The notes under the pieces were generated by a model. The model worked only from the letters and a program-made list of their open reading frames with translations, ran no database searches and had not been told where the DNA came from. Below, one piece after another: positions 1 to 64,000 of a DNA stretch of 64,000 nucleotides. The position numbers and the translations under genes were made by a program. The DNA comes from Mucilaginibacter psychrotolerans (GTDB taxonomy: Bacteria > Bacteroidota > Bacteroidia > Sphingobacteriales > Sphingobacteriaceae). Position 1 is the stretch's first letter. Each line of letters begins with the position of its first letter. Location: the NCBI RefSeq assembly GCF_004519315.1, contig NZ_SOZE01000006.1, forward strand, positions 186,001-250,000. Direction: 5' to 3'.

Positions 1-604
1 ACCAGCTTTCTACTTCTTTTTGCCCGTAACGTGCAACGCTATGTTTTACCCATTGATAAATCAGTTCGCGCCATTTATTATAGTCTTTTGGCGGATATGC
101 CCATCCGGTCATGATATCATCGTAGGGATCGCCCGGCTTCCAGTGGTGGCGGTACGGATCGGGGTGGGTTGATAAAGCCTGCGGCATAAACCCGATTTGC
201 GCAAGGGGCTTTATACCGCGGTTAACGTAGGTGTCAAAAATGCTATCTATCAGGTGCCAGTCGTAAACCGGGTTGCCCTTAGCATCTTCGGTATAGGCGT
301 TGGTAGATCCCCATTTTAAAGCCGCTATACCATCACCGGTAACCAACAGGCTGTGTGTACGCACATAAACTGGTGTTGGGCTTAGCGCGGCTAGTTCGGT
401 CAATAGCTTTTTGCCATCCTTCATATAGGTGTAGTTTGGCTCATCGTATCCAAACCATGCCCAAACGGGTGTCATTGGTGCTTTCTCCTTAGCCAGGTTA
501 ACGGTTATTTCCGCAGTGTGCTGGGCGAGCGCGATAGTCGGTCCCACTGCAAGCATCAGCATCAACCATATCGTTTTTAGCTTATAATAAGTTCGTGCCA
601 TCAT
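1..604 (-). CDS. GH39-like beta-xylosidase, partial (3' end off window)
   Basis: This secreted glycoside hydrolase is cut by the left edge; about 201 codons are visible. My translation starts MMARTYYKLK and has a hydrophobic signal peptide ending near ALAQ. The mature part contains FGYDEPNYTYMKDG, YVRTHSL, an IDSIFDTYV segment and GWAYPPKDYNKW, then ARYGQKEVESW. That arrangement is typical of family GH39, whose Asn-Glu-Pro acid/base motif would lie just beyond the edge, so catalysis cannot be judged. It starts 4 bases after the preceding GH43 gene, so it is the last visible member of the GH51-GH43-GH39 operon. Beta-xylosidase or alpha-arabinosidase activity on xylan or arabinan oligosaccharides is inferred. 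Two adjacent ATG codons (604 and 601) are both possible starts. Confidence 0.75.
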   Translation of the reverse strand, partial: MMARTYYKLKTIWLMLMLAVGPTIALAQHTAEITVNLAKEKAPMTPVWAWFGYDEPNYTYMKDGKKLLTELAALSPTPVYVRTHSLLVTGDGIAALKWGSTNAYTEDAKGNPVYDWHLIDSIFDTYVNRGIKPLAQIGFMPQALSTHPDPYRHHWKPGDPYDDIMTGWAYPPKDYNKWRELIYQWVKHSVARYGQKEVESW

Positions 605-608
605 ATTC

Positions 609-1589
609 CTATTGTTTAGTCAGATCGTTCTTGTTTATTTCGGGCCAGTTGCCTACCCAGCTTAACCTGGCCAGCCGTAACTTGGGTATGGCCCTGTCGG
701 CAGCATCGTACCCGTGAAAAATAACGTAATCGTCACCATCGAACGTGGCTACGCCGTTATGTCCTACGCCGTACCAGTCCTTATCGCCCTCCAGCAAAAT
801 GCTGCCGCCGCCACTGCTCATCGCCACACCATCCTTATCAAGGTAAGGGCCCTTTATATTTTCGGCACGGCCCACAATCATTTTGTAGGTACTCTTAGAC
901 CCCTGGCAGCAATAATCTATCGATGCAAAAAGGTAGTAGTATTTATCGTGCCTAGATATAAATGGTGCCTCTATAGCATTCCCACTGCGCTTTCGGCTGG
1001 CAATGGTTGGTATGGTGGCAACATTTTCGGCAAGGCCTAACCTGTCCTTTTGCAGCTTTACCAGTTTTATACCATCCCAAAACGACCCGAATACCAGATA
1101 CGGGTTGCCTTTGTCATCAGTCACCACGTTTGGATCGATGGCGTTCCAATTGGTTTGGCCGGGTACCGACCGGATGATTTGCCCGCGATCTACCCATTTA
1201 TAGTCAGCATTGCCTGGATGTAGAGTAGTATTAGTTGCCAACCCAATGGCCGACGTGTTTTTACCAAAGGCCGAAACGCTATAAAACAGGTAATACAACC
1301 CTTTGTAATACGATATATCCGGTGCCCAGATGTAGTTTTTAAAATCGGGCAAAAAATCTTTAACCCAGGTAGGCGCAGTAGCAAACACCGGTTTCTCGCG
1401 CTTCCAATGGATTCTATCTACCGACGACCAATTGCTTATGCCATTGCCGGTGCAGAAGATATAGTACAAGCTATCCTGTTTTATGATAACAGGATCATGT
1501 ACCGATATATCGGTTTTCAAATCCTGAGCCTTCAGCGTTTGGCCCAGGATAAAGAAAACAATAATGATGATGCTATTTTTCAAAAGCAT
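609..1589 (-). CDS. GH43 endo-arabinanase / arabinosidase, secreted
   Basis: A 326-residue secreted GH43 five-bladed propeller enzyme. A signal peptide covers about residues 1-21 (LGQTLKAQ). The three acidic GH43 residues can be placed: Asp in SVHDPVI near residue 31 as base, Asp in NAIDPNV as pKa modulator, and Glu in AIEAPFI as acid. YIWAPDISYYKGLYYLFYS is typical of arabinan endo-1,5-alpha-L-arabinosidases and relatives (GH43 subfamily 4/5 type, by recall). It probably cuts the arabinan backbone outside the cytoplasm. It lies 4 bases after the GH51 gene and 4 bases before the GH39 gene, so the three are surely co-transcribed. The exact linkage (endo-arabinanase or exo-arabinosidase) cannot be read from sequence alone. 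Confidence 0.85.
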   Translation of the reverse strand: MLLKNSIIIIVFFILGQTLKAQDLKTDISVHDPVIIKQDSLYYIFCTGNGISNWSSVDRIHWKREKPVFATAPTWVKDFLPDFKNYIWAPDISYYKGLYYLFYSVSAFGKNTSAIGLATNTTLHPGNADYKWVDRGQIIRSVPGQTNWNAIDPNVVTDDKGNPYLVFGSFWDGIKLVKLQKDRLGLAENVATIPTIASRKRSGNAIEAPFISRHDKYYYLFASIDYCCQGSKSTYKMIVGRAENIKGPYLDKDGVAMSSGGGSILLEGDKDWYGVGHNGVATFDGDDYVIFHGYDAADRAIPKLRLARLSWVGNWPEINKNDLTKQ

Positions 1590-1593
1590 CTGC

Positions 1594-3573
1594 TTAATTC
1601 AATTTCAGCCTGATCACTTTAAAAGTATAGGGCTCTACGGTAACCTTAACCGTTTTACCGTTTACCAGCAAGGTGCTTGCAACCGGGCTAACCAGTTTTG
1701 GCGCCTTAAAGGAGTTTACCGCAGCTTTATCGGCACTGCGTAAGGTAGTTACAACCGCCGTTTTCTTACCGGCCGATACACCATCGATTTTAAATACTAC
1801 TGGTTGTGCCGTTGCCCCGCTGTTTACGAATTTGATTATTAACTCTTTGGTGCTTTTATCAATACTCGCTGTAGCGTAGCAGCCATCCTGGCCGGTTACC
1901 ATTTCACCATCCTTTAACAAGGGTACTACATCGGTGCCTTTGTTTAGCGAAAAGAGTTGCTGCACATAATAGTTTGGCGTGCCGTATGAGCGCAGGTTAT
2001 CAAACCAGATCAAATCCGGTGTCCATTGCCAGCCATCCACATGCGCAAAGAGCGGTGCGTACGATGCCATACTCACTACATCGGCATTACGCTCCAGGCC
2101 GGTCATGAAAGCGGCCTCCGCTAAAGCACAATCCCAATTATTCTTATTATCGGGACTAGCGATAGCTACGCTTTGTGCTGCATATTCTCCCGCAAATATT
2201 TTTGGCCCTTTACGGTCGTAATTATCGTAACGGGTGGCATTATCTAAAAACCATTTAGGTGCCTGGTAATAATGCTCATCTAAAATATCGGCATGCTCGG
2301 CCCTGAAAAATTTATCCAGGCGGGTAAATTCTTCGCCATTGGGGCTGGGGCCAACGCTGGATACAATCTTTACATATGGATACTTGTCTTTTATGGCTTT
2401 GGTAAAAATCTTCCAACGGGCTATGTATTGCTCGCCCCATTGTTCGTTACCTACACCCAATACTTTTAGGTTAAAAGGCTTGGGGTGACCAAGATCGGCA
2501 CGCAGCTTACCCCATTTGGTATCGGGCCCGCCGTTAGCAAATTCAATAAGGTCCAAAGCATCCTGAACGTAAGGGTCCAGCTGATCCAGGGGTACTAACT
2601 GCCCTGTGTTATACTGGCAAGCCATACCGCAATTTAAAATTGGCAAGGGCGTTGCGCCAATATCCTCGGCGGTCATAAAATACTCCATAAAGCCGAGGCC
2701 AAAGGTTTGGTAATAATCGGGCGCGGGGCGATGCTTAAACTCCATGTTCCAGCGGTTTATCAGGTTCTCGCGCTTATCAATATCGCCAATACTTTTTTTC
2801 CATTGATAACGGTTAGCCAAATCGCGCCCCTCTACAATACACCCGCCCGGGAAACGCAGGAAACCGGGTTTCATATCGGCCAGTTTCTGCACCAGATCGG
2901 CACGCAGGCCGGCAGGGCGGTTTTTCCAGGTGTGCTGTGGAAACAGCGATATCATATCCAGTTCAACCGCGCCTTTACCCTTCAGCCAAACATATAGGGA
3001 TGCTTTGTCTTCGGTAGCGGTTGCCACAAACTTTACATTATATTTTTTCCAATCGGTTGATGTTGGCGTTATGATGGCAGTGCCGATAACAAGGCCTTTT
3101 GCGCTATGTAGCTCCACCAATAACGACACTGCATTTGCGACCGGCTTACGAGCCGTTACCGAAAAACTGTAGGTTTCGCCTTTCTTGATACCCATACCGC
3201 GGAAACCTTCGTTTGATAAACCAAAGTAGCCTGCGTTATCGCTTACGTCTATTTTAATCGTATGCGCATTTTCGGGGCGTTCGTTGGTGCGGTCAACCAC
3301 TTCTATACCTCCTTTGCCACCGGCCTTTTGTTGCTGTTGCCAACCCGCCAAATGCGAATCGAATTCGAAAGATCGGTTCTTCACCAATTCGGCGTAAACA
3401 CCGCCGTCTGCTGCGAGGTTAATATCCTCAAAAAAGATACCGTACATCGTAGGCTCAATATGTGCCTTTACCTGGCCGCTGGCAATGGTATAAACTTTTG
3501 GCTGTGTTTGCGCATTGGCAACCAACATAGTTGCTGCAGCGCACAGCGTTAGCAGTGTTTTTTTCACAAGCAT
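1594..3573 (-). CDS. GH51 alpha-L-arabinofuranosidase with N-terminal CBM-like domain
   Basis: A 659-residue secreted alpha-L-arabinofuranosidase that releases terminal arabinofuranose from arabinan, arabinoxylan or arabinogalactan. The signal peptide ends near ATMLVANAQ. MYGIFFEDINLAADGGVYAE opens the GH51 fold, residues about 70-190 look like a CBM4_9-type beta-sandwich inserted before the barrel, and FLRFPGGCIVEG follows. The acid/base Glu is in GVGNEQWGEQY and the nucleophile Glu is in IFAGEYAAQ. A C-terminal beta-sandwich runs from about residue 560 to the end. It is the first gene of the GH51-GH43-GH39 operon, and a copy of the locus-wide 20-base motif lies about 150 bases upstream (3721-3754). 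Confidence 0.93.
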   Translation of the reverse strand: MLVKKTLLTLCAAATMLVANAQTQPKVYTIASGQVKAHIEPTMYGIFFEDINLAADGGVYAELVKNRSFEFDSHLAGWQQQQKAGGKGGIEVVDRTNERPENAHTIKIDVSDNAGYFGLSNEGFRGMGIKKGETYSFSVTARKPVANAVSLLVELHSAKGLVIGTAIITPTSTDWKKYNVKFVATATEDKASLYVWLKGKGAVELDMISLFPQHTWKNRPAGLRADLVQKLADMKPGFLRFPGGCIVEGRDLANRYQWKKSIGDIDKRENLINRWNMEFKHRPAPDYYQTFGLGFMEYFMTAEDIGATPLPILNCGMACQYNTGQLVPLDQLDPYVQDALDLIEFANGGPDTKWGKLRADLGHPKPFNLKVLGVGNEQWGEQYIARWKIFTKAIKDKYPYVKIVSSVGPSPNGEEFTRLDKFFRAEHADILDEHYYQAPKWFLDNATRYDNYDRKGPKIFAGEYAAQSVAIASPDNKNNWDCALAEAAFMTGLERNADVVSMASYAPLFAHVDGWQWTPDLIWFDNLRSYGTPNYYVQQLFSLNKGTDVVPLLKDGEMVTGQDGCYATASIDKSTKELIIKFVNSGATAQPVVFKIDGVSAGKKTAVVTTLRSADKAAVNSFKAPKLVSPVASTLLVNGKTVKVTVEPYTFKVIRLKLN

Positions 3574-3720
3574 AATACTTAAAAAAAATAGACCTCGAAA
3601 ACCGGGAGGACCCGAGGATTTTGTTTATAAAAGGTTGTATTAGATCAATTCACACAAGTTTTAGCAATACAACAAATACTGCATGGCTTCCTATTGTGTT
3701 TATCGATTCCCGAAGATAAC

Positions 3721-3754
3721 ATAAATTTATTAATTGTATAATCAACACTTAAAA
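3721..3754 (-). promoter_or_regulatory. Operator site A of the arabinan locus
   Basis: In the sense of the downstream GH51 operon the core reads AAGTGTTGATTATACAATTA. The full 34-base block matches 9798-9831, upstream of the AraC gene, at 33 of 34 positions and in the same orientation to its gene. A second AAGTGT half-site lies just upstream in the same sense. The role as a binding site for the hybrid sensor or the AraC protein is inferred from repetition and position. The rest of 3574-3824 is AT-rich with no gene. Confidence 0.65.
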
Positions 3755-3824
3755 TATTATTTACACTTCTTCTCAACTGTTTTAATTTGAGCAGGCAACG
3801 CAATAAATATGAGCAGCCTTTTAA

Positions 3825-4961
3825 CTATTTGCTTAAATCGCCCAAATCCCAACTATCTTTCCAAACCACATTTACAATATCGCCGGTAATTGTTATGGGC
3901 AGCCAAATGTACCTGCCATCTATAGCATTCTTTGGCTCCCATTTATCGGCCATAAATATCAGCGCATCTTTTTTGCCGTTAACATTTAAGATATGGGTGC
4001 TTTGGCCACCGTAGGTAAGGTCGCTATTGGGGCCGATGCATGGATTACCCAGGTACTCCCATGGCCCGAATATTGATTTTGCCCTAAACAAGCGCGCCGC
4101 ATTGGGTGCCCAACCGGTACAGCCCGACCCTATCATATAATAAAAGCCGTTACGTTTAAAAACCGCCGGGGCCTCCGTCTGCTGGCCAATATAAACTCTG
4201 GAGAACTTACCCGTATGTGCGGTGTAATCGGCGTTTAACTCGGCTACGTGCAAGGTGTAATTTTCTTCCGACGAGAAAATGTGATAGGCTTTACCATCAT
4301 CATCAACAAATAAAGTCATATCGCGGGCCATTTGTCCACCGGCAAAATCGCGCATAAAAAACTTATCCTGCTCTTTTACAATTGTAGTGTTCACCCTGTC
4401 GCTATCCGGCGTGCCCTTTGGGTAAAACGGCATTTTGCCGGCGTTGGGCCTATAACTACGGATATATTGGTAAGGGCCGGTTGGCTTATCGCTAACTGCC
4501 AGGCCTGTGCGCGCTGCACTGTAACCTTTGCCCTTTAACTCCAGGTGGAACCACATCACATATTTCTTAGTTTTTGCGTTGTAAATAACCTTGGGCCGTT
4601 CTAAAACACAACCCTTTACAATGTCGCTCTGCTCATCATCTGACATAGGCAGGGCAATACCCTCATCTTTCCAGTTGTACAAATTGGTTGATGAATAGCA
4701 ATGCACACCAACCAGAGATGTATTGCCGGCGCTACCTGCCACCTTGTGCTCGCCAAACCAGTAATAAACGTTATCCTTAAACAAAATACCCCCGCCGTGG
4801 GCGTTAATGGCCACGCCCTTATCATCGTACCATTGCGCAATGGGTGTAAATTTACCTGCACCCGCATGTGCTGTAGTTTGTGCATGTAGCTGCTGCATCC
4901 CAATGAAACCAAAGCAGGCAAAAAACAACCGCGACAAAATGAAGAACCTGTAACTATTCAT
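3825..4961 (-). CDS. GH43-superfamily glycosidase (galactanase-like subfamily)
   Basis: A 378-residue secreted protein with a signal peptide (cleavage near QLHAQ) and a GH43/GH-F clan propeller. Telling stretches are INAHGGGILF-KDNVYYWFGE, KYVMWFHLE, TLFVDDDGKAYHIFSSEE and QTEAPAVFKRNGFYYMIGSG. The first blade has AHGGG where classical GH43 enzymes have an Asp-Pro pair, a layout I associate with exo-beta-1,3-galactanase-like subfamilies (24/34). Hydrolysis of galactan or arabinogalactan side chains is inferred. It sits 123 bases after the hybrid sensor gene on the same strand, with no clear terminator between, so it may be transcribed with it. It is separated from the GH51 operon by 251 bases holding operator site A. 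Confidence 0.75.
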   Translation of the reverse strand: MNSYRFFILSRLFFACFGFIGMQQLHAQTTAHAGAGKFTPIAQWYDDKGVAINAHGGGILFKDNVYYWFGEHKVAGSAGNTSLVGVHCYSSTNLYNWKDEGIALPMSDDEQSDIVKGCVLERPKVIYNAKTKKYVMWFHLELKGKGYSAARTGLAVSDKPTGPYQYIRSYRPNAGKMPFYPKGTPDSDRVNTTIVKEQDKFFMRDFAGGQMARDMTLFVDDDGKAYHIFSSEENYTLHVAELNADYTAHTGKFSRVYIGQQTEAPAVFKRNGFYYMIGSGCTGWAPNAARLFRAKSIFGPWEYLGNPCIGPNSDLTYGGQSTHILNVNGKKDALIFMADKWEPKNAIDGRYIWLPITITGDIVNVVWKDSWDLGDLSK

Positions 4962-5084
4962 GAAAGATTGAAACTTAAAACATTAAACAAAGTGGAAACA
5001 AAAACATCAAGTTTACGGGATTCAGCGGCAGATTACTACAATTTTCCTATCTAAACCTGAAACTATCTTAAGGTGCGCCGGGGT

Positions 5085-8000
5085 TTAGTTATTTTTTTTG
5101 ATAGCCGGGTTAAGCGAGAATTTCTTCGAAAAAGGGTCCCTGTATTTTTTGATGTATTCTGACGGATTTAAGCCAAAAAGCTGCGCAAACTGCTCCCTGA
5201 AATACTTTATATCTTTAAAGCCCACAATTACCGAAGCTTCGTTCACGTTCAACGATGTGTTGATGAACAACTCGGCGGCACGCCTTAAACGCACGAACCT
5301 GATAAAGCTGTTAGGCGTTTGATTTGACACCAGCTTTATCTTCTTAAACAGACTGGAGCGGCTCATGTTAATTTCGGCGGCCAGTTCATCAACGCCAAAA
5401 TCATCATCATCCAACCGGTTCTCGATAACGAGGATGCAGCGGTCGATAAATAGCTTTTCCTCTTCGGATATCTTCACGCTTTGCTCCTTAAGGGTAACCT
5501 TACGGTAAAAGTAATTCTGGAGGCTGTTGCGGCTATCCAGCAGGGCATCTATCCTGGCGGTAAGCAATTCTTTATCCAGCGGCTTAGAAAAGTAATCGTC
5601 GGCCCCATGTTTAATGCCTTTTAGCTTTATTTCCTGGGATGAATTGGCCGTAATTAAAATTAAAGGGATATGGGCGAGCGAGGGATTGGCCTTTATCTCT
5701 TCGCAAAGCTCAAGGCCGCTTTTGCCCTCCATGGTAATATCACTGATAATAATATCGGGCACGTGTTCCCTGGCCATCAAAATCCCCTCGAAACCATCTG
5801 CGGCTTCCAGCATAGAGAATTGGCCTTTAAATATTTGTTTAAGATAGATCCGCATATCAGGATGGTCATCTATCACGAGCATGGTGCGGCTAGAAAAAAC
5901 TGACGGTGCGGTGTTTTGGTCCAACCCAGATGCACTCTCAGTATCTGTAATTGGATCGGCCCGAAGCGCATGGTTGGTGAGTTCCTGCTCGCCCGAAAGT
6001 TCGTCCAAAAAAACGTTCCCACAGTCGATGTCCTCATTTATTTGAAGGCCCGGGAAATGCGCTTTCCCCTTTTTGAAATTAATGAAAAAGGTGCTGCCCT
6101 GCCCCAATTCGCTCTCGTAACTAATATCGGCTTTATGCAGCTTAACAAACTGATGTACCAGGTAAAGACCAATCCCGAATCCGGCTTTCTGACTCGACCG
6201 TGGATTGCCCGACCTGTAAAACTTATCGAAAAGATGCTCGCCTGTTTCAGGAGAAATACCATAACCTGTATCGCTTATCGCAACAATTATAAACCCGTCA
6301 GATTCGGACACCTTGAAAACGATATGCCCCCCGTTATCGGTGTAGCGAAGCGCATTTGACAGCAAATTATAAAGGATAACTTCAATTTTGGCCTTATCGC
6401 CATATAGGCTGATAGGTTCGTCACCCATCAGTATTTGGTAGGTTATCCCCTTACTGCGGGCCTGGTAGGCAAAACTTTCGTAAGTGAGCCTGCAAAGCGC
6501 AGAAAAGTCAATCAGGCTTAATTGCAGGTCAGCACCGTCGTGTTCTGTTTTGTTAAAGAGCAGCAGCTGATCTATCAGGCTCACCAGTCGGCGCGCATTG
6601 CGATAAATAATACCCAGCTCTACGTCTTTTTGCTGAGCGGGCCTGGCAAGTATCTCCTGCAAGGGGTTAATGATGAGCATAAGCGGGGTACGGAACTCGT
6701 GCGATACCTGCGTAAAGAAGGATGTTTTCCGCAAACTTAGCTCGGCTTCTTTCTCACTGTTCATACGCTCCAGCTTTATTTGGTATTGCAGCCTGGCCTT
6801 GCTGGTTCGATACCTGATGAAAGCCAGTATTAACGATACCAGCACCCCCGTATAGAACAACCAGGCCCACCATGTACGGAACCAGGGTGGTGTAATGATC
6901 AGTTTCAGCGTGGTTTGCTGTGCGTTCCATTTTCCTAAAGCATTGGTAGATCGTATGTGCAAGGTGTAGTTACCCTCACGGATGTTGTTGTAGGTAATTA
7001 CCCTTTGATTGCCTGCCTGTATCCAGTCTTTATCCAGCCCCTCCAGGTAATAAGCATACTTAATATGCTCGGGAGAAGAATACTCCAGCCCGGCAAATGC
7101 GAAGGAAAGTATTGCTTCATCATACGGTACTTTTAAACCTTGCACCTCTCGCGTACCGTTGCTGCTGGTAATTGTATTTATGTTGGTTATGTTTTTATTA
7201 TTTACGCTTATGTTGGTAAACACCACGGGGGGCATATAATTGCGGGTGGTAATACTATCTGGATGAAATAAGTTAAAACCATTTATACCGCCGAATGCAA
7301 GCTCTCCCGATTTTAACTTCAAGGCTGCATTAGCTGAGAACTGATTGCTTTGCAGGCCATCGCTTTCGAAATAACTACTGGTTTTAAAATCTTGATAGCC
7401 AAAGCTAGTTATCCCTGTAAAAGTACTCAACCACAGCTTGCCGGAGTTATCTTCCAGTATATTCAAAACCGAATTGCCCGATAGACCCTCGCTATCGGTG
7501 TACCGGCTTACGATTTTACCGGTTGCCCTGTTAAATAAGCACAAGCCGCCGCCTTCGGTACCTAACCAAAAATTGCCGCTTTTATCTTCATAAATTGCGC
7601 GTACAGGCTTATCTATCCTATAAAAAACATGGTGGTGTGTTACAGTATCGAGCTTAATAAGATACTCCGCATTGCCGCACCACAGTTGGCCGGCGCGGTC
7701 CTCCATAAACGAATAGGGATCATTCACCTGTTGATCAAAAACGATGAACTTATTCACTTTTCTGTTAAACCTGTACAGCTTACCGTTGGAGAATGTACCG
7801 GCCCAAAGATTTTTGCGGCTGTCTTCATGTAAAAGCCAAACATTCTTACTCAGTTCACCGGTTTCCGGGTTTTCGCATTCAAAATGCTCGAAACCACCGC
7901 TTTGCGCATTAAAACGATTCACCCCCCCTGCAAAAGTGGCCACCCACATTTTATTAAGATAGTCTTTTACGATATAGGTAACCATATTGCTGCTAAGCGA

Positions 8001-9209
8001 AGCGGGGGAATGATTTGAATGGACGAAGTTTTGGAACTTTCCCGTTGCCCGGTCCATCACAGAAACGCCGCCATCTTCTGAGCCTACCCAAAGCCGTTGC
8101 TTATCGTACTCGCAAAAAGACGATACGTAATCATTAACCAGGCTACGGTCGTTTCCGGTTTCATGCCGGTAGGTTTGAAAGTAATTCTTTTGCTGATCTA
8201 CAATATACACCCCAGCGCGCACGGTCGCAATCCATATCCGCGATTCTTTATCCTGGTAAACATCCATTACGGCGTTGCTCTGCAGCAGCCCTGTTTTTTG
8301 TCCCTGCTTGATGTAACTAAATTTACCCGAAGCCCGGTTGAGTATGCTAACCCCGCCGCCTTCGATACCGATGTAAAGGTTATGATTACGCGAGGGTAAC
8401 AAACAGCTGATATTATTGCCGGATAATTGACCCTGGCCCGCCCGATAGACGCCAACGATTTTCTTTTGCTGCACAGCATATTTAAACAGCCCACTGTTAC
8501 TACCTATCCAAACGGTGCCTTCATTATCTGTTTTTATACGGCCAGCCACCTTTACATTGTTGCTTGCCAATACAATTTGTTTAGCACTACTATCATAATA
8601 ACATAAGCCAATTTCGGTTAAAAAGAGCCAGACCTTATTGTGCTTATCAATATCTATGGTAGGGCAATCCACATACATCAGGGTATTCATGCCATACTTT
8701 ACCGGCAGTTGGATGCAAATATCGCTATCGTGCGGTTTTAAGAATACCCCCGCGCTGTTAGTACCGATGAAAAGGTTTCCCTCGCTATCTGCCTTAATTA
8801 CATCTATATTAAATGTTAGCTTATACAGCTTTCCGGAATGATAATCCCGGTAATATGCCCAATGAAAATCATCGGTAACGGGGTCTAGTGCCATCAGGCC
8901 CTGGCCGGTCCCTACCCAAATTTGCTGTTTATTATCCTCACTTATGGCGTAAATGTAATTGTGCTGCAACGAAGCGGTGTCCCTAAACTTGTTCCGGTAA
9001 ACCTTTACCTGGTACCCATCGTAACGGTTAAGCCCGTCGAAAGTGCCAAACCACATAAAGCCTTTCTTATCCTGAAAAATGCAGCGCACGGAATTGTTCG
9101 ACAGGCCGTCTGTAATGGAAAGCTTGCTCATTTGCTGTTGCGCCATAAGCCCCGATTGGATGCAAATGGTAAGCAGCAAAATAACGACGGCGCGATGCTT
9201 TAGATACAT
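5085..9209 (-). CDS. Hybrid two-component system sensor/regulator (HTCS)
   Basis: A 1374-residue one-protein signalling chain spanning the inner membrane. In order: signal peptide (to about 23), a periplasmic two-component-regulator propeller with repeats such as WIGSNSGLFKY and WVGSEDGGVSVMDRATG, a Y_Y_Y domain (about 680-770), a membrane helix near 780-800, and a HisKA domain with the phospho-acceptor His in QVSHEFRTPL near 838. Then come HATPase boxes (NLLSNALRYTDNGG, DTGYGIS, GFGIGLYLVH), a receiver domain with the acceptor Asp in IIISDITMEGK near 1155, and an AraC HTH at the C-terminus. HTCS proteins bind an oligosaccharide directly and activate their utilisation locus. Flanking arabinan enzymes suggest an arabino-oligosaccharide ligand. 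A motif copy at 9466-9485 upstream suggests autoregulation. Confidence 0.95.
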   Translation of the reverse strand: MYLKHRAVVILLLTICIQSGLMAQQQMSKLSITDGLSNNSVRCIFQDKKGFMWFGTFDGLNRYDGYQVKVYRNKFRDTASLQHNYIYAISEDNKQQIWVGTGQGLMALDPVTDDFHWAYYRDYHSGKLYKLTFNIDVIKADSEGNLFIGTNSAGVFLKPHDSDICIQLPVKYGMNTLMYVDCPTIDIDKHNKVWLFLTEIGLCYYDSSAKQIVLASNNVKVAGRIKTDNEGTVWIGSNSGLFKYAVQQKKIVGVYRAGQGQLSGNNISCLLPSRNHNLYIGIEGGGVSILNRASGKFSYIKQGQKTGLLQSNAVMDVYQDKESRIWIATVRAGVYIVDQQKNYFQTYRHETGNDRSLVNDYVSSFCEYDKQRLWVGSEDGGVSVMDRATGKFQNFVHSNHSPASLSSNMVTYIVKDYLNKMWVATFAGGVNRFNAQSGGFEHFECENPETGELSKNVWLLHEDSRKNLWAGTFSNGKLYRFNRKVNKFIVFDQQVNDPYSFMEDRAGQLWCGNAEYLIKLDTVTHHHVFYRIDKPVRAIYEDKSGNFWLGTEGGGLCLFNRATGKIVSRYTDSEGLSGNSVLNILEDNSGKLWLSTFTGITSFGYQDFKTSSYFESDGLQSNQFSANAALKLKSGELAFGGINGFNLFHPDSITTRNYMPPVVFTNISVNNKNITNINTITSSNGTREVQGLKVPYDEAILSFAFAGLEYSSPEHIKYAYYLEGLDKDWIQAGNQRVITYNNIREGNYTLHIRSTNALGKWNAQQTTLKLIITPPWFRTWWAWLFYTGVLVSLILAFIRYRTSKARLQYQIKLERMNSEKEAELSLRKTSFFTQVSHEFRTPLMLIINPLQEILARPAQQKDVELGIIYRNARRLVSLIDQLLLFNKTEHDGADLQLSLIDFSALCRLTYESFAYQARSKGITYQILMGDEPISLYGDKAKIEVILYNLLSNALRYTDNGGHIVFKVSESDGFIIVAISDTGYGISPETGEHLFDKFYRSGNPRSSQKAGFGIGLYLVHQFVKLHKADISYESELGQGSTFFINFKKGKAHFPGLQINEDIDCGNVFLDELSGEQELTNHALRADPITDTESASGLDQNTAPSVFSSRTMLVIDDHPDMRIYLKQIFKGQFSMLEAADGFEGILMAREHVPDIIISDITMEGKSGLELCEEIKANPSLAHIPLILITANSSQEIKLKGIKHGADDYFSKPLDKELLTARIDALLDSRNSLQNYFYRKVTLKEQSVKISEEEKLFIDRCILVIENRLDDDDFGVDELAAEINMSRSSLFKKIKLVSNQTPNSFIRFVRLRRAAELFINTSLNVNEASVIVGFKDIKYFREQFAQLFGLNPSEYIKKYRDPFSKKFSLNPAIKKNN

Positions 9210-9465
9210 ATTAAACGCTTTTAATCAGAGCCTGGTCTTTACAGCAACAAATACATTGATTGATGAGGCACTGTTAAATATACCCCTTTCTATCCCCTGT
9301 ATCATTTTTAATCCTTCACCTCATCTGCACCCCTCGCCCGGAGTTATTAGCGGGCCCCAAAATTAAAAAAGTTGCCGATTTATTATTTGTCCCCCATATT
9401 AGAGATAATTACCCCCCTACCCAAACACCGCCCTAATTTACATTTGTTTCATCAAAACCAATTGT

Positions 9466-9485
9466 TTAGTGTAAAAAAAACACTT
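9466..9485 (-). promoter_or_regulatory. Operator site D of the arabinan locus
   Basis: Read toward the HTCS gene it is AAGTGTTTTTTTTACACTAA, an inverted repeat of AGTGT/ACACT and the most symmetric copy of the locus motif. It is 257 bases upstream of the HTCS start. Regulatory function is inferred. Confidence 0.45.
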
Positions 9486-9797
9486 ATTATAAACCACAGG
9501 TCTCTTTCGTCAAAGATATAGAATCAGGCTTTACTAAACCGCAGTTTTTAAATTCAGTTAAAGGCTGGCCATGTATTGCTATAGTTCTTATATAATTGGT
9601 AAAAGGCTTATTAGTGCTTATGAAGATATTAAATACATACGATATTATCTTCATTTTGGCTTTATTTTAACCAAGTAGCGAAATATAAACCTATCCTAAT
9701 GAAAAAGGAAGCATTAAAAATGAAAAGCAGCCGACCATTTACCGCTAAGCGCATAATGGTGCACAACGAATAAAAGATAAATTTTTTTGACACTTTT

Positions 9798-9831
9798 TTT
9801 TAAGTGTTTATTATACAATTAATAAATTTAT
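9798..9831 (+). promoter_or_regulatory. Operator site B of the arabinan locus
   Basis: The core AAGTGTTTATTATACAATTA lies 171 bases upstream of the AraC gene and in the same sense. The 34-base block differs from site A at one position. An extra inverted half, GACACTT, precedes it. Conservation over 34 AT-rich bases between two unrelated gene starts supports a protein-binding site. Confidence 0.65.
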
Positions 9832-10002
9832 CTTATATTCGAAATACGTAAAAGCCTATAAAGCAGCCACTAGTTGTTCACCAATGCAGCTAATGGCGTT
9901 TTTTATAAACCAATAATAAATCTACTCTTCAAAATGCAGGGCATGGGGGTTAAAAGCCATTATTGAAGGTAGCACAGTACAACCTATTTTAAACGATATG
10001 TT

Positions 10003-10851
10003 ATGACTTCAACTTTACAAAAACTACCGGTTACGCACGACTCGACTTTTTTTGCTAAAACTTTTAAATCGGCGCAATTCGATATCCCCTGGCATCATCA
10101 TACCGAATTGGAAATCATATTGATATTGGAAGGCTGTGGAAACTGTTTTGTTGGGAACTACGCGGGCAATTTTGCCGCAGGAGATGTTTTCCTGATTGGG
10201 GCTAATGTGCCGCACACGTTTACCTGCACCAATCCAGCAACCCCAACTTGTGCCGTGCTGGTGCAATTTAAAGCAGACTTTTGGGGGCGCGACTTTATTT
10301 CGCTGCCAGAAACATCTAACATCCGGAATTTGTTTGAACAGGCTAAAAGCGGCATAAAAGTAAGCGATTGCTGCAAACCTGCACTATCAGCAAAAATTAA
10401 AGAACTTGAATTTCAACGTGGATTCGAACGCATTATAACCCTGTGCTCGTGCCTTAATATCATTGCTGAGGATAATGACTGCCAGCTCCTTTCAACGGCC
10501 AATATTAACACCCTTCCCTGCCAAAAAACCGACCGGCTGGAAAAAGTATTTAAATTTACCAATAGCGAGTTTGCGCGGGTAATCACCTTAAAAGAAGTTT
10601 CGGACATAGCAGGCATGAGCATCCCCGCTTTCTGCGAATACTTCCGGAAAACCGTTAAAAAAACCTATATCGAGTTCCTGAACGAGGTGAGGCTGAGTTT
10701 TGCATGCAAACTCCTCATAGAAAGCGACATGACTATCTCGGAGATATTTTTCCAGAGCGGCTATAACACCCCGGCCAACTTCAACAGGCAGTTTTTAAAG
10801 TACAAAGGTTTATCGCCATCAAGCTTCCGCAAAAAATTCTACATCAACTAG
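10003..10851 (+). CDS. AraC-family transcriptional regulator with cupin sensor domain
   Basis: A 282-residue cytoplasmic one-component regulator. Residues about 10-140 form an AraC_binding cupin barrel, seen in IPWHHHTELEIILILEG and GDVFLIGANVPHTF. Residues about 180-280 hold the two AraC helix-turn-helix motifs, with VITLKEVSDIAGMS followed by FQSGYNTPANFNRQFLKYKG, a canonical second helix region. It is transcribed alone toward a strong hairpin terminator at 10881-10914, and stands between the SusC operon and the HTCS gene. The locus motif 171 bases upstream suggests that it is controlled with the locus or controls itself. The ligand is unknown, though a sugar is likely for this class. Confidence 0.9.
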   Translation: MTSTLQKLPVTHDSTFFAKTFKSAQFDIPWHHHTELEIILILEGCGNCFVGNYAGNFAAGDVFLIGANVPHTFTCTNPATPTCAVLVQFKADFWGRDFISLPETSNIRNLFEQAKSGIKVSDCCKPALSAKIKELEFQRGFERIITLCSCLNIIAEDNDCQLLSTANINTLPCQKTDRLEKVFKFTNSEFARVITLKEVSDIAGMSIPAFCEYFRKTVKKTYIEFLNEVRLSFACKLLIESDMTISEIFFQSGYNTPANFNRQFLKYKGLSPSSFRKKFYIN

Positions 10852-10880
10852 CAGCCAATATCAGGCACCAAACAGGCATA

Positions 10881-10914
10881 AAGGGCGATTTGGATTACCA
10901 GATCGCCCTTTTTT
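10881..10914 (+). terminator. Rho-independent terminator of the AraC gene
   Basis: A 9-bp perfect stem, AAGGGCGAT with ATCGCCCTT, is followed by a run of six T, 30 bases after the AraC stop codon. Confidence 0.88.
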
Positions 10915-10934
10915 CATTTTCCCTACGGTGGCAT

Positions 10935-10966
10935 TAAAAAAACTCCGGCAGTTTTCACCGCCGGAG
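10935..10966 (-). terminator. Rho-independent terminator of the SusC operon
   Basis: On the minus strand a CTCCGGC/GCCGGAG stem is followed by seven T, about 40 bases after the last gene of the 20045-to-11006 operon. It faces the AraC terminator. Confidence 0.85.
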
Positions 10967-11005
10967 CTAACCAATTTAACTTAACCCAATATTTACTTCA
11001 ATCTC

Positions 11006-12220
11006 TTAATTGCTTGGCAATCCATCCAGGCGCATTGCGCTAACCACCATTACGTTGGTAATGTAAAGCATCTCATCTCCGCTGTCTTCAAACGCACCGT
11101 TTATACCAAAGGGCCAAAAATGCAGGCCATCGCCATACATACCGGCGTTAGCATCGCATGTGAGAAAGCGTAGCGCAAACAATGCATTTTTACCCTGGTA
11201 AACGCCATTCTGGATAAGCACACCCCACATCCAATGCTGCCCCACACCTAAAGTATGCGCAATTTCATGTAATATGGTACCCGTACGCTGATAACTGGCA
11301 TTGGCTCCCACCCGAATAGAACCATCAAAACTGGCATCGGCAGTTGGCGTGCCCGGGCTGTAACTTACATTAAGGTGCTTAACTATGGGCGTAAAATTAT
11401 TATACAGATAAACTGCCTGGTCTAAAGATGCCTTTATCCTTTTATTAGCCGCTTTCACATCATCAGCAGCAGATGGGTCTTCGTAAAAACTGTATGTTAA
11501 ATTACCCATTTGTACCGTGGTGAATTTTACAACTGCACCATAACCAGTAATGCCCATTGCTGTGGTGGCAAAAGCCCTGTAGTAATAAATTGTGGAAGGT
11601 TTAAGATCGTTTATCCTCATTAAAAACGCACGTTCATCTTTTACGTTCAAAACCTTTCTATCACCTGCGGAGGGTATTGGGTTCTCGCTTATTAACACAC
11701 CCGATTCTTTGATGGTTGTAGCCGAATTAATACTACCTTTTACAAAAGCGATGGTGGCACCTGCAAGAGATGCGGTATCTGTAGTTACAACCGGCGCCGG
11801 TTCTGTAATGGTTTTAAAGGTAATATCGTTACTGTAAACCACTTTGCCGCCGCCGGATATAAAGCTGCGCACATGGTAGGTGGTATTATGAATTAATTTA
11901 TTAATGCTGGCCTGGAAAGTACCGTTACCATTTACGGTAGATGCCTTTGCCACGCTATCGGTAATTTGGGGGTTTGCTGTAATACCCCAACATACGCCCC
12001 TATCGGTAACAGCGCTGCCGGCCTTACCGGTTACCCTGGCATATACCACCGCATTGACTATCGTAATTTTGGATATTGAATCTACAACCACTGTTAAACT
12101 ATCCTTGGCTACAGGGCTAACAACTATCGGCGTAACAGGCTGCGCAGGACTCTCCTTTTTGGTGCAACCTGCTAAAGCAAAAATCGACCACAAGCACAGG
12201 AATTCGGCAATCTTTTTCAC
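11006..12220 (-). CDS. Lipoprotein with Fn3-like repeats and metzincin-like HExxHxxGxxH motif
   Basis: This protein of about 404 residues is the last gene of the SusC operon. A GTG start at 12220 gives a clean lipoprotein signal (MKKIAEF... LAGC); an upstream GTG at 12247 would add nine residues. Two or three beta-sandwich repeats of the kind RGVCWGIT/TYHVRSFISGG and GVLISENPIPSAGD/YYYRAFATT fill the first 250 residues and probably act as surface spacers. The C-terminal domain has ILHEIAHTLGVGQH, which fits the metzincin zinc-binding pattern HExxHxxGxxH exactly. No member of a named peptidase family is recognised. A surface metal-dependent hydrolase or a binding domain with a structural metal are both possible. 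Confidence 0.75.
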   Translation of the reverse strand: MKKIAEFLCLWSIFALAGCTKKESPAQPVTPIVVSPVAKDSLTVVVDSISKITIVNAVVYARVTGKAGSAVTDRGVCWGITANPQITDSVAKASTVNGNGTFQASINKLIHNTTYHVRSFISGGGKVVYSNDITFKTITEPAPVVTTDTASLAGATIAFVKGSINSATTIKESGVLISENPIPSAGDRKVLNVKDERAFLMRINDLKPSTIYYYRAFATTAMGITGYGAVVKFTTVQMGNLTYSFYEDPSAADDVKAANKRIKASLDQAVYLYNNFTPIVKHLNVSYSPGTPTADASFDGSIRVGANASYQRTGTILHEIAHTLGVGQHWMWGVLIQNGVYQGKNALFALRFLTCDANAGMYGDGLHFWPFGINGAFEDSGDEMLYITNVMVVSAMRLDGLPSN

Positions 12221-12325
12221 TATTGTTTTGTTAAAATATTGCGGCACAATGGCCCTATAGCGACAGAGGCATTTTTGTTATAGCAACAAAAATGCCTCCG
12301 GGCCGCTTTAGATAATACCCAATTA

Positions 12326-13573
12326 TTAGTTTCTGAACAGTTTGAGCTTAAGCACCTGAAAGTAACTTCCCGGATCACCGCTACCAACAACGTTCCCCAA
12401 AAATCCAATTGATACCACCTGCGGCGAGGTCAATACAAATTCAAAGGTTTTTGTTTCTTTAACACTTGGAGACGTTTTGCCTATTGCTGCGCCGTTAAAC
12501 AAACTGGCATACCCTAATGATGAAGTAAGATTAGCCAATACCGGGATGCCGGTGCCGCCCGCTGCTGCGATACAATATACCGTTGAATTTGCCTGTATCT
12601 CAGAATAATAGGTAAACGAAACCTGGTAGGTACCGGCAGGTAAAGCCGCCGATGTTGGCTGGTAAACTATACCGTTCACTACTGGTGTATTACCCCATGT
12701 TTCCCAGTTGATAATGCCGCCTTCGTCGGCAGAGAAGCCGCCGTTGGTACCGCCGTCTTTATTTTTTGCCGCGGCGTTAGTTATCCATGGCGCAGCAAGT
12801 ACACCCCATCGACCACCAGATGTTGCCCTTGTAAAAGGCCCGGTGTTTGACAGGTAAATGCTGGTTACTTCGGCTTTTACGCTATGATCCTGAAAATCAG
12901 TATAAAAAATATCTATAGCGGTTTTATTTGGCTTAAAAGCACTACGGTAGCTAATAGATGCACCTGCTTTATATTTTGGCAGCGATGTGCTTTGGCCAGT
13001 AACCTGCGATGTAATTAAGGTATCGTGCAGTTTATTGTTAACATCGGTGTACCTAATTTGCATAGAAAGCAAACCATCATCGGCGTTTACATCTGCCCAG
13101 TTGATCAGTGCAGAGCCATCTGCCTGTAGTTCGGCTTTGGCTATACCCCTGTTAGATAATGAAGCCTGATACTGATCGCCGTACACGGTGCCGGCCAACG
13201 TTACCGGGATAGAAATATGCCCTTCGTTATCATAAGTGCGTATCTCAAAAGTCATCACGCCTTCGGGCAGGTTTGGTACAAGCAACTTAGCGGTATCTAC
13301 GCCATTTGTACGGGTTACTGCGGTTTCTATCGAATCCAGCTTACTGTTCCAGTACACCTTGTATTTCACGATTTTAGGGTCGGATGTAAAAAGGCCTGTT
13401 AAGAGCACCCTGTTCTTACCAGAGAATATCTTTACCGAATCGAGCTTGCCAGGGTACGAGATTGCTCCGTTTGGCTCGTACTTCTTTTTGTAATCATCCA
13501 TTTTAGTGCAGGCGCCCAGCGCCGAGATTATGAGCACTAAAAGGAAGTATGGTATGTTTTTATATTGTTTCAT
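12326..13573 (-). CDS. DUF4998-type surface glycan-binding lipoprotein
   Basis: A lipoprotein of about 415 residues, started at MKQYKNIPYF because that gives a lipobox (ISALGAC); the frame is open 15 codons further into the preceding gene. The N-terminal part (MDDYKKKYEPNGAISYPGKL onward) resembles DUF4998, found next to SusD proteins. A middle region looks like a fibronectin-type fold and the C-terminal third is a lectin-like or DUF5013-like beta-sandwich (GTYQVSFTYYSEIQANSTVY). It likely binds the target glycan at the cell surface and feeds the SusCD pair. It is fourth in the 20045-to-11006 operon. The family assignment rests on recalled sequence character only. Confidence 0.75.
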   Translation of the reverse strand: MKQYKNIPYFLLVLIISALGACTKMDDYKKKYEPNGAISYPGKLDSVKIFSGKNRVLLTGLFTSDPKIVKYKVYWNSKLDSIETAVTRTNGVDTAKLLVPNLPEGVMTFEIRTYDNEGHISIPVTLAGTVYGDQYQASLSNRGIAKAELQADGSALINWADVNADDGLLSMQIRYTDVNNKLHDTLITSQVTGQSTSLPKYKAGASISYRSAFKPNKTAIDIFYTDFQDHSVKAEVTSIYLSNTGPFTRATSGGRWGVLAAPWITNAAAKNKDGGTNGGFSADEGGIINWETWGNTPVVNGIVYQPTSAALPAGTYQVSFTYYSEIQANSTVYCIAAAGGTGIPVLANLTSSLGYASLFNGAAIGKTSPSVKETKTFEFVLTSPQVVSIGFLGNVVGSGDPGSYFQVLKLKLFRN

Positions 13574-13607
13574 AATTGAAATTAAATTTAAAAATGCCGC
13601 TACACTG

Positions 13608-14813
13608 TTACTTACCAAATAACGTAAACTCGGCTATACTCATAAAGTACGACCCCGTCCAGTTACGTAAATTTCTGATCCTGATGTATCGATACGCCGG
13701 AAGCCCTGCCGGGAAATCGAAGCCCCATCCATTATGCCCATAATTGTAATCAGCAGCGGTTTCGGTGCCCGAAGCAGATCCCGATGGTTTCACTACGTTG
13801 CAAGTAATCAACTTTGTCCACGATGCATCTAAATTACCGTTAGGGTTTGGCGAATTAGAGCCCCATATTTCAAAATCGCGCGGGTTACCCCTTACATAAA
13901 ACACAGTACCAAGTTCCTGGTATGGGTAAAGTATAAAGCGGCTGAATACACGTTGCTTGCCTAAATCTAACGTTACCATTTGCGGGCTGCCTGCGCTTTC
14001 TACGGTGAAGAGACAATTTGGCCAGTATGGGTTGGCGTCACCATCAATCATTCTGGCAACAGTGTTAGAAGAATACAGGGGTGTGGCATCCTGCGGCAAC
14101 GTATAAGCCGACCAATCGAGTTTGGAGAACTGCTCCTCAAAAAACGGAGTAAGGTTTAGAAATAATGTATCAGACCTGTTCAGGAACCTATCGCGCACAA
14201 AAAAAGCATATTTCCTGTCAACAGGAGGCTGCCCTCTTACCGTTGCTGTTATAGCTGCGCTGTTGCTGTAAACATTATCCATCCCCTTAGGTTGTACAAA
14301 CTGGCCATTTTTGGCCGTATCAACCAAAGGCACTATAGCCAAATTATCTTTAGTTGGGTTATCGGCAGTGATGTTGAACCCGCCAAAAGTGGCTGTTACT
14401 TTAAGTGAATTAAATGCCAGCTCATATGGTGGCGTTAAAGGTTTTACAGTAACGCTAACCGGTGCAGAAGCTTTTTCACTGGAGTTTACCGCATATAGTT
14501 TCACCACATGCTCTTCTGTATCACCAAAGCCATCTACCGTTAAGGTATTGGAATAGCGGGATGCGATTACCTCGCGCGATTTACCCGGCGAGGTTTCATA
14601 AACCGCCCTTACATAAAACAGGTCGCCATCGGTTGGCAGGGCATAGGTTAAAACCGCCAGGCCGCTTTTATTCTCTACCTGCACATTGCTAACCACGCCG
14701 GGGGCGTTGGTATTGTTCGTAAGCGGCTTATTAAGCGTTTCCTGCTTGCAGCCAGATGCTATTACGGCTAACAGCCACATGCAAAAAGCAATTTGTAATT
14801 TCATTGATTTCAT
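13608..14813 (-). CDS. DUF4959/DUF5126/DUF5000-type surface lipoprotein
   Basis: A lipoprotein of about 401 residues. MKSMKLQIAF at 14813 is preferred over an upstream ATG at 14837 because it begins the signal peptide directly (lipobox IASGC). Three modules follow: an N-terminal Fn3-like domain (PGVVSNVQVENKSG, DUF4959 type), a second sandwich (DUF5126 type), and a discoidin-like C-terminal domain from about residue 235, with ARMIDGDANPYWPN and VTLDLGKQRVFSRFILYPY. F5/8-type domains often bind carbohydrate. It follows SusD closely and is taken as a surface glycan-binding protein of the same import complex. Confidence 0.82.
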   Translation of the reverse strand: MKSMKLQIAFCMWLLAVIASGCKQETLNKPLTNNTNAPGVVSNVQVENKSGLAVLTYALPTDGDLFYVRAVYETSPGKSREVIASRYSNTLTVDGFGDTEEHVVKLYAVNSSEKASAPVSVTVKPLTPPYELAFNSLKVTATFGGFNITADNPTKDNLAIVPLVDTAKNGQFVQPKGMDNVYSNSAAITATVRGQPPVDRKYAFFVRDRFLNRSDTLFLNLTPFFEEQFSKLDWSAYTLPQDATPLYSSNTVARMIDGDANPYWPNCLFTVESAGSPQMVTLDLGKQRVFSRFILYPYQELGTVFYVRGNPRDFEIWGSNSPNPNGNLDASWTKLITCNVVKPSGSASGTETAADYNYGHNGWGFDFPAGLPAYRYIRIRNLRNWTGSYFMSIAEFTLFGK

Positions 14814-14851
14814 GCTAATGTTTTTATTGTTAAACATTTAATTAAATACTT

Positions 14852-16825
14852 TTACCAGTTAGGGTTTTGCACCAGGTTCTGGTTCACAAGTAAATCACTC
14901 TCTTGAATTGGCCACAAGTAATCGCGCGGTATAACAAAGCGCCTGGAGTAGATAGACCGCTCCCGGTAATACAACTCCGGCGAATTTTCGCTAATTGACC
15001 AACCTGTTACGTTGTTATTGAGTTCAACACCGGCTGTTTTCCAACGCAAAAGATCCCAATAACGCTGCCCTTCAAAACAAAGCTCAACGGCACGCTCGCG
15101 CTGTATTATAGCACGCAAACCATCTTTAGTGGTGTACTTTGTTGGGTTGATGCTAAAGTTTGTCCATGAATCCTGCACGGTAGGCAAGCCGGCTCTTTCT
15201 CTCACACGGTTTAAATATTCGTAAGCAGCTGCGCCGGGGCCTTGTGCTTCGTTCAACGCTTCTGCGTAAAGCAGATACAGGTCGCCTAAACGCATCTCCG
15301 GCCATGGATAATTTAAATAAGTAACGGTTGCCCATTCATAGTGCCAGTTAAGTGCCTTTTTCATGTAGAAACCGGCAATAGGTATTGGCGACGACTGGCC
15401 AATTTCGGCACCGCGCGATTTTAACCACCAGGTGTCAACATCGGTTTTTGTTGGGCTGTTGGCCATGTACCAAACACCACGGTCAAAACCAAGATCGGCG
15501 TAGTAGCGTGGCTCCCTGTCGAAATTAAGCCTGGCGGTTGTCTCACCTTCCTTTATATAAAAACGCTCATCGTGGTTACCCACACGCAGTTTAGCTATAT
15601 TGCTAAAATCAAGTGTTTTATCTTCGTTAATAGGCACGCCATTTTTGGTGTAGAACATTTTGGCCATTTTTATGGTAGGGCCAAGCAGCGGGCGGTTTGC
15701 CGATTTTGCGGCATCAGCATTGTTAAAATCGTACTGGCCGGCACACATCGACTGGAAGAACGAGCTAAACCCAATGTTATTTACCGTTAGCCCCCAAATC
15801 AACTCGTCGTTCCATTTTTCGCTCATAGCGTTCCTGATGCTCATCTGCGTCATGGTGCTATCGCTTAGTTTAACTGTTTGCGCCGGGAACTTGTACAAAT
15901 GGATGTTTTGCGATTCACACGCATCAATCGCTGCTTTGCAAGCATCAGCAGCAACCTGCCATTTCTCGGCACTGTAAGTGGAGTTGAATAATAGTTCTCC
16001 GTCTTTATTCTTGAATGAATTATAATCGGGGTTACCGTTAAAAAGCGGACTTGCGGCAGTTACCAATAACCTTGCTTTCATACTTAAAGCAATTGGCTTG
16101 GTTAAGCGGCCCAGGTCGCTGCCCTCGTTTTGGATAGTCAGCGGCAGTTTGGAAGCTGCCAGATCATATAAGCCTGCTATATAAGCCACAACCTCATCAA
16201 CCGGGCGGCGTTTTACCCTTACGTCTTCTATAGATGCATCTATAGCCTGGTTTTTATCAATGATGGGGATAGGCCCATAGGCGCGGAATAACTGGAAATG
16301 ATAAAAGGCCTTTAAAAATTGCGCCTCGGCTATCCAGCGCTCGCGGGTATCTATATCCAGATCGCGCACCTTGGTAAGGTCGCTTACGTTTTCCAGGAAA
16401 ACGTTACAATCGCGTATGGCGCGGTAGTTTCCGGCTGCATCCCTAGTACCGTTCATAAAATTGGCAATAGGATCTGATGAGTTTTGGAACCCCCTTGGCA
16501 ACTGTAGTACGTTGGTAGACCGTATGTGGTTGGCAGGGTCTTCTACCCAAACTTCATCACCCGCCGTGAGGCCCACATTGTAAGTTGGATCGGCCCCGGT
16601 TGGCAAGTACGAGTAACAGGTAAACAGGTATTTCTCAGCCTCGGCTTTAGACACAAAGGCGTTGGCTATTGTAGAAACGTTATCCGGCACAACATCCAGA
16701 AAGGGTTTCTTGCACGATGAAACTGGCAGCACCAATATAAAAGCGCCCATTAACAAGGCGGTTGCCCCCTTTGGTGCGCTGCCTGATATGGCGAGCTTAA
16801 TTTTTTGTATATAATTAGTTTTCAT
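14852..16825 (-). CDS. SusD/RagB-family nutrient-binding lipoprotein
   Basis: A 657-residue outer-membrane lipoprotein that captures glycan at the surface and caps the SusC barrel. An unusually long N-terminal stretch precedes the lipobox (PVSSC near residue 38). The mature part shows TPR-like helices (WIAEAQFLKAFYHFQLFRAYG), the signature PWPEMRLGDLYLLYAEALNE, and the C-terminal RERAVELCFEGQRYWDLLRW with final PNW. It is 20 bases after SusC. The length is above the common 500-600 residues but within the family range for complex glycans. The ligand is inferred to be arabinan or arabinogalactan from the neighbouring enzymes. Confidence 0.95.
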   Translation of the reverse strand: MKTNYIQKIKLAISGSAPKGATALLMGAFILVLPVSSCKKPFLDVVPDNVSTIANAFVSKAEAEKYLFTCYSYLPTGADPTYNVGLTAGDEVWVEDPANHIRSTNVLQLPRGFQNSSDPIANFMNGTRDAAGNYRAIRDCNVFLENVSDLTKVRDLDIDTRERWIAEAQFLKAFYHFQLFRAYGPIPIIDKNQAIDASIEDVRVKRRPVDEVVAYIAGLYDLAASKLPLTIQNEGSDLGRLTKPIALSMKARLLVTAASPLFNGNPDYNSFKNKDGELLFNSTYSAEKWQVAADACKAAIDACESQNIHLYKFPAQTVKLSDSTMTQMSIRNAMSEKWNDELIWGLTVNNIGFSSFFQSMCAGQYDFNNADAAKSANRPLLGPTIKMAKMFYTKNGVPINEDKTLDFSNIAKLRVGNHDERFYIKEGETTARLNFDREPRYYADLGFDRGVWYMANSPTKTDVDTWWLKSRGAEIGQSSPIPIAGFYMKKALNWHYEWATVTYLNYPWPEMRLGDLYLLYAEALNEAQGPGAAAYEYLNRVRERAGLPTVQDSWTNFSINPTKYTTKDGLRAIIQRERAVELCFEGQRYWDLLRWKTAGVELNNNVTGWSISENSPELYYRERSIYSRRFVIPRDYLWPIQESDLLVNQNLVQNPNW

Positions 16826-16844
16826 ATAATTAATTTGAAAGCTT

Positions 16845-19800
16845 TTAAAATTCTACCCTTAAGCCTAAGTTAAACACACGTTGAATAGGGTACCCTAAAC
16901 CTGATGCACCCATCTCCGGATCCCAAAGCTTAAAGCTGCTAAGCGTTACCAGGTTTAGCCCGTTTACATAAATACGTGCGCTGCTTAAATGAATGTTTTT
17001 AAGGGCGTTTTTGCTGAAGTTGTAACCAATCTCTGCCGATTTAAGGCGCACGAACGAACCGTTACGCAACCACCAGGTTGATGCCTGCGTGTTATTGCCC
17101 TGTATCTGGGTGCTTAAGCGGGGATAAAATGCATAAGGGTTACGGTTATCTTCAGACCAATGGTCGTTTGCTATAGCGCTGAGCAACCCGCTTTGGTTAC
17201 CGCTGTTTAAGCCGTTTGACTGTAAGCCATTAACCAGGTAAAAAGGAGAAATATCTGCCGAGTTGATTAAGAAGGACGAACGTGCAGAACCCTGAAAGAA
17301 GGCGCTGATATCGAAGTTTTTATAGCCTACAGAAAAACCAAAGCCATAAATGATCTCAGGTACCTGTGGGTAACCAATAGGCACCACATCAGAGCTGGAT
17401 ATTTTACCATCGCCGTTCATGTCGCGGTATTTAATATCACCCGCTTTGTAATCTCCAAAGCCTTGTACCGGCGAGTTGGCCACATCCATATCGTCGATAA
17501 ACAAACGCTCGGCAACAAGGCCGTATAGCTGGCTTAAAGAGTTGCCTACGCGCGTAAGGTATTGCAGGTTATCAGGATAAACCGGCTCTTCGTTTTTAAG
17601 CAGCTTGCTTTTTGCATAAGTAAGCGTACCGCGCGATTGCACCCAGAATGAAGAGCTAACGTTCATCTTGTAATCCATAGCAACATCTACACCCTTACTT
17701 GATGATTTACCAGCATTTGATGATATATTGGCTTGTAAACCCATTGATGTAGGTATGGTAGTACGCACCAATAAAATATTATCGCGGTTTTGCTGATAAG
17801 CATCTAACGTAAGGTTAAAGTTTTTGGCTACCGTTAAATCCATACCAATATTCAGCTGGCGCGATTGCTCCCAGGTGATGTTCTGGTTTTCGTAACGGTA
17901 GGTTACTACTCCTGGCCTGCTATAAGTATAATTGGTACCGAACTGGCCGATGCTGCCATTGTTAAGGTTCACATCAGAGAGGTAAAAGAAACGGTCATTG
18001 GCCGAGCCTATCTGGTCGTTACCCACCAACCCATAGGTAAACCGGAATTTCAGGTTATCTATTGTAGACAGCAGCGGTTCAAAAAATTTCTCGTTGGAAA
18101 CCACCCAGCCCGCACCTACCGATGGGAAGAAACCAAAACGGTGGTTGGCCGCAAAACGCTCGGAGCCGTTATAACCAAAGTTAAATTCAAACAGATAGCG
18201 GTTATCGTAGCCGTAAGTTAACCTACCCGATAAGCCTTGGTTACGCGATGGTAACGACAATTGCAGCGTTTGCGCGTTGCCGGTAAGATAGTTACGCATG
18301 GTACCAATAAGCAAGCCGCTCACAGCGTGTTTTTTGGCAAACGTGCGGTTATAGTTAATAGCCGTTTCTATATAGGTAATAGAGTTAGCCACATTTGCCT
18401 GCGGGTTTTGATTATAGGTTAGATACTCGGTTGGTGTAGCACCAATGCTTCCTGTCTGCCCGTTGTTGAGCAAACTTAAACCACTAAACGCTCCGTTTGT
18501 TACGTTTGATTGGTAGTAGTATGGGCTATACTGGCGCGATACGGTGAAGTACGAATAACGGGTGGTGTAACCCATTGCCCTTGCAGATAAACCCTCGGTT
18601 ATAAAATCGAGTTTTTGGCTTAAGTTTAATTGTGCCGTTAGCGTACTGGTGTTTGAACTTTGAAAACCAGATAGCGATTGCGCGTAGGGGTTCATGTAAA
18701 GTGCGCCGCCCGGGATGATGGCATTACCAAAAAGCGGGTGCTCCACGTAAGGTAATAAACTACTTGGATAAATTGCCGGGAAAGCCACCGGGTTGCTCCA
18801 CAAAGCATTTAAAAAAGTATAGCTACCGCCACCTATTGGCCCTTGATAGCTATCAAACTGACCCTTTAAGCTTACCACCGCTTCGGTGCTTTTGGTTAGG
18901 TTTAAAGTTGTATTTGATAGTATGGAGTACGATTGCAGCTTAATATTGTTGCTGAAATTGTTGAGGCTATTTTCGGCAAGGTTACCATTATCTATATTAT
19001 AGGTCATGGCCAGGTAGTACTTGGCTTTTTCGCCACCACCGCTGGCGTTCATGTTGTACCGTTGGTTATTGGTTTTGGTTTTTATCAATTGCTTTATCCA
19101 ATTGTTGTTTGGGTACAGCAAAGGATCATCGCCCGCAGCGGTATGGTCTATCTTATTTTGCGAATAAGGTAAAACGCCCAGCGGGTTACGGGTTAATACT
19201 GCTTCGTTGGCCAGCGTCATGTAAGTAATGTTGTCTGCCAGCTGAATGTTCTTGATATTAGATGATGTGGAGTTTTCTGCACGCACGTTAAATTTAACGG
19301 TACCTGCTTCGCCTCGTTTTGTAGTTACCAGTATAACGCCGTTTGCACCGCGTGCACCGTACAATGATGATGCAGTAGCATCTTTCAATACCGAAAAACC
19401 GGCAATATCATCTGGCTGCAAGCGGGCAAGGTCGGTAGTAGACGATTCGATACCATCTATCAGTATCAGGGGATCTACCTTACCTGCACCAAAAGTGCCC
19501 ACCCCACGAATAAAGAACTGGGCATTATCTGCACCCGGCTCGCCGCTTCGCTGATAAGATATCATGCCCGGCACAACACCGGCAAGCATGGTTGTTAAGT
19601 TACTGGTAGAACCTTTGAGCTGTTTGGTGCTCACGCTGGTGATTGAACTCACCAGGCTTGCCTTTTTCTGGGTACCGTAAGCAACAATTGCTACCTCGTT
19701 CAAGTTATTTTCGCTCTCTGCCAAAACAATATCAACAATGTAGGTACCGTTGCTTAAAGCAGTATAATCTTTAAGACTTACACTCTGGGTTTGATACCCA

Positions 19801-20045
19801 ACAGATGTAATGGTTAATTTACTGTTGCGGGGTACATCTAATTTATACCGGCCGTTAACATCGGTTGTTTTACCGTTAGTAGTCCCATCTACTTTTACGG
19901 TTGCGCCAGGTAGGGGGCCTACCTTGTCTTTTATTACTCCCTCAACGTGTACATTCTGCGCTATTGCGGCCGAACTTAACATCGTTAGTGCCATTATTGG
20001 CAGTAGTTTAAAAGTATAAAGCAATTGTTTGTATAGTTTTTCCAT
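16845..20045 (-). CDS. SusC/RagA-family TonB-dependent transporter
   Basis: A 1066-residue outer-membrane transporter. It has a signal peptide (AAIAQ), a CarboxypepD_reg-like domain (VEGVIKDKVGPLPGATVKVDG, about 32-115), a plug with LNEVAIVAYGTQKKASLVSSI and the SusC signature GARGANGVILVTTKRG, then a 22-strand barrel ending in a terminal Phe (NLGLRVEF). There is no STN anti-sigma domain, which agrees with control by the HTCS or AraC protein instead. It is the first gene of a five-gene operon ending at 11006. Operator site C lies 106 bases upstream. It imports large oligosaccharides using TonB energy. Confidence 0.95.
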   Translation of the reverse strand: MEKLYKQLLYTFKLLPIMALTMLSSAAIAQNVHVEGVIKDKVGPLPGATVKVDGTTNGKTTDVNGRYKLDVPRNSKLTITSVGYQTQSVSLKDYTALSNGTYIVDIVLAESENNLNEVAIVAYGTQKKASLVSSITSVSTKQLKGSTSNLTTMLAGVVPGMISYQRSGEPGADNAQFFIRGVGTFGAGKVDPLILIDGIESSTTDLARLQPDDIAGFSVLKDATASSLYGARGANGVILVTTKRGEAGTVKFNVRAENSTSSNIKNIQLADNITYMTLANEAVLTRNPLGVLPYSQNKIDHTAAGDDPLLYPNNNWIKQLIKTKTNNQRYNMNASGGGEKAKYYLAMTYNIDNGNLAENSLNNFSNNIKLQSYSILSNTTLNLTKSTEAVVSLKGQFDSYQGPIGGGSYTFLNALWSNPVAFPAIYPSSLLPYVEHPLFGNAIIPGGALYMNPYAQSLSGFQSSNTSTLTAQLNLSQKLDFITEGLSARAMGYTTRYSYFTVSRQYSPYYYQSNVTNGAFSGLSLLNNGQTGSIGATPTEYLTYNQNPQANVANSITYIETAINYNRTFAKKHAVSGLLIGTMRNYLTGNAQTLQLSLPSRNQGLSGRLTYGYDNRYLFEFNFGYNGSERFAANHRFGFFPSVGAGWVVSNEKFFEPLLSTIDNLKFRFTYGLVGNDQIGSANDRFFYLSDVNLNNGSIGQFGTNYTYSRPGVVTYRYENQNITWEQSRQLNIGMDLTVAKNFNLTLDAYQQNRDNILLVRTTIPTSMGLQANISSNAGKSSSKGVDVAMDYKMNVSSSFWVQSRGTLTYAKSKLLKNEEPVYPDNLQYLTRVGNSLSQLYGLVAERLFIDDMDVANSPVQGFGDYKAGDIKYRDMNGDGKISSSDVVPIGYPQVPEIIYGFGFSVGYKNFDISAFFQGSARSSFLINSADISPFYLVNGLQSNGLNSGNQSGLLSAIANDHWSEDNRNPYAFYPRLSTQIQGNNTQASTWWLRNGSFVRLKSAEIGYNFSKNALKNIHLSSARIYVNGLNLVTLSSFKLWDPEMGASGLGYPIQRVFNLGLRVEF

Positions 20046-20150
20046 ATAATAATTTTAGGTTTTGTTCTGCGGTGCCGCGCATTCTTTTTACTGGCCATTT
20101 TGATTTTACTTTTCCTTTTCCTATCCCATAATTGATTTTTTTAGAGTTTT

Positions 20151-20177
20151 TTATTATTGTACATTTAACACTTAAAA
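20151..20177 (-). promoter_or_regulatory. Operator site C of the arabinan locus
   Basis: In the sense of SusC the core is AAGTGTTAAATGTACAATAA, followed by an AT run. It matches sites A and B at the AAGTGTT and TACAAT halves with the same spacing and lies 106 bases before the SusC start. Function is inferred. Confidence 0.6.
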
Positions 20178-20578
20178 ATTTTTAGCCGTCAAAAAGCTTC
20201 AGCATGGTTTTTAAACATGCGAAGGCACCAAACCAAATAGCAAAAATCTAAATGGTTGAGACTGCAGGCCCAGGATATCTTCCGACACCCAAAAGGCGTT
20301 TGATCTAAAAAGTATTTTGTTAATATGGCTGCCCAAAACATATCCGCGGGCAACGCTCGATTTATAATTGAACAATTTTAATCAACTGCCACGGGTAAAA
20401 TCACTACTATTCTATTGGATTGTAATACGATTTTTTTGAAAAATGCGACTAGGCAGGTTTAGGCACTTAACTGGCCGCTTTTATGACTTTCAACAATCAA
20501 ATACTAAAGCGCGTAGCGGGTCGTGAATTTTCTGATTGAGGCTTAGCGCAAACCTGTGGATACAACAACAAGCGGTTA

Positions 20579-20598
20579 TTATTGTATAAAAAACAATT
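20579..20598 (-). promoter_or_regulatory. Possible operator site E
   Basis: Read on the minus strand it is AATTGTTTTTTATACAATAA, a weaker copy of the locus motif 534 bases upstream of SusC. The distance and AT richness make chance a serious alternative. Confidence 0.3.
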
Positions 20599-20772
20599 AA
20601 TATACAATAGAATGAAGTTTTTAAAGGGTTACTAAATAAGGTTGAAGTGCAGCCTCCGTAGCAGGCGCATTTAAGACGCTGAGGTATCAGGGACATCCAG
20701 AGCGCTGGCGGGCCGTGCCCAAAACACATTACCGCTATTTGCGTATGCTTTAAATACAACAAATTTTTTTTA

Positions 20773-20814
20773 AAATAAATTCTATAAATTCCATAGAATT
20801 TATAGAATTTATTT
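20773..20814. promoter_or_regulatory. Perfect 19-bp inverted repeat operator upstream of the SAM riboswitch
   Basis: Two perfect 19-base arms (20773-20791 and 20796-20814) are separated by CATA. Each arm contains two tandem copies of an AGAATTTAT-like unit or its complement. The right arm ends at the -7 element, so a bound dimer or tetramer would block or recruit RNA polymerase. It is proposed to be a sulfur-regulon operator because of the gene that follows. The regulator is not in the window. Confidence 0.7.
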
Positions 20815-20821
20815 ACATTTG
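20814..20821 (+). promoter_or_regulatory. Bacteroidota-type -7 element
   Basis: TACATTTG matches the TAnnTTTG consensus exactly and lies about 20 bases before the riboswitch, where transcription of the leader should begin. Confidence 0.6.
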
Positions 20822-20841
20822 CATCGAAACGTTCTTTTAAA

Positions 20842-20940
20842 CTTATCCAGAAAGACCGAGGGAATGGCCCTATGACGTCTTGGCAACCTATTATTTAAGG
20901 TGCTAATTCCAACTCCTGCCAAAACAGGAGAAAGATAAGA
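20842..20940 (+). ncRNA. SAM-I (S-box) riboswitch
   Basis: The leader has the conserved S-box order: P1 strand CTTATC (20842-20847), GAGGGAATGGCCCTATGA (P2/kink-turn region), GGCAACCT, GGTGCTAATTCC (P3/P4 core), a CTCCTG/CAGGAG helix, and GAAAGATAAG closing P1 (20934-20939). It binds S-adenosylmethionine and normally lowers expression when SAM is plentiful. It ends about 80 bases before the cysteine desulfurase start. A CAAGTT/AACTTG hairpin follows at about 20944-20958 without a T tract, so control of translation is as likely as termination. Confidence 0.92.
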
Positions 20941-21019
20941 GTGCAAGTTTTCAACTTGTTAAGCGGTAAATCTCACCTCGCTTTCTGGCCTGTTTAAATC
21001 AAAATTTAATTAAATTACC

Positions 21020-22150
21020 ATGAAAGTTTACCTCGATAACGCCGCAACCACCCCACTTGATAAAGAAGTGTTCGAAGCCATGACGCCATACCTGCTCAAT
21101 CATTTCGGCAACCCATCATCGCAGCACCAGCATGGTCGCGAAGTAAAACAAGCCATTGAAAGCTGCCGCAAAATCATTGCCGGTTTGCTCAATGCTTCGC
21201 CCAACGAAATCATCTTTACCTCCGGCGGTACCGAAGCCGATAACACGGCCATATTAACAGCAGTGCGCAGTGCTGGCATAAAGCACGTCATCACCACACG
21301 GTTCGAACATCATGCCGTATTGAGCTTGTTGGAGCACCTCGAAAAAACCGGCGAAATAGCCCTAAGCTTCATCGCTCATGACGAGAAAGGTAATCTGGAT
21401 CTTAACCATCTGGAGTACTTGCTCGTTACCAACCCGCTAAGCCTGGTGTCGGTAATGCACGCCAACAACGAAATTGGCAATCTTAACGATATAGAACAGA
21501 TAGGCGATATCTGCGAAAAGTACGATGCGCTTTTCCATACCGATACAGTGCAAACCATGGGCCATTACCGGCACGATGTAAGCAAGCTTAAGGTTCATTT
21601 CCTGGCTGCATCTGCCCACAAATTTCATGGGCCAAAAGGTATAGGATTTTTATATTGCCGGCAGGGCCTAAGGCCTGCCAAATTACTACATGGCGGCGGG
21701 CAGGAAAGATCGTTGCGTGCAGGTACAGAAAACATCCCTGGTATCATTGGCCTCACCAAAGCATTGCAACTGGCTTATGCCGATATAGATGGGCACCGGC
21801 AATATATACAGCAATTGAAAGACCTGCTCATTGCCGGGCTTACCCAAACGCTGCCGGGCGTAAATTTCAACGGCAATTCGGCCCTTGCGGATAAAAGCTT
21901 ATATACCGTGCTCAGCATCAATATGCCCTCGTTAAACCCCAACCTGCTGCGATGTTTGGACGAGTATGGCATATCTGTATCGGGCGGGAGTGCCTGTAGC
22001 AGTGGCTCATCGTCGCACGTACTTAGTGCGCTTGGCGTTGAAGCAGGTAGAGATACCATCCGGTTCTCCTTTAGCAAATTCAACACCCCGGAAGAGATAA
22101 ATTATGCTGCCGCTAAACTCGCAGCCATTTATCAGTTGATTGCAGCATAA
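21020..22150 (+). CDS. Cysteine desulfurase (IscS/NifS-type class V aminotransferase)
   Basis: A 376-residue PLP enzyme that takes sulfur from L-cysteine as a protein persulfide, leaving alanine. YLDNAATTPLDKEV opens the protein, TSGGTEADNTAI binds the cofactor phosphate, and HTDTVQTMGH is present. The PLP Lys is in SAHKFHGPKGIGFLY near residue 200 and the persulfide Cys in SGGSACSSGSSSHV near 324, on the loop typical of group I enzymes. RAGTENIPGIIGL is also conserved. It is the only gene after the SAM riboswitch, which ties it to methionine or cysteine status rather than to a visible isc or suf cluster. A role in thiolation or in cysteine turnover is possible. Confidence 0.9.
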   Translation: MKVYLDNAATTPLDKEVFEAMTPYLLNHFGNPSSQHQHGREVKQAIESCRKIIAGLLNASPNEIIFTSGGTEADNTAILTAVRSAGIKHVITTRFEHHAVLSLLEHLEKTGEIALSFIAHDEKGNLDLNHLEYLLVTNPLSLVSVMHANNEIGNLNDIEQIGDICEKYDALFHTDTVQTMGHYRHDVSKLKVHFLAASAHKFHGPKGIGFLYCRQGLRPAKLLHGGGQERSLRAGTENIPGIIGLTKALQLAYADIDGHRQYIQQLKDLLIAGLTQTLPGVNFNGNSALADKSLYTVLSINMPSLNPNLLRCLDEYGISVSGGSACSSGSSSHVLSALGVEAGRDTIRFSFSKFNTPEEINYAAAKLAAIYQLIAA

Positions 22151-22248
22151 CGGCGCAAAGCAAATAAACTCAGTTAGTGGCAATTTATTCCTGAACAAGA
22201 GAGAACAGCCACAGTATTTACAGGCTCTTCTTATTACGCAGCAAACAT

Positions 22249-22320
22249 GGTGGAGTGGCCGAGTGGTTAGGCGGGAGTCTGCAAAACTCCTTACGATGGT
22301 TCGAACCCATCCTCACACCT
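22249..22320 (+). tRNA. tRNA-Cys (GCA), acceptor stem with one extra base
   Basis: The cloverleaf can be drawn: acceptor GGTGGAG (22249-22255), TG, D-arm GCC-GAGTGGTTA-GGC, anticodon arm GGAGT-CTGCAAA-ACTCC with anticodon GCA at 22281-22283, variable loop TTAC, and T-arm GATGG-TTCGAAC-CCATC. The 3' acceptor strand is CTCACACC (22112-22119 plus 200: 22312-22319), which pairs in seven positions only if A22315 is bulged. U73 follows; CCA is not encoded. The anticodon arm, U73 and T-loop are normal. Confidence 0.88.
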
Positions 22321-22332
22321 CGAAAATTAAAA

Positions 22333-23250
22333 ATGAAACTGAATTATTTATATACCCTGCTGACAGCATTAACTATTTGCACTACGGCGAATACCTATGG
22401 TTGCGTGCCCGATACGCCTGCACGGGTACTGGTGGTAATTGCACACCCCGATGATGAAAGTGAAATGGCCGTTACCCTATACAAAATAGCCAAAGAACAT
22501 CACGGCAAGGTAGATATTGCAGTGATTACCAATGGCGAGGCAGGTTATAAATATTCAACCCTTGCCGAGGCATATTATAACATCAGCCTCACCAACGAAC
22601 AGGTAGGCCGCCGAAAGCTGCCCGCCATCCGAAAACAGGAACTCAAAAACGCAGGGCGTATCCTTGGCGTCCACCGTTACTATTTCATGAATCAGCCCGA
22701 TGCACATTTTACCCTGAACGAACGGGAACCGATTGATACCAGTTGGAATGTGCCCTTCGTGAAAAAAGCCTTGCTTACTGCGCTCAGCAAAAACCAGTAC
22801 GATATTGTGCTTACCCTTTTACCCCTGGCCCAAACACACGGCGCGCATAAAGCCGCTACCCTGCTGGCCTTGGAAGTTGTTAATAGCCTCCCCGCAAACA
22901 AGAGGCCGGTTGTATTGGCAGTAGCTACCCGCGATAAAGGCAATGCAGTGCCGGATTACCGCAACAATGACAAGTATCCCCTTTGCCACACTATTGCCGA
23001 TACGGCCAGTTTTTTTACCGACCGCACGCAATGCTTCAGCTACATGAACCGGGTGAACTATAAGGTTATTGCGAACTGGGAAATTGCCGAACATAAATCG
23101 CAGGGGTACACCCAAATGACGATGAACGTTGGCGACCTGGAAGCGTTTTGGAGTTTTAGCCTGAATTCGCCAACCAGGCTTGATTGGTGCAGGGGCTTGT
23201 TCGAGGTTTTAAAAAGCCCGCCACCGGCAATGGCTAAAACTGTTTATTGA
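22333..23250 (+). CDS. PIG-L (LmbE-type) deacetylase family protein, secreted
   Basis: A 305-residue protein with a signal peptide (MKLNYLYTLLTALTICTTANTYGC). The frame is open upstream into the tRNA, so ATG 22333, 13 bases after the tRNA, is taken as the start. The LmbE/PIG-L zinc site is visible: AHPDDES near residue 37 gives His and two acidic ligands, and TLLPLAQTHGAHKAAT gives the distal His ligand. The family hydrolyses N-acetyl groups from sugars such as GlcNAc conjugates. The export signal suggests a periplasmic or surface substrate, perhaps a glycan. No operon partners are near, and the substrate is unknown. Confidence 0.82.
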   Translation: MKLNYLYTLLTALTICTTANTYGCVPDTPARVLVVIAHPDDESEMAVTLYKIAKEHHGKVDIAVITNGEAGYKYSTLAEAYYNISLTNEQVGRRKLPAIRKQELKNAGRILGVHRYYFMNQPDAHFTLNEREPIDTSWNVPFVKKALLTALSKNQYDIVLTLLPLAQTHGAHKAATLLALEVVNSLPANKRPVVLAVATRDKGNAVPDYRNNDKYPLCHTIADTASFFTDRTQCFSYMNRVNYKVIANWEIAEHKSQGYTQMTMNVGDLEAFWSFSLNSPTRLDWCRGLFEVLKSPPPAMAKTVY

Positions 23251-23476
23251 GCTTATCGGCAAGTACCGTTTTTTGATGCAGCGCGAATTGGTTTTTCCAT
23301 AACCAACCCGTTTTTAAAAAATAAAAGTGCCGGAATATTGCGAACACGACATCTCTTTGGCGTCTCGGGATAAAATCGGCCTGGTGAGGTAAATTTGTAC
23401 CTTTTTTTGCGCCATTAATGAAAAAACACGCAAATTTTAGCTGGTAATTCTGGCTGAATTAAAAGAGCAGCACCCG

Positions 23477-26419
23477 TTATTTCATCAACTCCCGCTGGAT
23501 GTTGAACAAAAATTCAAACAGGTTCATCTCGGTAGGTATCTGCAATTTTTTGCGCAAACGGTAGCGGCTTACCTCCACCCCACGTACAGATATGGCCATC
23601 AGCTGGGCTATCTCCTTGCTCGATAAATTCATGATGAGATAGGCGCAAAGCTTCAGTTCCTGCTGGTTGATGGTGGTGTAGCGATCCTTAAGCAACGATA
23701 AAAAGCCCGCATGCACCCTATCGAAATGGATAGAGAATTGCTCCCATTGCTCGTTCAGCTTATCTTCTTCGGTAAGCATACGCTGTATCTTTTTGATCTC
23801 GGCCACCTCCACGGTGTCTTTACCCTGTTTTTGCAGACGTAGCAACTCTTCTCGCACTTTGGTCAAAAACTCCTTTTGCTGCACCAGGTTCAAGGCGGAG
23901 GAAGCCAGTTCGGAAGTTTTGAACTCTACCTCGGCCTGCAGTTTCTCGTTCTTCAGGTTGGCAAATTCTTTCTCCGACCGTTCAAGTTCAAGTTGGTGCT
24001 GGTAGGCTAACTGCTGCTGCTCTTCCTGGTTCTTTTGCTGCTGCAAAAGCAATTCCTTTTGTTGTTTTATAATATGGCGCTTCTCCTGTTTTTGGTAAAT
24101 GAGATACAGCCCGCCCGCAATGGCAATAATATATAAGCCGTAAGCCAAAATAGTTTGGTACCATGGTGGGTGGATGGTGAAAGTGTACACCGTAACAGCC
24201 GATTCGTTATTATGATGGTTACGGGCTTTTACTTTGAAGAAATACCTGCCTGCAGGCAGGTTGGTATAATCCTTTTCCGCCCGTTTGGACCAATCTGACC
24301 ATTGCTTATCAAAACCCTCCAGCAAATAGCTGTACTCCACATTAGATTGCTCCTCAAATACCGGTGACGAATACTCGAAATGCAGTGAGTTGAATGCATA
24401 GCCCAAATCCAGCGCATCGCTTGCAGATGGCTTATCATCTCCGCCGGTGTTGCTACCATACCCCCCAAAAAGCAAGCTATCGGTACCCGAACCCGACCGC
24501 ACGCTGCGGATGTAAACCTTTAGCGGGCGGATATTCTGTTTATACCTGGCATAGTTAATATGGTAAAACCCGTTCTCACTGCCAACGAATATATTTTCGG
24601 CGTTGATAGGGTAAACATTCTCAAAGCCGCTTAGAATGCGGTTGTTCAGCTCGGGGAAGTTGATAATGGTTGGCGCTGCCGAGTAATCTACCACACCCAG
24701 GCTTTTCCCTTCTACAAACCAAATATTACCCAGGTTATCTTCTTTTAAATATCTTATACCCCGCGTACCAAAAATCGCTTTAAACTGTTGCGAAGGCGCA
24801 AATTTGTCGGCCCGTGCGTCATACGCATAAATACCTTTTTCTGTGGCCACCACAACACGGCCTTTTACCTTAAACACAAAGTTATTAAGTGCCGATGGCA
24901 GCCCCTGCTCTTTACCGTAGTTCTTAACTTTTTTTGTTTCGGGGTTAAGGCAATAAACACCGCGGTATGGGTGCGATGTCCAGATCATATTATCTTCATC
25001 TACCTCCAAAAACCTTGCAGACTCGAAATAGGTACCCAGCGTCCCCTTGTCGGTAAGCTTTGCGCCACTATCATCAAACAATCGCACGCCATAATAATTA
25101 CCCGCCGCTATCAGCGGCTGCTTAAGACTGTTTAGGTATGGCTGGAATATCCAAAACCCGGTGGCATTATAGATGGGTACGATTTTGCCGTCTTCCACTT
25201 CAAACAAACCATCATCCTTGCCTGCAAGCAGGTGTCCACCAGCCGCCATAATATTCCAGGTTTGCCCTTCGGCGGCTATCTTGAAGTTGTTTTTCACGTA
25301 GCTCAGGTCGCCCATATCTGTTACCGGCACCTGGTAAATACCGTTAGATAAGGCAAAGTAGAGGCGGTTATGGTAAAATGCCGTGGCATAACCGCCGCCA
25401 TCTTTAAATATGGCGGGGCTAATATGCTTTACCGCGTTGTTGTAGGCTATAAAATCGATGCCGTTATCCAGACCCAGCCAAACATTGTGGTTGGCATCTG
25501 CAAACATACAGCGCACGAACATATTCTGCAGCCCTTCTTTCTTGGCTATATTCTCTATCACCTGCCCCAGGCGGTCAATCTGGTAAACACCATTTAAATA
25601 AGTGCTAATAAGATAAGTACCATCATCTAAGGCTAATGCTGCCGAAAAGTGCTGATGATTATCTATTCCATCACCGCTTAGTGTGAAGCTTCGTAACGTA
25701 CTATCGCTCAAAACAAAAACGCCATTCTTGGCTGTGGTTACGAGGCTAAACGAGGTGCTGTATTTGGATATAGAAGTAATGTAAAATTCATTGGGCAAAT
25801 CCTTTTTGGCAATGAAGGGCTGCCAATTGCCGTCGACATATTGTAAGAGACCTTTTTGCTCGTCGTGCGCCAGCAACTTATCCAGGTGGTAGCCCATAAA
25901 TAACCACGACCGGGCATGATAAACCGTTATTTTGCCTTTGCTGTATTTGAATATCTTATCGTTAGATCGGAAAAAAACATCATCCTTAATACTGACGATA
26001 TCCCACAGGTCAGAAAAAACCTGATCCGCTTTGGGGATAAGTGCTTTAAGCGATGTAAATACCAGCGAGCCATTTCTACCCGGCGAAAAATAACCTATCT
26101 CGTCCTGCCCGCCTACGTATAATTTTTTATCGGCTCCAAACTCCAGCGAGCGAACGATAGTGCGGTTTGGCAAAGGGAAAAGTTGCCAGTTGGAGCCATC
26201 ATAAACCAGCACGCCCTCGTTATTGGCAAAATACATGCGTCCTTGTGCATCCTGGCGTATTTTCCAGTTCTGCGTACCGCCATTGTACTGCCGTTTTTCA
26301 TAATTAATGGTTTTGCGTTGCGCTATGTAGGCCTGCGACAGCGCAAAGTTTGCCCACGCAACAAATAAAATTACGGTTAAGTATTTTAAAAACAGCACTT
26401 TATACCGGTCACGAAACAT
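23477..26419 (-). CDS. Propeller/Y_Y_Y membrane regulator with LuxR-type HTH
   Basis: A 980-residue membrane regulator without kinase or receiver domains. After a signal peptide (FALSQ) come two-component-regulator propeller repeats (WKIRQDAQGRMYFANNEGVL, VWLGLDNGIDFI), a Y_Y_Y domain (about 650-745, with YSYLLEGFDKQWSDWS), and a membrane helix near 757-780. A long Gln-rich coiled coil (about 785-880) and a LuxR-like HTH follow at the C-terminus (LSSKEIAQLMAISVRGVEVSR). Such proteins are thought to pass a periplasmic glycan signal straight to DNA. It lies divergent to the SusC-GH16 locus that starts at 26703 and is its likely activator. Confidence 0.9.
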   Translation of the reverse strand: MFRDRYKVLFLKYLTVILFVAWANFALSQAYIAQRKTINYEKRQYNGGTQNWKIRQDAQGRMYFANNEGVLVYDGSNWQLFPLPNRTIVRSLEFGADKKLYVGGQDEIGYFSPGRNGSLVFTSLKALIPKADQVFSDLWDIVSIKDDVFFRSNDKIFKYSKGKITVYHARSWLFMGYHLDKLLAHDEQKGLLQYVDGNWQPFIAKKDLPNEFYITSISKYSTSFSLVTTAKNGVFVLSDSTLRSFTLSGDGIDNHQHFSAALALDDGTYLISTYLNGVYQIDRLGQVIENIAKKEGLQNMFVRCMFADANHNVWLGLDNGIDFIAYNNAVKHISPAIFKDGGGYATAFYHNRLYFALSNGIYQVPVTDMGDLSYVKNNFKIAAEGQTWNIMAAGGHLLAGKDDGLFEVEDGKIVPIYNATGFWIFQPYLNSLKQPLIAAGNYYGVRLFDDSGAKLTDKGTLGTYFESARFLEVDEDNMIWTSHPYRGVYCLNPETKKVKNYGKEQGLPSALNNFVFKVKGRVVVATEKGIYAYDARADKFAPSQQFKAIFGTRGIRYLKEDNLGNIWFVEGKSLGVVDYSAAPTIINFPELNNRILSGFENVYPINAENIFVGSENGFYHINYARYKQNIRPLKVYIRSVRSGSGTDSLLFGGYGSNTGGDDKPSASDALDLGYAFNSLHFEYSSPVFEEQSNVEYSYLLEGFDKQWSDWSKRAEKDYTNLPAGRYFFKVKARNHHNNESAVTVYTFTIHPPWYQTILAYGLYIIAIAGGLYLIYQKQEKRHIIKQQKELLLQQQKNQEEQQQLAYQHQLELERSEKEFANLKNEKLQAEVEFKTSELASSALNLVQQKEFLTKVREELLRLQKQGKDTVEVAEIKKIQRMLTEEDKLNEQWEQFSIHFDRVHAGFLSLLKDRYTTINQQELKLCAYLIMNLSSKEIAQLMAISVRGVEVSRYRLRKKLQIPTEMNLFEFLFNIQRELMK

Positions 26420-26702
26420 CTATTATTATTGGTTTGATGGTTGAACGAATATCGGCTTTTTTTGCTTTGTTGTAGTAGTGATGTAGTGCATTATTCTTTC
26501 ATGCGCTAACGCATAGCCTACATTTGAACCCGTGAACCAGCGCATCCGGCGCTTTTTGTAAACCAATTATAAACACATACTTTATCTATGACCTATTAAC
26601 CGCGTGCATTTTTATGCACCTAAAAACCTTTTATGAGAAAACTTTTACAACCAACAACGGGCTCAGCCCCAAACCAATTAATTATAACTAACATTTAACC
26701 TT

Positions 26703-29700
26703 ATGCAATTTAAACTCAAGTTTCTTGTGGTTATAGCTTTGCTATTTTTTGTTAGCGAGGCTTATGCACAATCCCTCCGCTTAACCGGTAAAGTAACCCA
26801 AAAATCCGACGGGCAAGGCGTGCCCGGCGCATCTGTTGCCATTAAAGGCACAACTATCGGCACTGTAACAGATATAAACGGTAATTATACGCTAACCGTG
26901 CCGCAAAACGGCGGCGTTATCGTGGTATCGTTCATCGGCATGGTATCTGTTGAACGCCCTGTAAACACTGCTGGCGTAGAAAACTTTGTTTTGGATGATA
27001 ACACCCAGGCATTGAACGAAGTAGTGGTAGTAGGCTACGGCACACAAAAAGTAACCAATATTTCGGGTGCGATATCCGTAGTAAAAGCCTCGGATATCAA
27101 AAAGCTTAACGCGGTGCGTACCGAAGAAGTACTGCAAGGGCAGGTTTCGGGTGTTACGGTGATACAGTCCGGCTCACCAGGCGCCAAGCCGGCGGTATTG
27201 GTGAGGGGTATCCCCTCTTTCTCGGGTAACGACCCAACCGTAGTGGTAGATGGTTCCATCCAGTCGCTTGATGATCTGAACTCCATCAACCCTTCGGATA
27301 TCGAATCCATCAACGTGCTGAAAGATGCTGCAACCACAGCTATTTATGGTCTTAAGGGCGGCAACGGCGTTATTGTGGTTACTACCAAAGGCGGCCGCAA
27401 AAACCAGAAGACCGAATTCTCTATCAACAGCAATTACGGCGTACAGGATGTTTCCCGTCGTATTGGCGTGTTGAACGCCGCTGAATACGGTGCCATTGTA
27501 AATGAAGGCAGCGTAGCATCGGGCGGCAACATTATCTTCCCGGACCTGTCTGTATTAGGCACAGGTACCAATTGGCAAAAGGAGATTTTCAAAACCGCAC
27601 CTATGCAATCGCACAATATCTCGGCGCGCGGCGGCAGCGATAAAATGACTTATTTCCTTTCGGGAGGGTACCTTAGCCAGGGCGGTATAGTAGGCGGCTA
27701 TGATAAATCGCACTTCAACCGCGGTACCTTTACGGCTAACCTTACTTTCGATTTTACATCAAAGTTGAAGTTCATCGTAAACACAACAGGTGTCTTGTTA
27801 AACAACAAAGGCGTGGGCGAGAACTCCTTTAACAGCGTTATCGGCAATGCCCTCAACTTCGACCCAACAGTATCTGTTTATAATACAGATGCTAGCGTAA
27901 ACAGCAAATATGGGTATAGCAATTTGCTATTGTCTGAAATTGCCAACCCACTTACGCAACTGGATAATACGTATAACACCAACACCGGTAGTAAGATTTA
28001 CGGTAAGTTCGAGTTACAGTACGATATCATCAAGGGCCTTAAAGTAAACAGCCGATTTGGCTACACCAAATACGACGATAAATCTAAAAGCTTTACGCCG
28101 CTTATTTTCTACGGCCCGCAAAATGTTGAGAACGGTTTAGATGCAGCCGGCAACCCCATTACGGGCAGGCACAACAGCGTAAACCAAAGCAAATACAGTA
28201 ACTTTAACTATACATGGGAAAATTTTGCCAACTATAATTTCAATGTGGCAACAGACCACCATTTTGAAACTGTATTAGGTTTTTCTATGGCGAAGGTTAC
28301 CGGTAACAGCATGAATGTGGGTAGGCAGGATGTTCCTTTCAATTCATGGGAATTTGCCGATTACTCTGCTGCTACAGGTACCAACAGTGCCGATAACCCA
28401 AATGCGCAAACCGGCGGATACTACCAGTATTTCCGCAGGAACCTTTCTTACTTTGGCCGTGTTAACTATGATTACAAAAACCGTTATCTGGCATCGTTCT
28501 CCGCACGCCGCGATGGTTCGTACGCATTTGGCGTAAACAATAAGTTTGCCGATTTCTACGCGGGCTCCTTAGGCTGGGTAGTTACTAACGAAGAATTCTT
28601 CAAACCATCGTTCATCGATTATTTGAAGATCCGCGGCAGCTACGGTGTTACAGGTAACGAAAACGTATCGCCACAGTATAACAAAATTGCCACCGGCGGC
28701 CCAGACTATGGCTCAACTGCCAACAGCAATGGCTACAACTATGGCAATGTGTTCTACACCGGTTCAACCCTTGCCTCATCACGCAACGATGATCTGGCAT
28801 GGGAAAAACAAAAACAAGGCAACATCGGCTTCGATATGACCATGTTCCACAACAAAATTTCTATCTCTGCCGATTATTACCAAAAAAGGGTAAGCGGTTT
28901 GTTGTTCACCCCAACTGCGCCAGGCATTTATGGTACTTTACCCGTGCCGCCCTATAATATTGGCTCTACAAAAAGCAGCGGTTTAGATATCAGCATTGCT
29001 TATAATGAGAACATAGGTGGCTTTAAGCTGAGCAACACGTTCAACGTTACCACCATCAAAAACATGGTAACTGCTACCAACTCCGATGGTACAGCCCGTA
29101 TCCTGGGCGGCGGTTTCTTTAACGGGCAGTCGCAAACGGTTACCGTATTTGAGAAAGGCCAAACCCCAGCTTATTTCTACGGCTATAAAACCATGGGCTT
29201 GTTCCAGAACGCGGCAGAAATTGCTTCAGCCCCTACCCAATCAGGCGCCCAGCCTGGCGATATCCGCTTTGTGGATACTAACGGCGATGGCGTAATTAAC
29301 GCATCCGATCAAACCAAAATAGGCGACCCTTTCCCTAACTTTACTTTAGGCTGGAACCTGAATATGGCTTACAAAGGCTTTGATATGAGCGTACTGACTT
29401 ACGCATCTATAGGCAACGATATCTATCGCGCTTATGAGCGTAACGCCAACTTCAGCAACAAATACCGCGCGGTATTGGCCAGGTGGACAGGCGAAGGCAC
29501 AACCAACGATGCCCGCTACCCACGCTACTCTTTCACCGACCCTAACAGCAACATCCGAGTATCAGACAGGTACGTAGAAGATGGCTCGTTCGTAAAGGTG
29601 AAGAACATTCAGTTGGGTTACACCTTCTCCAAAGCGATGCTGAAAAATGTATTCAAATCTGTAAGGATATACGCCCAGGTAAAAAATGCATTCACCATCA

Positions 29701-29822
29701 CCAAATACAGTGGTTTCGACCCTGAGATCTCAGGCGGCGGCAACTTGCTGGAGAACGGTATCGATAGAGGTGCATACCCACAGGCACGTATTTATGCAGT
29801 AGGGCTTGATATTAATTTGTAA
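26703..29822 (+). CDS. SusC/RagA-family TonB-dependent transporter (GH16 locus)
   Basis: A 1039-residue outer-membrane transporter with a signal peptide (SEAYAQ), a CarboxypepD_reg-like domain (LTGKVTQKSDGQGVPGASVA), the TonB-box/plug segment LNEVVVVGYGTQKVTNISGA, and the family signature seen as YGLKGGNGVIVVTTKGG. The barrel runs to the end (RIYAVGLDINL). It heads a six-gene plus-strand cluster with SusD, two surface lipoproteins and two GH16 enzymes. The gene partners make beta-1,3-glucan oligosaccharides the most likely cargo. The stop codon overlaps the first possible SusD start. Confidence 0.95.
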   Translation: MQFKLKFLVVIALLFFVSEAYAQSLRLTGKVTQKSDGQGVPGASVAIKGTTIGTVTDINGNYTLTVPQNGGVIVVSFIGMVSVERPVNTAGVENFVLDDNTQALNEVVVVGYGTQKVTNISGAISVVKASDIKKLNAVRTEEVLQGQVSGVTVIQSGSPGAKPAVLVRGIPSFSGNDPTVVVDGSIQSLDDLNSINPSDIESINVLKDAATTAIYGLKGGNGVIVVTTKGGRKNQKTEFSINSNYGVQDVSRRIGVLNAAEYGAIVNEGSVASGGNIIFPDLSVLGTGTNWQKEIFKTAPMQSHNISARGGSDKMTYFLSGGYLSQGGIVGGYDKSHFNRGTFTANLTFDFTSKLKFIVNTTGVLLNNKGVGENSFNSVIGNALNFDPTVSVYNTDASVNSKYGYSNLLLSEIANPLTQLDNTYNTNTGSKIYGKFELQYDIIKGLKVNSRFGYTKYDDKSKSFTPLIFYGPQNVENGLDAAGNPITGRHNSVNQSKYSNFNYTWENFANYNFNVATDHHFETVLGFSMAKVTGNSMNVGRQDVPFNSWEFADYSAATGTNSADNPNAQTGGYYQYFRRNLSYFGRVNYDYKNRYLASFSARRDGSYAFGVNNKFADFYAGSLGWVVTNEEFFKPSFIDYLKIRGSYGVTGNENVSPQYNKIATGGPDYGSTANSNGYNYGNVFYTGSTLASSRNDDLAWEKQKQGNIGFDMTMFHNKISISADYYQKRVSGLLFTPTAPGIYGTLPVPPYNIGSTKSSGLDISIAYNENIGGFKLSNTFNVTTIKNMVTATNSDGTARILGGGFFNGQSQTVTVFEKGQTPAYFYGYKTMGLFQNAAEIASAPTQSGAQPGDIRFVDTNGDGVINASDQTKIGDPFPNFTLGWNLNMAYKGFDMSVLTYASIGNDIYRAYERNANFSNKYRAVLARWTGEGTTNDARYPRYSFTDPNSNIRVSDRYVEDGSFVKVKNIQLGYTFSKAMLKNVFKSVRIYAQVKNAFTITKYSGFDPEISGGGNLLENGIDRGAYPQARIYAVGLDINL

Positions 29823-29842
29823 TGGCTTTAAACAGGAAAACA

Positions 29843-31351
29843 ATGAAAAAGATATATATAAAGATGGTGGGCCTGGCTGTTGTTGCAACGCTGATGGGCT
29901 CATGTAAAAAATTTATCGATTACAATCCGCATGAGGATTTCGTAACTACCGACCTGGATTACTTTAAATCGGAAAGCGATTACCGCAGTATGGTGGTAAG
30001 CGCCTATACCCCTGTGCAATGGCTTAACCAGGCAACCGTTATTGGCGATGTTGCTTCTGATAACTCTGTAGCCGGCGGCGAAAGCGCATCAGACGTACTG
30101 GCCCTGCAGCAGATAGATGATTTTACCCTCACCCCGGTAAACTCTGCGTTGGAAGATTTGTACAAAGTTGCTTACGAAGGCGTTAACCGCACCAACTACA
30201 TTGTACAGTACAAGGATAAAAACCCGGCTGGCCAAACAGTGAGCTTTACCGGCAAGGATGCCTTATATGGCGAAGTATATTTTCTGCGTGCATACTACTA
30301 CTTTACACTGGTAAAAATGTGGGGCGATGTGCCGCTGTTCCTGGATAAGCGCATCTCGCTTACCGACGCAAGGGGCCTTGCGCGGTCGCCTAAGGCCGAT
30401 GTTTATGCCCAAATAGAGAAGGACTTGCTTGCAGCGATTGCCGTGTTACCAACAACGCAATCACAGGCGGGCCGCATTACCAAATATGCCGCACAAGGCC
30501 TATTGGGCAAGGTTTACTTGTACGAGAATAAATTTGCACAAGCAGACGCGGTTTTAGAACCCATTATCGCATCGAACGCGTTTACTTTGGTGGCCGATTT
30601 CCCATCGATCTACCTGGCATCGGGCGAAAACGGCAGCGAATCGCTTTTCGAAGTGCAGTACACCAATGGCTCGCCATATTACAACTGGGGCGGCGCAACC
30701 CGCGGCCAGGGCAATTACGCAGTACAGCAAAACGGTATTAGGGGCCTTAGCGGTAGCGGTGCCATGCCGTACGCAGCAGGCTGGAGCACTAACCTGCCTA
30801 CCCAGAACCTGGCCAACGCCTATGCAGCAGGCGATCAGCGCAAAGATATCACCGCATTCAACATCGAGGCTTATAAAGCCGCACACCCCGAGTTCAATAT
30901 CGTTTATACGGTTGCCCCTTACCGGAACACCGGCCTTTACAACGGCAAGTATCTGCCGCGCAAAGGCGAAACCTCGGGCCAGATAGAGCTCAACTACCTC
31001 AACAACTTCCGCATAATGCGTTATCCCGAAGTACTGCTGATGGCAGCAGAGGCTATCATCCGCAGTGGCGGCGATAACGCCAAAGCGCTGAGTTACCTTA
31101 ACCAGGTGCGTCGCCGTGCATTTAAAGACACTGCACACGATATTAACGCCACTGGCGATGCCTTGAAACTGGCTATATGGGACGAGCGCAGGCTGGAACT
31201 GGCCATGGATGGCGACCGTTTCTTCGATCTGGTGAGAACAGGCCAGGCAGCAACTAAGCTTCCGGGATTCGTTGCCGGCAAGCACGAGGTGTTCCCCATC
31301 CCGCAAACGGAGATAACCATCACAGGCATCACACAAAACCCAGGCTATTAA
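29843..31351 (+). CDS. SusD/RagB-family nutrient-binding lipoprotein (GH16 locus)
   Basis: A 502-residue lipoprotein partner of the SusC at 26703. An ATG at 29822 overlaps the SusC stop codon, but ATG 29843 (MKKIYIKMVG) directly begins the lipoprotein signal with lipobox LMGSC and is preferred. Family features include YFLRAYYYFTLVKMWGDVPL, NFRIMRYPEVLLMAAEAIIR, and the C-terminal WDERRLELAMDGDRFFDLVR with IPQTEI and a terminal NPGY. It should bind glucan chains at the surface and close the SusC channel. Confidence 0.95.
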   Translation: MKKIYIKMVGLAVVATLMGSCKKFIDYNPHEDFVTTDLDYFKSESDYRSMVVSAYTPVQWLNQATVIGDVASDNSVAGGESASDVLALQQIDDFTLTPVNSALEDLYKVAYEGVNRTNYIVQYKDKNPAGQTVSFTGKDALYGEVYFLRAYYYFTLVKMWGDVPLFLDKRISLTDARGLARSPKADVYAQIEKDLLAAIAVLPTTQSQAGRITKYAAQGLLGKVYLYENKFAQADAVLEPIIASNAFTLVADFPSIYLASGENGSESLFEVQYTNGSPYYNWGGATRGQGNYAVQQNGIRGLSGSGAMPYAAGWSTNLPTQNLANAYAAGDQRKDITAFNIEAYKAAHPEFNIVYTVAPYRNTGLYNGKYLPRKGETSGQIELNYLNNFRIMRYPEVLLMAAEAIIRSGGDNAKALSYLNQVRRRAFKDTAHDINATGDALKLAIWDERRLELAMDGDRFFDLVRTGQAATKLPGFVAGKHEVFPIPQTEITITGITQNPGY

Positions 31352-31370
31352 ACCTTAATTATTACAGATT

Positions 31371-33455
31371 ATGAAGGCAATAAAATATTATTTAGGATTA
31401 AGCCTGGTACTAGCCACTACAGCTGGCTGTAAAAAGGATTATCTGGATACCTCATTTGTTACGCAGGCAGCAGCGCCGGCAAAATTGGGTGCGCTATACA
31501 GCATTACGCAAGATAACACCGGTATGGTTACCATTATACCAAGCGGCGAGGGTGTTACCAGTTACGACGTGTACTTTGGCGATGGCGGCGACACTTTTGT
31601 TAAGGTTGCCCCGGGTAAAACCGTGGACCACAAATACGCCGAAGGCCTTTACCAGGTAAAATTGGTTGGCCACAACATTGGCGGCCAAACCGTTGAGTTT
31701 ACACAGGCACTCACGGTTTCTTTCCGTGCTCCCGAGAATCTTGAACCCACGGTAACTACCAATAACCTTGCGATCACGGTTGATGCAAAGGCCGATTACG
31801 AAACTATGTTCCATGTGTACTATGGCGACGAAACCGCTACCAATCCAGAGCCTTTCGACACTTTTGTGGAAGGCCAGCCAGCTACGCACACTTATAAAAC
31901 CGGCGGTATCTTTAATGTACGCATAGTAGCTTTAAGCGGTGGTAAGGCAACTACAACGGTTACAAAAGCTGTAAAGGTAGGCAAGCAAATAGACCTGCCT
32001 CTTGGCTTCGACGACCCCAATTATGACTACACCACAAGCGATTTTGGCGGTAACCAAAGTACGATGGCCACCGACCCGGCAGATGCCACAAACAAAGTGA
32101 TGAAAGTTACCAAACCCGGCGGTGCCGAAGTTTGGGCAGGAACTACTTTAAGTACCGACGCAGGTTTTGCCAGCAGGATGAACATTACACCGTCTAACTC
32201 CAGAATGACAGCCAGGGTTTACTCGCCTGCTGCTGGCTTAACTATCAAATTGAAGATAGAAGACCATAACGACCCAACTCACTCTGTTGAAACTGACGTT
32301 AAAACTACCAAGGCAAACCAATGGGAAACCCTCGCATTCGATTTTAATAATCCATCGCCTGGTACAGCTGGTTTAAACGCAAGCTATTACTTCGATAAAG
32401 CTTCTACGTTCTTTGATTTTGGTACCGGCGGTAGCGGCAAAGTGTTCTATATGGATGATTTGCAAATGAGCATCCCTGTGCAGCAAATTAGTTTACCGGT
32501 AACGTTTGATGTGCCAAATACAGATTATACCGTTACCGATTTTGGCAACAATAGCACGGTAGATGCAGTTGACCCGTTGAACGCATCTAATAAAGTTAAA
32601 AAGACCACCAAACCAGGCGGTGCAGAAGTTTGGGCCGGTACTACCGTAGGTTCTCCCTCTGGTTTTGCAACCAAAATCCCGCTCACTGCCGATTTTGCCC
32701 AGATGACCTTACGCGTTTATTCGCCGGCGGCGGGCTTAACTATCAAGTTAAAAGTGGAAGACCATACCAACGGCGGAAAATCTGTTGAAACTGACGCAGT
32801 AACTACCGTAGCTAACGCATGGGAAACGCTGACCTTTAACTTCTTCAACAATTCGGCAGGTACATCGGCCTTTAATGCAACAACCAATTACGACAAAGCC
32901 TCTGTATTCTTCGACTTTGGCGTGGGCGGTTCAGGTAAGGTGTTTTATTGGGACGACCTGAAAGTACTATCTGCTCCGGTGGCAGTATTAGGTATCCCGC
33001 TCGATTTTCAATCAGCAACCCTTAATTATACCTTTACTGATTTTGAAGGCGGTACCGTTACCGTGGTAAACAACCCGGCTTCCGGGGGTATCAATACCAG
33101 TACCAAAGTAGCTAAAATGGTCAAAAATCCGGGTGCCACTTATGGCGGCAGCTATATCGCATTGCCCAGCCCTATCGATTTCTCGACCAAGAAAACCTTT
33201 ACTATGAAGGTGTGGTCGCCAAGAGTGGGGGCTAAAGTACTCTTGAAGGTAGAGAACTTAACCAATGGTGGTATCGGCTTCGAAAAAGAGGTAACTACTA
33301 CCAAAGCCAACGAATGGGAACTGCTTACGTTTGATTACAGTGCAATCAATACGGCCAACTCGTATCAAAAAGTGGTGCTGATATTCGATAATGGTACATC
33401 GGGCGATGGCTCTGCCAACTACACATTCTATTTTGATGATATAACACTTAATTAA
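31371..33455 (+). CDS. Surface glycan-binding lipoprotein with PKD-like domains and three repeated modules
   Basis: A 694-residue lipoprotein (lipobox TTAGC). Residues about 40-205 hold two PKD-like sandwiches (TSYDVYFGDGGDTFVKVAPG and a second copy with VYYGDETATN). Three homologous modules follow at about 207-371, 372-538 and 540-694. Each starts with a (L/I)PL.FD....DYT.(T/S)DF pattern and contains AKVWSP/RVYSPAAG, LK(V/I)E, ANxWETL and a closing KVFYxDD stretch. Modules 1 and 2 share TKPGGAEVWAGTT. The fold looks like a carbohydrate-binding beta-sandwich. It lies between SusD and GH16 genes and is the probable main glucan-binding protein of the complex. Confidence 0.85.
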   Translation: MKAIKYYLGLSLVLATTAGCKKDYLDTSFVTQAAAPAKLGALYSITQDNTGMVTIIPSGEGVTSYDVYFGDGGDTFVKVAPGKTVDHKYAEGLYQVKLVGHNIGGQTVEFTQALTVSFRAPENLEPTVTTNNLAITVDAKADYETMFHVYYGDETATNPEPFDTFVEGQPATHTYKTGGIFNVRIVALSGGKATTTVTKAVKVGKQIDLPLGFDDPNYDYTTSDFGGNQSTMATDPADATNKVMKVTKPGGAEVWAGTTLSTDAGFASRMNITPSNSRMTARVYSPAAGLTIKLKIEDHNDPTHSVETDVKTTKANQWETLAFDFNNPSPGTAGLNASYYFDKASTFFDFGTGGSGKVFYMDDLQMSIPVQQISLPVTFDVPNTDYTVTDFGNNSTVDAVDPLNASNKVKKTTKPGGAEVWAGTTVGSPSGFATKIPLTADFAQMTLRVYSPAAGLTIKLKVEDHTNGGKSVETDAVTTVANAWETLTFNFFNNSAGTSAFNATTNYDKASVFFDFGVGGSGKVFYWDDLKVLSAPVAVLGIPLDFQSATLNYTFTDFEGGTVTVVNNPASGGINTSTKVAKMVKNPGATYGGSYIALPSPIDFSTKKTFTMKVWSPRVGAKVLLKVENLTNGGIGFEKEVTTTKANEWELLTFDYSAINTANSYQKVVLIFDNGTSGDGSANYTFYFDDITLN

Positions 33456-33465
33456 TTTAACACCC

Positions 33466-34359
33466 ATGAAGATTAATATAAAAGTAATGGCAGCCACTTT
33501 TCTGCTGGCTGTACTTGCGGTGGTGAGTTGCAAAAAGGATGAATACACCTTCGGCAAAATCATTACCCCTACCGATGTTACCCTCACTACCCAGATACAA
33601 GGCGCGGACGCGGCTAATCCTAACGGTGGCGGCAGCGGCAATGTAGATATAACGACCACTGCAACCAGCGCGGTATCTTATAAAATAGATTACGGCGACG
33701 GAAATATTGAAGTTGTGCCTACCGGCAAGGTAACGCATAAGTATGCTAATCCCGGCACAGCCGATTATACCGTTATCGTAAGCGCAATTGGTACAGGTGG
33801 CGTAACTTCTACCCTTTCTAAAAAGATAACCGTTTTTGTGGCCTTCGAGATACCTTCTGAAATAATGCAGGATCTTACAAACGGCAGCTCGCAAACATGG
33901 GTTACCGCTAAAGAAACTCCGGGCCATGTGGGTGTGGGGCCAAACAATACCTATTCATCTGACTATTACAGTGCAGACCCCAACCAGCGCGACCCTTGTT
34001 TGTACGACGATGAGATGACCTTTACCAAAAACGGTAGCACCATAACGCTAACCGTTAACAACAAAGGCCAGTCGTTCTCTATTGCAGCGGCTACAGCATT
34101 CTATGGTGCAGCAGGCGGCGACGGCTGCTATAACATCGATTTGACGGCGCCACGTAAGCTTACCTTCATGAATGCAACTTCTGGTTCTACCACCGCAAAC
34201 TCTACCCGCATACAATTCGTAGTTCCGGGTAACGGGTTGATCAATTTTGGAACAGGCGGCAATACTTACGAGATACTGGCCATCACCCCAACAACTATTA
34301 CCTTACGTAACATCGGTATCGACGGGTTGGCATGGTATCAGAAATTTAAAGTTAAATAA
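33466..34359 (+). CDS. PKD-domain lipoprotein, SusE/F-position
   Basis: A 297-residue lipoprotein (MKINIKVMAATFLLAVLAVVSC). A PKD-like domain spans about residues 45-125 (YKIDYGDGNIEVVPTGKVTHKY). The C-terminal domain (about 130-297, from FEIPSEIMQDLTNGSSQTWV) has the character of the uncharacterised beta-sandwich often placed downstream of SusD in GH16 loci. No catalytic motif is visible. It is taken as an accessory glycan-binding protein, co-transcribed with its neighbours (10 bases after one gene, 7 bases before the next). Confidence 0.78.
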   Translation: MKINIKVMAATFLLAVLAVVSCKKDEYTFGKIITPTDVTLTTQIQGADAANPNGGGSGNVDITTTATSAVSYKIDYGDGNIEVVPTGKVTHKYANPGTADYTVIVSAIGTGGVTSTLSKKITVFVAFEIPSEIMQDLTNGSSQTWVTAKETPGHVGVGPNNTYSSDYYSADPNQRDPCLYDDEMTFTKNGSTITLTVNNKGQSFSIAAATAFYGAAGGDGCYNIDLTAPRKLTFMNATSGSTTANSTRIQFVVPGNGLINFGTGGNTYEILAITPTTITLRNIGIDGLAWYQKFKVK

Positions 34360-34366
34360 CCTACAT

Positions 34367-35389
34367 ATGAAACATTTACGCATATATATGATGATTGCAC
34401 TTGTGGCCATAGCCGCAAGCTGCAGCAAAGAAACCAAAACCGACCCAACCAAGCCGGCCGATATCCAGATCGCAACCGTGCCGAGTACCGATAACAGCGG
34501 CAACGTAGCCTTTACAGTTACGGCTACCAACGCCGCATCGTATGAGTTTGATTTTGGTAACGGTGTTTATCAAACATCAACCACCGGCACCGTTACCTAT
34601 AAGTATCCGGTTGCCGGCACCTACACCGTAAAAGTTACCGTAAAAAGCGCTTCGGGCTCCGTTACCACACAAAGCGCACAGGTAACTGTAGCAGCAAGCC
34701 AGGCGCTGGTTTTTTCAGATGAGTTTGATAAAGCCGGCGCACCGGATCCCGGCAAGTGGGGTTACGATTTAGGCAACAACAGCGGCTGGGGCAATAACGA
34801 GTTGGAGTATTATACCAACCGTGCCGATAACGCAGTAGTGGCCGATGGCAAATTGAAAATCACCCTGAAGAAAGAAGCTTTCAGCGGTTTTAATTATACC
34901 TCTGCCCGTTTACTTTCTAAGGGAAAATTCAACTTTAAATATGGTCGAGTAGAATTTAAAGCAAAACTGCCTTCAGGTGCCGGTACCTGGCCTGCACTTT
35001 GGGCACTCGGCAGCAATATCGACACTACACCATGGCCGGGCTGCGGTGAAATAGATATTATGGAACACGTAGGTAACCAGCAGAACAAAATATTCGCTAC
35101 GCTGCATTACACCGGCCACTCCGGCGGCAATGGCGTTGGAAATACCACCATGATACCAACCGCATCTACAGAGTTCCATGTGTATAGCTTAGACTGGAGC
35201 CCTACTGAAATGAAGTTTGCAGTTGATGGCGTGGTGTTCCACACCTTTGCCAATACAGCAAGCACGCCATTTAATGCCAATTTCTTCCTCATCATGAACG
35301 TGGCAATGGGCGGCAACTTCGGCGGTGCCGTAGACCCAAGCATTACCAGCGCTACCATGGAGGTTGAATACGTGCGCGTTTACAGATAA
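34367..35389 (+). CDS. GH16 beta-glucanase (laminarinase-like) lipoprotein with PKD domain
   Basis: A 340-residue surface lipoprotein. ATG 34367 is chosen because it begins the signal (MKHLRIYMM..., lipobox AASC); the open frame extends 40 codons into the gene before. A PKD-like domain (about 30-110) is followed by a GH16 jelly roll beginning FSDEFDKAGAPDPGKW. The catalytic motif ExDxxE is intact in GCGEIDIMEHVG near residue 227, with FKYGRVEFKAKLP and WPALWALGSN before it. It should hydrolyse beta-1,3 or mixed-linkage glucan at the cell surface to supply SusC. A strong terminator follows directly. Confidence 0.93.
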   Translation: MKHLRIYMMIALVAIAASCSKETKTDPTKPADIQIATVPSTDNSGNVAFTVTATNAASYEFDFGNGVYQTSTTGTVTYKYPVAGTYTVKVTVKSASGSVTTQSAQVTVAASQALVFSDEFDKAGAPDPGKWGYDLGNNSGWGNNELEYYTNRADNAVVADGKLKITLKKEAFSGFNYTSARLLSKGKFNFKYGRVEFKAKLPSGAGTWPALWALGSNIDTTPWPGCGEIDIMEHVGNQQNKIFATLHYTGHSGGNGVGNTTMIPTASTEFHVYSLDWSPTEMKFAVDGVVFHTFANTASTPFNANFFLIMNVAMGGNFGGAVDPSITSATMEVEYVRVYR

Positions 35390-35396
35390 TAGAATC

Positions 35397-35426
35397 AAAA
35401 GAGGCACCCGGGCCGGGTGCCTCTTT
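35397..35426 (+). terminator. Rho-independent terminator after the first GH16 gene
   Basis: A perfect 10-bp stem (GAGGCACCCG with CGGGTGCCTC, loop GGC), extended by AAA/TTT pairs, lies 7 bases after the stop codon. It separates the two GH16 genes, so the second may be expressed less or from its own promoter. Confidence 0.85.
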
Positions 35427-35445
35427 ACAAATCCCCTATTGATTT

Positions 35446-36330
35446 ATGCTTTTTAAGAAAAACTTACTTGCTGCTGCAACGGCAGCGATACTAGCCCTTC
35501 CTGCGTTCTCTCAAACCAAAAAGGCAGCGCCGACCGCTAAAGGTACCGGCCAGGTCATCTTTTTCGATGACTTTTCGGGTAATAAGCTCGACCGCAGCAA
35601 GTGGACACCAATAGTTACCGGCTTCCATACCAATGGTGAATTGCAGGCCTATGTAGACTCTACCAACGTAATTTCTTTTGCGAGAGGCGCAGCGGCAGAG
35701 GGTGCCCACAACGGCGCGCTGGTGCTAAGTCCAAAGTACTCGGCGGGCTTTAAAACGTTCGACGGGCAAACCTTCGATTTTATTTCGGGCAGAATAACCA
35801 CCATCGATAAGTTCGATTTTACCTATGGTACTGCCGAGGCACGCATTAAATTAGTAGCAGCCGATGGCCTTTGGCCTGCATGGTGGATGCTGGGTTATCC
35901 TAACTGGCCCACAGGCGGCGAAACCGACATCATGGAATTTATAGGCGAAGCCGACTGGGTGAGCGCTGCCGTACATGGCCCCGGCTACAGCGGCGAAACG
36001 CCTTTTGTAAACCGCATGTACCTCCATAAAAACAACGATGCCACGCAATGGCATACCTACGCCGTTGATTGGACACCCGAAAGCCTGGTGTTTAAATACG
36101 ATGGTGTTACCATGTTCCGCGTTACTAAAACTATGGCCGAGCATTACGGCAAGTGGGTGTTTACCGATAAACAATACCTGCTGCTGAACTTTGCGGTAGG
36201 CGGTATTTATCCTTACAAAATTAACGGCCTTAAAAAACCATACTACGGCTTGTCGGAAAAAGCGCTCGGCCTCATTAAAACCAACAAAGCAAAAATGCTG
36301 GTAGACTGGGTGAGGGTTACCAAAAGGTAA
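35446..36330 (+). CDS. GH16 glycoside hydrolase, secreted
   Basis: A 294-residue secreted enzyme with a signal peptide (ALPAFSQ) and a single GH16 domain. IFFDDFSGNKLDRSKW opens the fold, FTYGTAEARIKL and WPAWWMLG precede the catalytic ExDxxE in GGETDIMEFIGE near residue 160, and HTYAVDWTPESLVFKYDG is a standard later strand. It lacks the PKD domain and lipobox of its neighbour, so it is probably periplasmic or released, and could trim imported oligosaccharides. Whether it cuts laminarin or another beta-glucan or galactan is not decided by these motifs. Confidence 0.9.
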   Translation: MLFKKNLLAAATAAILALPAFSQTKKAAPTAKGTGQVIFFDDFSGNKLDRSKWTPIVTGFHTNGELQAYVDSTNVISFARGAAAEGAHNGALVLSPKYSAGFKTFDGQTFDFISGRITTIDKFDFTYGTAEARIKLVAADGLWPAWWMLGYPNWPTGGETDIMEFIGEADWVSAAVHGPGYSGETPFVNRMYLHKNNDATQWHTYAVDWTPESLVFKYDGVTMFRVTKTMAEHYGKWVFTDKQYLLLNFAVGGIYPYKINGLKKPYYGLSEKALGLIKTNKAKMLVDWVRVTKR

Positions 36331-36364
36331 AGACTGATCATTTACAAACCATATTACTACCAAG

Positions 36365-36391
36365 ACCTTCGGCATTGCCGGAGGTTTTTTG
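36365..36391 (+). terminator. Rho-independent terminator of the GH16 locus
   Basis: Stem ACCTTCGGC/GCCGGAGGT (one G-T pair, loop ATT) followed by six T, 34 bases after the second GH16 stop codon. Confidence 0.85.
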
Positions 36392-36449
36392 TTTGATGCG
36401 AACATAATATTGTTTGTACTTTAGCCTTAGTGCAACCTTAACAACCCCA

Positions 36450-36737
36450 ATGAAAACATTAGCCGAATTTAAAACATCGTTGAATTCAGACCGCCCAGCC
36501 GACGGCCTATCTGTGCTATTAAAAAGCCTATGGTATGATGGTAAAGGCGATTGGCACCAGGCCCATGCCCAGGTAGACCATCTGAACGATAAGGCATCAG
36601 CATGGGTACATGCCTACCTGCACCGTAAAGAAGGCGACATTTGGAATGCCGATTACTGGTACAGCAAAGCAGGCAAGGTACGGCCGAACGTTTCTTTAGC
36701 AGAAGAGTGGGAAGCTTTGGTGGTGCATTTCCTTTAA
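36450..36737 (+). CDS. Small hypothetical protein, 95 residues
   Basis: A cytoplasmic protein without signal or membrane segment, rich in Trp (MKTLAEFKTSL start; SLWYDGKGDWHQAHAQVDHL, WNADYWYSKAGK, SLAEEWEALVVHF). The ATG at 36450 is preferred to one at 36414 that lies at the end of a terminator-proximal stretch. The helical pattern with HAxL and AxxWVHAYLHR resembles a TPR-like helical protein. I recognise no function. It is convergent with the metallophosphoesterase gene, with 82 bases between them. Confidence 0.7.
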   Translation: MKTLAEFKTSLNSDRPADGLSVLLKSLWYDGKGDWHQAHAQVDHLNDKASAWVHAYLHRKEGDIWNADYWYSKAGKVRPNVSLAEEWEALVVHFL

Positions 36738-36819
36738 TTGAAGAGCAGCCACGCTGCCTGGGCGAGCCAATGCAAAAACCCCACAGGTTCCGCAGCGCAC
36801 CCATACTTTTCTGAAAAAC

Positions 36820-37722
36820 CTAATAATTGATATACTGCTCCGAAAAACGCCCGTCGGCAAACAGTTCGATCAGGCCATAACCGGGCGCGGTTTCGCGGCG
36901 GTTGCCTTCCCACCAGGCTCCGCTTACAGCGCCATTGCAAATGAAGGTGATATTATCGTAAACAAGTTTCTCGCGCAAGTGGATGTGCCCGCTGAGGCAT
37001 AATTTAACGTTGGGATGTTTGTAGAACAGGCTGATGATTTTTGCTGCATCGGTATGCATGTCGCCCCCCAGCATTACCCATTTATTAACGATAGTTTCGT
37101 CGATAAGGTTAGTTGCCGTAAGGACGGGGATATGCGACATTACCAATACGGGCATATCCGCGCTGGTGGCATTAAGCTCATTCTCGAGCCAGGCGAACTG
37201 TTCATCGCCCAGTTTGCCTATATACCAGGTGTTATCCACGTCCAAATGCACGCTATCCATGATAATGAACTTCCAGCCGTTTTTAACGAAGCTATAATAA
37301 GGCTTGTGCAAGCCTATTTTATCCAAGGCGTACGCCTTGCCGTAAATTGCCTGGCCTTTATTATCCTCGCTCCACCAGATATCATGGTTGCCCAGGCAGT
37401 AATGCATAGGCATGCTGCATTCGGCTTTGAGTACATCATGCCAAAGCTGCCATTGCTTGCTAATGGTTGCAAGGTTTTCTTTATTCATATCGAACACGAT
37501 ATCGCCACCGTTCAATATCAAATCTACCCCGGGAGATTGTTGCTGCACGTGATGAAGGCAACGGGCAAACCTCTCGGGCGCATCAAACTCGCCTTTCAGG
37601 TGCACATCGGTTAAATGCGCAATACGTAGAACAGGCTTATCTTGCTTAGCGATTCCGAATTGCGATAGAGACGGCACCAATAGCAAGCCGCCTAAATTTT
37701 TGAGTGCCGATCTTCTTTGCAT
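36820..37722 (-). CDS. Calcineurin-like metallophosphoesterase, probable Tat substrate
   Basis: A 300-residue protein with all the metal-binding blocks of the calcineurin-like fold: HLTDVHLKG, NGGDIVFD, LGNHDIWW, VMSHIPV, GGDMHTD and SGHIHLRE. The N-terminus MQRRSALKNLGGLLLVPSL has a twin Arg followed by a short hydrophobic stretch, fitting Tat export. It should act on a phosphomonoester or phosphodiester in the periplasm; the substrate is unknown. It is transcribed alone. Confidence 0.85.
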   Translation of the reverse strand: MQRRSALKNLGGLLLVPSLSQFGIAKQDKPVLRIAHLTDVHLKGEFDAPERFARCLHHVQQQSPGVDLILNGGDIVFDMNKENLATISKQWQLWHDVLKAECSMPMHYCLGNHDIWWSEDNKGQAIYGKAYALDKIGLHKPYYSFVKNGWKFIIMDSVHLDVDNTWYIGKLGDEQFAWLENELNATSADMPVLVMSHIPVLTATNLIDETIVNKWVMLGGDMHTDAAKIISLFYKHPNVKLCLSGHIHLREKLVYDNITFICNGAVSGAWWEGNRRETAPGYGLIELFADGRFSEQYINY

Positions 37723-37910
37723 ACAGGCTGCAAATTTGCAGCCCTGATTTATACTGAGCTTTAAGAAGGGGTTAAGGAATTGATGGGACGGGCAAGTTCT
37801 TTTTAAAAATCAGGGTAGCGTAATCCAGGGTGCTGGATTATGTCCTTCCAATCTCCGTTAATCTTTATAACTTAACCATTCAATACGTTTAAGCTCACCA
37901 ATCCCTTCAC

Positions 37911-38411
37911 TTGCAGCCCTATACTCTACATATAACCCTTTACGATACCGCCTTCTTTGGGTTGCTATCCATCGGCTGTACGCTTGCGTTTCTGTTATGG
38001 CTTGCCAGTAAAGCCAACCGCGCCGCAAACCGTTTTTTGGCTGCCGCACTCGTTGTCTCTGCATTGTGGTTAACAAGGCTATTGGGAACAGACATCGGGC
38101 TGGCCAGCCACTCTCCTGTTTGGAGCCGCCTACCCCTACAATTTTCGCTGGCGCTTGGGCCACTTCTCTATTTTTATGTATTGACGACTATCCGGCCGGG
38201 CTACCAATTCCGGCGGATGGATTTGCTGCATTTTAGTCCCTTGTTATTGGAGCTATGCGCACAGGTTTTACCGTTTGCAGAGAGCTTAAAAACAGCAACG
38301 TTTATCCTTAATATTTTGGCATTCGTTTCCGTTTTTTGGTATCTATATTTATGCCGAAACACTATAGATAATTTCTATACACAAAAAACACTCGGCAACG
38401 GCGCCCACTAA
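37911..38411 (+). pseudogene. Truncated membrane sensor: N-terminal part of an AraC-type membrane regulator
   Basis: About 166 residues with five or so hydrophobic segments (AFFGLLSIGCTLAFLLWLAS, NRFLAAALVVSALWL, FSLALGPLLYFYVL, TATFILNILAFVSVFWYLYL). The sequence resembles the membrane input half of a common Bacteroidota AraC regulator (HITLYDxAFxG..., RAANRFL, LGPLxYFYV), which normally continues to 350-400 residues with further helices and a cytoplasmic HTH. Here it ends soon after NFYTQKTLGNGAH and no HTH is found downstream in any plus-strand frame. The only in-frame start is a TTG at 37911. It is probably a decayed gene; a stand-alone membrane protein is possible. Confidence 0.55.
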
Positions 38412-38523
38412 ACTGCCTGTACAATTGCCTGTATTACTTAATACGCTAACCTGATAAACTGACGTTCCGCAAACCATGCCCAACCTATAAATCGTTATTT
38501 TTGCAGCCGTAAATTATTAAACA

Positions 38524-39288
38524 ATGTCGATAACTACCGAAGACGAAAAAGTTGGCATGCAGCAAGCCAGCGATGCCGTAGCCATTACGCTACGCAAGAT
38601 GCGCGAATACGCCAAACCGGGTATATCCACCAAAGAACTTGACGATTACGGCGGCGAATTGCTGGCGCAGATGGGTGCAAATTCGGCCCCTAAGTTAACT
38701 TATGGTTTCCCCGGCTATACCTGCATCTGCGTTAACGAGGAAGCCGCGCACGGTATGCCTTCGGTAGATAAAATACTGCAGGAAGGCGACCTGGTCAATA
38801 TCGACGTATCGGCAGAGCTGAACGGCTACTGGGCCGATAATGGCGGCTCGTTCGTACTGGGCGAAGATATCCATGGCCATGGCAAATTGGTACAGGCCTC
38901 TAAAGACATCTTAAAAAAAGCTATCGACAATATTAAAGGCGGCGTAAGGATTTCAGAGATTGGCCGTTTGATTGAAACTGAAGCCAAAAAAGCCGGCTAT
39001 ACCGTTATCAAAAACCTGACCGGCCACGGCGTTGGCCGCAGCCTGCACGAAGAACCACACGAAATTGCCAACTATTGCGATAAGTACAACACTACCCGTT
39101 TTCGCAAGAATTCGGTAGTGGCGATAGAGACATTCATCTCCACCAAATCAACCATTGCCGAAAAACAGGCTGATGGCTGGACCCTATGCGGCAACAAAGG
39201 GGGCTTTGTAGCCCAGCACGAGCATACCATTTTGGTAACCGGTGGCCAGCCTGTAATATTTACCGCGCAGAACGGAATTTGGGATTGA
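38524..39288 (+). CDS. map: Type I methionine aminopeptidase
   Basis: A 254-residue cytoplasmic metalloprotease that removes the initiator Met from new proteins. The pita-bread fold ligands can be placed: Asp in NIDVSAEL, Asp in WADNGGSF, His in TGHGVGRSLHEEP, Glu in VAIETFIST and Glu in QHEHTILV; the substrate His is in AAHGMPS. The usual GIP/TIEP wording is altered (HGMPS, AIETF), so this is a divergent type I enzyme, possibly a second copy beside the one in the ribosomal-protein cluster. It is single-gene, with a terminator hairpin downstream. Confidence 0.85.
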   Translation: MSITTEDEKVGMQQASDAVAITLRKMREYAKPGISTKELDDYGGELLAQMGANSAPKLTYGFPGYTCICVNEEAAHGMPSVDKILQEGDLVNIDVSAELNGYWADNGGSFVLGEDIHGHGKLVQASKDILKKAIDNIKGGVRISEIGRLIETEAKKAGYTVIKNLTGHGVGRSLHEEPHEIANYCDKYNTTRFRKNSVVAIETFISTKSTIAEKQADGWTLCGNKGGFVAQHEHTILVTGGQPVIFTAQNGIWD

Positions 39289-39306
39289 TTTTAAAATAAT
39301 CCGCGC

Positions 39307-39352
39307 AAAGTAAAAGCCGCCTTGAATATCAGGGCGGCTTTTACTTTGTTGA
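39307..39352. terminator. Bidirectional hairpin terminator after map
   Basis: A 15-bp stem (AAAGTAAAAGCCGCC with GGCGGCTTTTACTTT; loop of 11) lies 18 bases after the map stop codon. The T-rich ends on both sides suit termination in either direction. Confidence 0.8.
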
Positions 39353-39415
39353 CGTTTTTTGGATTGGGTTTCAGTAATGGGTTACTTAACGAAGGAAATC
39401 GTTTTAGGTTTTGCG

Positions 39416-39519
39416 TTCCCCTCTCGAGAGGGGGCGGGCTGACTTGTGTGGTGGCAGGGGTGTGTTCGCCACCATGTGATAGACGCCAACACACCCCTCC
39501 CCCCTCTCAAGAGGGGAAT
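39416..39519. repeat. Palindromic intergenic repeat (REP/MITE-like)
   Basis: About 104 bases with nested inverted repeats. The outer arms carry CCCCTCTCGAGAGGGG on the left and CCCCTCTCAAGAGGGG on the right. The inner arms GGGGTGTGTT and AACACACCCC flank about 20 bases. It is GC-rich compared with its surroundings and lies between map and the DUF4965 gene. No second copy was seen in this window. Confidence 0.6.
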
Positions 39520-39564
39520 CGCACAAGCCCTTTGTCCGGGTATTGTTTAAAATGCTTTCCCTGA

Positions 39565-42030
39565 TTACTTCCCGTTCAATTGATCTAATAAAAGCTTCAT
39601 ATAAAAACCACCAACAACACTGCGGGCTTTGAAGTTATCGCGGATGCCGGTGTTGGAGTCGTAAAAATCGTTCAGCGGAACGCGCGATTCGGTTTCTATG
39701 GCGTGCCTGTACACTGGTTTTACCAGGGCCTCAAACGCCGCGCGGGTTGGGGCGAACGTGGCCGTCCACAATATCCAATCGTTTTTGGTGTAGGCTTTGC
39801 GGCTATCCAGCGGTATGCCGAATTTGTTTTGTTTGGTTAAATAGTACTTTGTTTCGGTATCGTACACCCGCTGCGGGAAAAGCTTCAGGTTCAAAACCTT
39901 ATCCCAAACCAGGTTATACTTCTGGCTCCAGGTGTCTTTGTTATCGAAGGTGAGCGCATAGTGGTCGCCGGCATCTGCCATCTTTATCCATTTGGGCACC
40001 ATACTTTCGGCAATTGCCCGGTATTTTTTTGCAGTATCAACATAACCCAAAGTTTGCGCCATTTGAGCATAGCAGGCAATACCTACTATCGCTTTCACCG
40101 AAAGATTGGCGTTACGGGCCAGGTGGCCGGCAAAGTCATCGGTACATAATTGTGTTTTAGGGTCCAGGCCTTCCCTCACTAAATAATCCACCCAGGTGCT
40201 CAGGGTTTTCCAGTGCAGCTTTGCAAATTGGGCATTGCCTTGGGCTTTGGCTATAGCCGCTGTCAGGATAATCATATTGCCCGATTCTTCTACCGGCATA
40301 GGCTCGCCGTAGGTTTGGCCGTTGGCCAGCGGGTAAGTTCCCAGATCATGCGCGGCCCAAGGGTGCGGGTATTTGCCGCTCTCGCTAAAATAGAAGATAC
40401 CATTCAGCATGCCTTGCAGCAGTTTGGGGTTGTATAGGAGGTATAGCGGGGCCGATGGGTAGGTAACATCCACTGTATTGATAAAGCCACCGCTGTTGTT
40501 CTCTTTAGATAGCCACAGTATTTCGCCCTTGGGGCTTTTTACCAATGTATGCGCCGCTATGCTCTGGCGATAAGCCAATACGCACAGGTGGGCATATTCC
40601 TTGCCGCCCGACTTTAGTGCCGCTGTATACACTTCCTTATTGAACGCCGCGCATTGCAGCATTACTTTTTTGTATTCGTTGTACGCGCTGGTTAGCTGGC
40701 CATCCATGGTGGCCTTACCAGATGAATTCCACCAGGGGCGCAGGTTGTTTTTAAAGTACTGTATCGAATATATCTCATCGTAACCCAGCTCCACAAAACG
40801 CTCCACCGCCGTTTTACCAACCGCGCCGAATGGGATAACTGTATTCAAGGATAATGATCTACCAGTGGATGCGGTCGATGCTACAACGCCGTTCCTGAAA
40901 GCATCTACAGCGTTGCTGCCAGGGGTAATAAATTGTACCGCGCCTCCAGCTTTAGGTGCCGCAACGTAAAAGTAGCCCCAATCTATTCGCATATCGTCTG
41001 CACCTTTCCCCAGTATGGCTTGCTCTACCGTACCCACTTTAAGTACCGACAAAGCTGCCGTAGCATATTTTTTAGCCGATACCTGCTGCGAGGGACGGAA
41101 CACCGCAATATCCGACGATGCACCCAGGAACACTTTCACCTGGTGGGTTTTGCCATCGTTTGCGGCTACGCTGTAGGTGATGTAAGATACCGGGCGCGAT
41201 GACAGGTTTAAGTCTCTGATCAGCAATGGCGAGGTAAACGTGAGCTTCAAATCAACTTGGCCACAGGTAAAATTACAAATGGTTTGGGTGGCCGTAACGT
41301 CCACATTCTTTTGGTCGGCTATCTGTACTTTATTGCCTTTTTCCTTAAGCTTATCCGCCAACCCAAAATCAAGGAAACGCCCCCCCGCAGTATTGGCCAA
41401 ATGGATCGCGATGATATTGTCACCAGCCTTCAGGTCATCCTTGCTGATGGCGTAATATTGCAGGGTGCTTGTCCAACCTGTTTTGGTATAAATTTTCTTC
41501 CCGTTAAGGTATAGTTCTATGTTGTCATCGTGGTCTATCTTCAAAAACAGCTCGTTTATACTGGCTACATCGGCAACCGCAAAAGCGCGCCTCACCCAAA
41601 TATTATCCGTTTTCCAAAGCGTTTTTACCGTGCTCGGGTTATCGCCAAGCGGCATAGGAGCGGCTTTCCAATCGCCGGCCGCATAAGCTGCCGAGGTCCA
41701 ATCACCTTGCGGGGCCGTTTCAGTATATTTAACGGTATAGGGCGTTTCGTCTGAAGTACCGAGCACCGGTTGGTACTTTACTTCCTCCTTACCCAAAAAA
41801 CGGTAAATGTTGCCATCTACGTTAATCATCCCCAATAAAGAATGATCCGACCCTGTCCAGTGCGTGGTGGTAGATGCATTTAGCTGGTCGGTATTGCTCC
41901 AGATGCTGAAATTGGGGTTATGCGTAATGAGCGGGTATGAAGGAGCTCTCCTGTCCTGCGCCTGCGTTTGGCCGATAGCTAAGGAAAACGCCAACAAACC
42001 GAGGCATTTTAATTTATTGGATAGATGCAT
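39565..42030 (-). CDS. DUF4964/DUF4965/DUF1793 glutaminase-family protein, secreted
   Basis: An 821-residue secreted protein with a signal peptide (GQTQAQ). The N-terminus (RAPSYPLITHNPNFSIWSNT) is the DUF4964-type lead. An inserted galactose-binding-like sandwich (about 105-240, IWVRRAFAVADV...DNIELYLNGKKI) follows, then the DUF5127/DUF4965 region and a helical (alpha/alpha)6 domain with HLCVLAYRQSIAAHTL, YPLANGQTYGEPMPVEESGN and CTDDFAGHLARNANLSVKAI. Proteins of this make-up are annotated from fungal glutaminase GtaA, but the helical domain resembles glycosidase barrels, so the real substrate is uncertain. Its divergent neighbour is the RpiA-like gene. Confidence 0.82.
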   Translation of the reverse strand: MHLSNKLKCLGLLAFSLAIGQTQAQDRRAPSYPLITHNPNFSIWSNTDQLNASTTTHWTGSDHSLLGMINVDGNIYRFLGKEEVKYQPVLGTSDETPYTVKYTETAPQGDWTSAAYAAGDWKAAPMPLGDNPSTVKTLWKTDNIWVRRAFAVADVASINELFLKIDHDDNIELYLNGKKIYTKTGWTSTLQYYAISKDDLKAGDNIIAIHLANTAGGRFLDFGLADKLKEKGNKVQIADQKNVDVTATQTICNFTCGQVDLKLTFTSPLLIRDLNLSSRPVSYITYSVAANDGKTHQVKVFLGASSDIAVFRPSQQVSAKKYATAALSVLKVGTVEQAILGKGADDMRIDWGYFYVAAPKAGGAVQFITPGSNAVDAFRNGVVASTASTGRSLSLNTVIPFGAVGKTAVERFVELGYDEIYSIQYFKNNLRPWWNSSGKATMDGQLTSAYNEYKKVMLQCAAFNKEVYTAALKSGGKEYAHLCVLAYRQSIAAHTLVKSPKGEILWLSKENNSGGFINTVDVTYPSAPLYLLYNPKLLQGMLNGIFYFSESGKYPHPWAAHDLGTYPLANGQTYGEPMPVEESGNMIILTAAIAKAQGNAQFAKLHWKTLSTWVDYLVREGLDPKTQLCTDDFAGHLARNANLSVKAIVGIACYAQMAQTLGYVDTAKKYRAIAESMVPKWIKMADAGDHYALTFDNKDTWSQKYNLVWDKVLNLKLFPQRVYDTETKYYLTKQNKFGIPLDSRKAYTKNDWILWTATFAPTRAAFEALVKPVYRHAIETESRVPLNDFYDSNTGIRDNFKARSVVGGFYMKLLLDQLNGK

Positions 42031-42242
42031 AGTAAAAAGCGTTTATAATTGAAAGGGTAAAAATAACTCACAGGACTTGCACCGCGCCGCATTTTCGTAT
42101 CAAGTTTTCGACTATTCGTATCAATTGCATCCTGAACGCCATGTAAACTATGCAAAACTTACCATTTAAGGGATGGCATAAATCATGGGCAGTTTTGCCT
42201 TCACTATTTCATTATCCGGCTCCTCCTCCCTATATTGCATGC

Positions 42243-42938
42243 ATGACTGATTATAAACTGGAAGCTGCAAAAGCAGCGGTAGGAAACATAAAACCCGGCC
42301 AAACCGTTGGCCTGGGCGCAGGGGCAACCATTGCGTATCTGGTTGATATGCTGGCAGCCGACAGCGCGCTTGCGGGTTCGCTAACCTTTGCATCCTCTTC
42401 CTTCAAGACTGCTGGTTTGCTGGCCGGGCGTGGCCTCAACTTTAAATCACCTGCGTACCTTAATCACCTTGAAGTTTATTTCGATGGCTGCGACCAGTTT
42501 GATGCACAGCTTAACGCGCTGAAAAGTGGCGGCGGTATCCACGCAACAGAAAAGATACTGGCCTCTATGGCCGACGAGTTCATCTTATTGGGCGACACCT
42601 CAAAATTCAGCGACAAGCTGACCACCAAATATCCGTTGGTGATAGAAGTGCTGCCAGCGGCACTTCAAATCGTGTTGAAAACCCTTAAGGATGAGTTTTC
42701 GCCTACATCTTTAAACCTGCGCATGAGTAGCCAGAAAGACGGCGCGCTTATTTCTGATAACGGCAATTTGCTGGTTGATATTTATTTTAATGAATTACCG
42801 CCCCTGAGCGAACTGAACACGAGGGTTAAGATGATACCTGGGATAGTTGAGCATTCGCTGTTTTACCGTATGGCCTCCAAAGCGCTTATTGCCGGGCCGG
42901 ATGGTATATCCGTCATCATACCCCGACATGCGGAATAA
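42243..42938 (+). CDS. rpiA: Ribose-5-phosphate isomerase A, divergent
   Basis: A 231-residue cytoplasmic enzyme interconverting ribose 5-phosphate and ribulose 5-phosphate. ATG 42243 (MTDYKLEAAKAAV) gives the usual family length; the frame is open 31 codons upstream. GLGAGATIAYLV replaces the usual GTGST loop and YFDGCDQFD replaces DGADE, yet both Asp residues remain. The catalytic Glu and Lys appear kept in LKSGGGIHATEKI, and PLVIEVLP and DGALISDNGNLLVDIYF are family strands. The divergence suggests either a specialised paralogue or a fast-evolving lineage. It is convergent with the phytase gene across a strong hairpin. Confidence 0.85.
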   Translation: MTDYKLEAAKAAVGNIKPGQTVGLGAGATIAYLVDMLAADSALAGSLTFASSSFKTAGLLAGRGLNFKSPAYLNHLEVYFDGCDQFDAQLNALKSGGGIHATEKILASMADEFILLGDTSKFSDKLTTKYPLVIEVLPAALQIVLKTLKDEFSPTSLNLRMSSQKDGALISDNGNLLVDIYFNELPPLSELNTRVKMIPGIVEHSLFYRMASKALIAGPDGISVIIPRHAE

Positions 42939-42943
42939 TTTGT

Positions 42944-42998
42944 AAACCATAATGCGCGTTGCGATCCCTTAAGGGACCGACAACGCGCATTATGGTTT
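42944..42998. terminator. Bidirectional terminator between rpiA and the phytase gene
   Basis: Perfect 18-bp inverted arms (42944-42961 and 42981-42998, outer bases AAACCATAATGC/GCATTATGGTTT) enclose an inner palindrome TCCCTTAAGGGA. It is placed between convergent genes, 6 bases after one stop and 8 before the other. Confidence 0.75.
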
Positions 42999-43005
42999 AG
43001 GTTGT

Positions 43006-44094
43006 TTACTTTACTTTCAGGTCCTTGCCTGCTATATCTTCCCAGCGATAGTAGTGGAAAGTTTTATCGTCGCTCATCACCACGAATAGCCCGTGTTTAA
43101 AGTTCTCGTCCAACGGCACGTTCACCACATCAGAACCATCACTTTGGCTCGCGGCTACATTCACCACTTTAAGCAACTTATGCTCAAAGGGGTTTTGCGT
43201 CGTACCTTCGCGACTAAACACCTGGAAACGGTTAGCACCCTGGTCTGATACCTGGATATAGCCCGTTGAATCTGTGAGTTTATAAATCGATATCCCCTCA
43301 TGGTCGGCAGCGAAACCGCTGGTACCAAATATGGCCAGTTGGGCATCACCCTTCTCCGGGTCGGCGTAGTATTGCCTTACGCCTGTTTGCTCGTCGGAAT
43401 AATAAATATAGCCCAGCTCGTTATCAACTGCTATGGATTCTATCTCTTTTTTGCCGCTATAGATACCGAACTTGCGCACCAGCGTGGCTTTTACATGCCC
43501 GCTGCCGTCGTCGCCGAGCAAGTATTGCCAAAGGTAACCGCCTGTGGTTGGCCCGTTTTTGCGGCCAGCTATGGCATACATGCGGCCATCTTTGGCAGTG
43601 TAAATGGATATCCCCATCAAATCGCGGAATTCGAAGCCTGTTTCGCCTTCGAATATCTCTATGCCGCCGTTATCTACGGGCTGCATATCGGGCAGCGAAA
43701 ATATGCGCAACTTATGCGTCATGCGTTCGCTGGCTATTACAATGTCGGTTGCTTTGCCGTTCAGCATCAGGCCGTAGGCAAGGTCAACATTGTTTGGGCG
43801 TTTCAAACCCCTTACCACTTTGCTCTGCGCTATTTTGCCATGCAAATCGAACACGTATAGTGCGCCGTCTTCGTTTTTATCGGTACCAATCACCAGGCTT
43901 TTGGCCGGGTCGGCGGGGTTTACCCAAATAGCAGGGTCGTCGGTATCATATTTTACGGGCTCAGTTACAAAAAGAGGTTTTACTATTGCAGCATCGCCAT
44001 TTTGCGTGCCTGCTTTCGGTTTCATGGGTTGCCCACACGCTCCGCTGCAAACCAGCAGGAGCGGCAGGACCCTATTTAAAAACTTAACAGTCAT
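43006..44094 (-). CDS. Beta-propeller phytase
   Basis: A 362-residue exported enzyme that removes phosphate from phytate in a calcium-dependent way. A signal sequence ends at a Cys (LLLVCSGAC), suggesting a lipoprotein though the lipobox is imperfect. The six-bladed propeller shows YDTDDPAIWVNPADPAKS, VIGTDKNEDGALYVFDL, RPNNVDLAYG, ESIAVDNELGYIYYSDEQTG and DHEGISIYKL, all typical of this family. It is the last gene after the TonB receptor and beta-helix lipoprotein and is separated from the latter by only 2 bases. The set looks like a phytate-phosphorus scavenging unit. Confidence 0.93.
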   Translation of the reverse strand: MTVKFLNRVLPLLLVCSGACGQPMKPKAGTQNGDAAIVKPLFVTEPVKYDTDDPAIWVNPADPAKSLVIGTDKNEDGALYVFDLHGKIAQSKVVRGLKRPNNVDLAYGLMLNGKATDIVIASERMTHKLRIFSLPDMQPVDNGGIEIFEGETGFEFRDLMGISIYTAKDGRMYAIAGRKNGPTTGGYLWQYLLGDDGSGHVKATLVRKFGIYSGKKEIESIAVDNELGYIYYSDEQTGVRQYYADPEKGDAQLAIFGTSGFAADHEGISIYKLTDSTGYIQVSDQGANRFQVFSREGTTQNPFEHKLLKVVNVAASQSDGSDVVNVPLDENFKHGLFVVMSDDKTFHYYRWEDIAGKDLKVK

Positions 44095-44096
44095 GC

Positions 44097-45359
44097 TTAC
44101 AATTTTGTGCCGTATGCGCCTACGAATACTGCAGGCTGTGGCGATACGTAAGTAATACCGTTAGCCATGGTGATGCCGGCCTTGTGGTGGCGGGTGAAAG
44201 CGGTAGTACCTTTGGTGAGCGCAGGCGAAACACCCTGCAAATGAAAATCCCAGGCAGTGTTAAAATCCGGACTGGTCACCGGGTTATCCAGCGGGAAGTT
44301 CACAAACTTAGGGTCGTTCTCACCGGCTACTGTGCCTTTTACATCGTTGGTTCCGGCTATCACATCGTTCTTCCCAGGCTGGAACTGGTTAACAGTAGTT
44401 TGGTCGAAACCGTAGTACCAGTTATTGCTGTATTTAGAACGCGCATCCTCAGGTTTCTTAGGGTCGCGTTTTACGCCGAAACGGGTATTGGCAAACAGGT
44501 TATTATACAGATCGGCACGCACGGTAGATTCCAACCAGATTGAACCGCCTTTTGCAGTAGGCCTTCTCCAGCCTGTGTTAACCATGGTATTATTGTAGGC
44601 AATGATATAAGCCTGCGGGGTATGGTCGCCTGCGTTAGATAATTTGAGCGCGTTGGTGTTGGTACTGTAAACCAGGTTATAGGCAACATCGGCCAAACAT
44701 CCCGATTTAAAGTTCATGGCCTCGCCGCCGGTAACGCCGGTGGTGTAAAATACATTGTTTGCAAATATAATTTTCCCACCCTCTATGTAGGTGCAGTCTT
44801 CCTGCAGGTTGCGAAAAATGCTGTTTTGCACTACCAGCCTGCCGTTTACGTTAGAAAACCACAAGGCAGGCAGGTTTTCGCCAGCTTTCTGTTTATACAA
44901 ACCCATTTTCACCGAAGTGGAAGCATCAGATGTAGTTGCGCCGCCGTACTCGATGATGGTATGGTCCAGCACCAGTTCCGCACAGGTCTGCGCTGCCAAT
45001 ATACCGCCCCAAAGCTTCCCGAATTTCTTGGCCGGGGTTTTATACAATTCGTTCACCGTGAATTTTACCGGATTATCGGCAGTACCTAAAGAATACAGGT
45101 TGCCTTTCACCACAATTTCGGGTTTGGTAAGCGTATCCATCAAAACGGTTACGCCTTCTTCTATCGTAAGCGATTTCCCTTCGGGGATAATGATGTCGCC
45201 CTTGATCACCTGGGTGCTGCCCCTTTGCCACACACCCGATACCTCGCCAATGGCAGAACCATCCCCCGGCGTTGTATCAACATCTATATTGGCCTTTTCG
45301 CAACTGCTGAACATCAGTGCCGATGCTGCAAATGTTGCTATAATCAGTTTAAATTTCAT
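44097..45359 (-). CDS. Right-handed beta-helix lipoprotein of the phytase operon
   Basis: A 420-residue lipoprotein (lipobox MFSSC). After a short linker the sequence shows repeating short strands typical of a parallel beta-helix: VIKGDIIIPEGKSLTIEEGV, EIVVKGNLYSLG, LVVQNSIFRNL, KIIFANNVFYTTG, IIAYNNTMVNTG and ADLYNNLFANT. No catalytic motif is recognised. Its place between the TonB receptor and the phytase suggests a surface partner that captures the substrate or holds the phytase, by analogy with SusD. This is inference from position. The 29 bases to the receptor gene show they are in one operon. Confidence 0.78.
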   Translation of the reverse strand: MKFKLIIATFAASALMFSSCEKANIDVDTTPGDGSAIGEVSGVWQRGSTQVIKGDIIIPEGKSLTIEEGVTVLMDTLTKPEIVVKGNLYSLGTADNPVKFTVNELYKTPAKKFGKLWGGILAAQTCAELVLDHTIIEYGGATTSDASTSVKMGLYKQKAGENLPALWFSNVNGRLVVQNSIFRNLQEDCTYIEGGKIIFANNVFYTTGVTGGEAMNFKSGCLADVAYNLVYSTNTNALKLSNAGDHTPQAYIIAYNNTMVNTGWRRPTAKGGSIWLESTVRADLYNNLFANTRFGVKRDPKKPEDARSKYSNNWYYGFDQTTVNQFQPGKNDVIAGTNDVKGTVAGENDPKFVNFPLDNPVTSPDFNTAWDFHLQGVSPALTKGTTAFTRHHKAGITMANGITYVSPQPAVFVGAYGTKL

Positions 45360-45388
45360 ATCGATATATTTTTATTTAGATGTAAATG

Positions 45389-48163
45389 TTAGTTGAATTT
45401 ATACCTCAAACCCAGCAGGTAGGTTTGGCCGTAGTAATCGCTGCGGATAATGGTGCGACCGTTTGAAACGATATTCTCCATCAGCTTGTCGTTCTCGGGA
45501 TTGGTTCCTTTTATGAAAAGCTTGGTTGGCGTATTAAGCAAGTTGCCTGCTTTTACAAATATGCTGATACCGCTCTTGAACCTCTTCTCGGCCGATGCAT
45601 CCATCTGGATGACACCTTGCTGCCACAGGTCGTTGTTGAGGAACTGCGATACGGTGTTGATACGCGGACCAGTGTAAGCACCTGCCACCTGTATATCCCA
45701 GCCTTTTTTGGTGTCTTTATACAATAACGACATGTTGGCGATATGCTCCGACTGGCCATAAAGCGGGCGCGACTGGTCTACCAAAAACGGTTCAATATCG
45801 CCGGTGGTGGCGTTTATCCTCCGGGATGTTTTTGGCGTGGTGATACGCGAATGTGTATAAGTGTAATTTGCCTTAACGCCTATTTTATTGAAGAACTTGA
45901 TATAATCCACCTCAGCACCGTAGTTCTTAGCTGTACCAAAGTTGCCCGGGCTGTAGTAGATATCCTGACCGCGCACGGCATCTGCCTGGAAAGTGTACTC
46001 GATAGGGTCTTTGATGTTTTTGTAGAAAGCACCCACCAGCAATATCTCAGATGCCCCAGGGAACAATTCGTATCGTAAATCGAAGTTATCGGCCAGGGCG
46101 CGTTTTAAGTTCGGGTTACCGCGTTCCTGGTATTCTTCGTTTACTACCTTGCTTGGTACAATTTCGTAAAAACCGGGGCGGTTAAGTGCCTTGTAGTAAG
46201 AAGCATGCAACTGCGATTTATCGGTTAAATGGTATTTTAAAGTTAAGCTTGGCAACACATCGGTGTACACCTGGCTGCCCTTAGGCTTTGATTCGCCCGC
46301 CGGGAACAACAGGTTGTATCCCTGGTCGGTATGCTCTACCCTGGCACCGCCTATTACATCGAGGTTGTTTGTGGTAAATTTGAACATACCATAACCGGCA
46401 CTGGTTTTTTCAGAAGCATCGTAGGTAAGCGGGTTGCTTACCGCGCCCGTTGGGTTGCTTACTACCAGGCTAAGGTCGGTGTAGTTGTTAAAATCTACGC
46501 CGTATTGCAAGCCCGCGTTGGCGGCAGTTGGCGCAAGTGTGTAATTATTGAAGAAGCTGCTGCGTTGCTTATCGCGGTAAAGACCGCCCACGGTAAAATC
46601 TACTTTTACGCCACCTATTGGCGCGGTGTAGGTAAGGTCTAAGTAACCCGCTTTGTCTTCGTCTGTATTGCGTTCCCAGCGGCGGTTTACCGGCGAAGTG
46701 TTCACCAGCGAAGTGCGTTTTTCCACGAAACCCTGGCGCAGGCCGTTCAGACTGATGGTGGTATTATCGGGCACCTCGTTCTGGGCAGTTGAATAAACGG
46801 CAGACCATTGTATCTTAAACCTATCGCCAAAAAGCTTATGATCGCCATGCAGGGTGCTGTTGTATATCTTCTGCTCGGTTAAACGGCTGCGGGTATCGTA
46901 GGTAAGTTCGGCGTTGCCTGCTGTTGGGTCGTAAACCCCGTTGTAAGATGTGCTTACGGCATCGCGTAGTTGCTGGTTCTTCAGATCTACGAATACATTG
47001 TATAAGCTCAGCTTGTTGTTTTTATCGAAGGCGTAATCAACTTTGCCGTGCAAGCCCAGGCGGGTTTGCTGCTCGGAGTACTGACGGTAGCTTTTGCTGG
47101 TGATAACGGCATAAGCGTCGGTTCCGTTTACGGCTGAGTTGTAGAACGTGCTGTTGCTGCCGCGGTAGGTATTCTGGTAGCTGCCCGCAATGATAACGCC
47201 CAGCTTGCTATCGAAGAACCGCTGGCCTAAAGATAAGCTACCGATAACGTTAGGAGCAGGTTTTTTGGAAGTGTAATCCAACGTGCCTTTAGTGAAATCG
47301 GCCTGAGTAGCAGTGTAAGTGCGGCCATGCAATTCATAAGGCGATTTGCGGTTGATGCCCGAAGCATCGAAGCTGGTGAAATCGCGATCGAAAAACAGCT
47401 GGCTGTAACCTGTAGCGATGTTGGCGTTCACCTGAAAATGATCCGGCGCGTTCTTCATCACCATGTTAACCGAACCACCGATGGCATCGCCCTCTAAGTT
47501 CGGGGTAAGGGTTTTGTACACCTCCAGCCTGTCCAGCAAATCTGCCGGGAACAGATCCAGCGGTACATAGCGGTATTTGTTATCCGGGCTCGGTATTTTC
47601 ACGCCGTTTACCAGGGTGTAATTGTAGCGTTTATCCATACCACGCAAAATGGCGTATTGGCCATCGCCGTTGCTGTTACGCTCTACCGATATACCTGAGA
47701 CGCGCTGGATCACATTGGCCACGGTTAAATCCGGCGATATCTCTATGGCGCGACCCGAAACGATGTTCATCACCTGCGTGGCGTTCTGCTCAATGCGTCG
47801 GGCATCGCGGTCGTTAGAGCCGCCTGTAGTGGCCCTTACCACCACCTCGCCTAAATCTTTAGAAGCAGATTCCATGTAGATTTTTACGTGGTCCATATCC
47901 TTGCTCACTACAATTTGCTGAACAACGGTTTGGTAAGTGATATAAGATATGCGGAGCGTTGCCGGACCAGCCTCCACATCCTTTATTTCGAAGGAGCCAT
48001 CCAGCCCGGTGCTGGTAGCCTTGCCTGTTTTCTCAAGCACCACGGTGGCACCCACCAGGGCCTCGCCCGACTTCTTGTCGTAAACGTGGCCTTTTATTTT
48101 AGCTGCGTTCGCTATTGCTGCGCAAAAAAGGAACGGAATAAAAAGGTATAAAAGTTTATTCAT
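45389..48163 (-). CDS. TonB-dependent receptor of the phytase operon
   Basis: A 924-residue outer-membrane receptor of the FecA/CirA style, not SusC. A signal peptide (AAIANA) is followed by a CarboxypepD_reg-like domain (IKGHVYDKKSGEALVGATV, about 22-105), a plug with NVIQRVSGISVERNSNGDGQ and LVNGVKIPSPDNKY, and a beta-barrel ending in a terminal LLGLRYKFN. It heads a three-gene operon with the beta-helix lipoprotein and phytase. The likely cargo is phytate or its lower inositol phosphates, or a chelated metal; this is inferred from gene order. Confidence 0.92.
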   Translation of the reverse strand: MNKLLYLFIPFLFCAAIANAAKIKGHVYDKKSGEALVGATVVLEKTGKATSTGLDGSFEIKDVEAGPATLRISYITYQTVVQQIVVSKDMDHVKIYMESASKDLGEVVVRATTGGSNDRDARRIEQNATQVMNIVSGRAIEISPDLTVANVIQRVSGISVERNSNGDGQYAILRGMDKRYNYTLVNGVKIPSPDNKYRYVPLDLFPADLLDRLEVYKTLTPNLEGDAIGGSVNMVMKNAPDHFQVNANIATGYSQLFFDRDFTSFDASGINRKSPYELHGRTYTATQADFTKGTLDYTSKKPAPNVIGSLSLGQRFFDSKLGVIIAGSYQNTYRGSNSTFYNSAVNGTDAYAVITSKSYRQYSEQQTRLGLHGKVDYAFDKNNKLSLYNVFVDLKNQQLRDAVSTSYNGVYDPTAGNAELTYDTRSRLTEQKIYNSTLHGDHKLFGDRFKIQWSAVYSTAQNEVPDNTTISLNGLRQGFVEKRTSLVNTSPVNRRWERNTDEDKAGYLDLTYTAPIGGVKVDFTVGGLYRDKQRSSFFNNYTLAPTAANAGLQYGVDFNNYTDLSLVVSNPTGAVSNPLTYDASEKTSAGYGMFKFTTNNLDVIGGARVEHTDQGYNLLFPAGESKPKGSQVYTDVLPSLTLKYHLTDKSQLHASYYKALNRPGFYEIVPSKVVNEEYQERGNPNLKRALADNFDLRYELFPGASEILLVGAFYKNIKDPIEYTFQADAVRGQDIYYSPGNFGTAKNYGAEVDYIKFFNKIGVKANYTYTHSRITTPKTSRRINATTGDIEPFLVDQSRPLYGQSEHIANMSLLYKDTKKGWDIQVAGAYTGPRINTVSQFLNNDLWQQGVIQMDASAEKRFKSGISIFVKAGNLLNTPTKLFIKGTNPENDKLMENIVSNGRTIIRSDYYGQTYLLGLRYKFN

Positions 48164-48438
48164 TTTCGATACGTTTTGTACAAATTATTGACTCTGTTTT
48201 TGGATGTTGCAAAGTTGGACTACGGGCATCGATTAAAAAAACTTTAGGGGTTACGGAAAGGCAACAGCGTTACAACAGGTGTAAACACAAAAGCAACAAC
48301 AATCTGTAAATAACTGAAAATCAAATACTTAATTTAATAACAAACCTCCATTACCATTACATTACCGTTACATTAATTTAATGTTAAGTATCACGGATCG
48401 AGTTAATATAGATTGTATGGGAGGTTTTTGCAACGCTG
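48164..48438. promoter_or_regulatory. Regulatory region of the phytase operon
   Basis: 275 bases between the regulator gene and the receptor gene. It contains GCAACAGCGTTACAA (48261-48275), a second copy GCAACGCTGTTACAA at 48430-48444 overlapping the regulator stop codon, and a 15-base palindrome ACATTAATTTAATGT (48370-48384) beside repeated ATTAC units. Both 15-base copies have the near-palindromic form GCAAC-N3-GTTAC. They are candidate binding sites for the LuxR-type regulator next door. Confidence 0.45.
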
Positions 48439-50049
48439 TTACAAAGATTGAATAAAGGCGGTAAGGTTGTCGCCCTGGCCTATATTGAGCTTTTTACGGA
48501 GCCTGTAACGCGATACCCGAAGGCTATCGGTAGAGATGCCCAGCAGCGTGGCGATATCCTCAGAGCTGAGGTTGATGCGCAGCAAAGCAATCAGCCGCAT
48601 ATCTGCAGAAGTAAGATCGCTGCTGTATTTTTTGATGTTCTCGAAAAACTGCTGGTGCACCTGCTCAAAAGCGGCCGTAAATTCTTTCCAGTGCTGCTCA
48701 TGGTTAAAGCTATCGTTTATCTGCAGGATTATCTGCTGCATCTGCTTTTTCTGGTCGCGTTTATCATCTTTTACCATGGCCTGCAGCGTGCTCCGCATCT
48801 GCTCAAGCAATTGATTATTGCGGATGAGGTTGAGCGTATGGCTGGATAGTTCGCGGCCTTTGAGTTCCAACTGTTGTTTAAGGCTTTCCTCTTCCAGCCT
48901 TTGATTTTCCAGTTGCAATTGCATCACCTGGTGCTCGGCCTCTTTTTGGCGTGCCAGGGCATGCTGATCTTTTATCTTTAGTCGCTGCCTGCTAAACACC
49001 ACTACGCCCAAAGCCACCACCAACAACAACACAATAACCCCGGCTGCTGTAATGATATAATTTACCTTACGGATATTGTTGAGCCGGGTAATCTCGTTGC
49101 TCTTTTTATCCATATCATACAGCACCTGCAAAAAGGCGGTTTGATTTGCACCCTCCCTCGAGTAAATTTCCAGCGAGTACTTACGACTGAGCTCGGCATA
49201 GTGAAAGGCGCTATCCATTCGGTTCATCAATTGATAGGCCTTACCGAGGTCTTTGGTAGAAGAGGCCAGCTGGTAAGTATTGCCCGTTTTTTGGGCAAGA
49301 GCCATCGCCTTTCTGGTTTCCATAATGCTTTCGGCATAATGCCCGGTTTTTCGCAGTATATCGCCTAAATTATTCACTACCTCTATAGAGGCAACCTCGT
49401 TATTTTCTTCCTTGTACAGCTGCAGCGATCTATTAAAGCTGGCGTAGGCCGAATCGTATTTGGCCAAATCCTCGTAAATGCTGCCCAGGTTTTCGTATAT
49501 CTTGGCTGCACCTTTTTTGTAATTGGCTTGGGTATAGTTCTTAAGGGCGAGGTTCTGGTAATAAAAAGCGCTGTCATAACGGTGCTGTTTCTCGTACAAG
49601 TGCCCTATGTTGCCCAAAATACCGGCCTGGCCTACCATGTTATTGTTTCGCCGGTAGATGGCCAGCGCCTTATTGTACATAGCGCGCGACCTGCCCAGTT
49701 GCTTATTGTAGTAATAGAATACCCCCATTTGGCCAAGGTTGGCGGCTTGAAGGTCGGGGTGATTATCGCTGCTGAAAATCTTGTCGGCCCGCAGGTAATA
49801 CTCTAAAGCCTGCGCATAGTGGCCCTGGTTATAGCAAATTTGGCCCATTTGCTGCATACACATCCCTTCTGTAAGGCCGTCTTTACGTTCTATAGCACCA
49901 GCGGATATCTTTTTGAGTATAATAAGTGCCGAATCGGGGTGCTGCTGACTTATTTGCGCGGCGACCGCTATTTCCTTGTCTTGCGCGCAAAGTTTACCGC
50001 ACAACATCATGCTGATAACGAAGGCCAGGGGATAAAAAACTCTAAGCAT
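48439..50049 (-). CDS. TPR membrane regulator with LuxR-type HTH
   Basis: A 536-residue protein with a signal peptide (MMLCGKLCAQ), about six or seven TPR units (residues 30-290; for instance GQICYNQGHYAQALEYYLRA, LGDILRKTGHYAESI), one membrane helix near 330-350 (YIITAAGVIVLLLVVALGVV), a coiled coil, and a C-terminal LuxR-like HTH (LSSEDIATLLGISTDSLRVSR). This is a one-protein Bacteroidota design with a periplasmic sensor and cytoplasmic DNA-binding end. It reads in the same direction as the phytase operon, which begins 275 bases downstream, and is its likely regulator. The ligand is unknown. Confidence 0.87.
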   Translation of the reverse strand: MLRVFYPLAFVISMMLCGKLCAQDKEIAVAAQISQQHPDSALIILKKISAGAIERKDGLTEGMCMQQMGQICYNQGHYAQALEYYLRADKIFSSDNHPDLQAANLGQMGVFYYYNKQLGRSRAMYNKALAIYRRNNNMVGQAGILGNIGHLYEKQHRYDSAFYYQNLALKNYTQANYKKGAAKIYENLGSIYEDLAKYDSAYASFNRSLQLYKEENNEVASIEVVNNLGDILRKTGHYAESIMETRKAMALAQKTGNTYQLASSTKDLGKAYQLMNRMDSAFHYAELSRKYSLEIYSREGANQTAFLQVLYDMDKKSNEITRLNNIRKVNYIITAAGVIVLLLVVALGVVVFSRQRLKIKDQHALARQKEAEHQVMQLQLENQRLEEESLKQQLELKGRELSSHTLNLIRNNQLLEQMRSTLQAMVKDDKRDQKKQMQQIILQINDSFNHEQHWKEFTAAFEQVHQQFFENIKKYSSDLTSADMRLIALLRINLSSEDIATLLGISTDSLRVSRYRLRKKLNIGQGDNLTAFIQSL

Positions 50050-50156
50050 TGGGAAACCCGTATTAGCAAAACAAGGGGCTTAGCAAATAAACTAAAATAG
50101 TATTAATTTATCGTTAAAGCCCCTGCTATTTAATAGCGGTCGTAAACCTAGACGTT

Positions 50157-50966
50157 TTAACGCAATTTTTGCTGCTTTAAAAATGCAGCAAGCGCTGCGG
50201 GGTGGTCTGTTTGCAGACCTTTAAAACCCGTCTTCACAGCTTTGCTCCAGTCGGCGGTGCCTTCGGTGGCGCTTTGTATATCCGGCCAAACCGGAATGTC
50301 GCGGGTAGCGGCAAAGGCAAGCATATCCGGGTTGTACTGGCCATAATCGCCGTCGAGTAAATCGGGCCGGTACTTGTCGATGAATGTTTTCATGCCATCT
50401 ACTGTAGTAACACTATCGGGCAAGCTCAGCATCAGCGGCATTTTCGGTGCAACCTTACGCCAGCCGGTTAACTGTTTTGCGCTATTTATGTACACCAATA
50501 CCTGTTTTTCCATATGGTACTGTTGTATCATTTGATAGGCAACGGCCGGGTCGGCAGCTTTAAAATCAAGGTAGATATTGATTTTGTTTTTTGCCAGCTT
50601 TAGTATTTCGACAAATGTTGGTACATGATAGGTATTCACGCTATCACCACCCTTTAATTTAAGTTGCTGCAATTCGGCCAGCGTGAAACTGTTTACCGCT
50701 CCTTTCCCATTAGTCATCCGGTTCACCGTGGCGTCGTGCATGCTCACCAACTGGCTGTCTTTTGTAGTGCGCAGGTCTATCTCAATATAGTCAGCTTCGT
50801 TTTTTATAGCTTCGCGATAAGCTTCCAGGGTATTCTCAGGATAAATTACATGGTCGCCGCGATGGGCAATCACTATAAAATTATGTTTTGATTGAGGAAC
50901 CGAATTGGGTTTAAGCCAAATTAATGCAGCCGCAATGGCCACCGTAGCTATGGGAGAAAATTTCAT
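50157..50966 (-). CDS. Glycerophosphodiester phosphodiesterase, exported
   Basis: A 269-residue GDPD-family TIM barrel. After an N-terminal hydrophobic signal or anchor, the catalytic blocks are clear: VIAHRGDHVIYPENTLEAY (first His, Arg, Glu), YIEIDLRTTKDSQLVSMHD (Glu, Asp, second His) and INIYLDFKA. It hydrolyses glycerophosphodiesters to glycerol 3-phosphate and an alcohol, outside the cytoplasm. It is 61 bases after the phosphoesterase gene with a hairpin between (50990-51015). It fits a programme of phosphorus recovery from lipid head groups. Confidence 0.92.
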   Translation of the reverse strand: MKFSPIATVAIAAALIWLKPNSVPQSKHNFIVIAHRGDHVIYPENTLEAYREAIKNEADYIEIDLRTTKDSQLVSMHDATVNRMTNGKGAVNSFTLAELQQLKLKGGDSVNTYHVPTFVEILKLAKNKINIYLDFKAADPAVAYQMIQQYHMEKQVLVYINSAKQLTGWRKVAPKMPLMLSLPDSVTTVDGMKTFIDKYRPDLLDGDYGQYNPDMLAFAATRDIPVWPDIQSATEGTADWSKAVKTGFKGLQTDHPAALAAFLKQQKLR

Positions 50967-50989
50967 GATAAGTGGTTTAATTTAATGAA

Positions 50990-51015
50990 CAAAGCCCGGC
51001 TAAAACCGGGCTTTG
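50990..51015 (-). terminator. Intercistronic hairpin, possible partial terminator
   Basis: Stem CAAAGCCCGG/CCGGGCTTTG with a 6-base loop, 12 bases after the 51028 gene. The following T run on the minus strand is weak, so it may only reduce read-through into the GDPD gene. Confidence 0.55.
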
Positions 51016-51027
51016 CAGGCATGTTTG

Positions 51028-53772
51028 TTAGTTAACTATGGTGCCGGATGTCTTTTTTCCTTTTTGCTTGTAATGATCTTCGCGTTCCCGGTCTTCATCA
51101 TCCATATCAATGCTTTTTTTAATTTTTCGCCAATTGATATTTTTGCTGTAGCGCGCCATGGCTTTTTTAGTATCAAAGATGCGGGTATCGCTGTCCACAT
51201 AGGTGTATGGTGTAAAGTCTGGCTTATCGGTAAAAAAATCCTGCAGTAAAGAAGCAGTTACATCATACTGATTCACGTAAGGCACGCCTAAAATATTGTA
51301 AATAGTTTTAAGTATCGACCCAAAGTTGCCGTGGGTGTGGCTTACATAACCTCTTTTCACATACGGGCCTGCTAACATCAGTATTGACCGATGGGCATCA
51401 ATATGGTCCACACCACCCTGCGGGTCGTCTTCAGTGACAATTACCAGCATGTTCTTCCAGTATTTTGTATGCGACAGAAAATCGAGTATGCGCCCTACAG
51501 CCAGATCATTATCCGCCATATACGATTCTCTATATGGATAGCCATCTTTTGGCCTGATATCAGCACCATGGTCATTGGGTACCTGCATGGTTATCAGCGA
51601 AGGCATCTTCTTTTTGCCTGTTATCCACATTTTGGTAAACTCGCTTTTAAATTGTTCAACCCTAAACTGATCGGGTATATTGGTATTAAAGCCTGCATAG
51701 TTATGGCTGGTGCGGGTAAATAAAGCTTTTTGCATAGGCACCATCACGATATGGGCAGCGCCAGTGTTGGTATCTTCCCAATCTTCGCGCACGTGGGCCG
51801 TTTCGTTGGCTTCACCAAAGTTGTAAAAACCTATATTTTTGCGTTCAAGTGCTTCCCAAAGTCCTCCTGTTTCGGCATAATCTTCAGGATCCATACTGCC
51901 TGTAGAGCCCGGGAACCGTCTGCCCGGAGCGCTTGAAAACAGTTTAGCGGTTTTACTAACATCGGAGTTGGCTTCTACCCATTCGTTAGGGATAACGCCC
52001 ATCATCCAGTGGTGGCCATGAATAGAGGCATCGCTATCGCAATAATAATTATCGCTAAAAGCAAACTGGCCAGCAACCTTAATATGGTTTGGTGATACAT
52101 TGAGGTTAGGAAACTGTACGCGGGTAGCATCAGGCAGGGTGTACTCGCAATGCACGCCAAAACGAGCCAGCGTAGTATCGCCTTTAGCGTTTTGCATCTG
52201 CCCTAAAACTTCATCGTACGTGCGGTTCTCCTTAGTGATATACACAATATATTTAATGGGCGTGGCCGATGAACCGGGAAGTACGGGCAATGGGTTGTTA
52301 GTAGCAACATTGACGGTGCTGCTTGCAAACGTATTATCAATAACCTGTTTGGTATATGCCGCAAGTTGCACGGCACTAGGCATAGCAACTTTTTGAAAGG
52401 TGGCTAACTGGATATCGCCGATATAAGTACCCTGCGGCGGCGCAACAAAACCAGCTCCCCCGTTTGGCCCGGCTCCATATCCACGGCACGATGTAATGTA
52501 TAACTCATCTTCGTTGGCAGAGAGCTTAACCCTCGAAGCACCCCAGCCGGTAGGGATAAGTCCCCTGGTAACCCGTGAAGGTATATCAATCACTGCTACG
52601 GCATTAAAACCCAAAAGTGCGACATACAGTGTTTTTTCGTCTTTACTCAGGCTGATACCAAAAGGCAACAGGCCGCGAAATTTATCGATCCGGGCATCTA
52701 CCTTGATGGGTATATCTCCCAACAACCTATGGTTTTTATAATCGATAATGGTGATATTATCGTTTGTGGCGTTGGTTACGTAAGCATAATTACTGCCAAC
52801 GGCTATAGAGTTGGGGCTGGCGCCGCCGGTAACTTCAGCATCCTCCAGCATCTGACCAACCTGGTGGCCGGTTTTAAATTTATCGGTTACCTTATTCGTT
52901 GTTAAATCGATGGTGAAAACACTCATTGCGTCTGGCGATATTGGGCTGCCCACCCCAGGAATTTTCCTGCCTTCAACTACTGTACCTTCCCGTGATTGTT
53001 TGGTATTATCGCCATAAGGGTGCCTGGAAATCATGATCGAATCGGCATTTTTAGGGTTGGCACCACTTATCAGCGGATAAGCATACATGCCCACGTTTGC
53101 CACAAACGCCACTTTTTTATCAGGACTCAACGCCAGCCCAAAAGGCTGCCTCCCTACGTTTACAGATGCTGTTAGCTTTTTTGTGGCCAAGTCGATACGT
53201 ACCATACGGAAATTCCCCCTATCTAAAACTAACAACTCGTTTTTAGCTGGGTTATAGAGCAAATCGGAAGTGAAGCTATCTTCATAGTTTTTACCCCCAA
53301 CTTTCCCGTTCAATGATATCGAATCGATTTTGATAAATCTTTCGGCATCGTATCGTATAACCGCGCCATCATCGCCGCCGCTTAAGTACAAGGTTTTTGA
53401 ATCGGGCGAAAACGCAACGCCTAAAAACGATCCATTAGGTAGAGGGGAAGCAATTTTTTTGTCATACGATGGCACCCTTACGCTATTCATTGTTGCGATA
53501 TCAACCAGCGTAAGTACACCATTGTGCAGCGTTACCGCTTTTTTGCCGTCGGGAGATATGGATAATCCGAAAGGATCATGTGTGATGCGAATGGTTTTAC
53601 CGGCAGGCGTTATAAACCGTCCGCTTGGCAAAACAGAAATACCAGCTGTATCTATTTTGCAATACTGGCCAAGGCCAGGCACTTGTAAAATATTTACTTG
53701 CTGCTGCGCATACGTAAGCACTGGCAGGCAAAACCATACTATCGCCAACAAAAATCTTATTCTTAAACCCAT
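51028..53772 (-). CDS. YncE-like propeller fused to phosphoesterase (alkaline phosphatase superfamily)
   Basis: A 914-residue secreted two-domain protein. A signal peptide (PVLTYAQ) is followed by a seven-bladed YncE/NHL-type propeller (about 30-455; PFGLALSPDKKVAFVANVG, PNSIAVGSNYAYVTNATNDN). A phosphoesterase domain (PF04185 type) begins at IKYIVYITKENRTYDEVLGQ near 520, where the Asn in ENRT sits at the metal site. It continues with HHWMMGVIPNEW, DHGADIRP and TEDDPQGGVDHIDAHRS. The domain resembles phospholipase C/acid phosphatase enzymes, so hydrolysis of phosphoesters is likely. It lies between another phosphatase and the GDPD in the SusC-led operon. Confidence 0.88.
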   Translation of the reverse strand: MGLRIRFLLAIVWFCLPVLTYAQQQVNILQVPGLGQYCKIDTAGISVLPSGRFITPAGKTIRITHDPFGLSISPDGKKAVTLHNGVLTLVDIATMNSVRVPSYDKKIASPLPNGSFLGVAFSPDSKTLYLSGGDDGAVIRYDAERFIKIDSISLNGKVGGKNYEDSFTSDLLYNPAKNELLVLDRGNFRMVRIDLATKKLTASVNVGRQPFGLALSPDKKVAFVANVGMYAYPLISGANPKNADSIMISRHPYGDNTKQSREGTVVEGRKIPGVGSPISPDAMSVFTIDLTTNKVTDKFKTGHQVGQMLEDAEVTGGASPNSIAVGSNYAYVTNATNDNITIIDYKNHRLLGDIPIKVDARIDKFRGLLPFGISLSKDEKTLYVALLGFNAVAVIDIPSRVTRGLIPTGWGASRVKLSANEDELYITSCRGYGAGPNGGAGFVAPPQGTYIGDIQLATFQKVAMPSAVQLAAYTKQVIDNTFASSTVNVATNNPLPVLPGSSATPIKYIVYITKENRTYDEVLGQMQNAKGDTTLARFGVHCEYTLPDATRVQFPNLNVSPNHIKVAGQFAFSDNYYCDSDASIHGHHWMMGVIPNEWVEANSDVSKTAKLFSSAPGRRFPGSTGSMDPEDYAETGGLWEALERKNIGFYNFGEANETAHVREDWEDTNTGAAHIVMVPMQKALFTRTSHNYAGFNTNIPDQFRVEQFKSEFTKMWITGKKKMPSLITMQVPNDHGADIRPKDGYPYRESYMADNDLAVGRILDFLSHTKYWKNMLVIVTEDDPQGGVDHIDAHRSILMLAGPYVKRGYVSHTHGNFGSILKTIYNILGVPYVNQYDVTASLLQDFFTDKPDFTPYTYVDSDTRIFDTKKAMARYSKNINWRKIKKSIDMDDEDREREDHYKQKGKKTSGTIVN

Positions 53773-53797
53773 ACCTCTAAAATATTTAATTTAATTG

Positions 53798-54889
53798 TTA
53801 TTTACCTGTTAAAACGCTTTTTATAGCATCACCAACCTCGTGGCCGGCATTGGCTTTAAAATCGAGGCCGAGCAATAGTGCCATGGTTTGGGCCAATTGC
53901 TTGTGGTAAGTGGTGCCGGTAAGCACCTCGCCTGTTGGGGCCGTGTCCGGGCCAATAACCGCAAACCAGGTTTGCTCTGCACCCACCACATCCGAGCCGT
54001 GATGGCGCCAGCTATCCAACTGCGCATAGCCGCGGCCATGGTCGCAGGTGATGATGAGCGTTGTATTGTTTTTGTAGAAGGGATCGGCTTGTACCATTTC
54101 CCAAAGGTTTTTAATGAAGCCATCTTCCTGCTTTGCAAATTCCAAATACGATTTGTAGTTGCCGGCGTGGGCCATATCGTCTGTCTCGTCGAACGACATG
54201 AACAATACGCGCGGTTTGTACTGTTTCAGGTATTCCTTGCTGTACTCATAAGTAACAAAATCTGAGCGGGTGCTGTCGTTTACATAGTGCGGTACGTTTT
54301 GCTGCAACTCATTCAGGTATTTTAAACGCGCGTTGGCATCGGCATTCTTCAGCCCTGAATAGCCTGAATACACCGGCAAGCCCGAACGGTTTACGTTCAA
54401 AATCTGCGGAAAACGCTCCCATGATGAGAACGCGATTACTTTACCCTCGAAACCCTTTTGCTTGTTGATGTACTCCAGCACGTTCATGTTGGGATTCACT
54501 ATAGGGTCGTTGGTGTTCATGCGCACATCCGGGAAACCTGTGAAGATTTCGTTATAGCCCGGGTAAGAAAATTTATAGGGATTGGCAATTTCGTCTTTAC
54601 CGCCTGCATCGCGATTGCCGTATAGCTGGCCTTGCTTTGCCACGGTGTTCCATAAAAACGGGAACAGGATTGCCCTGCGTTCCTGCGGGGTTGCGGCCCA
54701 GTATCTTTTCTTTACGTCCTCCTTATCATTGGTGAATTTGGAATTAATGAGCGCCGAATCGGCACCGCGGTAAACTTCCTGCCAGCGCATACCATCCAGC
54801 GTTACAATGATGAGGTTTTTTGTTTTCCGCTGCGCCATAGCCGGCGATACGGCCAAAGCTGCCAGCAATACAAATGCGAGTTTTTTCAT
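53798..54889 (-). CDS. Alkaline-phosphatase-superfamily protein, exported
   Basis: About 363 residues; MKKLAFVLLA at 54889 gives the signal peptide (SPAMAQ) and is preferred to the ATG six codons before. Metal-site blocks typical of the nucleotide pyrophosphatase/alkaline phosphatase clan are present: IIVTLDGMRWQEVYRG, a likely nucleophile Ser or Thr in FSYPGYNEIFTG, FMSFDETDDMAHAG, TCDHGRGYAQ and DSWRHHG. It probably cleaves a phosphate or phosphonate ester in the periplasm. Phosphonoacetate hydrolases (PhnA) belong to the same clan, but I see no residue that singles out that activity. It follows SusD by 75 bases. Confidence 0.82.
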   Translation of the reverse strand: MKKLAFVLLAALAVSPAMAQRKTKNLIIVTLDGMRWQEVYRGADSALINSKFTNDKEDVKKRYWAATPQERRAILFPFLWNTVAKQGQLYGNRDAGGKDEIANPYKFSYPGYNEIFTGFPDVRMNTNDPIVNPNMNVLEYINKQKGFEGKVIAFSSWERFPQILNVNRSGLPVYSGYSGLKNADANARLKYLNELQQNVPHYVNDSTRSDFVTYEYSKEYLKQYKPRVLFMSFDETDDMAHAGNYKSYLEFAKQEDGFIKNLWEMVQADPFYKNNTTLIITCDHGRGYAQLDSWRHHGSDVVGAEQTWFAVIGPDTAPTGEVLTGTTYHKQLAQTMALLLGLDFKANAGHEVGDAIKSVLTGK

Positions 54890-54907
54890 GGTGTTTTTTT
54901 TAAACAA

Positions 54908-54964
54908 GCAAAGCAGTTATTACTAACTGCCTTGCTGCATTGCTTAATTATATGGGGTATTAAA
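54908..54964 (-). other. Intercistronic hairpin between SusD and the phosphatase
   Basis: A stem-loop (GCAGTT/AACTGC with flanking AGCA/TGCT, about 54912-54943) sits in the gap. It has no proper T tract in the minus direction. It could lower expression of the enzymes relative to the SusCD pair. Confidence 0.35.
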
Positions 54965-56539
54965 TTATTTAACTATCCAAAGGGCCTGGTAAATATCGTC
55001 CTTGCCGCCAAACTGGCTTTGCACTGCTGCATTGTAGTTGGTTGCATTAGCCGTACGCTCGTTAGCCGGGTACTGGTAACGCTGCGGGATAACACCACCA
55101 TCGGTGTTGCCCGGGCCGATATCAAATGCCGGGATACCTGTGCGGCGCCATTGGTAATAAGCTTCCTGACCAGAGTTACGGGCAAATGCCAGGTATTTCT
55201 GGGTTAAGATTTGCTTAAGACCATCGGCAGTGTTGCCCGCGTATTTAACAGCTGGCTGCGCGTAGTAGGTAGCATAGCTAAAAGTAACAGGGTATGATAC
55301 GTCATCGCCTAATAAACCACCGCTTTTTTGGAAAGTAACCGTGTTAGCACCATCGTTTACACCGTAGAAGCCAAAATCGGAATAGATACCGTTTTTGTAC
55401 CATGCTTCGGCATCGCCGGTAACCCAGCCCTGGTTTATTGCTTCTGCAATATTAAAGCACATTTCGGGATAGCCTACGATAAAGGTGTTTTCGCCGGTTA
55501 GGGTTTCGTAATAACGGTGACGGCCAATCAATGATATTTTACCAGCCTGTACCAGGTTAGTCATAGTACTTTGATCCTGGCCCGAAGCGCCGCCCACGAA
55601 TGAACGGAAATCGGTATCTCCAAAACCAAGGCCACGTGCAGGCTCGGCCACCTTCATAGCACGCAAATCGTTTAAAGATGCAAGCGTGTTAAGGTAAGTA
55701 GCAGCCATGTTATAACGTGTAGCATCGTTACCAAAGTTACGCGGGCTGTTTGGGTATATGCTGAATACGCCATCATAAACGTATTGCAGGTTATCATCCA
55801 TACCGCTCAGCAAAGGGTATTTTGTTGGATTGTTGATGATTGACGCGAATTGCGCTTTTACGTTCAACTCAGCATCTGTTGCTTTCTTGCTCAGGTTAAT
55901 CAGCACGCGCAGGCGGTAAGCGTTAACCACTTTTTGCCATTTGGTAAGGTCGCCCCTAAAGTAGAAATCGTATTTGCTATCAACCACGTAAGTACCGGTA
56001 GTAAGCTTGTTTACGGCATTCATTTCGCCAAGGTCTTTGTTAGCATCTTCTAACAAAGCCAAAGCATTGATGAACACTTGCTTTTGCGAATCGTACTTAG
56101 GCGTAAGGCCGTCTAAGCCTTTCAAAGCGTCGGTCATTGGCACATCGCCAACCTTCATGGTCATCCTCACAAAGAAATAAGCTCTGAAAAATTTGGCAAG
56201 CGCCAGGTATGGCTTAGATAGCGTAGCGTTTAGCTTGTTAGACTCTGTTTCCATCGCAACAACGTTGTTCAGGTTACTGTAATCTAAACCGGTGCTGCCT
56301 GTCCAATACTTGTTGTTATCATAATAAGTATAATTACAAGCCGTGTACTGGTTTTGGCGTTCTACCTGGTTGTAAGCCGACTCAAAAATAGCCGTCTCGA
56401 TATTTGGGAGCAACAAGGCCGGCGACAAACCTGTTACAGGCTGGTTTTTGTTTTGCACATCCTGGTCGAATTCTTTTTTACAGCCCGATGCCGCTACAAT
56501 GATGGCTAAAGAGGCTATAGTTATTTTTAATGATTTCAT
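54965..56539 (-). CDS. SusD-like nutrient-binding lipoprotein (SusD_2 type)
   Basis: A 524-residue lipoprotein (MKSLKITIASLAIIVAASGC). The fold shows SusD features: NVVAMETESNKLNATLSKPY, ALAKFFRAYFFVRMTMKVGDV with PMTDAL, NAYRLRVLINLSKK, YPEMCFNIAEAINQGW and a C-terminal GQEAYYQWRRTGIPAF with IPQRYQYPANE. This layout is the SusD/RagB-like type 2 group, often seen with transporters for peptides or small organic compounds rather than long glycans. It pairs with the SusC at 56575 and precedes two phosphatases, so a phosphorus compound is the likely ligand. Confidence 0.93.
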   Translation of the reverse strand: MKSLKITIASLAIIVAASGCKKEFDQDVQNKNQPVTGLSPALLLPNIETAIFESAYNQVERQNQYTACNYTYYDNNKYWTGSTGLDYSNLNNVVAMETESNKLNATLSKPYLALAKFFRAYFFVRMTMKVGDVPMTDALKGLDGLTPKYDSQKQVFINALALLEDANKDLGEMNAVNKLTTGTYVVDSKYDFYFRGDLTKWQKVVNAYRLRVLINLSKKATDAELNVKAQFASIINNPTKYPLLSGMDDNLQYVYDGVFSIYPNSPRNFGNDATRYNMAATYLNTLASLNDLRAMKVAEPARGLGFGDTDFRSFVGGASGQDQSTMTNLVQAGKISLIGRHRYYETLTGENTFIVGYPEMCFNIAEAINQGWVTGDAEAWYKNGIYSDFGFYGVNDGANTVTFQKSGGLLGDDVSYPVTFSYATYYAQPAVKYAGNTADGLKQILTQKYLAFARNSGQEAYYQWRRTGIPAFDIGPGNTDGGVIPQRYQYPANERTANATNYNAAVQSQFGGKDDIYQALWIVK

Positions 56540-56574
56540 GTAATGTTTCTTTTTGTTTGGTGATACTTTATCGC

Positions 56575-59500
56575 TTAGTAAACCACGTTTAAGTTGAAAC
56601 CGAAACTACGGGTAGTTGGGGTTTGCAGGTTGTACTCCAGGTTGGTTTGGCCAAGCTGGTTACGGCCCGGATACTGGTCAACGTCGATATCTTTGTACCC
56701 TGGTTTGAAGAAATACAGCAGGTTGCGGCCTACGATAGAGAACTCAACACGTGATAATGATAATTTCTTTACCAGGTTGGTTGGCAACGAGTAACCAATT
56801 ACAACTTCGCGCAGCTTTGCGTAAGTTTTGCTGATAACGGTATGCTGTGGGTCGTTGTAGAAGTTGTTTACGTAATCCTGCACATATTTTACAGGAGTAG
56901 TGTTTGATACGAATTGCAGCTGGCTGTAGTTAGAGATAACGCCTGTCAATGGGTCGAACTGTATGGCAGGGCTGCCTGGTGCAAGGGTTACGCCATCATG
57001 ACCCAATATTGGGGTACCATCGCTGTAAACTGCGCCTTTAAAGCCCGGATCGCCCCAGTGCTGCGATTCGTATAGACGAGCCGCGCCAATAACGCCTTCG
57101 TCTGTAACCTGGCCACGGCCGCCTTCAACAAGCTTGCGGTAAACCCTATCCTGTATTTTACCACCTACCATACCATCAAACTGGAACGATAGCGTAAATT
57201 GCCTGTAACGGAATTTGTTATTGATACCCCAGCTAAAGTCAGGGTCGGCGTTGCCCAAGTATTGCGATTTTGGCAAGTACCTTGGCAAGCCCGATGCATC
57301 GTGTATCACTTTACCATCCTGGGTCATGGCTTCGTATTTACCGTATAATTTATCAACACGGTCGCCTTTTACAAAAACCTGGTCGCCCGATACGATACCG
57401 GTTTGGCCTTCTGCAAAAGAATCGTAAACTTCTTTGTAAGTACCTACGTTCATCAACACATCCCATTTGAAGTTTTCACCAATAATAGGGCTGCCGTTAA
57501 TAGAGAACTCGTAACCGGTACGTTTGGTTGATAAACCATTGGTAACTAAAGTTTGTGCGCTACCGTTGGTTTCAGACAATTGTTGGTAGAACAATTGCGG
57601 ACCATCTTTATACTGGTAGTAAGTACCTGCAAAACCTAATCGGTCGTGCAGGAAACGCATCTCCAAACCACCTTCGTAGTTGGTACGGCTGTATGGTTTA
57701 ATAGCCGGGCTTATAGCTGTAGTTGGTGCATAAGCTGCGGTAACGTTACCGTAAGAGGTACCCAACGAGTAGGCTGGCTGTGCGGTTTGGTAGTTAGGGC
57801 CGCCATAGGTAGTTTGGTAAGCATCGCCGTAGCCAACAGGGTAACCGGCAGGGCCAATGTAAGTAGATGTACCGCCACTTTTTACGTTAGCATAGCTGGC
57901 GCGTAATTTCAGGAAAGAAATCACTTCGGGCAGTTTCACGTAATCAGAAATAGGGGTTGCAATACTAACTGAAGGATAAAAGTACGACTGGTTTTGCAGT
58001 GCAGATGATTTCTCGCTGCGGCCTGTTGCAGATATAGTGAAGTAATTTTTGTATGAGACGTCGGCAGATGCATAAGCACTGGTAGTGATTAGGCTTGAGC
58101 CGAAGTTATAAGCCCTAAGCGGGTTGATGGTGTTTTGGAACGTGTACACATCATGTATTAGCAACTGATCTGTTGATACGAAGGTTGAAGTGTATTTAAG
58201 ATTGCGCAAGGTACCACCAGCCAAAAGGTTAACCGAGATGCCTGTTTTAGCGATATCGTTTAAATTGTATTTAGCAATTAAGTCGGTGTTGTTTTCGAAG
58301 ATGTCGCGGCGGTCTTCGCGGTAGTTACCATGGCCATGCTCATCTCCATAAGGGTGTGCCGAAAATGGCTCCTTCTCTGTCCTCAACAAATTGTAAGTGG
58401 TGATGTTGCTCCTCAGCATAATGTCGAAATCTTTAGTAGGGCTGTAAGTAAACGAACCCCAGCCATAGATATCGTTTTTGTAATGGCCGCGTGTCCATTC
58501 GTAGCTCTGGAACCATGGGTTATGGTAACGTTTATACTCCACGAATTTCGATTGGATACCTTCTTTACCAGGCTGCCAGTAATCACGCATATCGTTGATG
58601 TTCCAGTCGGCACCAGTCCATATATCAACGTTATAGATAATACTGTTTGGGCCGTAGCTTACATCCGGTACGTTATCTGTGTACTGGCGGTTGTAGTTCA
58701 GGTTACCTTCAACCTTAATTTGCTTGGTAAGGTTGTAGCTGGCCATTAAGTTAAAGTTAACGGTATTCAAACCGGTATTTGGCGTAATACCACGCTGATA
58801 ACCATGCGTAACCGACATCCTAATGGTTGATTTATCCGAAGTTGAAGAAATGCTTAAGTTATTGCTGGTTAGCAAACCTGTTTGCAAAAAGCCTTCAAGG
58901 TTGTTTACGCCACGGGCAACCCATGGGGTTGGTTTAATGTGGCCTGTAAAGGTAGAACCATCGGCAAATGTGGTTACGTAGGTTTTGGTTGGGTCGTACT
59001 CGCCATCGTATTGTGGCAACATCAAACCTGCGTTAAGCCTTGGGCCCCAAACATCGTAATCACCATCGTTAACGCCACCGCCGGCGCCATCGCCAAATGC
59101 GTATTTGTCGTTATCGCCACCACCGTAGTTGTTCTGTACTTTAGGAATAGCAATGAAGCCCCTGTTGAACTGGGTGCTGGAGTTAAGCTCGATAGTGAAG
59201 CCTTTGGTAGCACTTTTTGCGCGTTTGGTGGTTATTAAAATAGCACCGTTTATACCACGGCTACCATATAAAGCAGCAGCGGTTGGGCCCTTTAATATAG
59301 TATAGGTATCTATATCATCTGCCGATATGTTTTTGGTATCGGAGTTGATGGGGATACCATCTACCACATAAAAATCAAGCGGCGAACCACGCAGCAACAC
59401 GGTTGGTGCAGCAAGTAACTCCTGGTTTATACCAATGTTTAAGCCAGCAACTTTACCGGTAAGGCTATTGATAGCATTCGGCTCGCGTGCCTTCACCAGG

Positions 59501-59898
59501 TCGGCACCACGCACTTCCTGTACCGAGTAGCCCAATTTCTTGGTCTCTTTCTTTACACCCAACGCGGTTACTACTACCTCGTTAAGTACCTTGCTTTCGG
59601 CTTTGAAGTTTAGGTTATATACAGCATCATCGCCAACGGCAATTTCCTGCGCTGCATAGCCTATAAATTTAAAAATCAGAACCTGGCCTTTTGCGGCGTT
59701 GATGCTGTAATGACCGTTTACATCTGTTACCGTACCCTGCTGGGTGCCTTTGATCGACACGGTAACCCCCGGTAAGGGCTGCTGTGTTTCATCGGTAACT
59801 TTACCTGTAATTTTTGATTGCGCCAGCAACATGCCGGGCAGCAAACAAAACATTACAACCGTTAAAACGGCCTTTAAATGTTTGTAAATCTGTTTCAT
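56575..59898 (-). CDS. SusC/RagA-family TonB-dependent transporter (phosphorus locus)
   Basis: A 1107-residue outer-membrane transporter. It has a signal peptide (GMLLAQ), a CarboxypepD_reg-like domain (ITGKVTDETQQPLPGVTVSI), plug with LNEVVVTALGVKKETKKLGY, the signature GSRGINGAILITTKRA, and a long barrel ending in FGFNLNVVY. It heads the operon SusC, SusD, phosphatase, phosphoesterase and probably GDPD. Its promoter region carries the 41-base block shared with the DUF5690 transporter gene, which argues for import of an organophosphonate or phosphonolipid-derived compound. The cargo assignment is inference. Confidence 0.93.
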   Translation of the reverse strand: MKQIYKHLKAVLTVVMFCLLPGMLLAQSKITGKVTDETQQPLPGVTVSIKGTQQGTVTDVNGHYSINAAKGQVLIFKFIGYAAQEIAVGDDAVYNLNFKAESKVLNEVVVTALGVKKETKKLGYSVQEVRGADLVKAREPNAINSLTGKVAGLNIGINQELLAAPTVLLRGSPLDFYVVDGIPINSDTKNISADDIDTYTILKGPTAAALYGSRGINGAILITTKRAKSATKGFTIELNSSTQFNRGFIAIPKVQNNYGGGDNDKYAFGDGAGGGVNDGDYDVWGPRLNAGLMLPQYDGEYDPTKTYVTTFADGSTFTGHIKPTPWVARGVNNLEGFLQTGLLTSNNLSISSTSDKSTIRMSVTHGYQRGITPNTGLNTVNFNLMASYNLTKQIKVEGNLNYNRQYTDNVPDVSYGPNSIIYNVDIWTGADWNINDMRDYWQPGKEGIQSKFVEYKRYHNPWFQSYEWTRGHYKNDIYGWGSFTYSPTKDFDIMLRSNITTYNLLRTEKEPFSAHPYGDEHGHGNYREDRRDIFENNTDLIAKYNLNDIAKTGISVNLLAGGTLRNLKYTSTFVSTDQLLIHDVYTFQNTINPLRAYNFGSSLITTSAYASADVSYKNYFTISATGRSEKSSALQNQSYFYPSVSIATPISDYVKLPEVISFLKLRASYANVKSGGTSTYIGPAGYPVGYGDAYQTTYGGPNYQTAQPAYSLGTSYGNVTAAYAPTTAISPAIKPYSRTNYEGGLEMRFLHDRLGFAGTYYQYKDGPQLFYQQLSETNGSAQTLVTNGLSTKRTGYEFSINGSPIIGENFKWDVLMNVGTYKEVYDSFAEGQTGIVSGDQVFVKGDRVDKLYGKYEAMTQDGKVIHDASGLPRYLPKSQYLGNADPDFSWGINNKFRYRQFTLSFQFDGMVGGKIQDRVYRKLVEGGRGQVTDEGVIGAARLYESQHWGDPGFKGAVYSDGTPILGHDGVTLAPGSPAIQFDPLTGVISNYSQLQFVSNTTPVKYVQDYVNNFYNDPQHTVISKTYAKLREVVIGYSLPTNLVKKLSLSRVEFSIVGRNLLYFFKPGYKDIDVDQYPGRNQLGQTNLEYNLQTPTTRSFGFNLNVVY

Positions 59899-59940
59899 TA
59901 ATTAATTGTTTTTGGAGTGAAAAGTTGTCGTTTTTGTGAG

Positions 59941-59981
59941 AGCAATACTAAACTTTGTTTATTATTTATAAACTAAGTTTA
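59941..59981 (-). promoter_or_regulatory. Promoter/operator of the phosphorus-locus SusC operon
   Basis: In the sense of SusC it reads from TAAACTTAGTTTATAAAT to GTTTAGTATTGCT and includes a GTTTAT-N3-ATAAAC-type palindrome. It ends on a -7-like TAGTATTG (59943-59950, minus). It matches 61432-61472 at 36 of 41 positions in the same orientation to its gene. Its end is 43 bases before the SusC start. It is a probable target of the XRE-cupin regulator at 60832. Confidence 0.72.
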
Positions 59982-60093
59982 CATTAACTAAACTTTATCA
60001 CTTTGTGTACTTAGGATTAAGCACAAGGGGAGATGGTAACAATTATATGATAGCGGCATGATAAAAACTTAACATGCCGCCAAGGATGGCGTT

Positions 60094-60663
60094 TTAATTG
60101 CGGCGCAGGTGGGCAAGCGCAAGCTGTTTCAAATGTGCAACGTTATCTACCGGGATGTGCTCCAGCTTGGCTTCATCGTCCCAGTAACGCATACGCACAA
60201 TAAGTTCGGCATCGGGGTGCTGCTCAAAAGCTTCTGCTTCGGCAGCACTCATTACGCCGCCCTGAAAGCTGAGGGTAACTTTGCTGGCCGGCGAAAGTTT
60301 ATCGTAATACTCGGGGTATTTATAGGTGAGGTAGCGCTTAGCTATTACGTGCCCGTTTACCAGGTTAGCCATACGTGCCGAAAAGCCCCGTTCGATCAAA
60401 TAATCAGACCCCAGCTTTTCATGATCTACATTACCCATGCCTGCCATACTCTCGGCAGTAGCGCATAAGTGCCCTATATCATGAAAAAAGGCCGCTAATA
60501 TAACCTCTGCATCGTAGCCCTCCGCTTCGGCGAGGGCAGCAGCTTGCGACATGTGTTCTAACTGCGAAACCGGCTCGCCGATGTAATCTTCATTACCGTG
60601 TAATTCGTACAGCGCAAAAACTTCGTCTACTATTTCTTCGGGGGTGCGTATTTCTGTAGGCAT
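60094..60663 (-). CDS. PhnZ-like HD-domain mixed-valent diiron oxygenase
   Basis: A 189-residue cytoplasmic HD-fold protein. The residues known from PhnZ, which turns (R)-2-amino-1-hydroxyethylphosphonate into glycine and phosphate, can be placed: Tyr27 and Glu30 in DYIGEPVSQLEH, His37, His61-Asp62 in FFHDIGHL, His81 in NVDHEKLG, His105 in VNGHVIAKRYL and Asp162 in YWDDEAK. Their spacing is the same as in PhnZ within one or two residues, as I recall it. This separates it from ordinary HD phosphohydrolases. The usual partner PhnY (2-oxoglutarate dioxygenase) is not in the window. It is divergent from the XRE-cupin gene. Confidence 0.88.
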   Translation of the reverse strand: MPTEIRTPEEIVDEVFALYELHGNEDYIGEPVSQLEHMSQAAALAEAEGYDAEVILAAFFHDIGHLCATAESMAGMGNVDHEKLGSDYLIERGFSARMANLVNGHVIAKRYLTYKYPEYYDKLSPASKVTLSFQGGVMSAAEAEAFEQHPDAELIVRMRYWDDEAKLEHIPVDNVAHLKQLALAHLRRN

Positions 60664-60831
60664 AGGGGCATGTTTATGGCCAAAGTAACGGGTTTTAATA
60701 TTATGGCAAAATTAAGTCTTCATGATATAATTTGTTAAACGCAGGAGTTGTTAAAATAAGCTAAATACCTTGCCTCCTTTAATTATATTATCTACTTTTC
60801 CAGCGTTCAACAAACAATTGCAGCATTCAGC

Positions 60832-61410
60832 ATGGAAGATGACGTACTGATACAGATCAGTAACCGCATAAAAGATAAGCGGCGCGAGAAAAACATAACC
60901 GTACAGGAACTGGCCATAAGGGCCAACGTAAGTAAGGGCCTTATTTCGCAGATAGAAAACAGCCGCACCATCCCCTCGCTGGTTGTGCTGATAGATATTA
61001 TTAAGGCGCTGGAGATAGATATGAATGTTTTTTTTAAAGACATCCACTCAGGCGACGGCAATTCCCCCCTCATCGTCCGCCGTAAGGCCGATTATGAGCA
61101 CTTCGAGAAAGAGCATGCCGAGGGTTTCCACTACCAGCGCATTTTTACCCAGTCGATAAAAAGTTCTACGGTAGATATTGTGATACTGGAACTGCAGCCA
61201 GATGCGCACCGCCCGCAGGTAGAAACCGAGGCCTACGAGTATAAGTACGTCCTCTCCGGCACCATAGAATACCAGTTCGGCGAAAAATCGTACACGCTTG
61301 CCGAAGGTGATTCGATGCTGTTTGATGGGCGCATACCGCATACGCCAAAAAACACAGGCACCACAAAGGCATGCATGCTGGTCGTCTATTTCTTTGAGGC
61401 AAAGGCATAG
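60832..61410 (+). CDS. XRE-family regulator with C-terminal cupin domain
   Basis: A 192-residue transcription factor. An HTH_3 domain covers about residues 7-62 (VQELAIRANVSKGLISQIEN, SRTIPSLVVLIDIIKALEID). A cupin_2 domain covers about 115-188 (YKYVLSGTIEYQFGEKSY, LAEGDSMLFDGRIPHTPKN). This design (PuuR/SutR type) usually senses a small metabolite. The gene sits between the PhnZ-like gene and the transporter operon, and the shared 41-base block starts 22 bases after its stop codon. It is the best candidate regulator of both promoters that carry the block. Confidence 0.9.
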   Translation: MEDDVLIQISNRIKDKRREKNITVQELAIRANVSKGLISQIENSRTIPSLVVLIDIIKALEIDMNVFFKDIHSGDGNSPLIVRRKADYEHFEKEHAEGFHYQRIFTQSIKSSTVDIVILELQPDAHRPQVETEAYEYKYVLSGTIEYQFGEKSYTLAEGDSMLFDGRIPHTPKNTGTTKACMLVVYFFEAKA

Positions 61411-61431
61411 ACCGTTTAAGATTTCTTAACT

Positions 61432-61472
61432 TAAAATTAGTTTATTATTAATAAACATAGTTTAGTTTTGCT
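61432..61472 (+). promoter_or_regulatory. Promoter/operator of the transporter-oxidoreductase operon
   Basis: It contains AGTTTATTATTAATAAAC, a 7-bp inverted repeat with a short centre, flanked by further AGTTTA units. It ends with TAGTTTTG (61463-61470), an exact TAnnTTTG -7 element. It matches the SusC upstream block at 36 of 41 positions. The transporter ATG is 76 bases downstream. Confidence 0.75.
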
Positions 61473-61547
61473 AAACAATATGGGCGATTTATAAAATCTC
61501 AATGTTTTTGATGATCTTGTCCGCTCTAAAATATAGCATCCCTAAAA

Positions 61548-62864
61548 ATGGCCATACCCATTGTTACTCAACTAAAAGCAAAAGTAGCTAACTGGCCTTA
61601 TTGGCTCATATCTATACTGGCGGCAATTGCGGCTTTCGGGGCATACACCTCTATGTACGCTTTTCGCAAAGCGTTTACTGCCGGCACATTTTTAGGCGAA
61701 CAATATTGGCATATCGATTATAAGGTATGGCTGGTAATTGCGCAAATTTTTGGCTACATGCTGAGCAAATTTTACGGCATCCGCTTTATTGCCGAAATAC
61801 GGGGCGCGAAACGCGGCATAACCATATTGGCGCTGGTTGGCGTTTCGTGGTTGGCACTGTTGGCTTTTGCGGTTACGCCTGCGCCTTATAATATCATTTT
61901 TCTTTTTATTAACGGTTTCCCGCTCGGGCTGATATGGGGCTTGGTTTTTGGCTACCTCGAAGGTCGCCGCTCTACAGAGTTTATGGCTGCAGTGCTTTCT
62001 ATCAGCTTTATCTTTGGTTCGGGTTTCGTAAAAACGGTAGGACAAACACTGATGCTCGTTTACCATGTAAACGAATATTATATGCCCTTTGCAACAGGGG
62101 CGCTGTTTGTATTACCGCTTATTTTGTTTGTAATGATGCTGGAGCTGATGCCGCCGCAAACGCCGGAGGATATCGCGCTGCGCACCGAGCGGCTGCCCAT
62201 GACTAAGCTGGAACGTAAACAGTTTATTGCCCGTTTCTTACCAGGCATTATACTTACGCTTTTTATTTATGTACTGATAACCATTATGCGCGATATACGC
62301 GACAACTTTAACGTAGAGATATGGAACAGCCTGGGCATAACAGACCGCACCATTTACGCCCGGATTGACACACAAATATCTGTTATTGTATTGGCAGCCA
62401 TGAGCTTGCTTATCCTCGTAAAAAAGAACCTGCGGGCGTTCAGCCTCATCCACCTCATGATCATTGTGGGTTGTTTGTTGGCGGGTGGTTCAACAGTAAT
62501 GTTTTCGCACAACATCATCAGCCCTATTGCGTGGATGACCATGGTTGGCCTTGGCTTATACCTTGTGTATGTGCCTTACAACGCCATATTTTTCGAACGC
62601 CTGATAGCTACCTTCCATTATAAAAGCAATGTTGGCTTTTTAATTTACCTGGCCGACTCTATAGGGTACCTGGGCAGTGTAAGCGTATTGCTGGTTAAAG
62701 AACTTGGCAGGCCAACCATCAGCTGGGCCGAATTTTTTAAGGAAGGTGCCATTGTTGTATCTATCGTAGGCGGCGTTTGCGGCTTACTGTCACTCCTGTA
62801 TTTTTACCGCTCGGCCCGCAATAAAGCAGTGGCCGATGCAGCCTCAAATATCGTAACTTTATGA
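61548..62864 (+). CDS. DUF5690-family MFS-like inner-membrane transporter
   Basis: A 438-residue protein with about 12 hydrophobic helices (YWLISILAAIAAFGAYTSMY, ITILALVGVSWLALLAFAV, LPGIILTLFIYVLITIM and others), with NGFPLGLIWGLVFGYLEGRR in the conserved loop after the fourth or fifth helix. It matches the DUF5690 family as I recall it, which often occurs beside phosphonate genes in Bacteroidota. It probably carries a phosphonate or its product across the inner membrane, with no ABC phosphonate importer seen nearby. Its stop overlaps the start of the oxidoreductase (ATGA), showing translational coupling. Confidence 0.85.
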   Translation: MAIPIVTQLKAKVANWPYWLISILAAIAAFGAYTSMYAFRKAFTAGTFLGEQYWHIDYKVWLVIAQIFGYMLSKFYGIRFIAEIRGAKRGITILALVGVSWLALLAFAVTPAPYNIIFLFINGFPLGLIWGLVFGYLEGRRSTEFMAAVLSISFIFGSGFVKTVGQTLMLVYHVNEYYMPFATGALFVLPLILFVMMLELMPPQTPEDIALRTERLPMTKLERKQFIARFLPGIILTLFIYVLITIMRDIRDNFNVEIWNSLGITDRTIYARIDTQISVIVLAAMSLLILVKKNLRAFSLIHLMIIVGCLLAGGSTVMFSHNIISPIAWMTMVGLGLYLVYVPYNAIFFERLIATFHYKSNVGFLIYLADSIGYLGSVSVLLVKELGRPTISWAEFFKEGAIVVSIVGGVCGLLSLLYFYRSARNKAVADAASNIVTL

Positions 62865-63991
62865 GTATCCCATCAGCAATCGTAATCGGTGCCGGCATTG
62901 TAGGCCTGGCCACCGCACGTGCCCTTGCCACACGCGGTTACGAGGTAACCGTTTTTGAACGTAACGAACGTGCCGTAGGCGCATCTATCCGTAATTTTGG
63001 TATGGTGTGGCCAATAGGGCAGCCAAACGGGCCGCTATTCGAACGGGCCATTTTATCGCGCAGCATATGGAAACAAACCTGTATGGAAGCCGGCATATGG
63101 CACGATGAGGTAGGCTCTCTGCACGTTGCCTATCATGACGACGAACTGGCTGTAATGGAGCAATATGCCGACATGAACCAGGGCTACCGCGATTGTGCAC
63201 TGCTTAGTCCGCAACAAACTTTGGCTAAATCAGAAGCCGTAAACCCAAACGGATTAAAGGGCGCATTATGGAGCAGTGCCGAAATGATTGTAGAGGCACG
63301 CGTAGCCATCGGCAAGATTGCGCAGCACCTGGCCGATAAATACGACGTTAAGTTCAATTGGAACACCGCTATAAGCCATGTGCAGCAAAATACCGTAGTA
63401 AGCGGTAATAGTAGCTGGCAGGCCGATGAGATATACGTTTGCAGCGGTGCCGATTTTGAAACGCTGTATCCCGAGCTTTTCAGTTCGTTCAAAATAACCA
63501 AGTGCAAGCTGCAGATGATGCGGCTGGCAGCGCAGCCCGAAGACTGGCGCATTGGCCCTGCCATTTGCGGCAGTTTAAGCATGGTGCATTACCCCGGTTT
63601 CCATGCTGCACCTGCAATAGCCGCCCTGCGCAGCCGCTATGAACAGGAGTACCCCGAATATCTTAAATGGGGCATACATGTAATGGCCGCGCAGAACCAC
63701 CTGGGCGAACTTACCGTTGGCGATTCGCATGAGTATGGCCTGGTGCACGACCCCTTTGATAAGGATTTTATTAACCAAATGATATTGGCTTACTTAAAAA
63801 CTTTCACCAACTTTAAAGATACCCGAGTTATACAAACCTGGCACGGCATATTACCCAAAATGACCACCGGCCAAACCGAACTGGTGTTGGATGCAGAACC
63901 CGGCGTAACCATCATCAACGGGCTTGGCGGCAACGGCATGACGCTCTCCTTCGGCCTTTGCGAGCAAATTATCGCCGCGAAGCACGGTTAA
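62861..63991 (+). CDS. FAD-dependent oxidoreductase, TIGR03364-like (aminophosphonate)
   Basis: A 376-residue DAO-family flavoenzyme. The FAD-binding GxGxxG is in AIVIGAGIVGLATARALATRG's start (Gly10-Gly15) and VFERNERAVGASIRNFGMVW carries the Glu for ribose plus the conserved RNFGMV segment. The C-terminal VTIINGLGGNGMTLSFGLCE contributes to the flavin site. RNFGMVWP and WHGILPKMTTGQTELV fit the TIGR03364 group, which is linked to phosphonate loci and proposed to oxidise aminophosphonates or their N-methyl forms. It follows the transporter with a 4-base overlap. A phosphonatase-like gene may follow outside the window. Confidence 0.85.
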   Translation: MSIPSAIVIGAGIVGLATARALATRGYEVTVFERNERAVGASIRNFGMVWPIGQPNGPLFERAILSRSIWKQTCMEAGIWHDEVGSLHVAYHDDELAVMEQYADMNQGYRDCALLSPQQTLAKSEAVNPNGLKGALWSSAEMIVEARVAIGKIAQHLADKYDVKFNWNTAISHVQQNTVVSGNSSWQADEIYVCSGADFETLYPELFSSFKITKCKLQMMRLAAQPEDWRIGPAICGSLSMVHYPGFHAAPAIAALRSRYEQEYPEYLKWGIHVMAAQNHLGELTVGDSHEYGLVHDPFDKDFINQMILAYLKTFTNFKDTRVIQTWHGILPKMTTGQTELVLDAEPGVTIINGLGGNGMTLSFGLCEQIIAAKHG

Positions 63992-63992
63992 A

Positions 63993-64000
63993 ATGTTCAC
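63993..64000 (+). CDS. Possible start of next gene, cut by window edge
   Basis: An ATG lies two bases after the oxidoreductase stop codon (ATG TTC AC). Tight spacing would suit the next operon member, but two codons cannot establish a gene. Confidence 0.2.

Follow-up and report, generated by a model that had tools for sequence, protein, structure and literature searches.

The 41-base block shared by two promoters in the 64,000-nucleotide stretch of DNA analysed here (the window) is, judging from its sequence and distribution, probably an array of operators controlling a regulon for aminophosphonate use, in which dimers of an XRE-cupin protein would occlude the promoters until released by a ligand, three operons then being opened together. 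Each 17-bp GTTTA-N7-TAAAC palindrome would be bound by one dimer; spaced about two helical turns apart on the same DNA face, the dimers would cover the -33 and -7 elements together with the start site and exclude RNA polymerase. The repressor would be freed from DNA when its cupin domain binds an aminophosphonate or an intermediate of the breakdown. Release would open a first operon for surface release and capture (SusCD with secreted phosphodiesterases), a second for import and conversion to phosphonoacetaldehyde (a DUF5690 transporter with an FAD oxidoreductase), and a third, distant one for cleavage of the C-P bond (DUF5690, dehydrogenase and PhnX-like genes). A candidate operator and regulator would thereby be available for aminophosphonate use in soil Bacteroidota, with outer-membrane SusCD capture, the transporter-like DUF5690 protein and C-P cleavage joined in one predicted regulon, and the operator could serve as a sequence handle for finding more phosphonate genes.

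Promoter architecture

The identity reported in the original prediction, 36 of 41 bases between positions 59941-59981 (minus strand) and 61432-61472 (plus strand), was reproduced here, and the top ungapped 41-base match in 2000 Markov shuffles of both upstream regions was 29. The AGTTTAT...ATAAAC palindrome was likewise found in both blocks, and the TAnnTTTG-like -7 element described at their ends is exact in the plus copy (TAGTTTTG, 61463-61470) and one base off in the minus copy (TAGTATTG, 59950-59943). The earlier description stopped at the block; the real repeat unit is a 17-bp palindrome, GTTTA-N7-TAAAC, in 20-bp phase, and the window holds four exact copies of it, two per gene (SusC and DUF5690), each pair 20 bp apart.

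On the minus strand, the SusC promoter carries exact palindromes P1 (59957..59973, at about -35 to -19) and P0 (59977..59993, 20 bp from P1 and overlapping an upstream TTAA repeat), with an additional half-site in the third register (GTTTAGTATTGC, 59937..59953) overlying the -7 element; from the position of this element, transcription would start at ~59938. On the plus strand, the promoter of DUF5690-HpnW has exact palindromes P1 (61440..61456, about -35 to -19) and P2 (61460..61476, about -15 to +2), the latter holding the -7 element, which predicts a start at ~61475. This numbering assumes a -7 box at -12 to -5 (PMC9723704). The 17 bases of P2 recur identically before a second DUF5690 operon on a distant contig, and the aligned promoters share TAAAC-N3-GTTTA-GTATTG or GTTTTG.

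Gene content and predicted functions

The SusCD and phosphatase operon claimed on one side is indeed found, on the minus strand, as a SusC/RagA outer-membrane TonB-dependent transporter (56575..59898, TIGR04056), a SusD-like lipoprotein (54965..56539, PF12771), a type I phosphodiesterase/alkaline-phosphatase superfamily enzyme of the Phosphodiest family (53798..54907, PF01663), a protein with beta-propeller and phosphoesterase domain matches (51028..53772) and a glycerophosphodiester phosphodiesterase (GDPD; 50157..50966, PF03009). On the plus strand, the aminophosphonate oxidoreductase named for the other operon corresponds to an HpnW FAD oxidoreductase of the PbfD1 family (62861..63991; 427.3 bits against TIGR03364, cut-off 285.1). 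The transporter named beside it is a DUF5690 membrane protein (61548..62864), of a family without known function, on which our search of open-licence papers found none. An inner-membrane transporter is proposed here from its AlphaFold model (alignment A3; mean pLDDT 88, pTM 0.86), which has an MFS fold and, by Foldseek, human SLC37 glucose-6-phosphate transporters as its nearest matches; at TM ~0.65, this likeness is therefore a statement at the level of the fold.

Between the two promoters, the XRE-cupin gene was recovered as described (60832..61410, plus strand), its product having an N-terminal XRE/HTH_3 and a C-terminal Cupin_2 domain. The neighbouring gene, described as PhnZ-like (60094..60663, minus strand), fell just under the TIGR03276 cut-off (209.7 against 214.6 bits), and we call its product an HD-domain oxygenase relative only; in this window, its divergent upstream region has no exact operator.

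Distribution in the host genome

The host genome is a 6.42-Mb Mucilaginibacter draft of 109 contigs, 99.8% complete. In these 6.42 Mb, exact copies of the tandem GTTTA-N7-TAAAC-N3-GTTTA were found at only three places, the SusC operon, the DUF5690-HpnW operon and C8:25516-25548, all of them before phosphonate-type operons. This distant third operon had been missed in the original prediction, as had the second upstream element discussed below. The C8 tandem directly precedes the second DUF5690 gene, which is followed by a dehydrogenase gene, labelled only HpnZ-like at 285.3 bits against TIGR03366 (cut-off 328.1), and then by a PhnX-like phosphonatase gene (224.1 bits against TIGR03351, cut-off 218.9). 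The phosphonatase type inside the cluster of genome G043 scored 199.2 bits against the same model, below its cut-off. With the C8 phosphonatase as query, the sole host-genome match at E 1e-20 or better was the C8 gene itself; the proposed pathway therefore has its oxidoreductase and its phosphonatase on different contigs, with a shared operator.

The many unrelated genome-wide matches that had been named as evidence against a shared operator were not seen for the tandem, which has these three exact places. The lone exact palindrome was found at 23 places against 18 for a reversed control and, too weak alone, was dropped as a genome-wide predictor; with the single palindrome near the control level, discrimination is obtained with the tandem alone. 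When two mismatches are allowed, the tandem too is at control level in this genome (16+22 against 22+15 for the control). One-mismatch tandem sites elsewhere in the host genome were noted at C8:153968, C11:133245, C22:7934 and C25:63400.

Conservation across relatives

Conservation at orthologous promoters, on which the earlier proposal had also been made to depend, was found, the tandem operator being kept in relatives. In a set of 120 genomes, 73 of them of one genus with the host included, the exact tandem form is present in 45, of which 43 belong to the same genus, with 117 exact matches against 8 for a reversed control pattern; across the set, palindromy is retained and the N7 centre varies. 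Among the same-genus genomes at least 90% complete (n = 59), 36 have both tandem operator and regulator, one the regulator only, none the operator only and 22 neither (Fisher 2.6e-15, kinship ignored). For all 73 same-genus genomes, the corresponding counts are 40 with both, two with the regulator only, three with the operator only and 28 with neither. Completeness is 58-71% in the three operator-only genomes, and the regulator-only genome among the 59 (G027) has an imperfect operator copy. The regulator was counted as present at E 8.8e-78 or better, so that weak matches in G019, G024 and G030 count as absent, as does a 40-residue piece at a contig end in G009.

According to the gene maps, the operator stands upstream of SusC, of DUF5690-HpnW with or without a preceding HAD gene, and of the distant phosphonatase genes. 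Of the 97 exact palindromes in 41 regulator loci, 90 fall within target upstream regions (260 bp each, SusC genes below 44% identity being excluded as targets), which make up 26.1 of 763 kb. Furthermore, an operator that is exact or has one mismatch precedes 18 of 21 distant-type phosphonatase genes (57% identity or more to the C8 query) or the first gene of their operon; the remaining operons, in G056, G020 and G059, have no site within one mismatch and only scattered two-mismatch sites.

A profile of the regulator retrieved 398 encoding stretches from named relatives, and in the best 80 of these, mostly from Mucilaginibacter and Pedobacter, the exact operator is present at 74 loci; in these 958 kb, it has 171 sites, and each of three control palindromes has 2. 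Many named records are species of the 120-genome set, so the two sets are not independent, and neither are counts across species, given shared ancestry. Chitinophaga, Olivibacter and Parapedobacter are also represented among these 80. Six of the 80 loci have no exact site, and none was found at the Olivibacter and Parapedobacter loci. The regulator homologues of L351, L352 and L355 are 66-67% identical and may be paralogues.

Promoter duplication or a general AT-rich promoter composition, with no regulator involved, is a barely credible source of this pattern: the sequence is AT-rich and the -7 element shared, but the shuffles, the control palindromes and the genome-wide count contradict such an origin, as does palindromy kept around a variable N7 centre. 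A shared, conserved regulon with a defined operator is well supported by these comparisons.

That the regulon has one regulator, as had been claimed for the two operons of the window, agrees with the shared operator and the co-occurrence of the XRE-cupin gene, whose product is very likely the regulator. The operator could instead belong to another protein, the XRE-cupin gene being only linked to it. Such an arrangement would suit the G024 and G072 genomes, two of the 22 with neither, which retain imperfect single sites without the gene, and co-occurrence is inflated by linkage and shared ancestry. It would also suit the regulator's own upstream 200 bp, which hold an exact operator in four of 48 loci (L110, L123, L128 and L145). 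We nevertheless regard it as improbable, since none of the 22 same-genus genomes without the gene (completeness 90% or more) has an exact tandem operator, and the operator accompanies the gene also in Pedobacter and Chitinophaga; that of Chitinophaga sp. YR627 stands before HpnW and phosphonatase genes beside a 69% identical regulator. Moreover, related regulators accompany the same operator before other SusC genes, those in G026 and Pedobacter nutrimenti being just 35-38% identical to that of the window, with a 64-66% identical regulator in the same locus. In G026, adjacent operators precede a phosphodiesterase gene and a calcineurin-like phosphoesterase gene.

Beside regulator paralogues 52-54% identical (G045 and G022), no exact operator was found. 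G086, a genome of another family, encodes a regulator 42% identical, and the gene for it has one exact palindrome at its start. A few exact tandem matches in relatives, at loci L156, L159 and L162, fall within genes and look like chance.

The proposed regulator and its likely mode of control

The AlphaFold model of the regulator (pLDDT 88) has five helices followed by a beta barrel, and its top Foldseek match is 1y9q, an HTH_3 regulator of V. cholerae, at E 5e-14, yet with a TM of 0.45. Its best NCBIfam match is the PuuR model PRK09943.1, at 43.6 bits against a cut-off of 211. The cupin site is atypical, both motif-1 His positions being occupied by residues other than His (alignment A1). For this model, HppE and other cupin enzymes that act on phosphonates (HEPD, MPnS and Psf4) are ranked high by Foldseek. 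A second aligner ties HppE and Psf4 with unrelated cupins, and a phosphonate ligand was rejected as a conclusion from the fold.

Autoregulation was likewise rejected, the regulator's own upstream region being without an exact operator in 44 of 48 loci. With only four operators at this position, and with the HD-oxygenase gene sharing the region where the two genes are divergent, neither gene is clearly in the regulon.

The position of the sites bears on how the regulator would act. We aligned 94 promoters (41 DUF5690-type, 41 SusC and 12 distant), picked by an operator-like anchor and with identical ones counted once; within this set, operator conservation holds by construction, promoters without the anchor having been dropped, and this does not apply to the TTAA repeat. 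In this anchored set, P1 and P2 are both exact in 13 of 41 DUF5690-type promoters, with at most three mismatches in 40 of 41. SusC promoters have an exact P1 in 39 of 41 and a half-site only over the -7 element, and distant operons have an exact P2 in 12 of 12 with P1 mostly degenerate. In every class, then, one or more core promoter elements are covered by a complete palindrome, which is where a repressor would sit.

Repression with release by an inducer fits sites that coincide with the -33 and -7 elements, and we consider it the likely mode from site positions and by analogy with the family. P. aeruginosa XRE-cupin members were concluded to be inhibitors, most likely occluding the promoter (PMC7901475). 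The wording of the original prediction, that one regulator turns both operons on, is supported as to the single regulator and is doubtful as to the turning on. An activator that switches the operons on with substrate would account for coordinate operators on both promoters, and many copies have no clear TTG as their -33 element; an activator is nonetheless unlikely, the sites overlapping the -33 and -7 elements and the predicted start, and family precedent being repression. Two genomes without a regulator orthologue, G024 and G072 (best match 26% identical, or none at E 1e-10), also speak against activation, within the limits of two cases and an anchor-selected comparison set: they have full-length HAD, DUF5690 and HpnW frames and a kept -7 element, and their palindromes are damaged, with four mismatches over P1 and P2 in G024 (one and three) and five in G072 (four and one).

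Comparison with known systems

XRE-cupin repressors include PuuR of E. coli and PauR, PsdR, ErfA and others of Pseudomonas aeruginosa (PMC7901475). The regulator proposed here resembles them in its HTH_3 and Cupin_2 domains, in a gene that adjoins its targets, in the metabolic nature of these targets and in a palindromic site in the promoters of the adjoining genes, the last as an association of sites and not as binding. Unlike them, it would control three operons including a distant one, through tandem operators in 20-bp phase with a Bacteroidota -7 element within the palindrome, and its targets would be phosphonate genes; P. aeruginosa members other than PauR have one or two adjacent targets (PMC7901475). 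The scarcity of operators at its own promoter (4/48) also differs from many local repressors.

A SusCD pair beside organophosphorus enzymes, as found here, is likewise the arrangement of the Flavobacterium phosphate utilisation systems (PUS) and their PusCD, for which the consulted part of the source describes induction by phosphate depletion and neither an operator nor an XRE-cupin regulator (PMC8115612). In the hydrolytic aminophosphonate pathway of PbfC and PbfD, these enzymes oxidise N-methyl-aminoethylphosphonate, and some of them also aminoethylphosphonate, to phosphonoacetaldehyde (PMC10590968). The regulon shares with this pathway a TIGR03364 FAD oxidoreductase of the PbfD1 family, accompanied here by a TIGR03351 PhnX-like phosphatase, and differs from it in that the two enzymes are encoded on different contigs tied by one operator; a word-stem search of the main text of that paper found no mention of regulation. 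Among the matches listed, the open-licence literature yielded no regulator of aminophosphonate use in such bacteria. The kinds of part are thus known, and the combination and the assignment to phosphonate were not found in that literature, among the matches listed.

Upstream repeat and possible phosphate control

Upstream of the palindromes, both promoters of the window carry a direct repeat that is a candidate PHO box, with one mismatch each, in the first copy: at the SusC promoter, a TTAA-N7-TTAA-like repeat at 59984..59998 (minus strand, second TTAA at 59987-59984), and at the DUF5690-HpnW promoter, TTTA...CTTAA at 61415..61429 (plus strand). In the 94-promoter set, a TTAA-N7-TTAA repeat whose second copy stands precisely 37 nt upstream of the -7 element is exact in 67 promoters (33 DUF5690-type, 30 SusC and four distant) and within one mismatch in 85, and exact TTAA pairs occur at any other offset in at most one promoter. 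In the named set, the repeat at -37 is exact in 112 of 136 promoters and within one mismatch in 129, with no exact pair at 36 other offsets (-26, -37, -48 and -59 being excluded from this control).

In 13 of 20 pst loci, the gene preceding pstS has a related repeat upstream, TTAAC-N6-TTAAC with one mismatch or none, and the upstream TTAA element is therefore read as possibly a PHO box. Five of the 13 read CTTAACATTAAGRTAAT, and three Pedobacter DUF5690 promoters carry CTTAACATTAAGGTAG. The gene preceding pstS had no Pfam match in the one copy searched. The likeness to PhoB-type promoters lies in the 11-bp direct repeats upstream, which are also near the pst operons of the genus. In E. coli, the repeat of the PHO box is CTGTCAT; here it is TTAAC, and the link to PhoB is putative.

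On this basis, the promoters may have two inputs, with XRE-cupin repression combined with a need for PhoB at the 11-bp TTAA repeat, so that they would open only under phosphate shortage and with phosphonate available. We find the case for this evenly balanced. The fixed -37 position in both promoter sets and the repeats shared with pst loci argue for it, as do PhoB-like regulators in all 31 genomes searched, although all of these matches score under the cut-off of the family and there are many OmpR-type paralogues. The phosphate-depletion induction of Flavobacterium PusCD (PMC8115612) points the same way. On the other hand, with one mismatch allowed, offsets of -26 (56 promoters) and -15 (27) score too in the 94-promoter set, and the TTAAC repeat is missing in six of the 20 pst loci, as well as in the host genome's own pst operon (C24). 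A position weight matrix built from 12 pst sites, chosen by the same TTAAC pattern, had its best match at -37 in 29 of 41 DUF5690-type, 30 of 41 SusC and 2 of 12 distant promoters, at poor absolute scores (means of -1.5, -1.8 and -7.9, respectively). Besides, our literature search found no Bacteroidota PHO box among the matches listed.

More tentatively, and with somewhat less confidence than an even chance, the whole could be viewed as a compact AND gate, in which the -7 element lies inside a 17-bp palindrome, palindromes follow in 20-bp steps and a PHO box stands at a fixed distance, a module that would have moved between genera together with the pathway and recruited unrelated SusCD systems. 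At the SusC promoter, the candidate PHO box overlaps the outermost palindrome, and PhoB and the XRE-cupin repressor would therefore compete for bases under such a gate. The order of phosphate and substrate control would be addressable by promoter mutation.

Distribution of the operator around regulator genes and SusC loci

The exact operator (GTTTA-N7-TAAAC) was absent from the divergent upstream region shared by the HD-oxygenase (PhnZ-like) and XRE-cupin regulator genes (window 60664-60831), and was likewise missing upstream of the regulator in 44 of 48 loci. Because of this absence, the sequences suggest that the PhnZ-like gene may be controlled otherwise than by the operator.

In the related genome G026, locus L140 (G026:C1:3445000-3464900) carries operators at sites 15568, 16865, and 17059, which precede genes for a SusC, a phosphodiesterase, and a calcineurin-like phosphoesterase. 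The SusC is 35% identical to that of the window, and a second XRE-cupin gene within the locus shares 64% identity with the window's regulator gene; perhaps this locus represents a second regulon using an identical operator. An exact operator was further detected in G060 (L157, G060:C1:934000-945000, site 5068), upstream of a phospholipase C-type phosphoesterase of 827 aa with PF04185 and PF05506 domains, a possible additional regulon member. At the SusC genes adjoining XRE-cupin paralogues (52-54% identical) in G045 C4 (L143) and G022 C11 (L144), the exact operator was not found; their HTH region is highly similar in the alignment.

Phosphate transport loci and a second receptor-like gene

At 13 of 20 loci, a conserved TTAAC-N6-TTAAC repeat lies upstream of an unassigned gene preceding pstS (pst loci L257-L272, about 2370-2660), and is a candidate PHO box of the genus. 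This candidate was not found at the pst operon of the source genome (G000:C24:93071, L203), which is unlike the type present in many relatives and comes after a gene labeled P-type ATPase-like from its translation.

Reading of translations also identified a second TonB-dependent receptor-like gene in the window (45389-48163), with no exact operator in its vicinity and a TPR-type protein encoded upstream.
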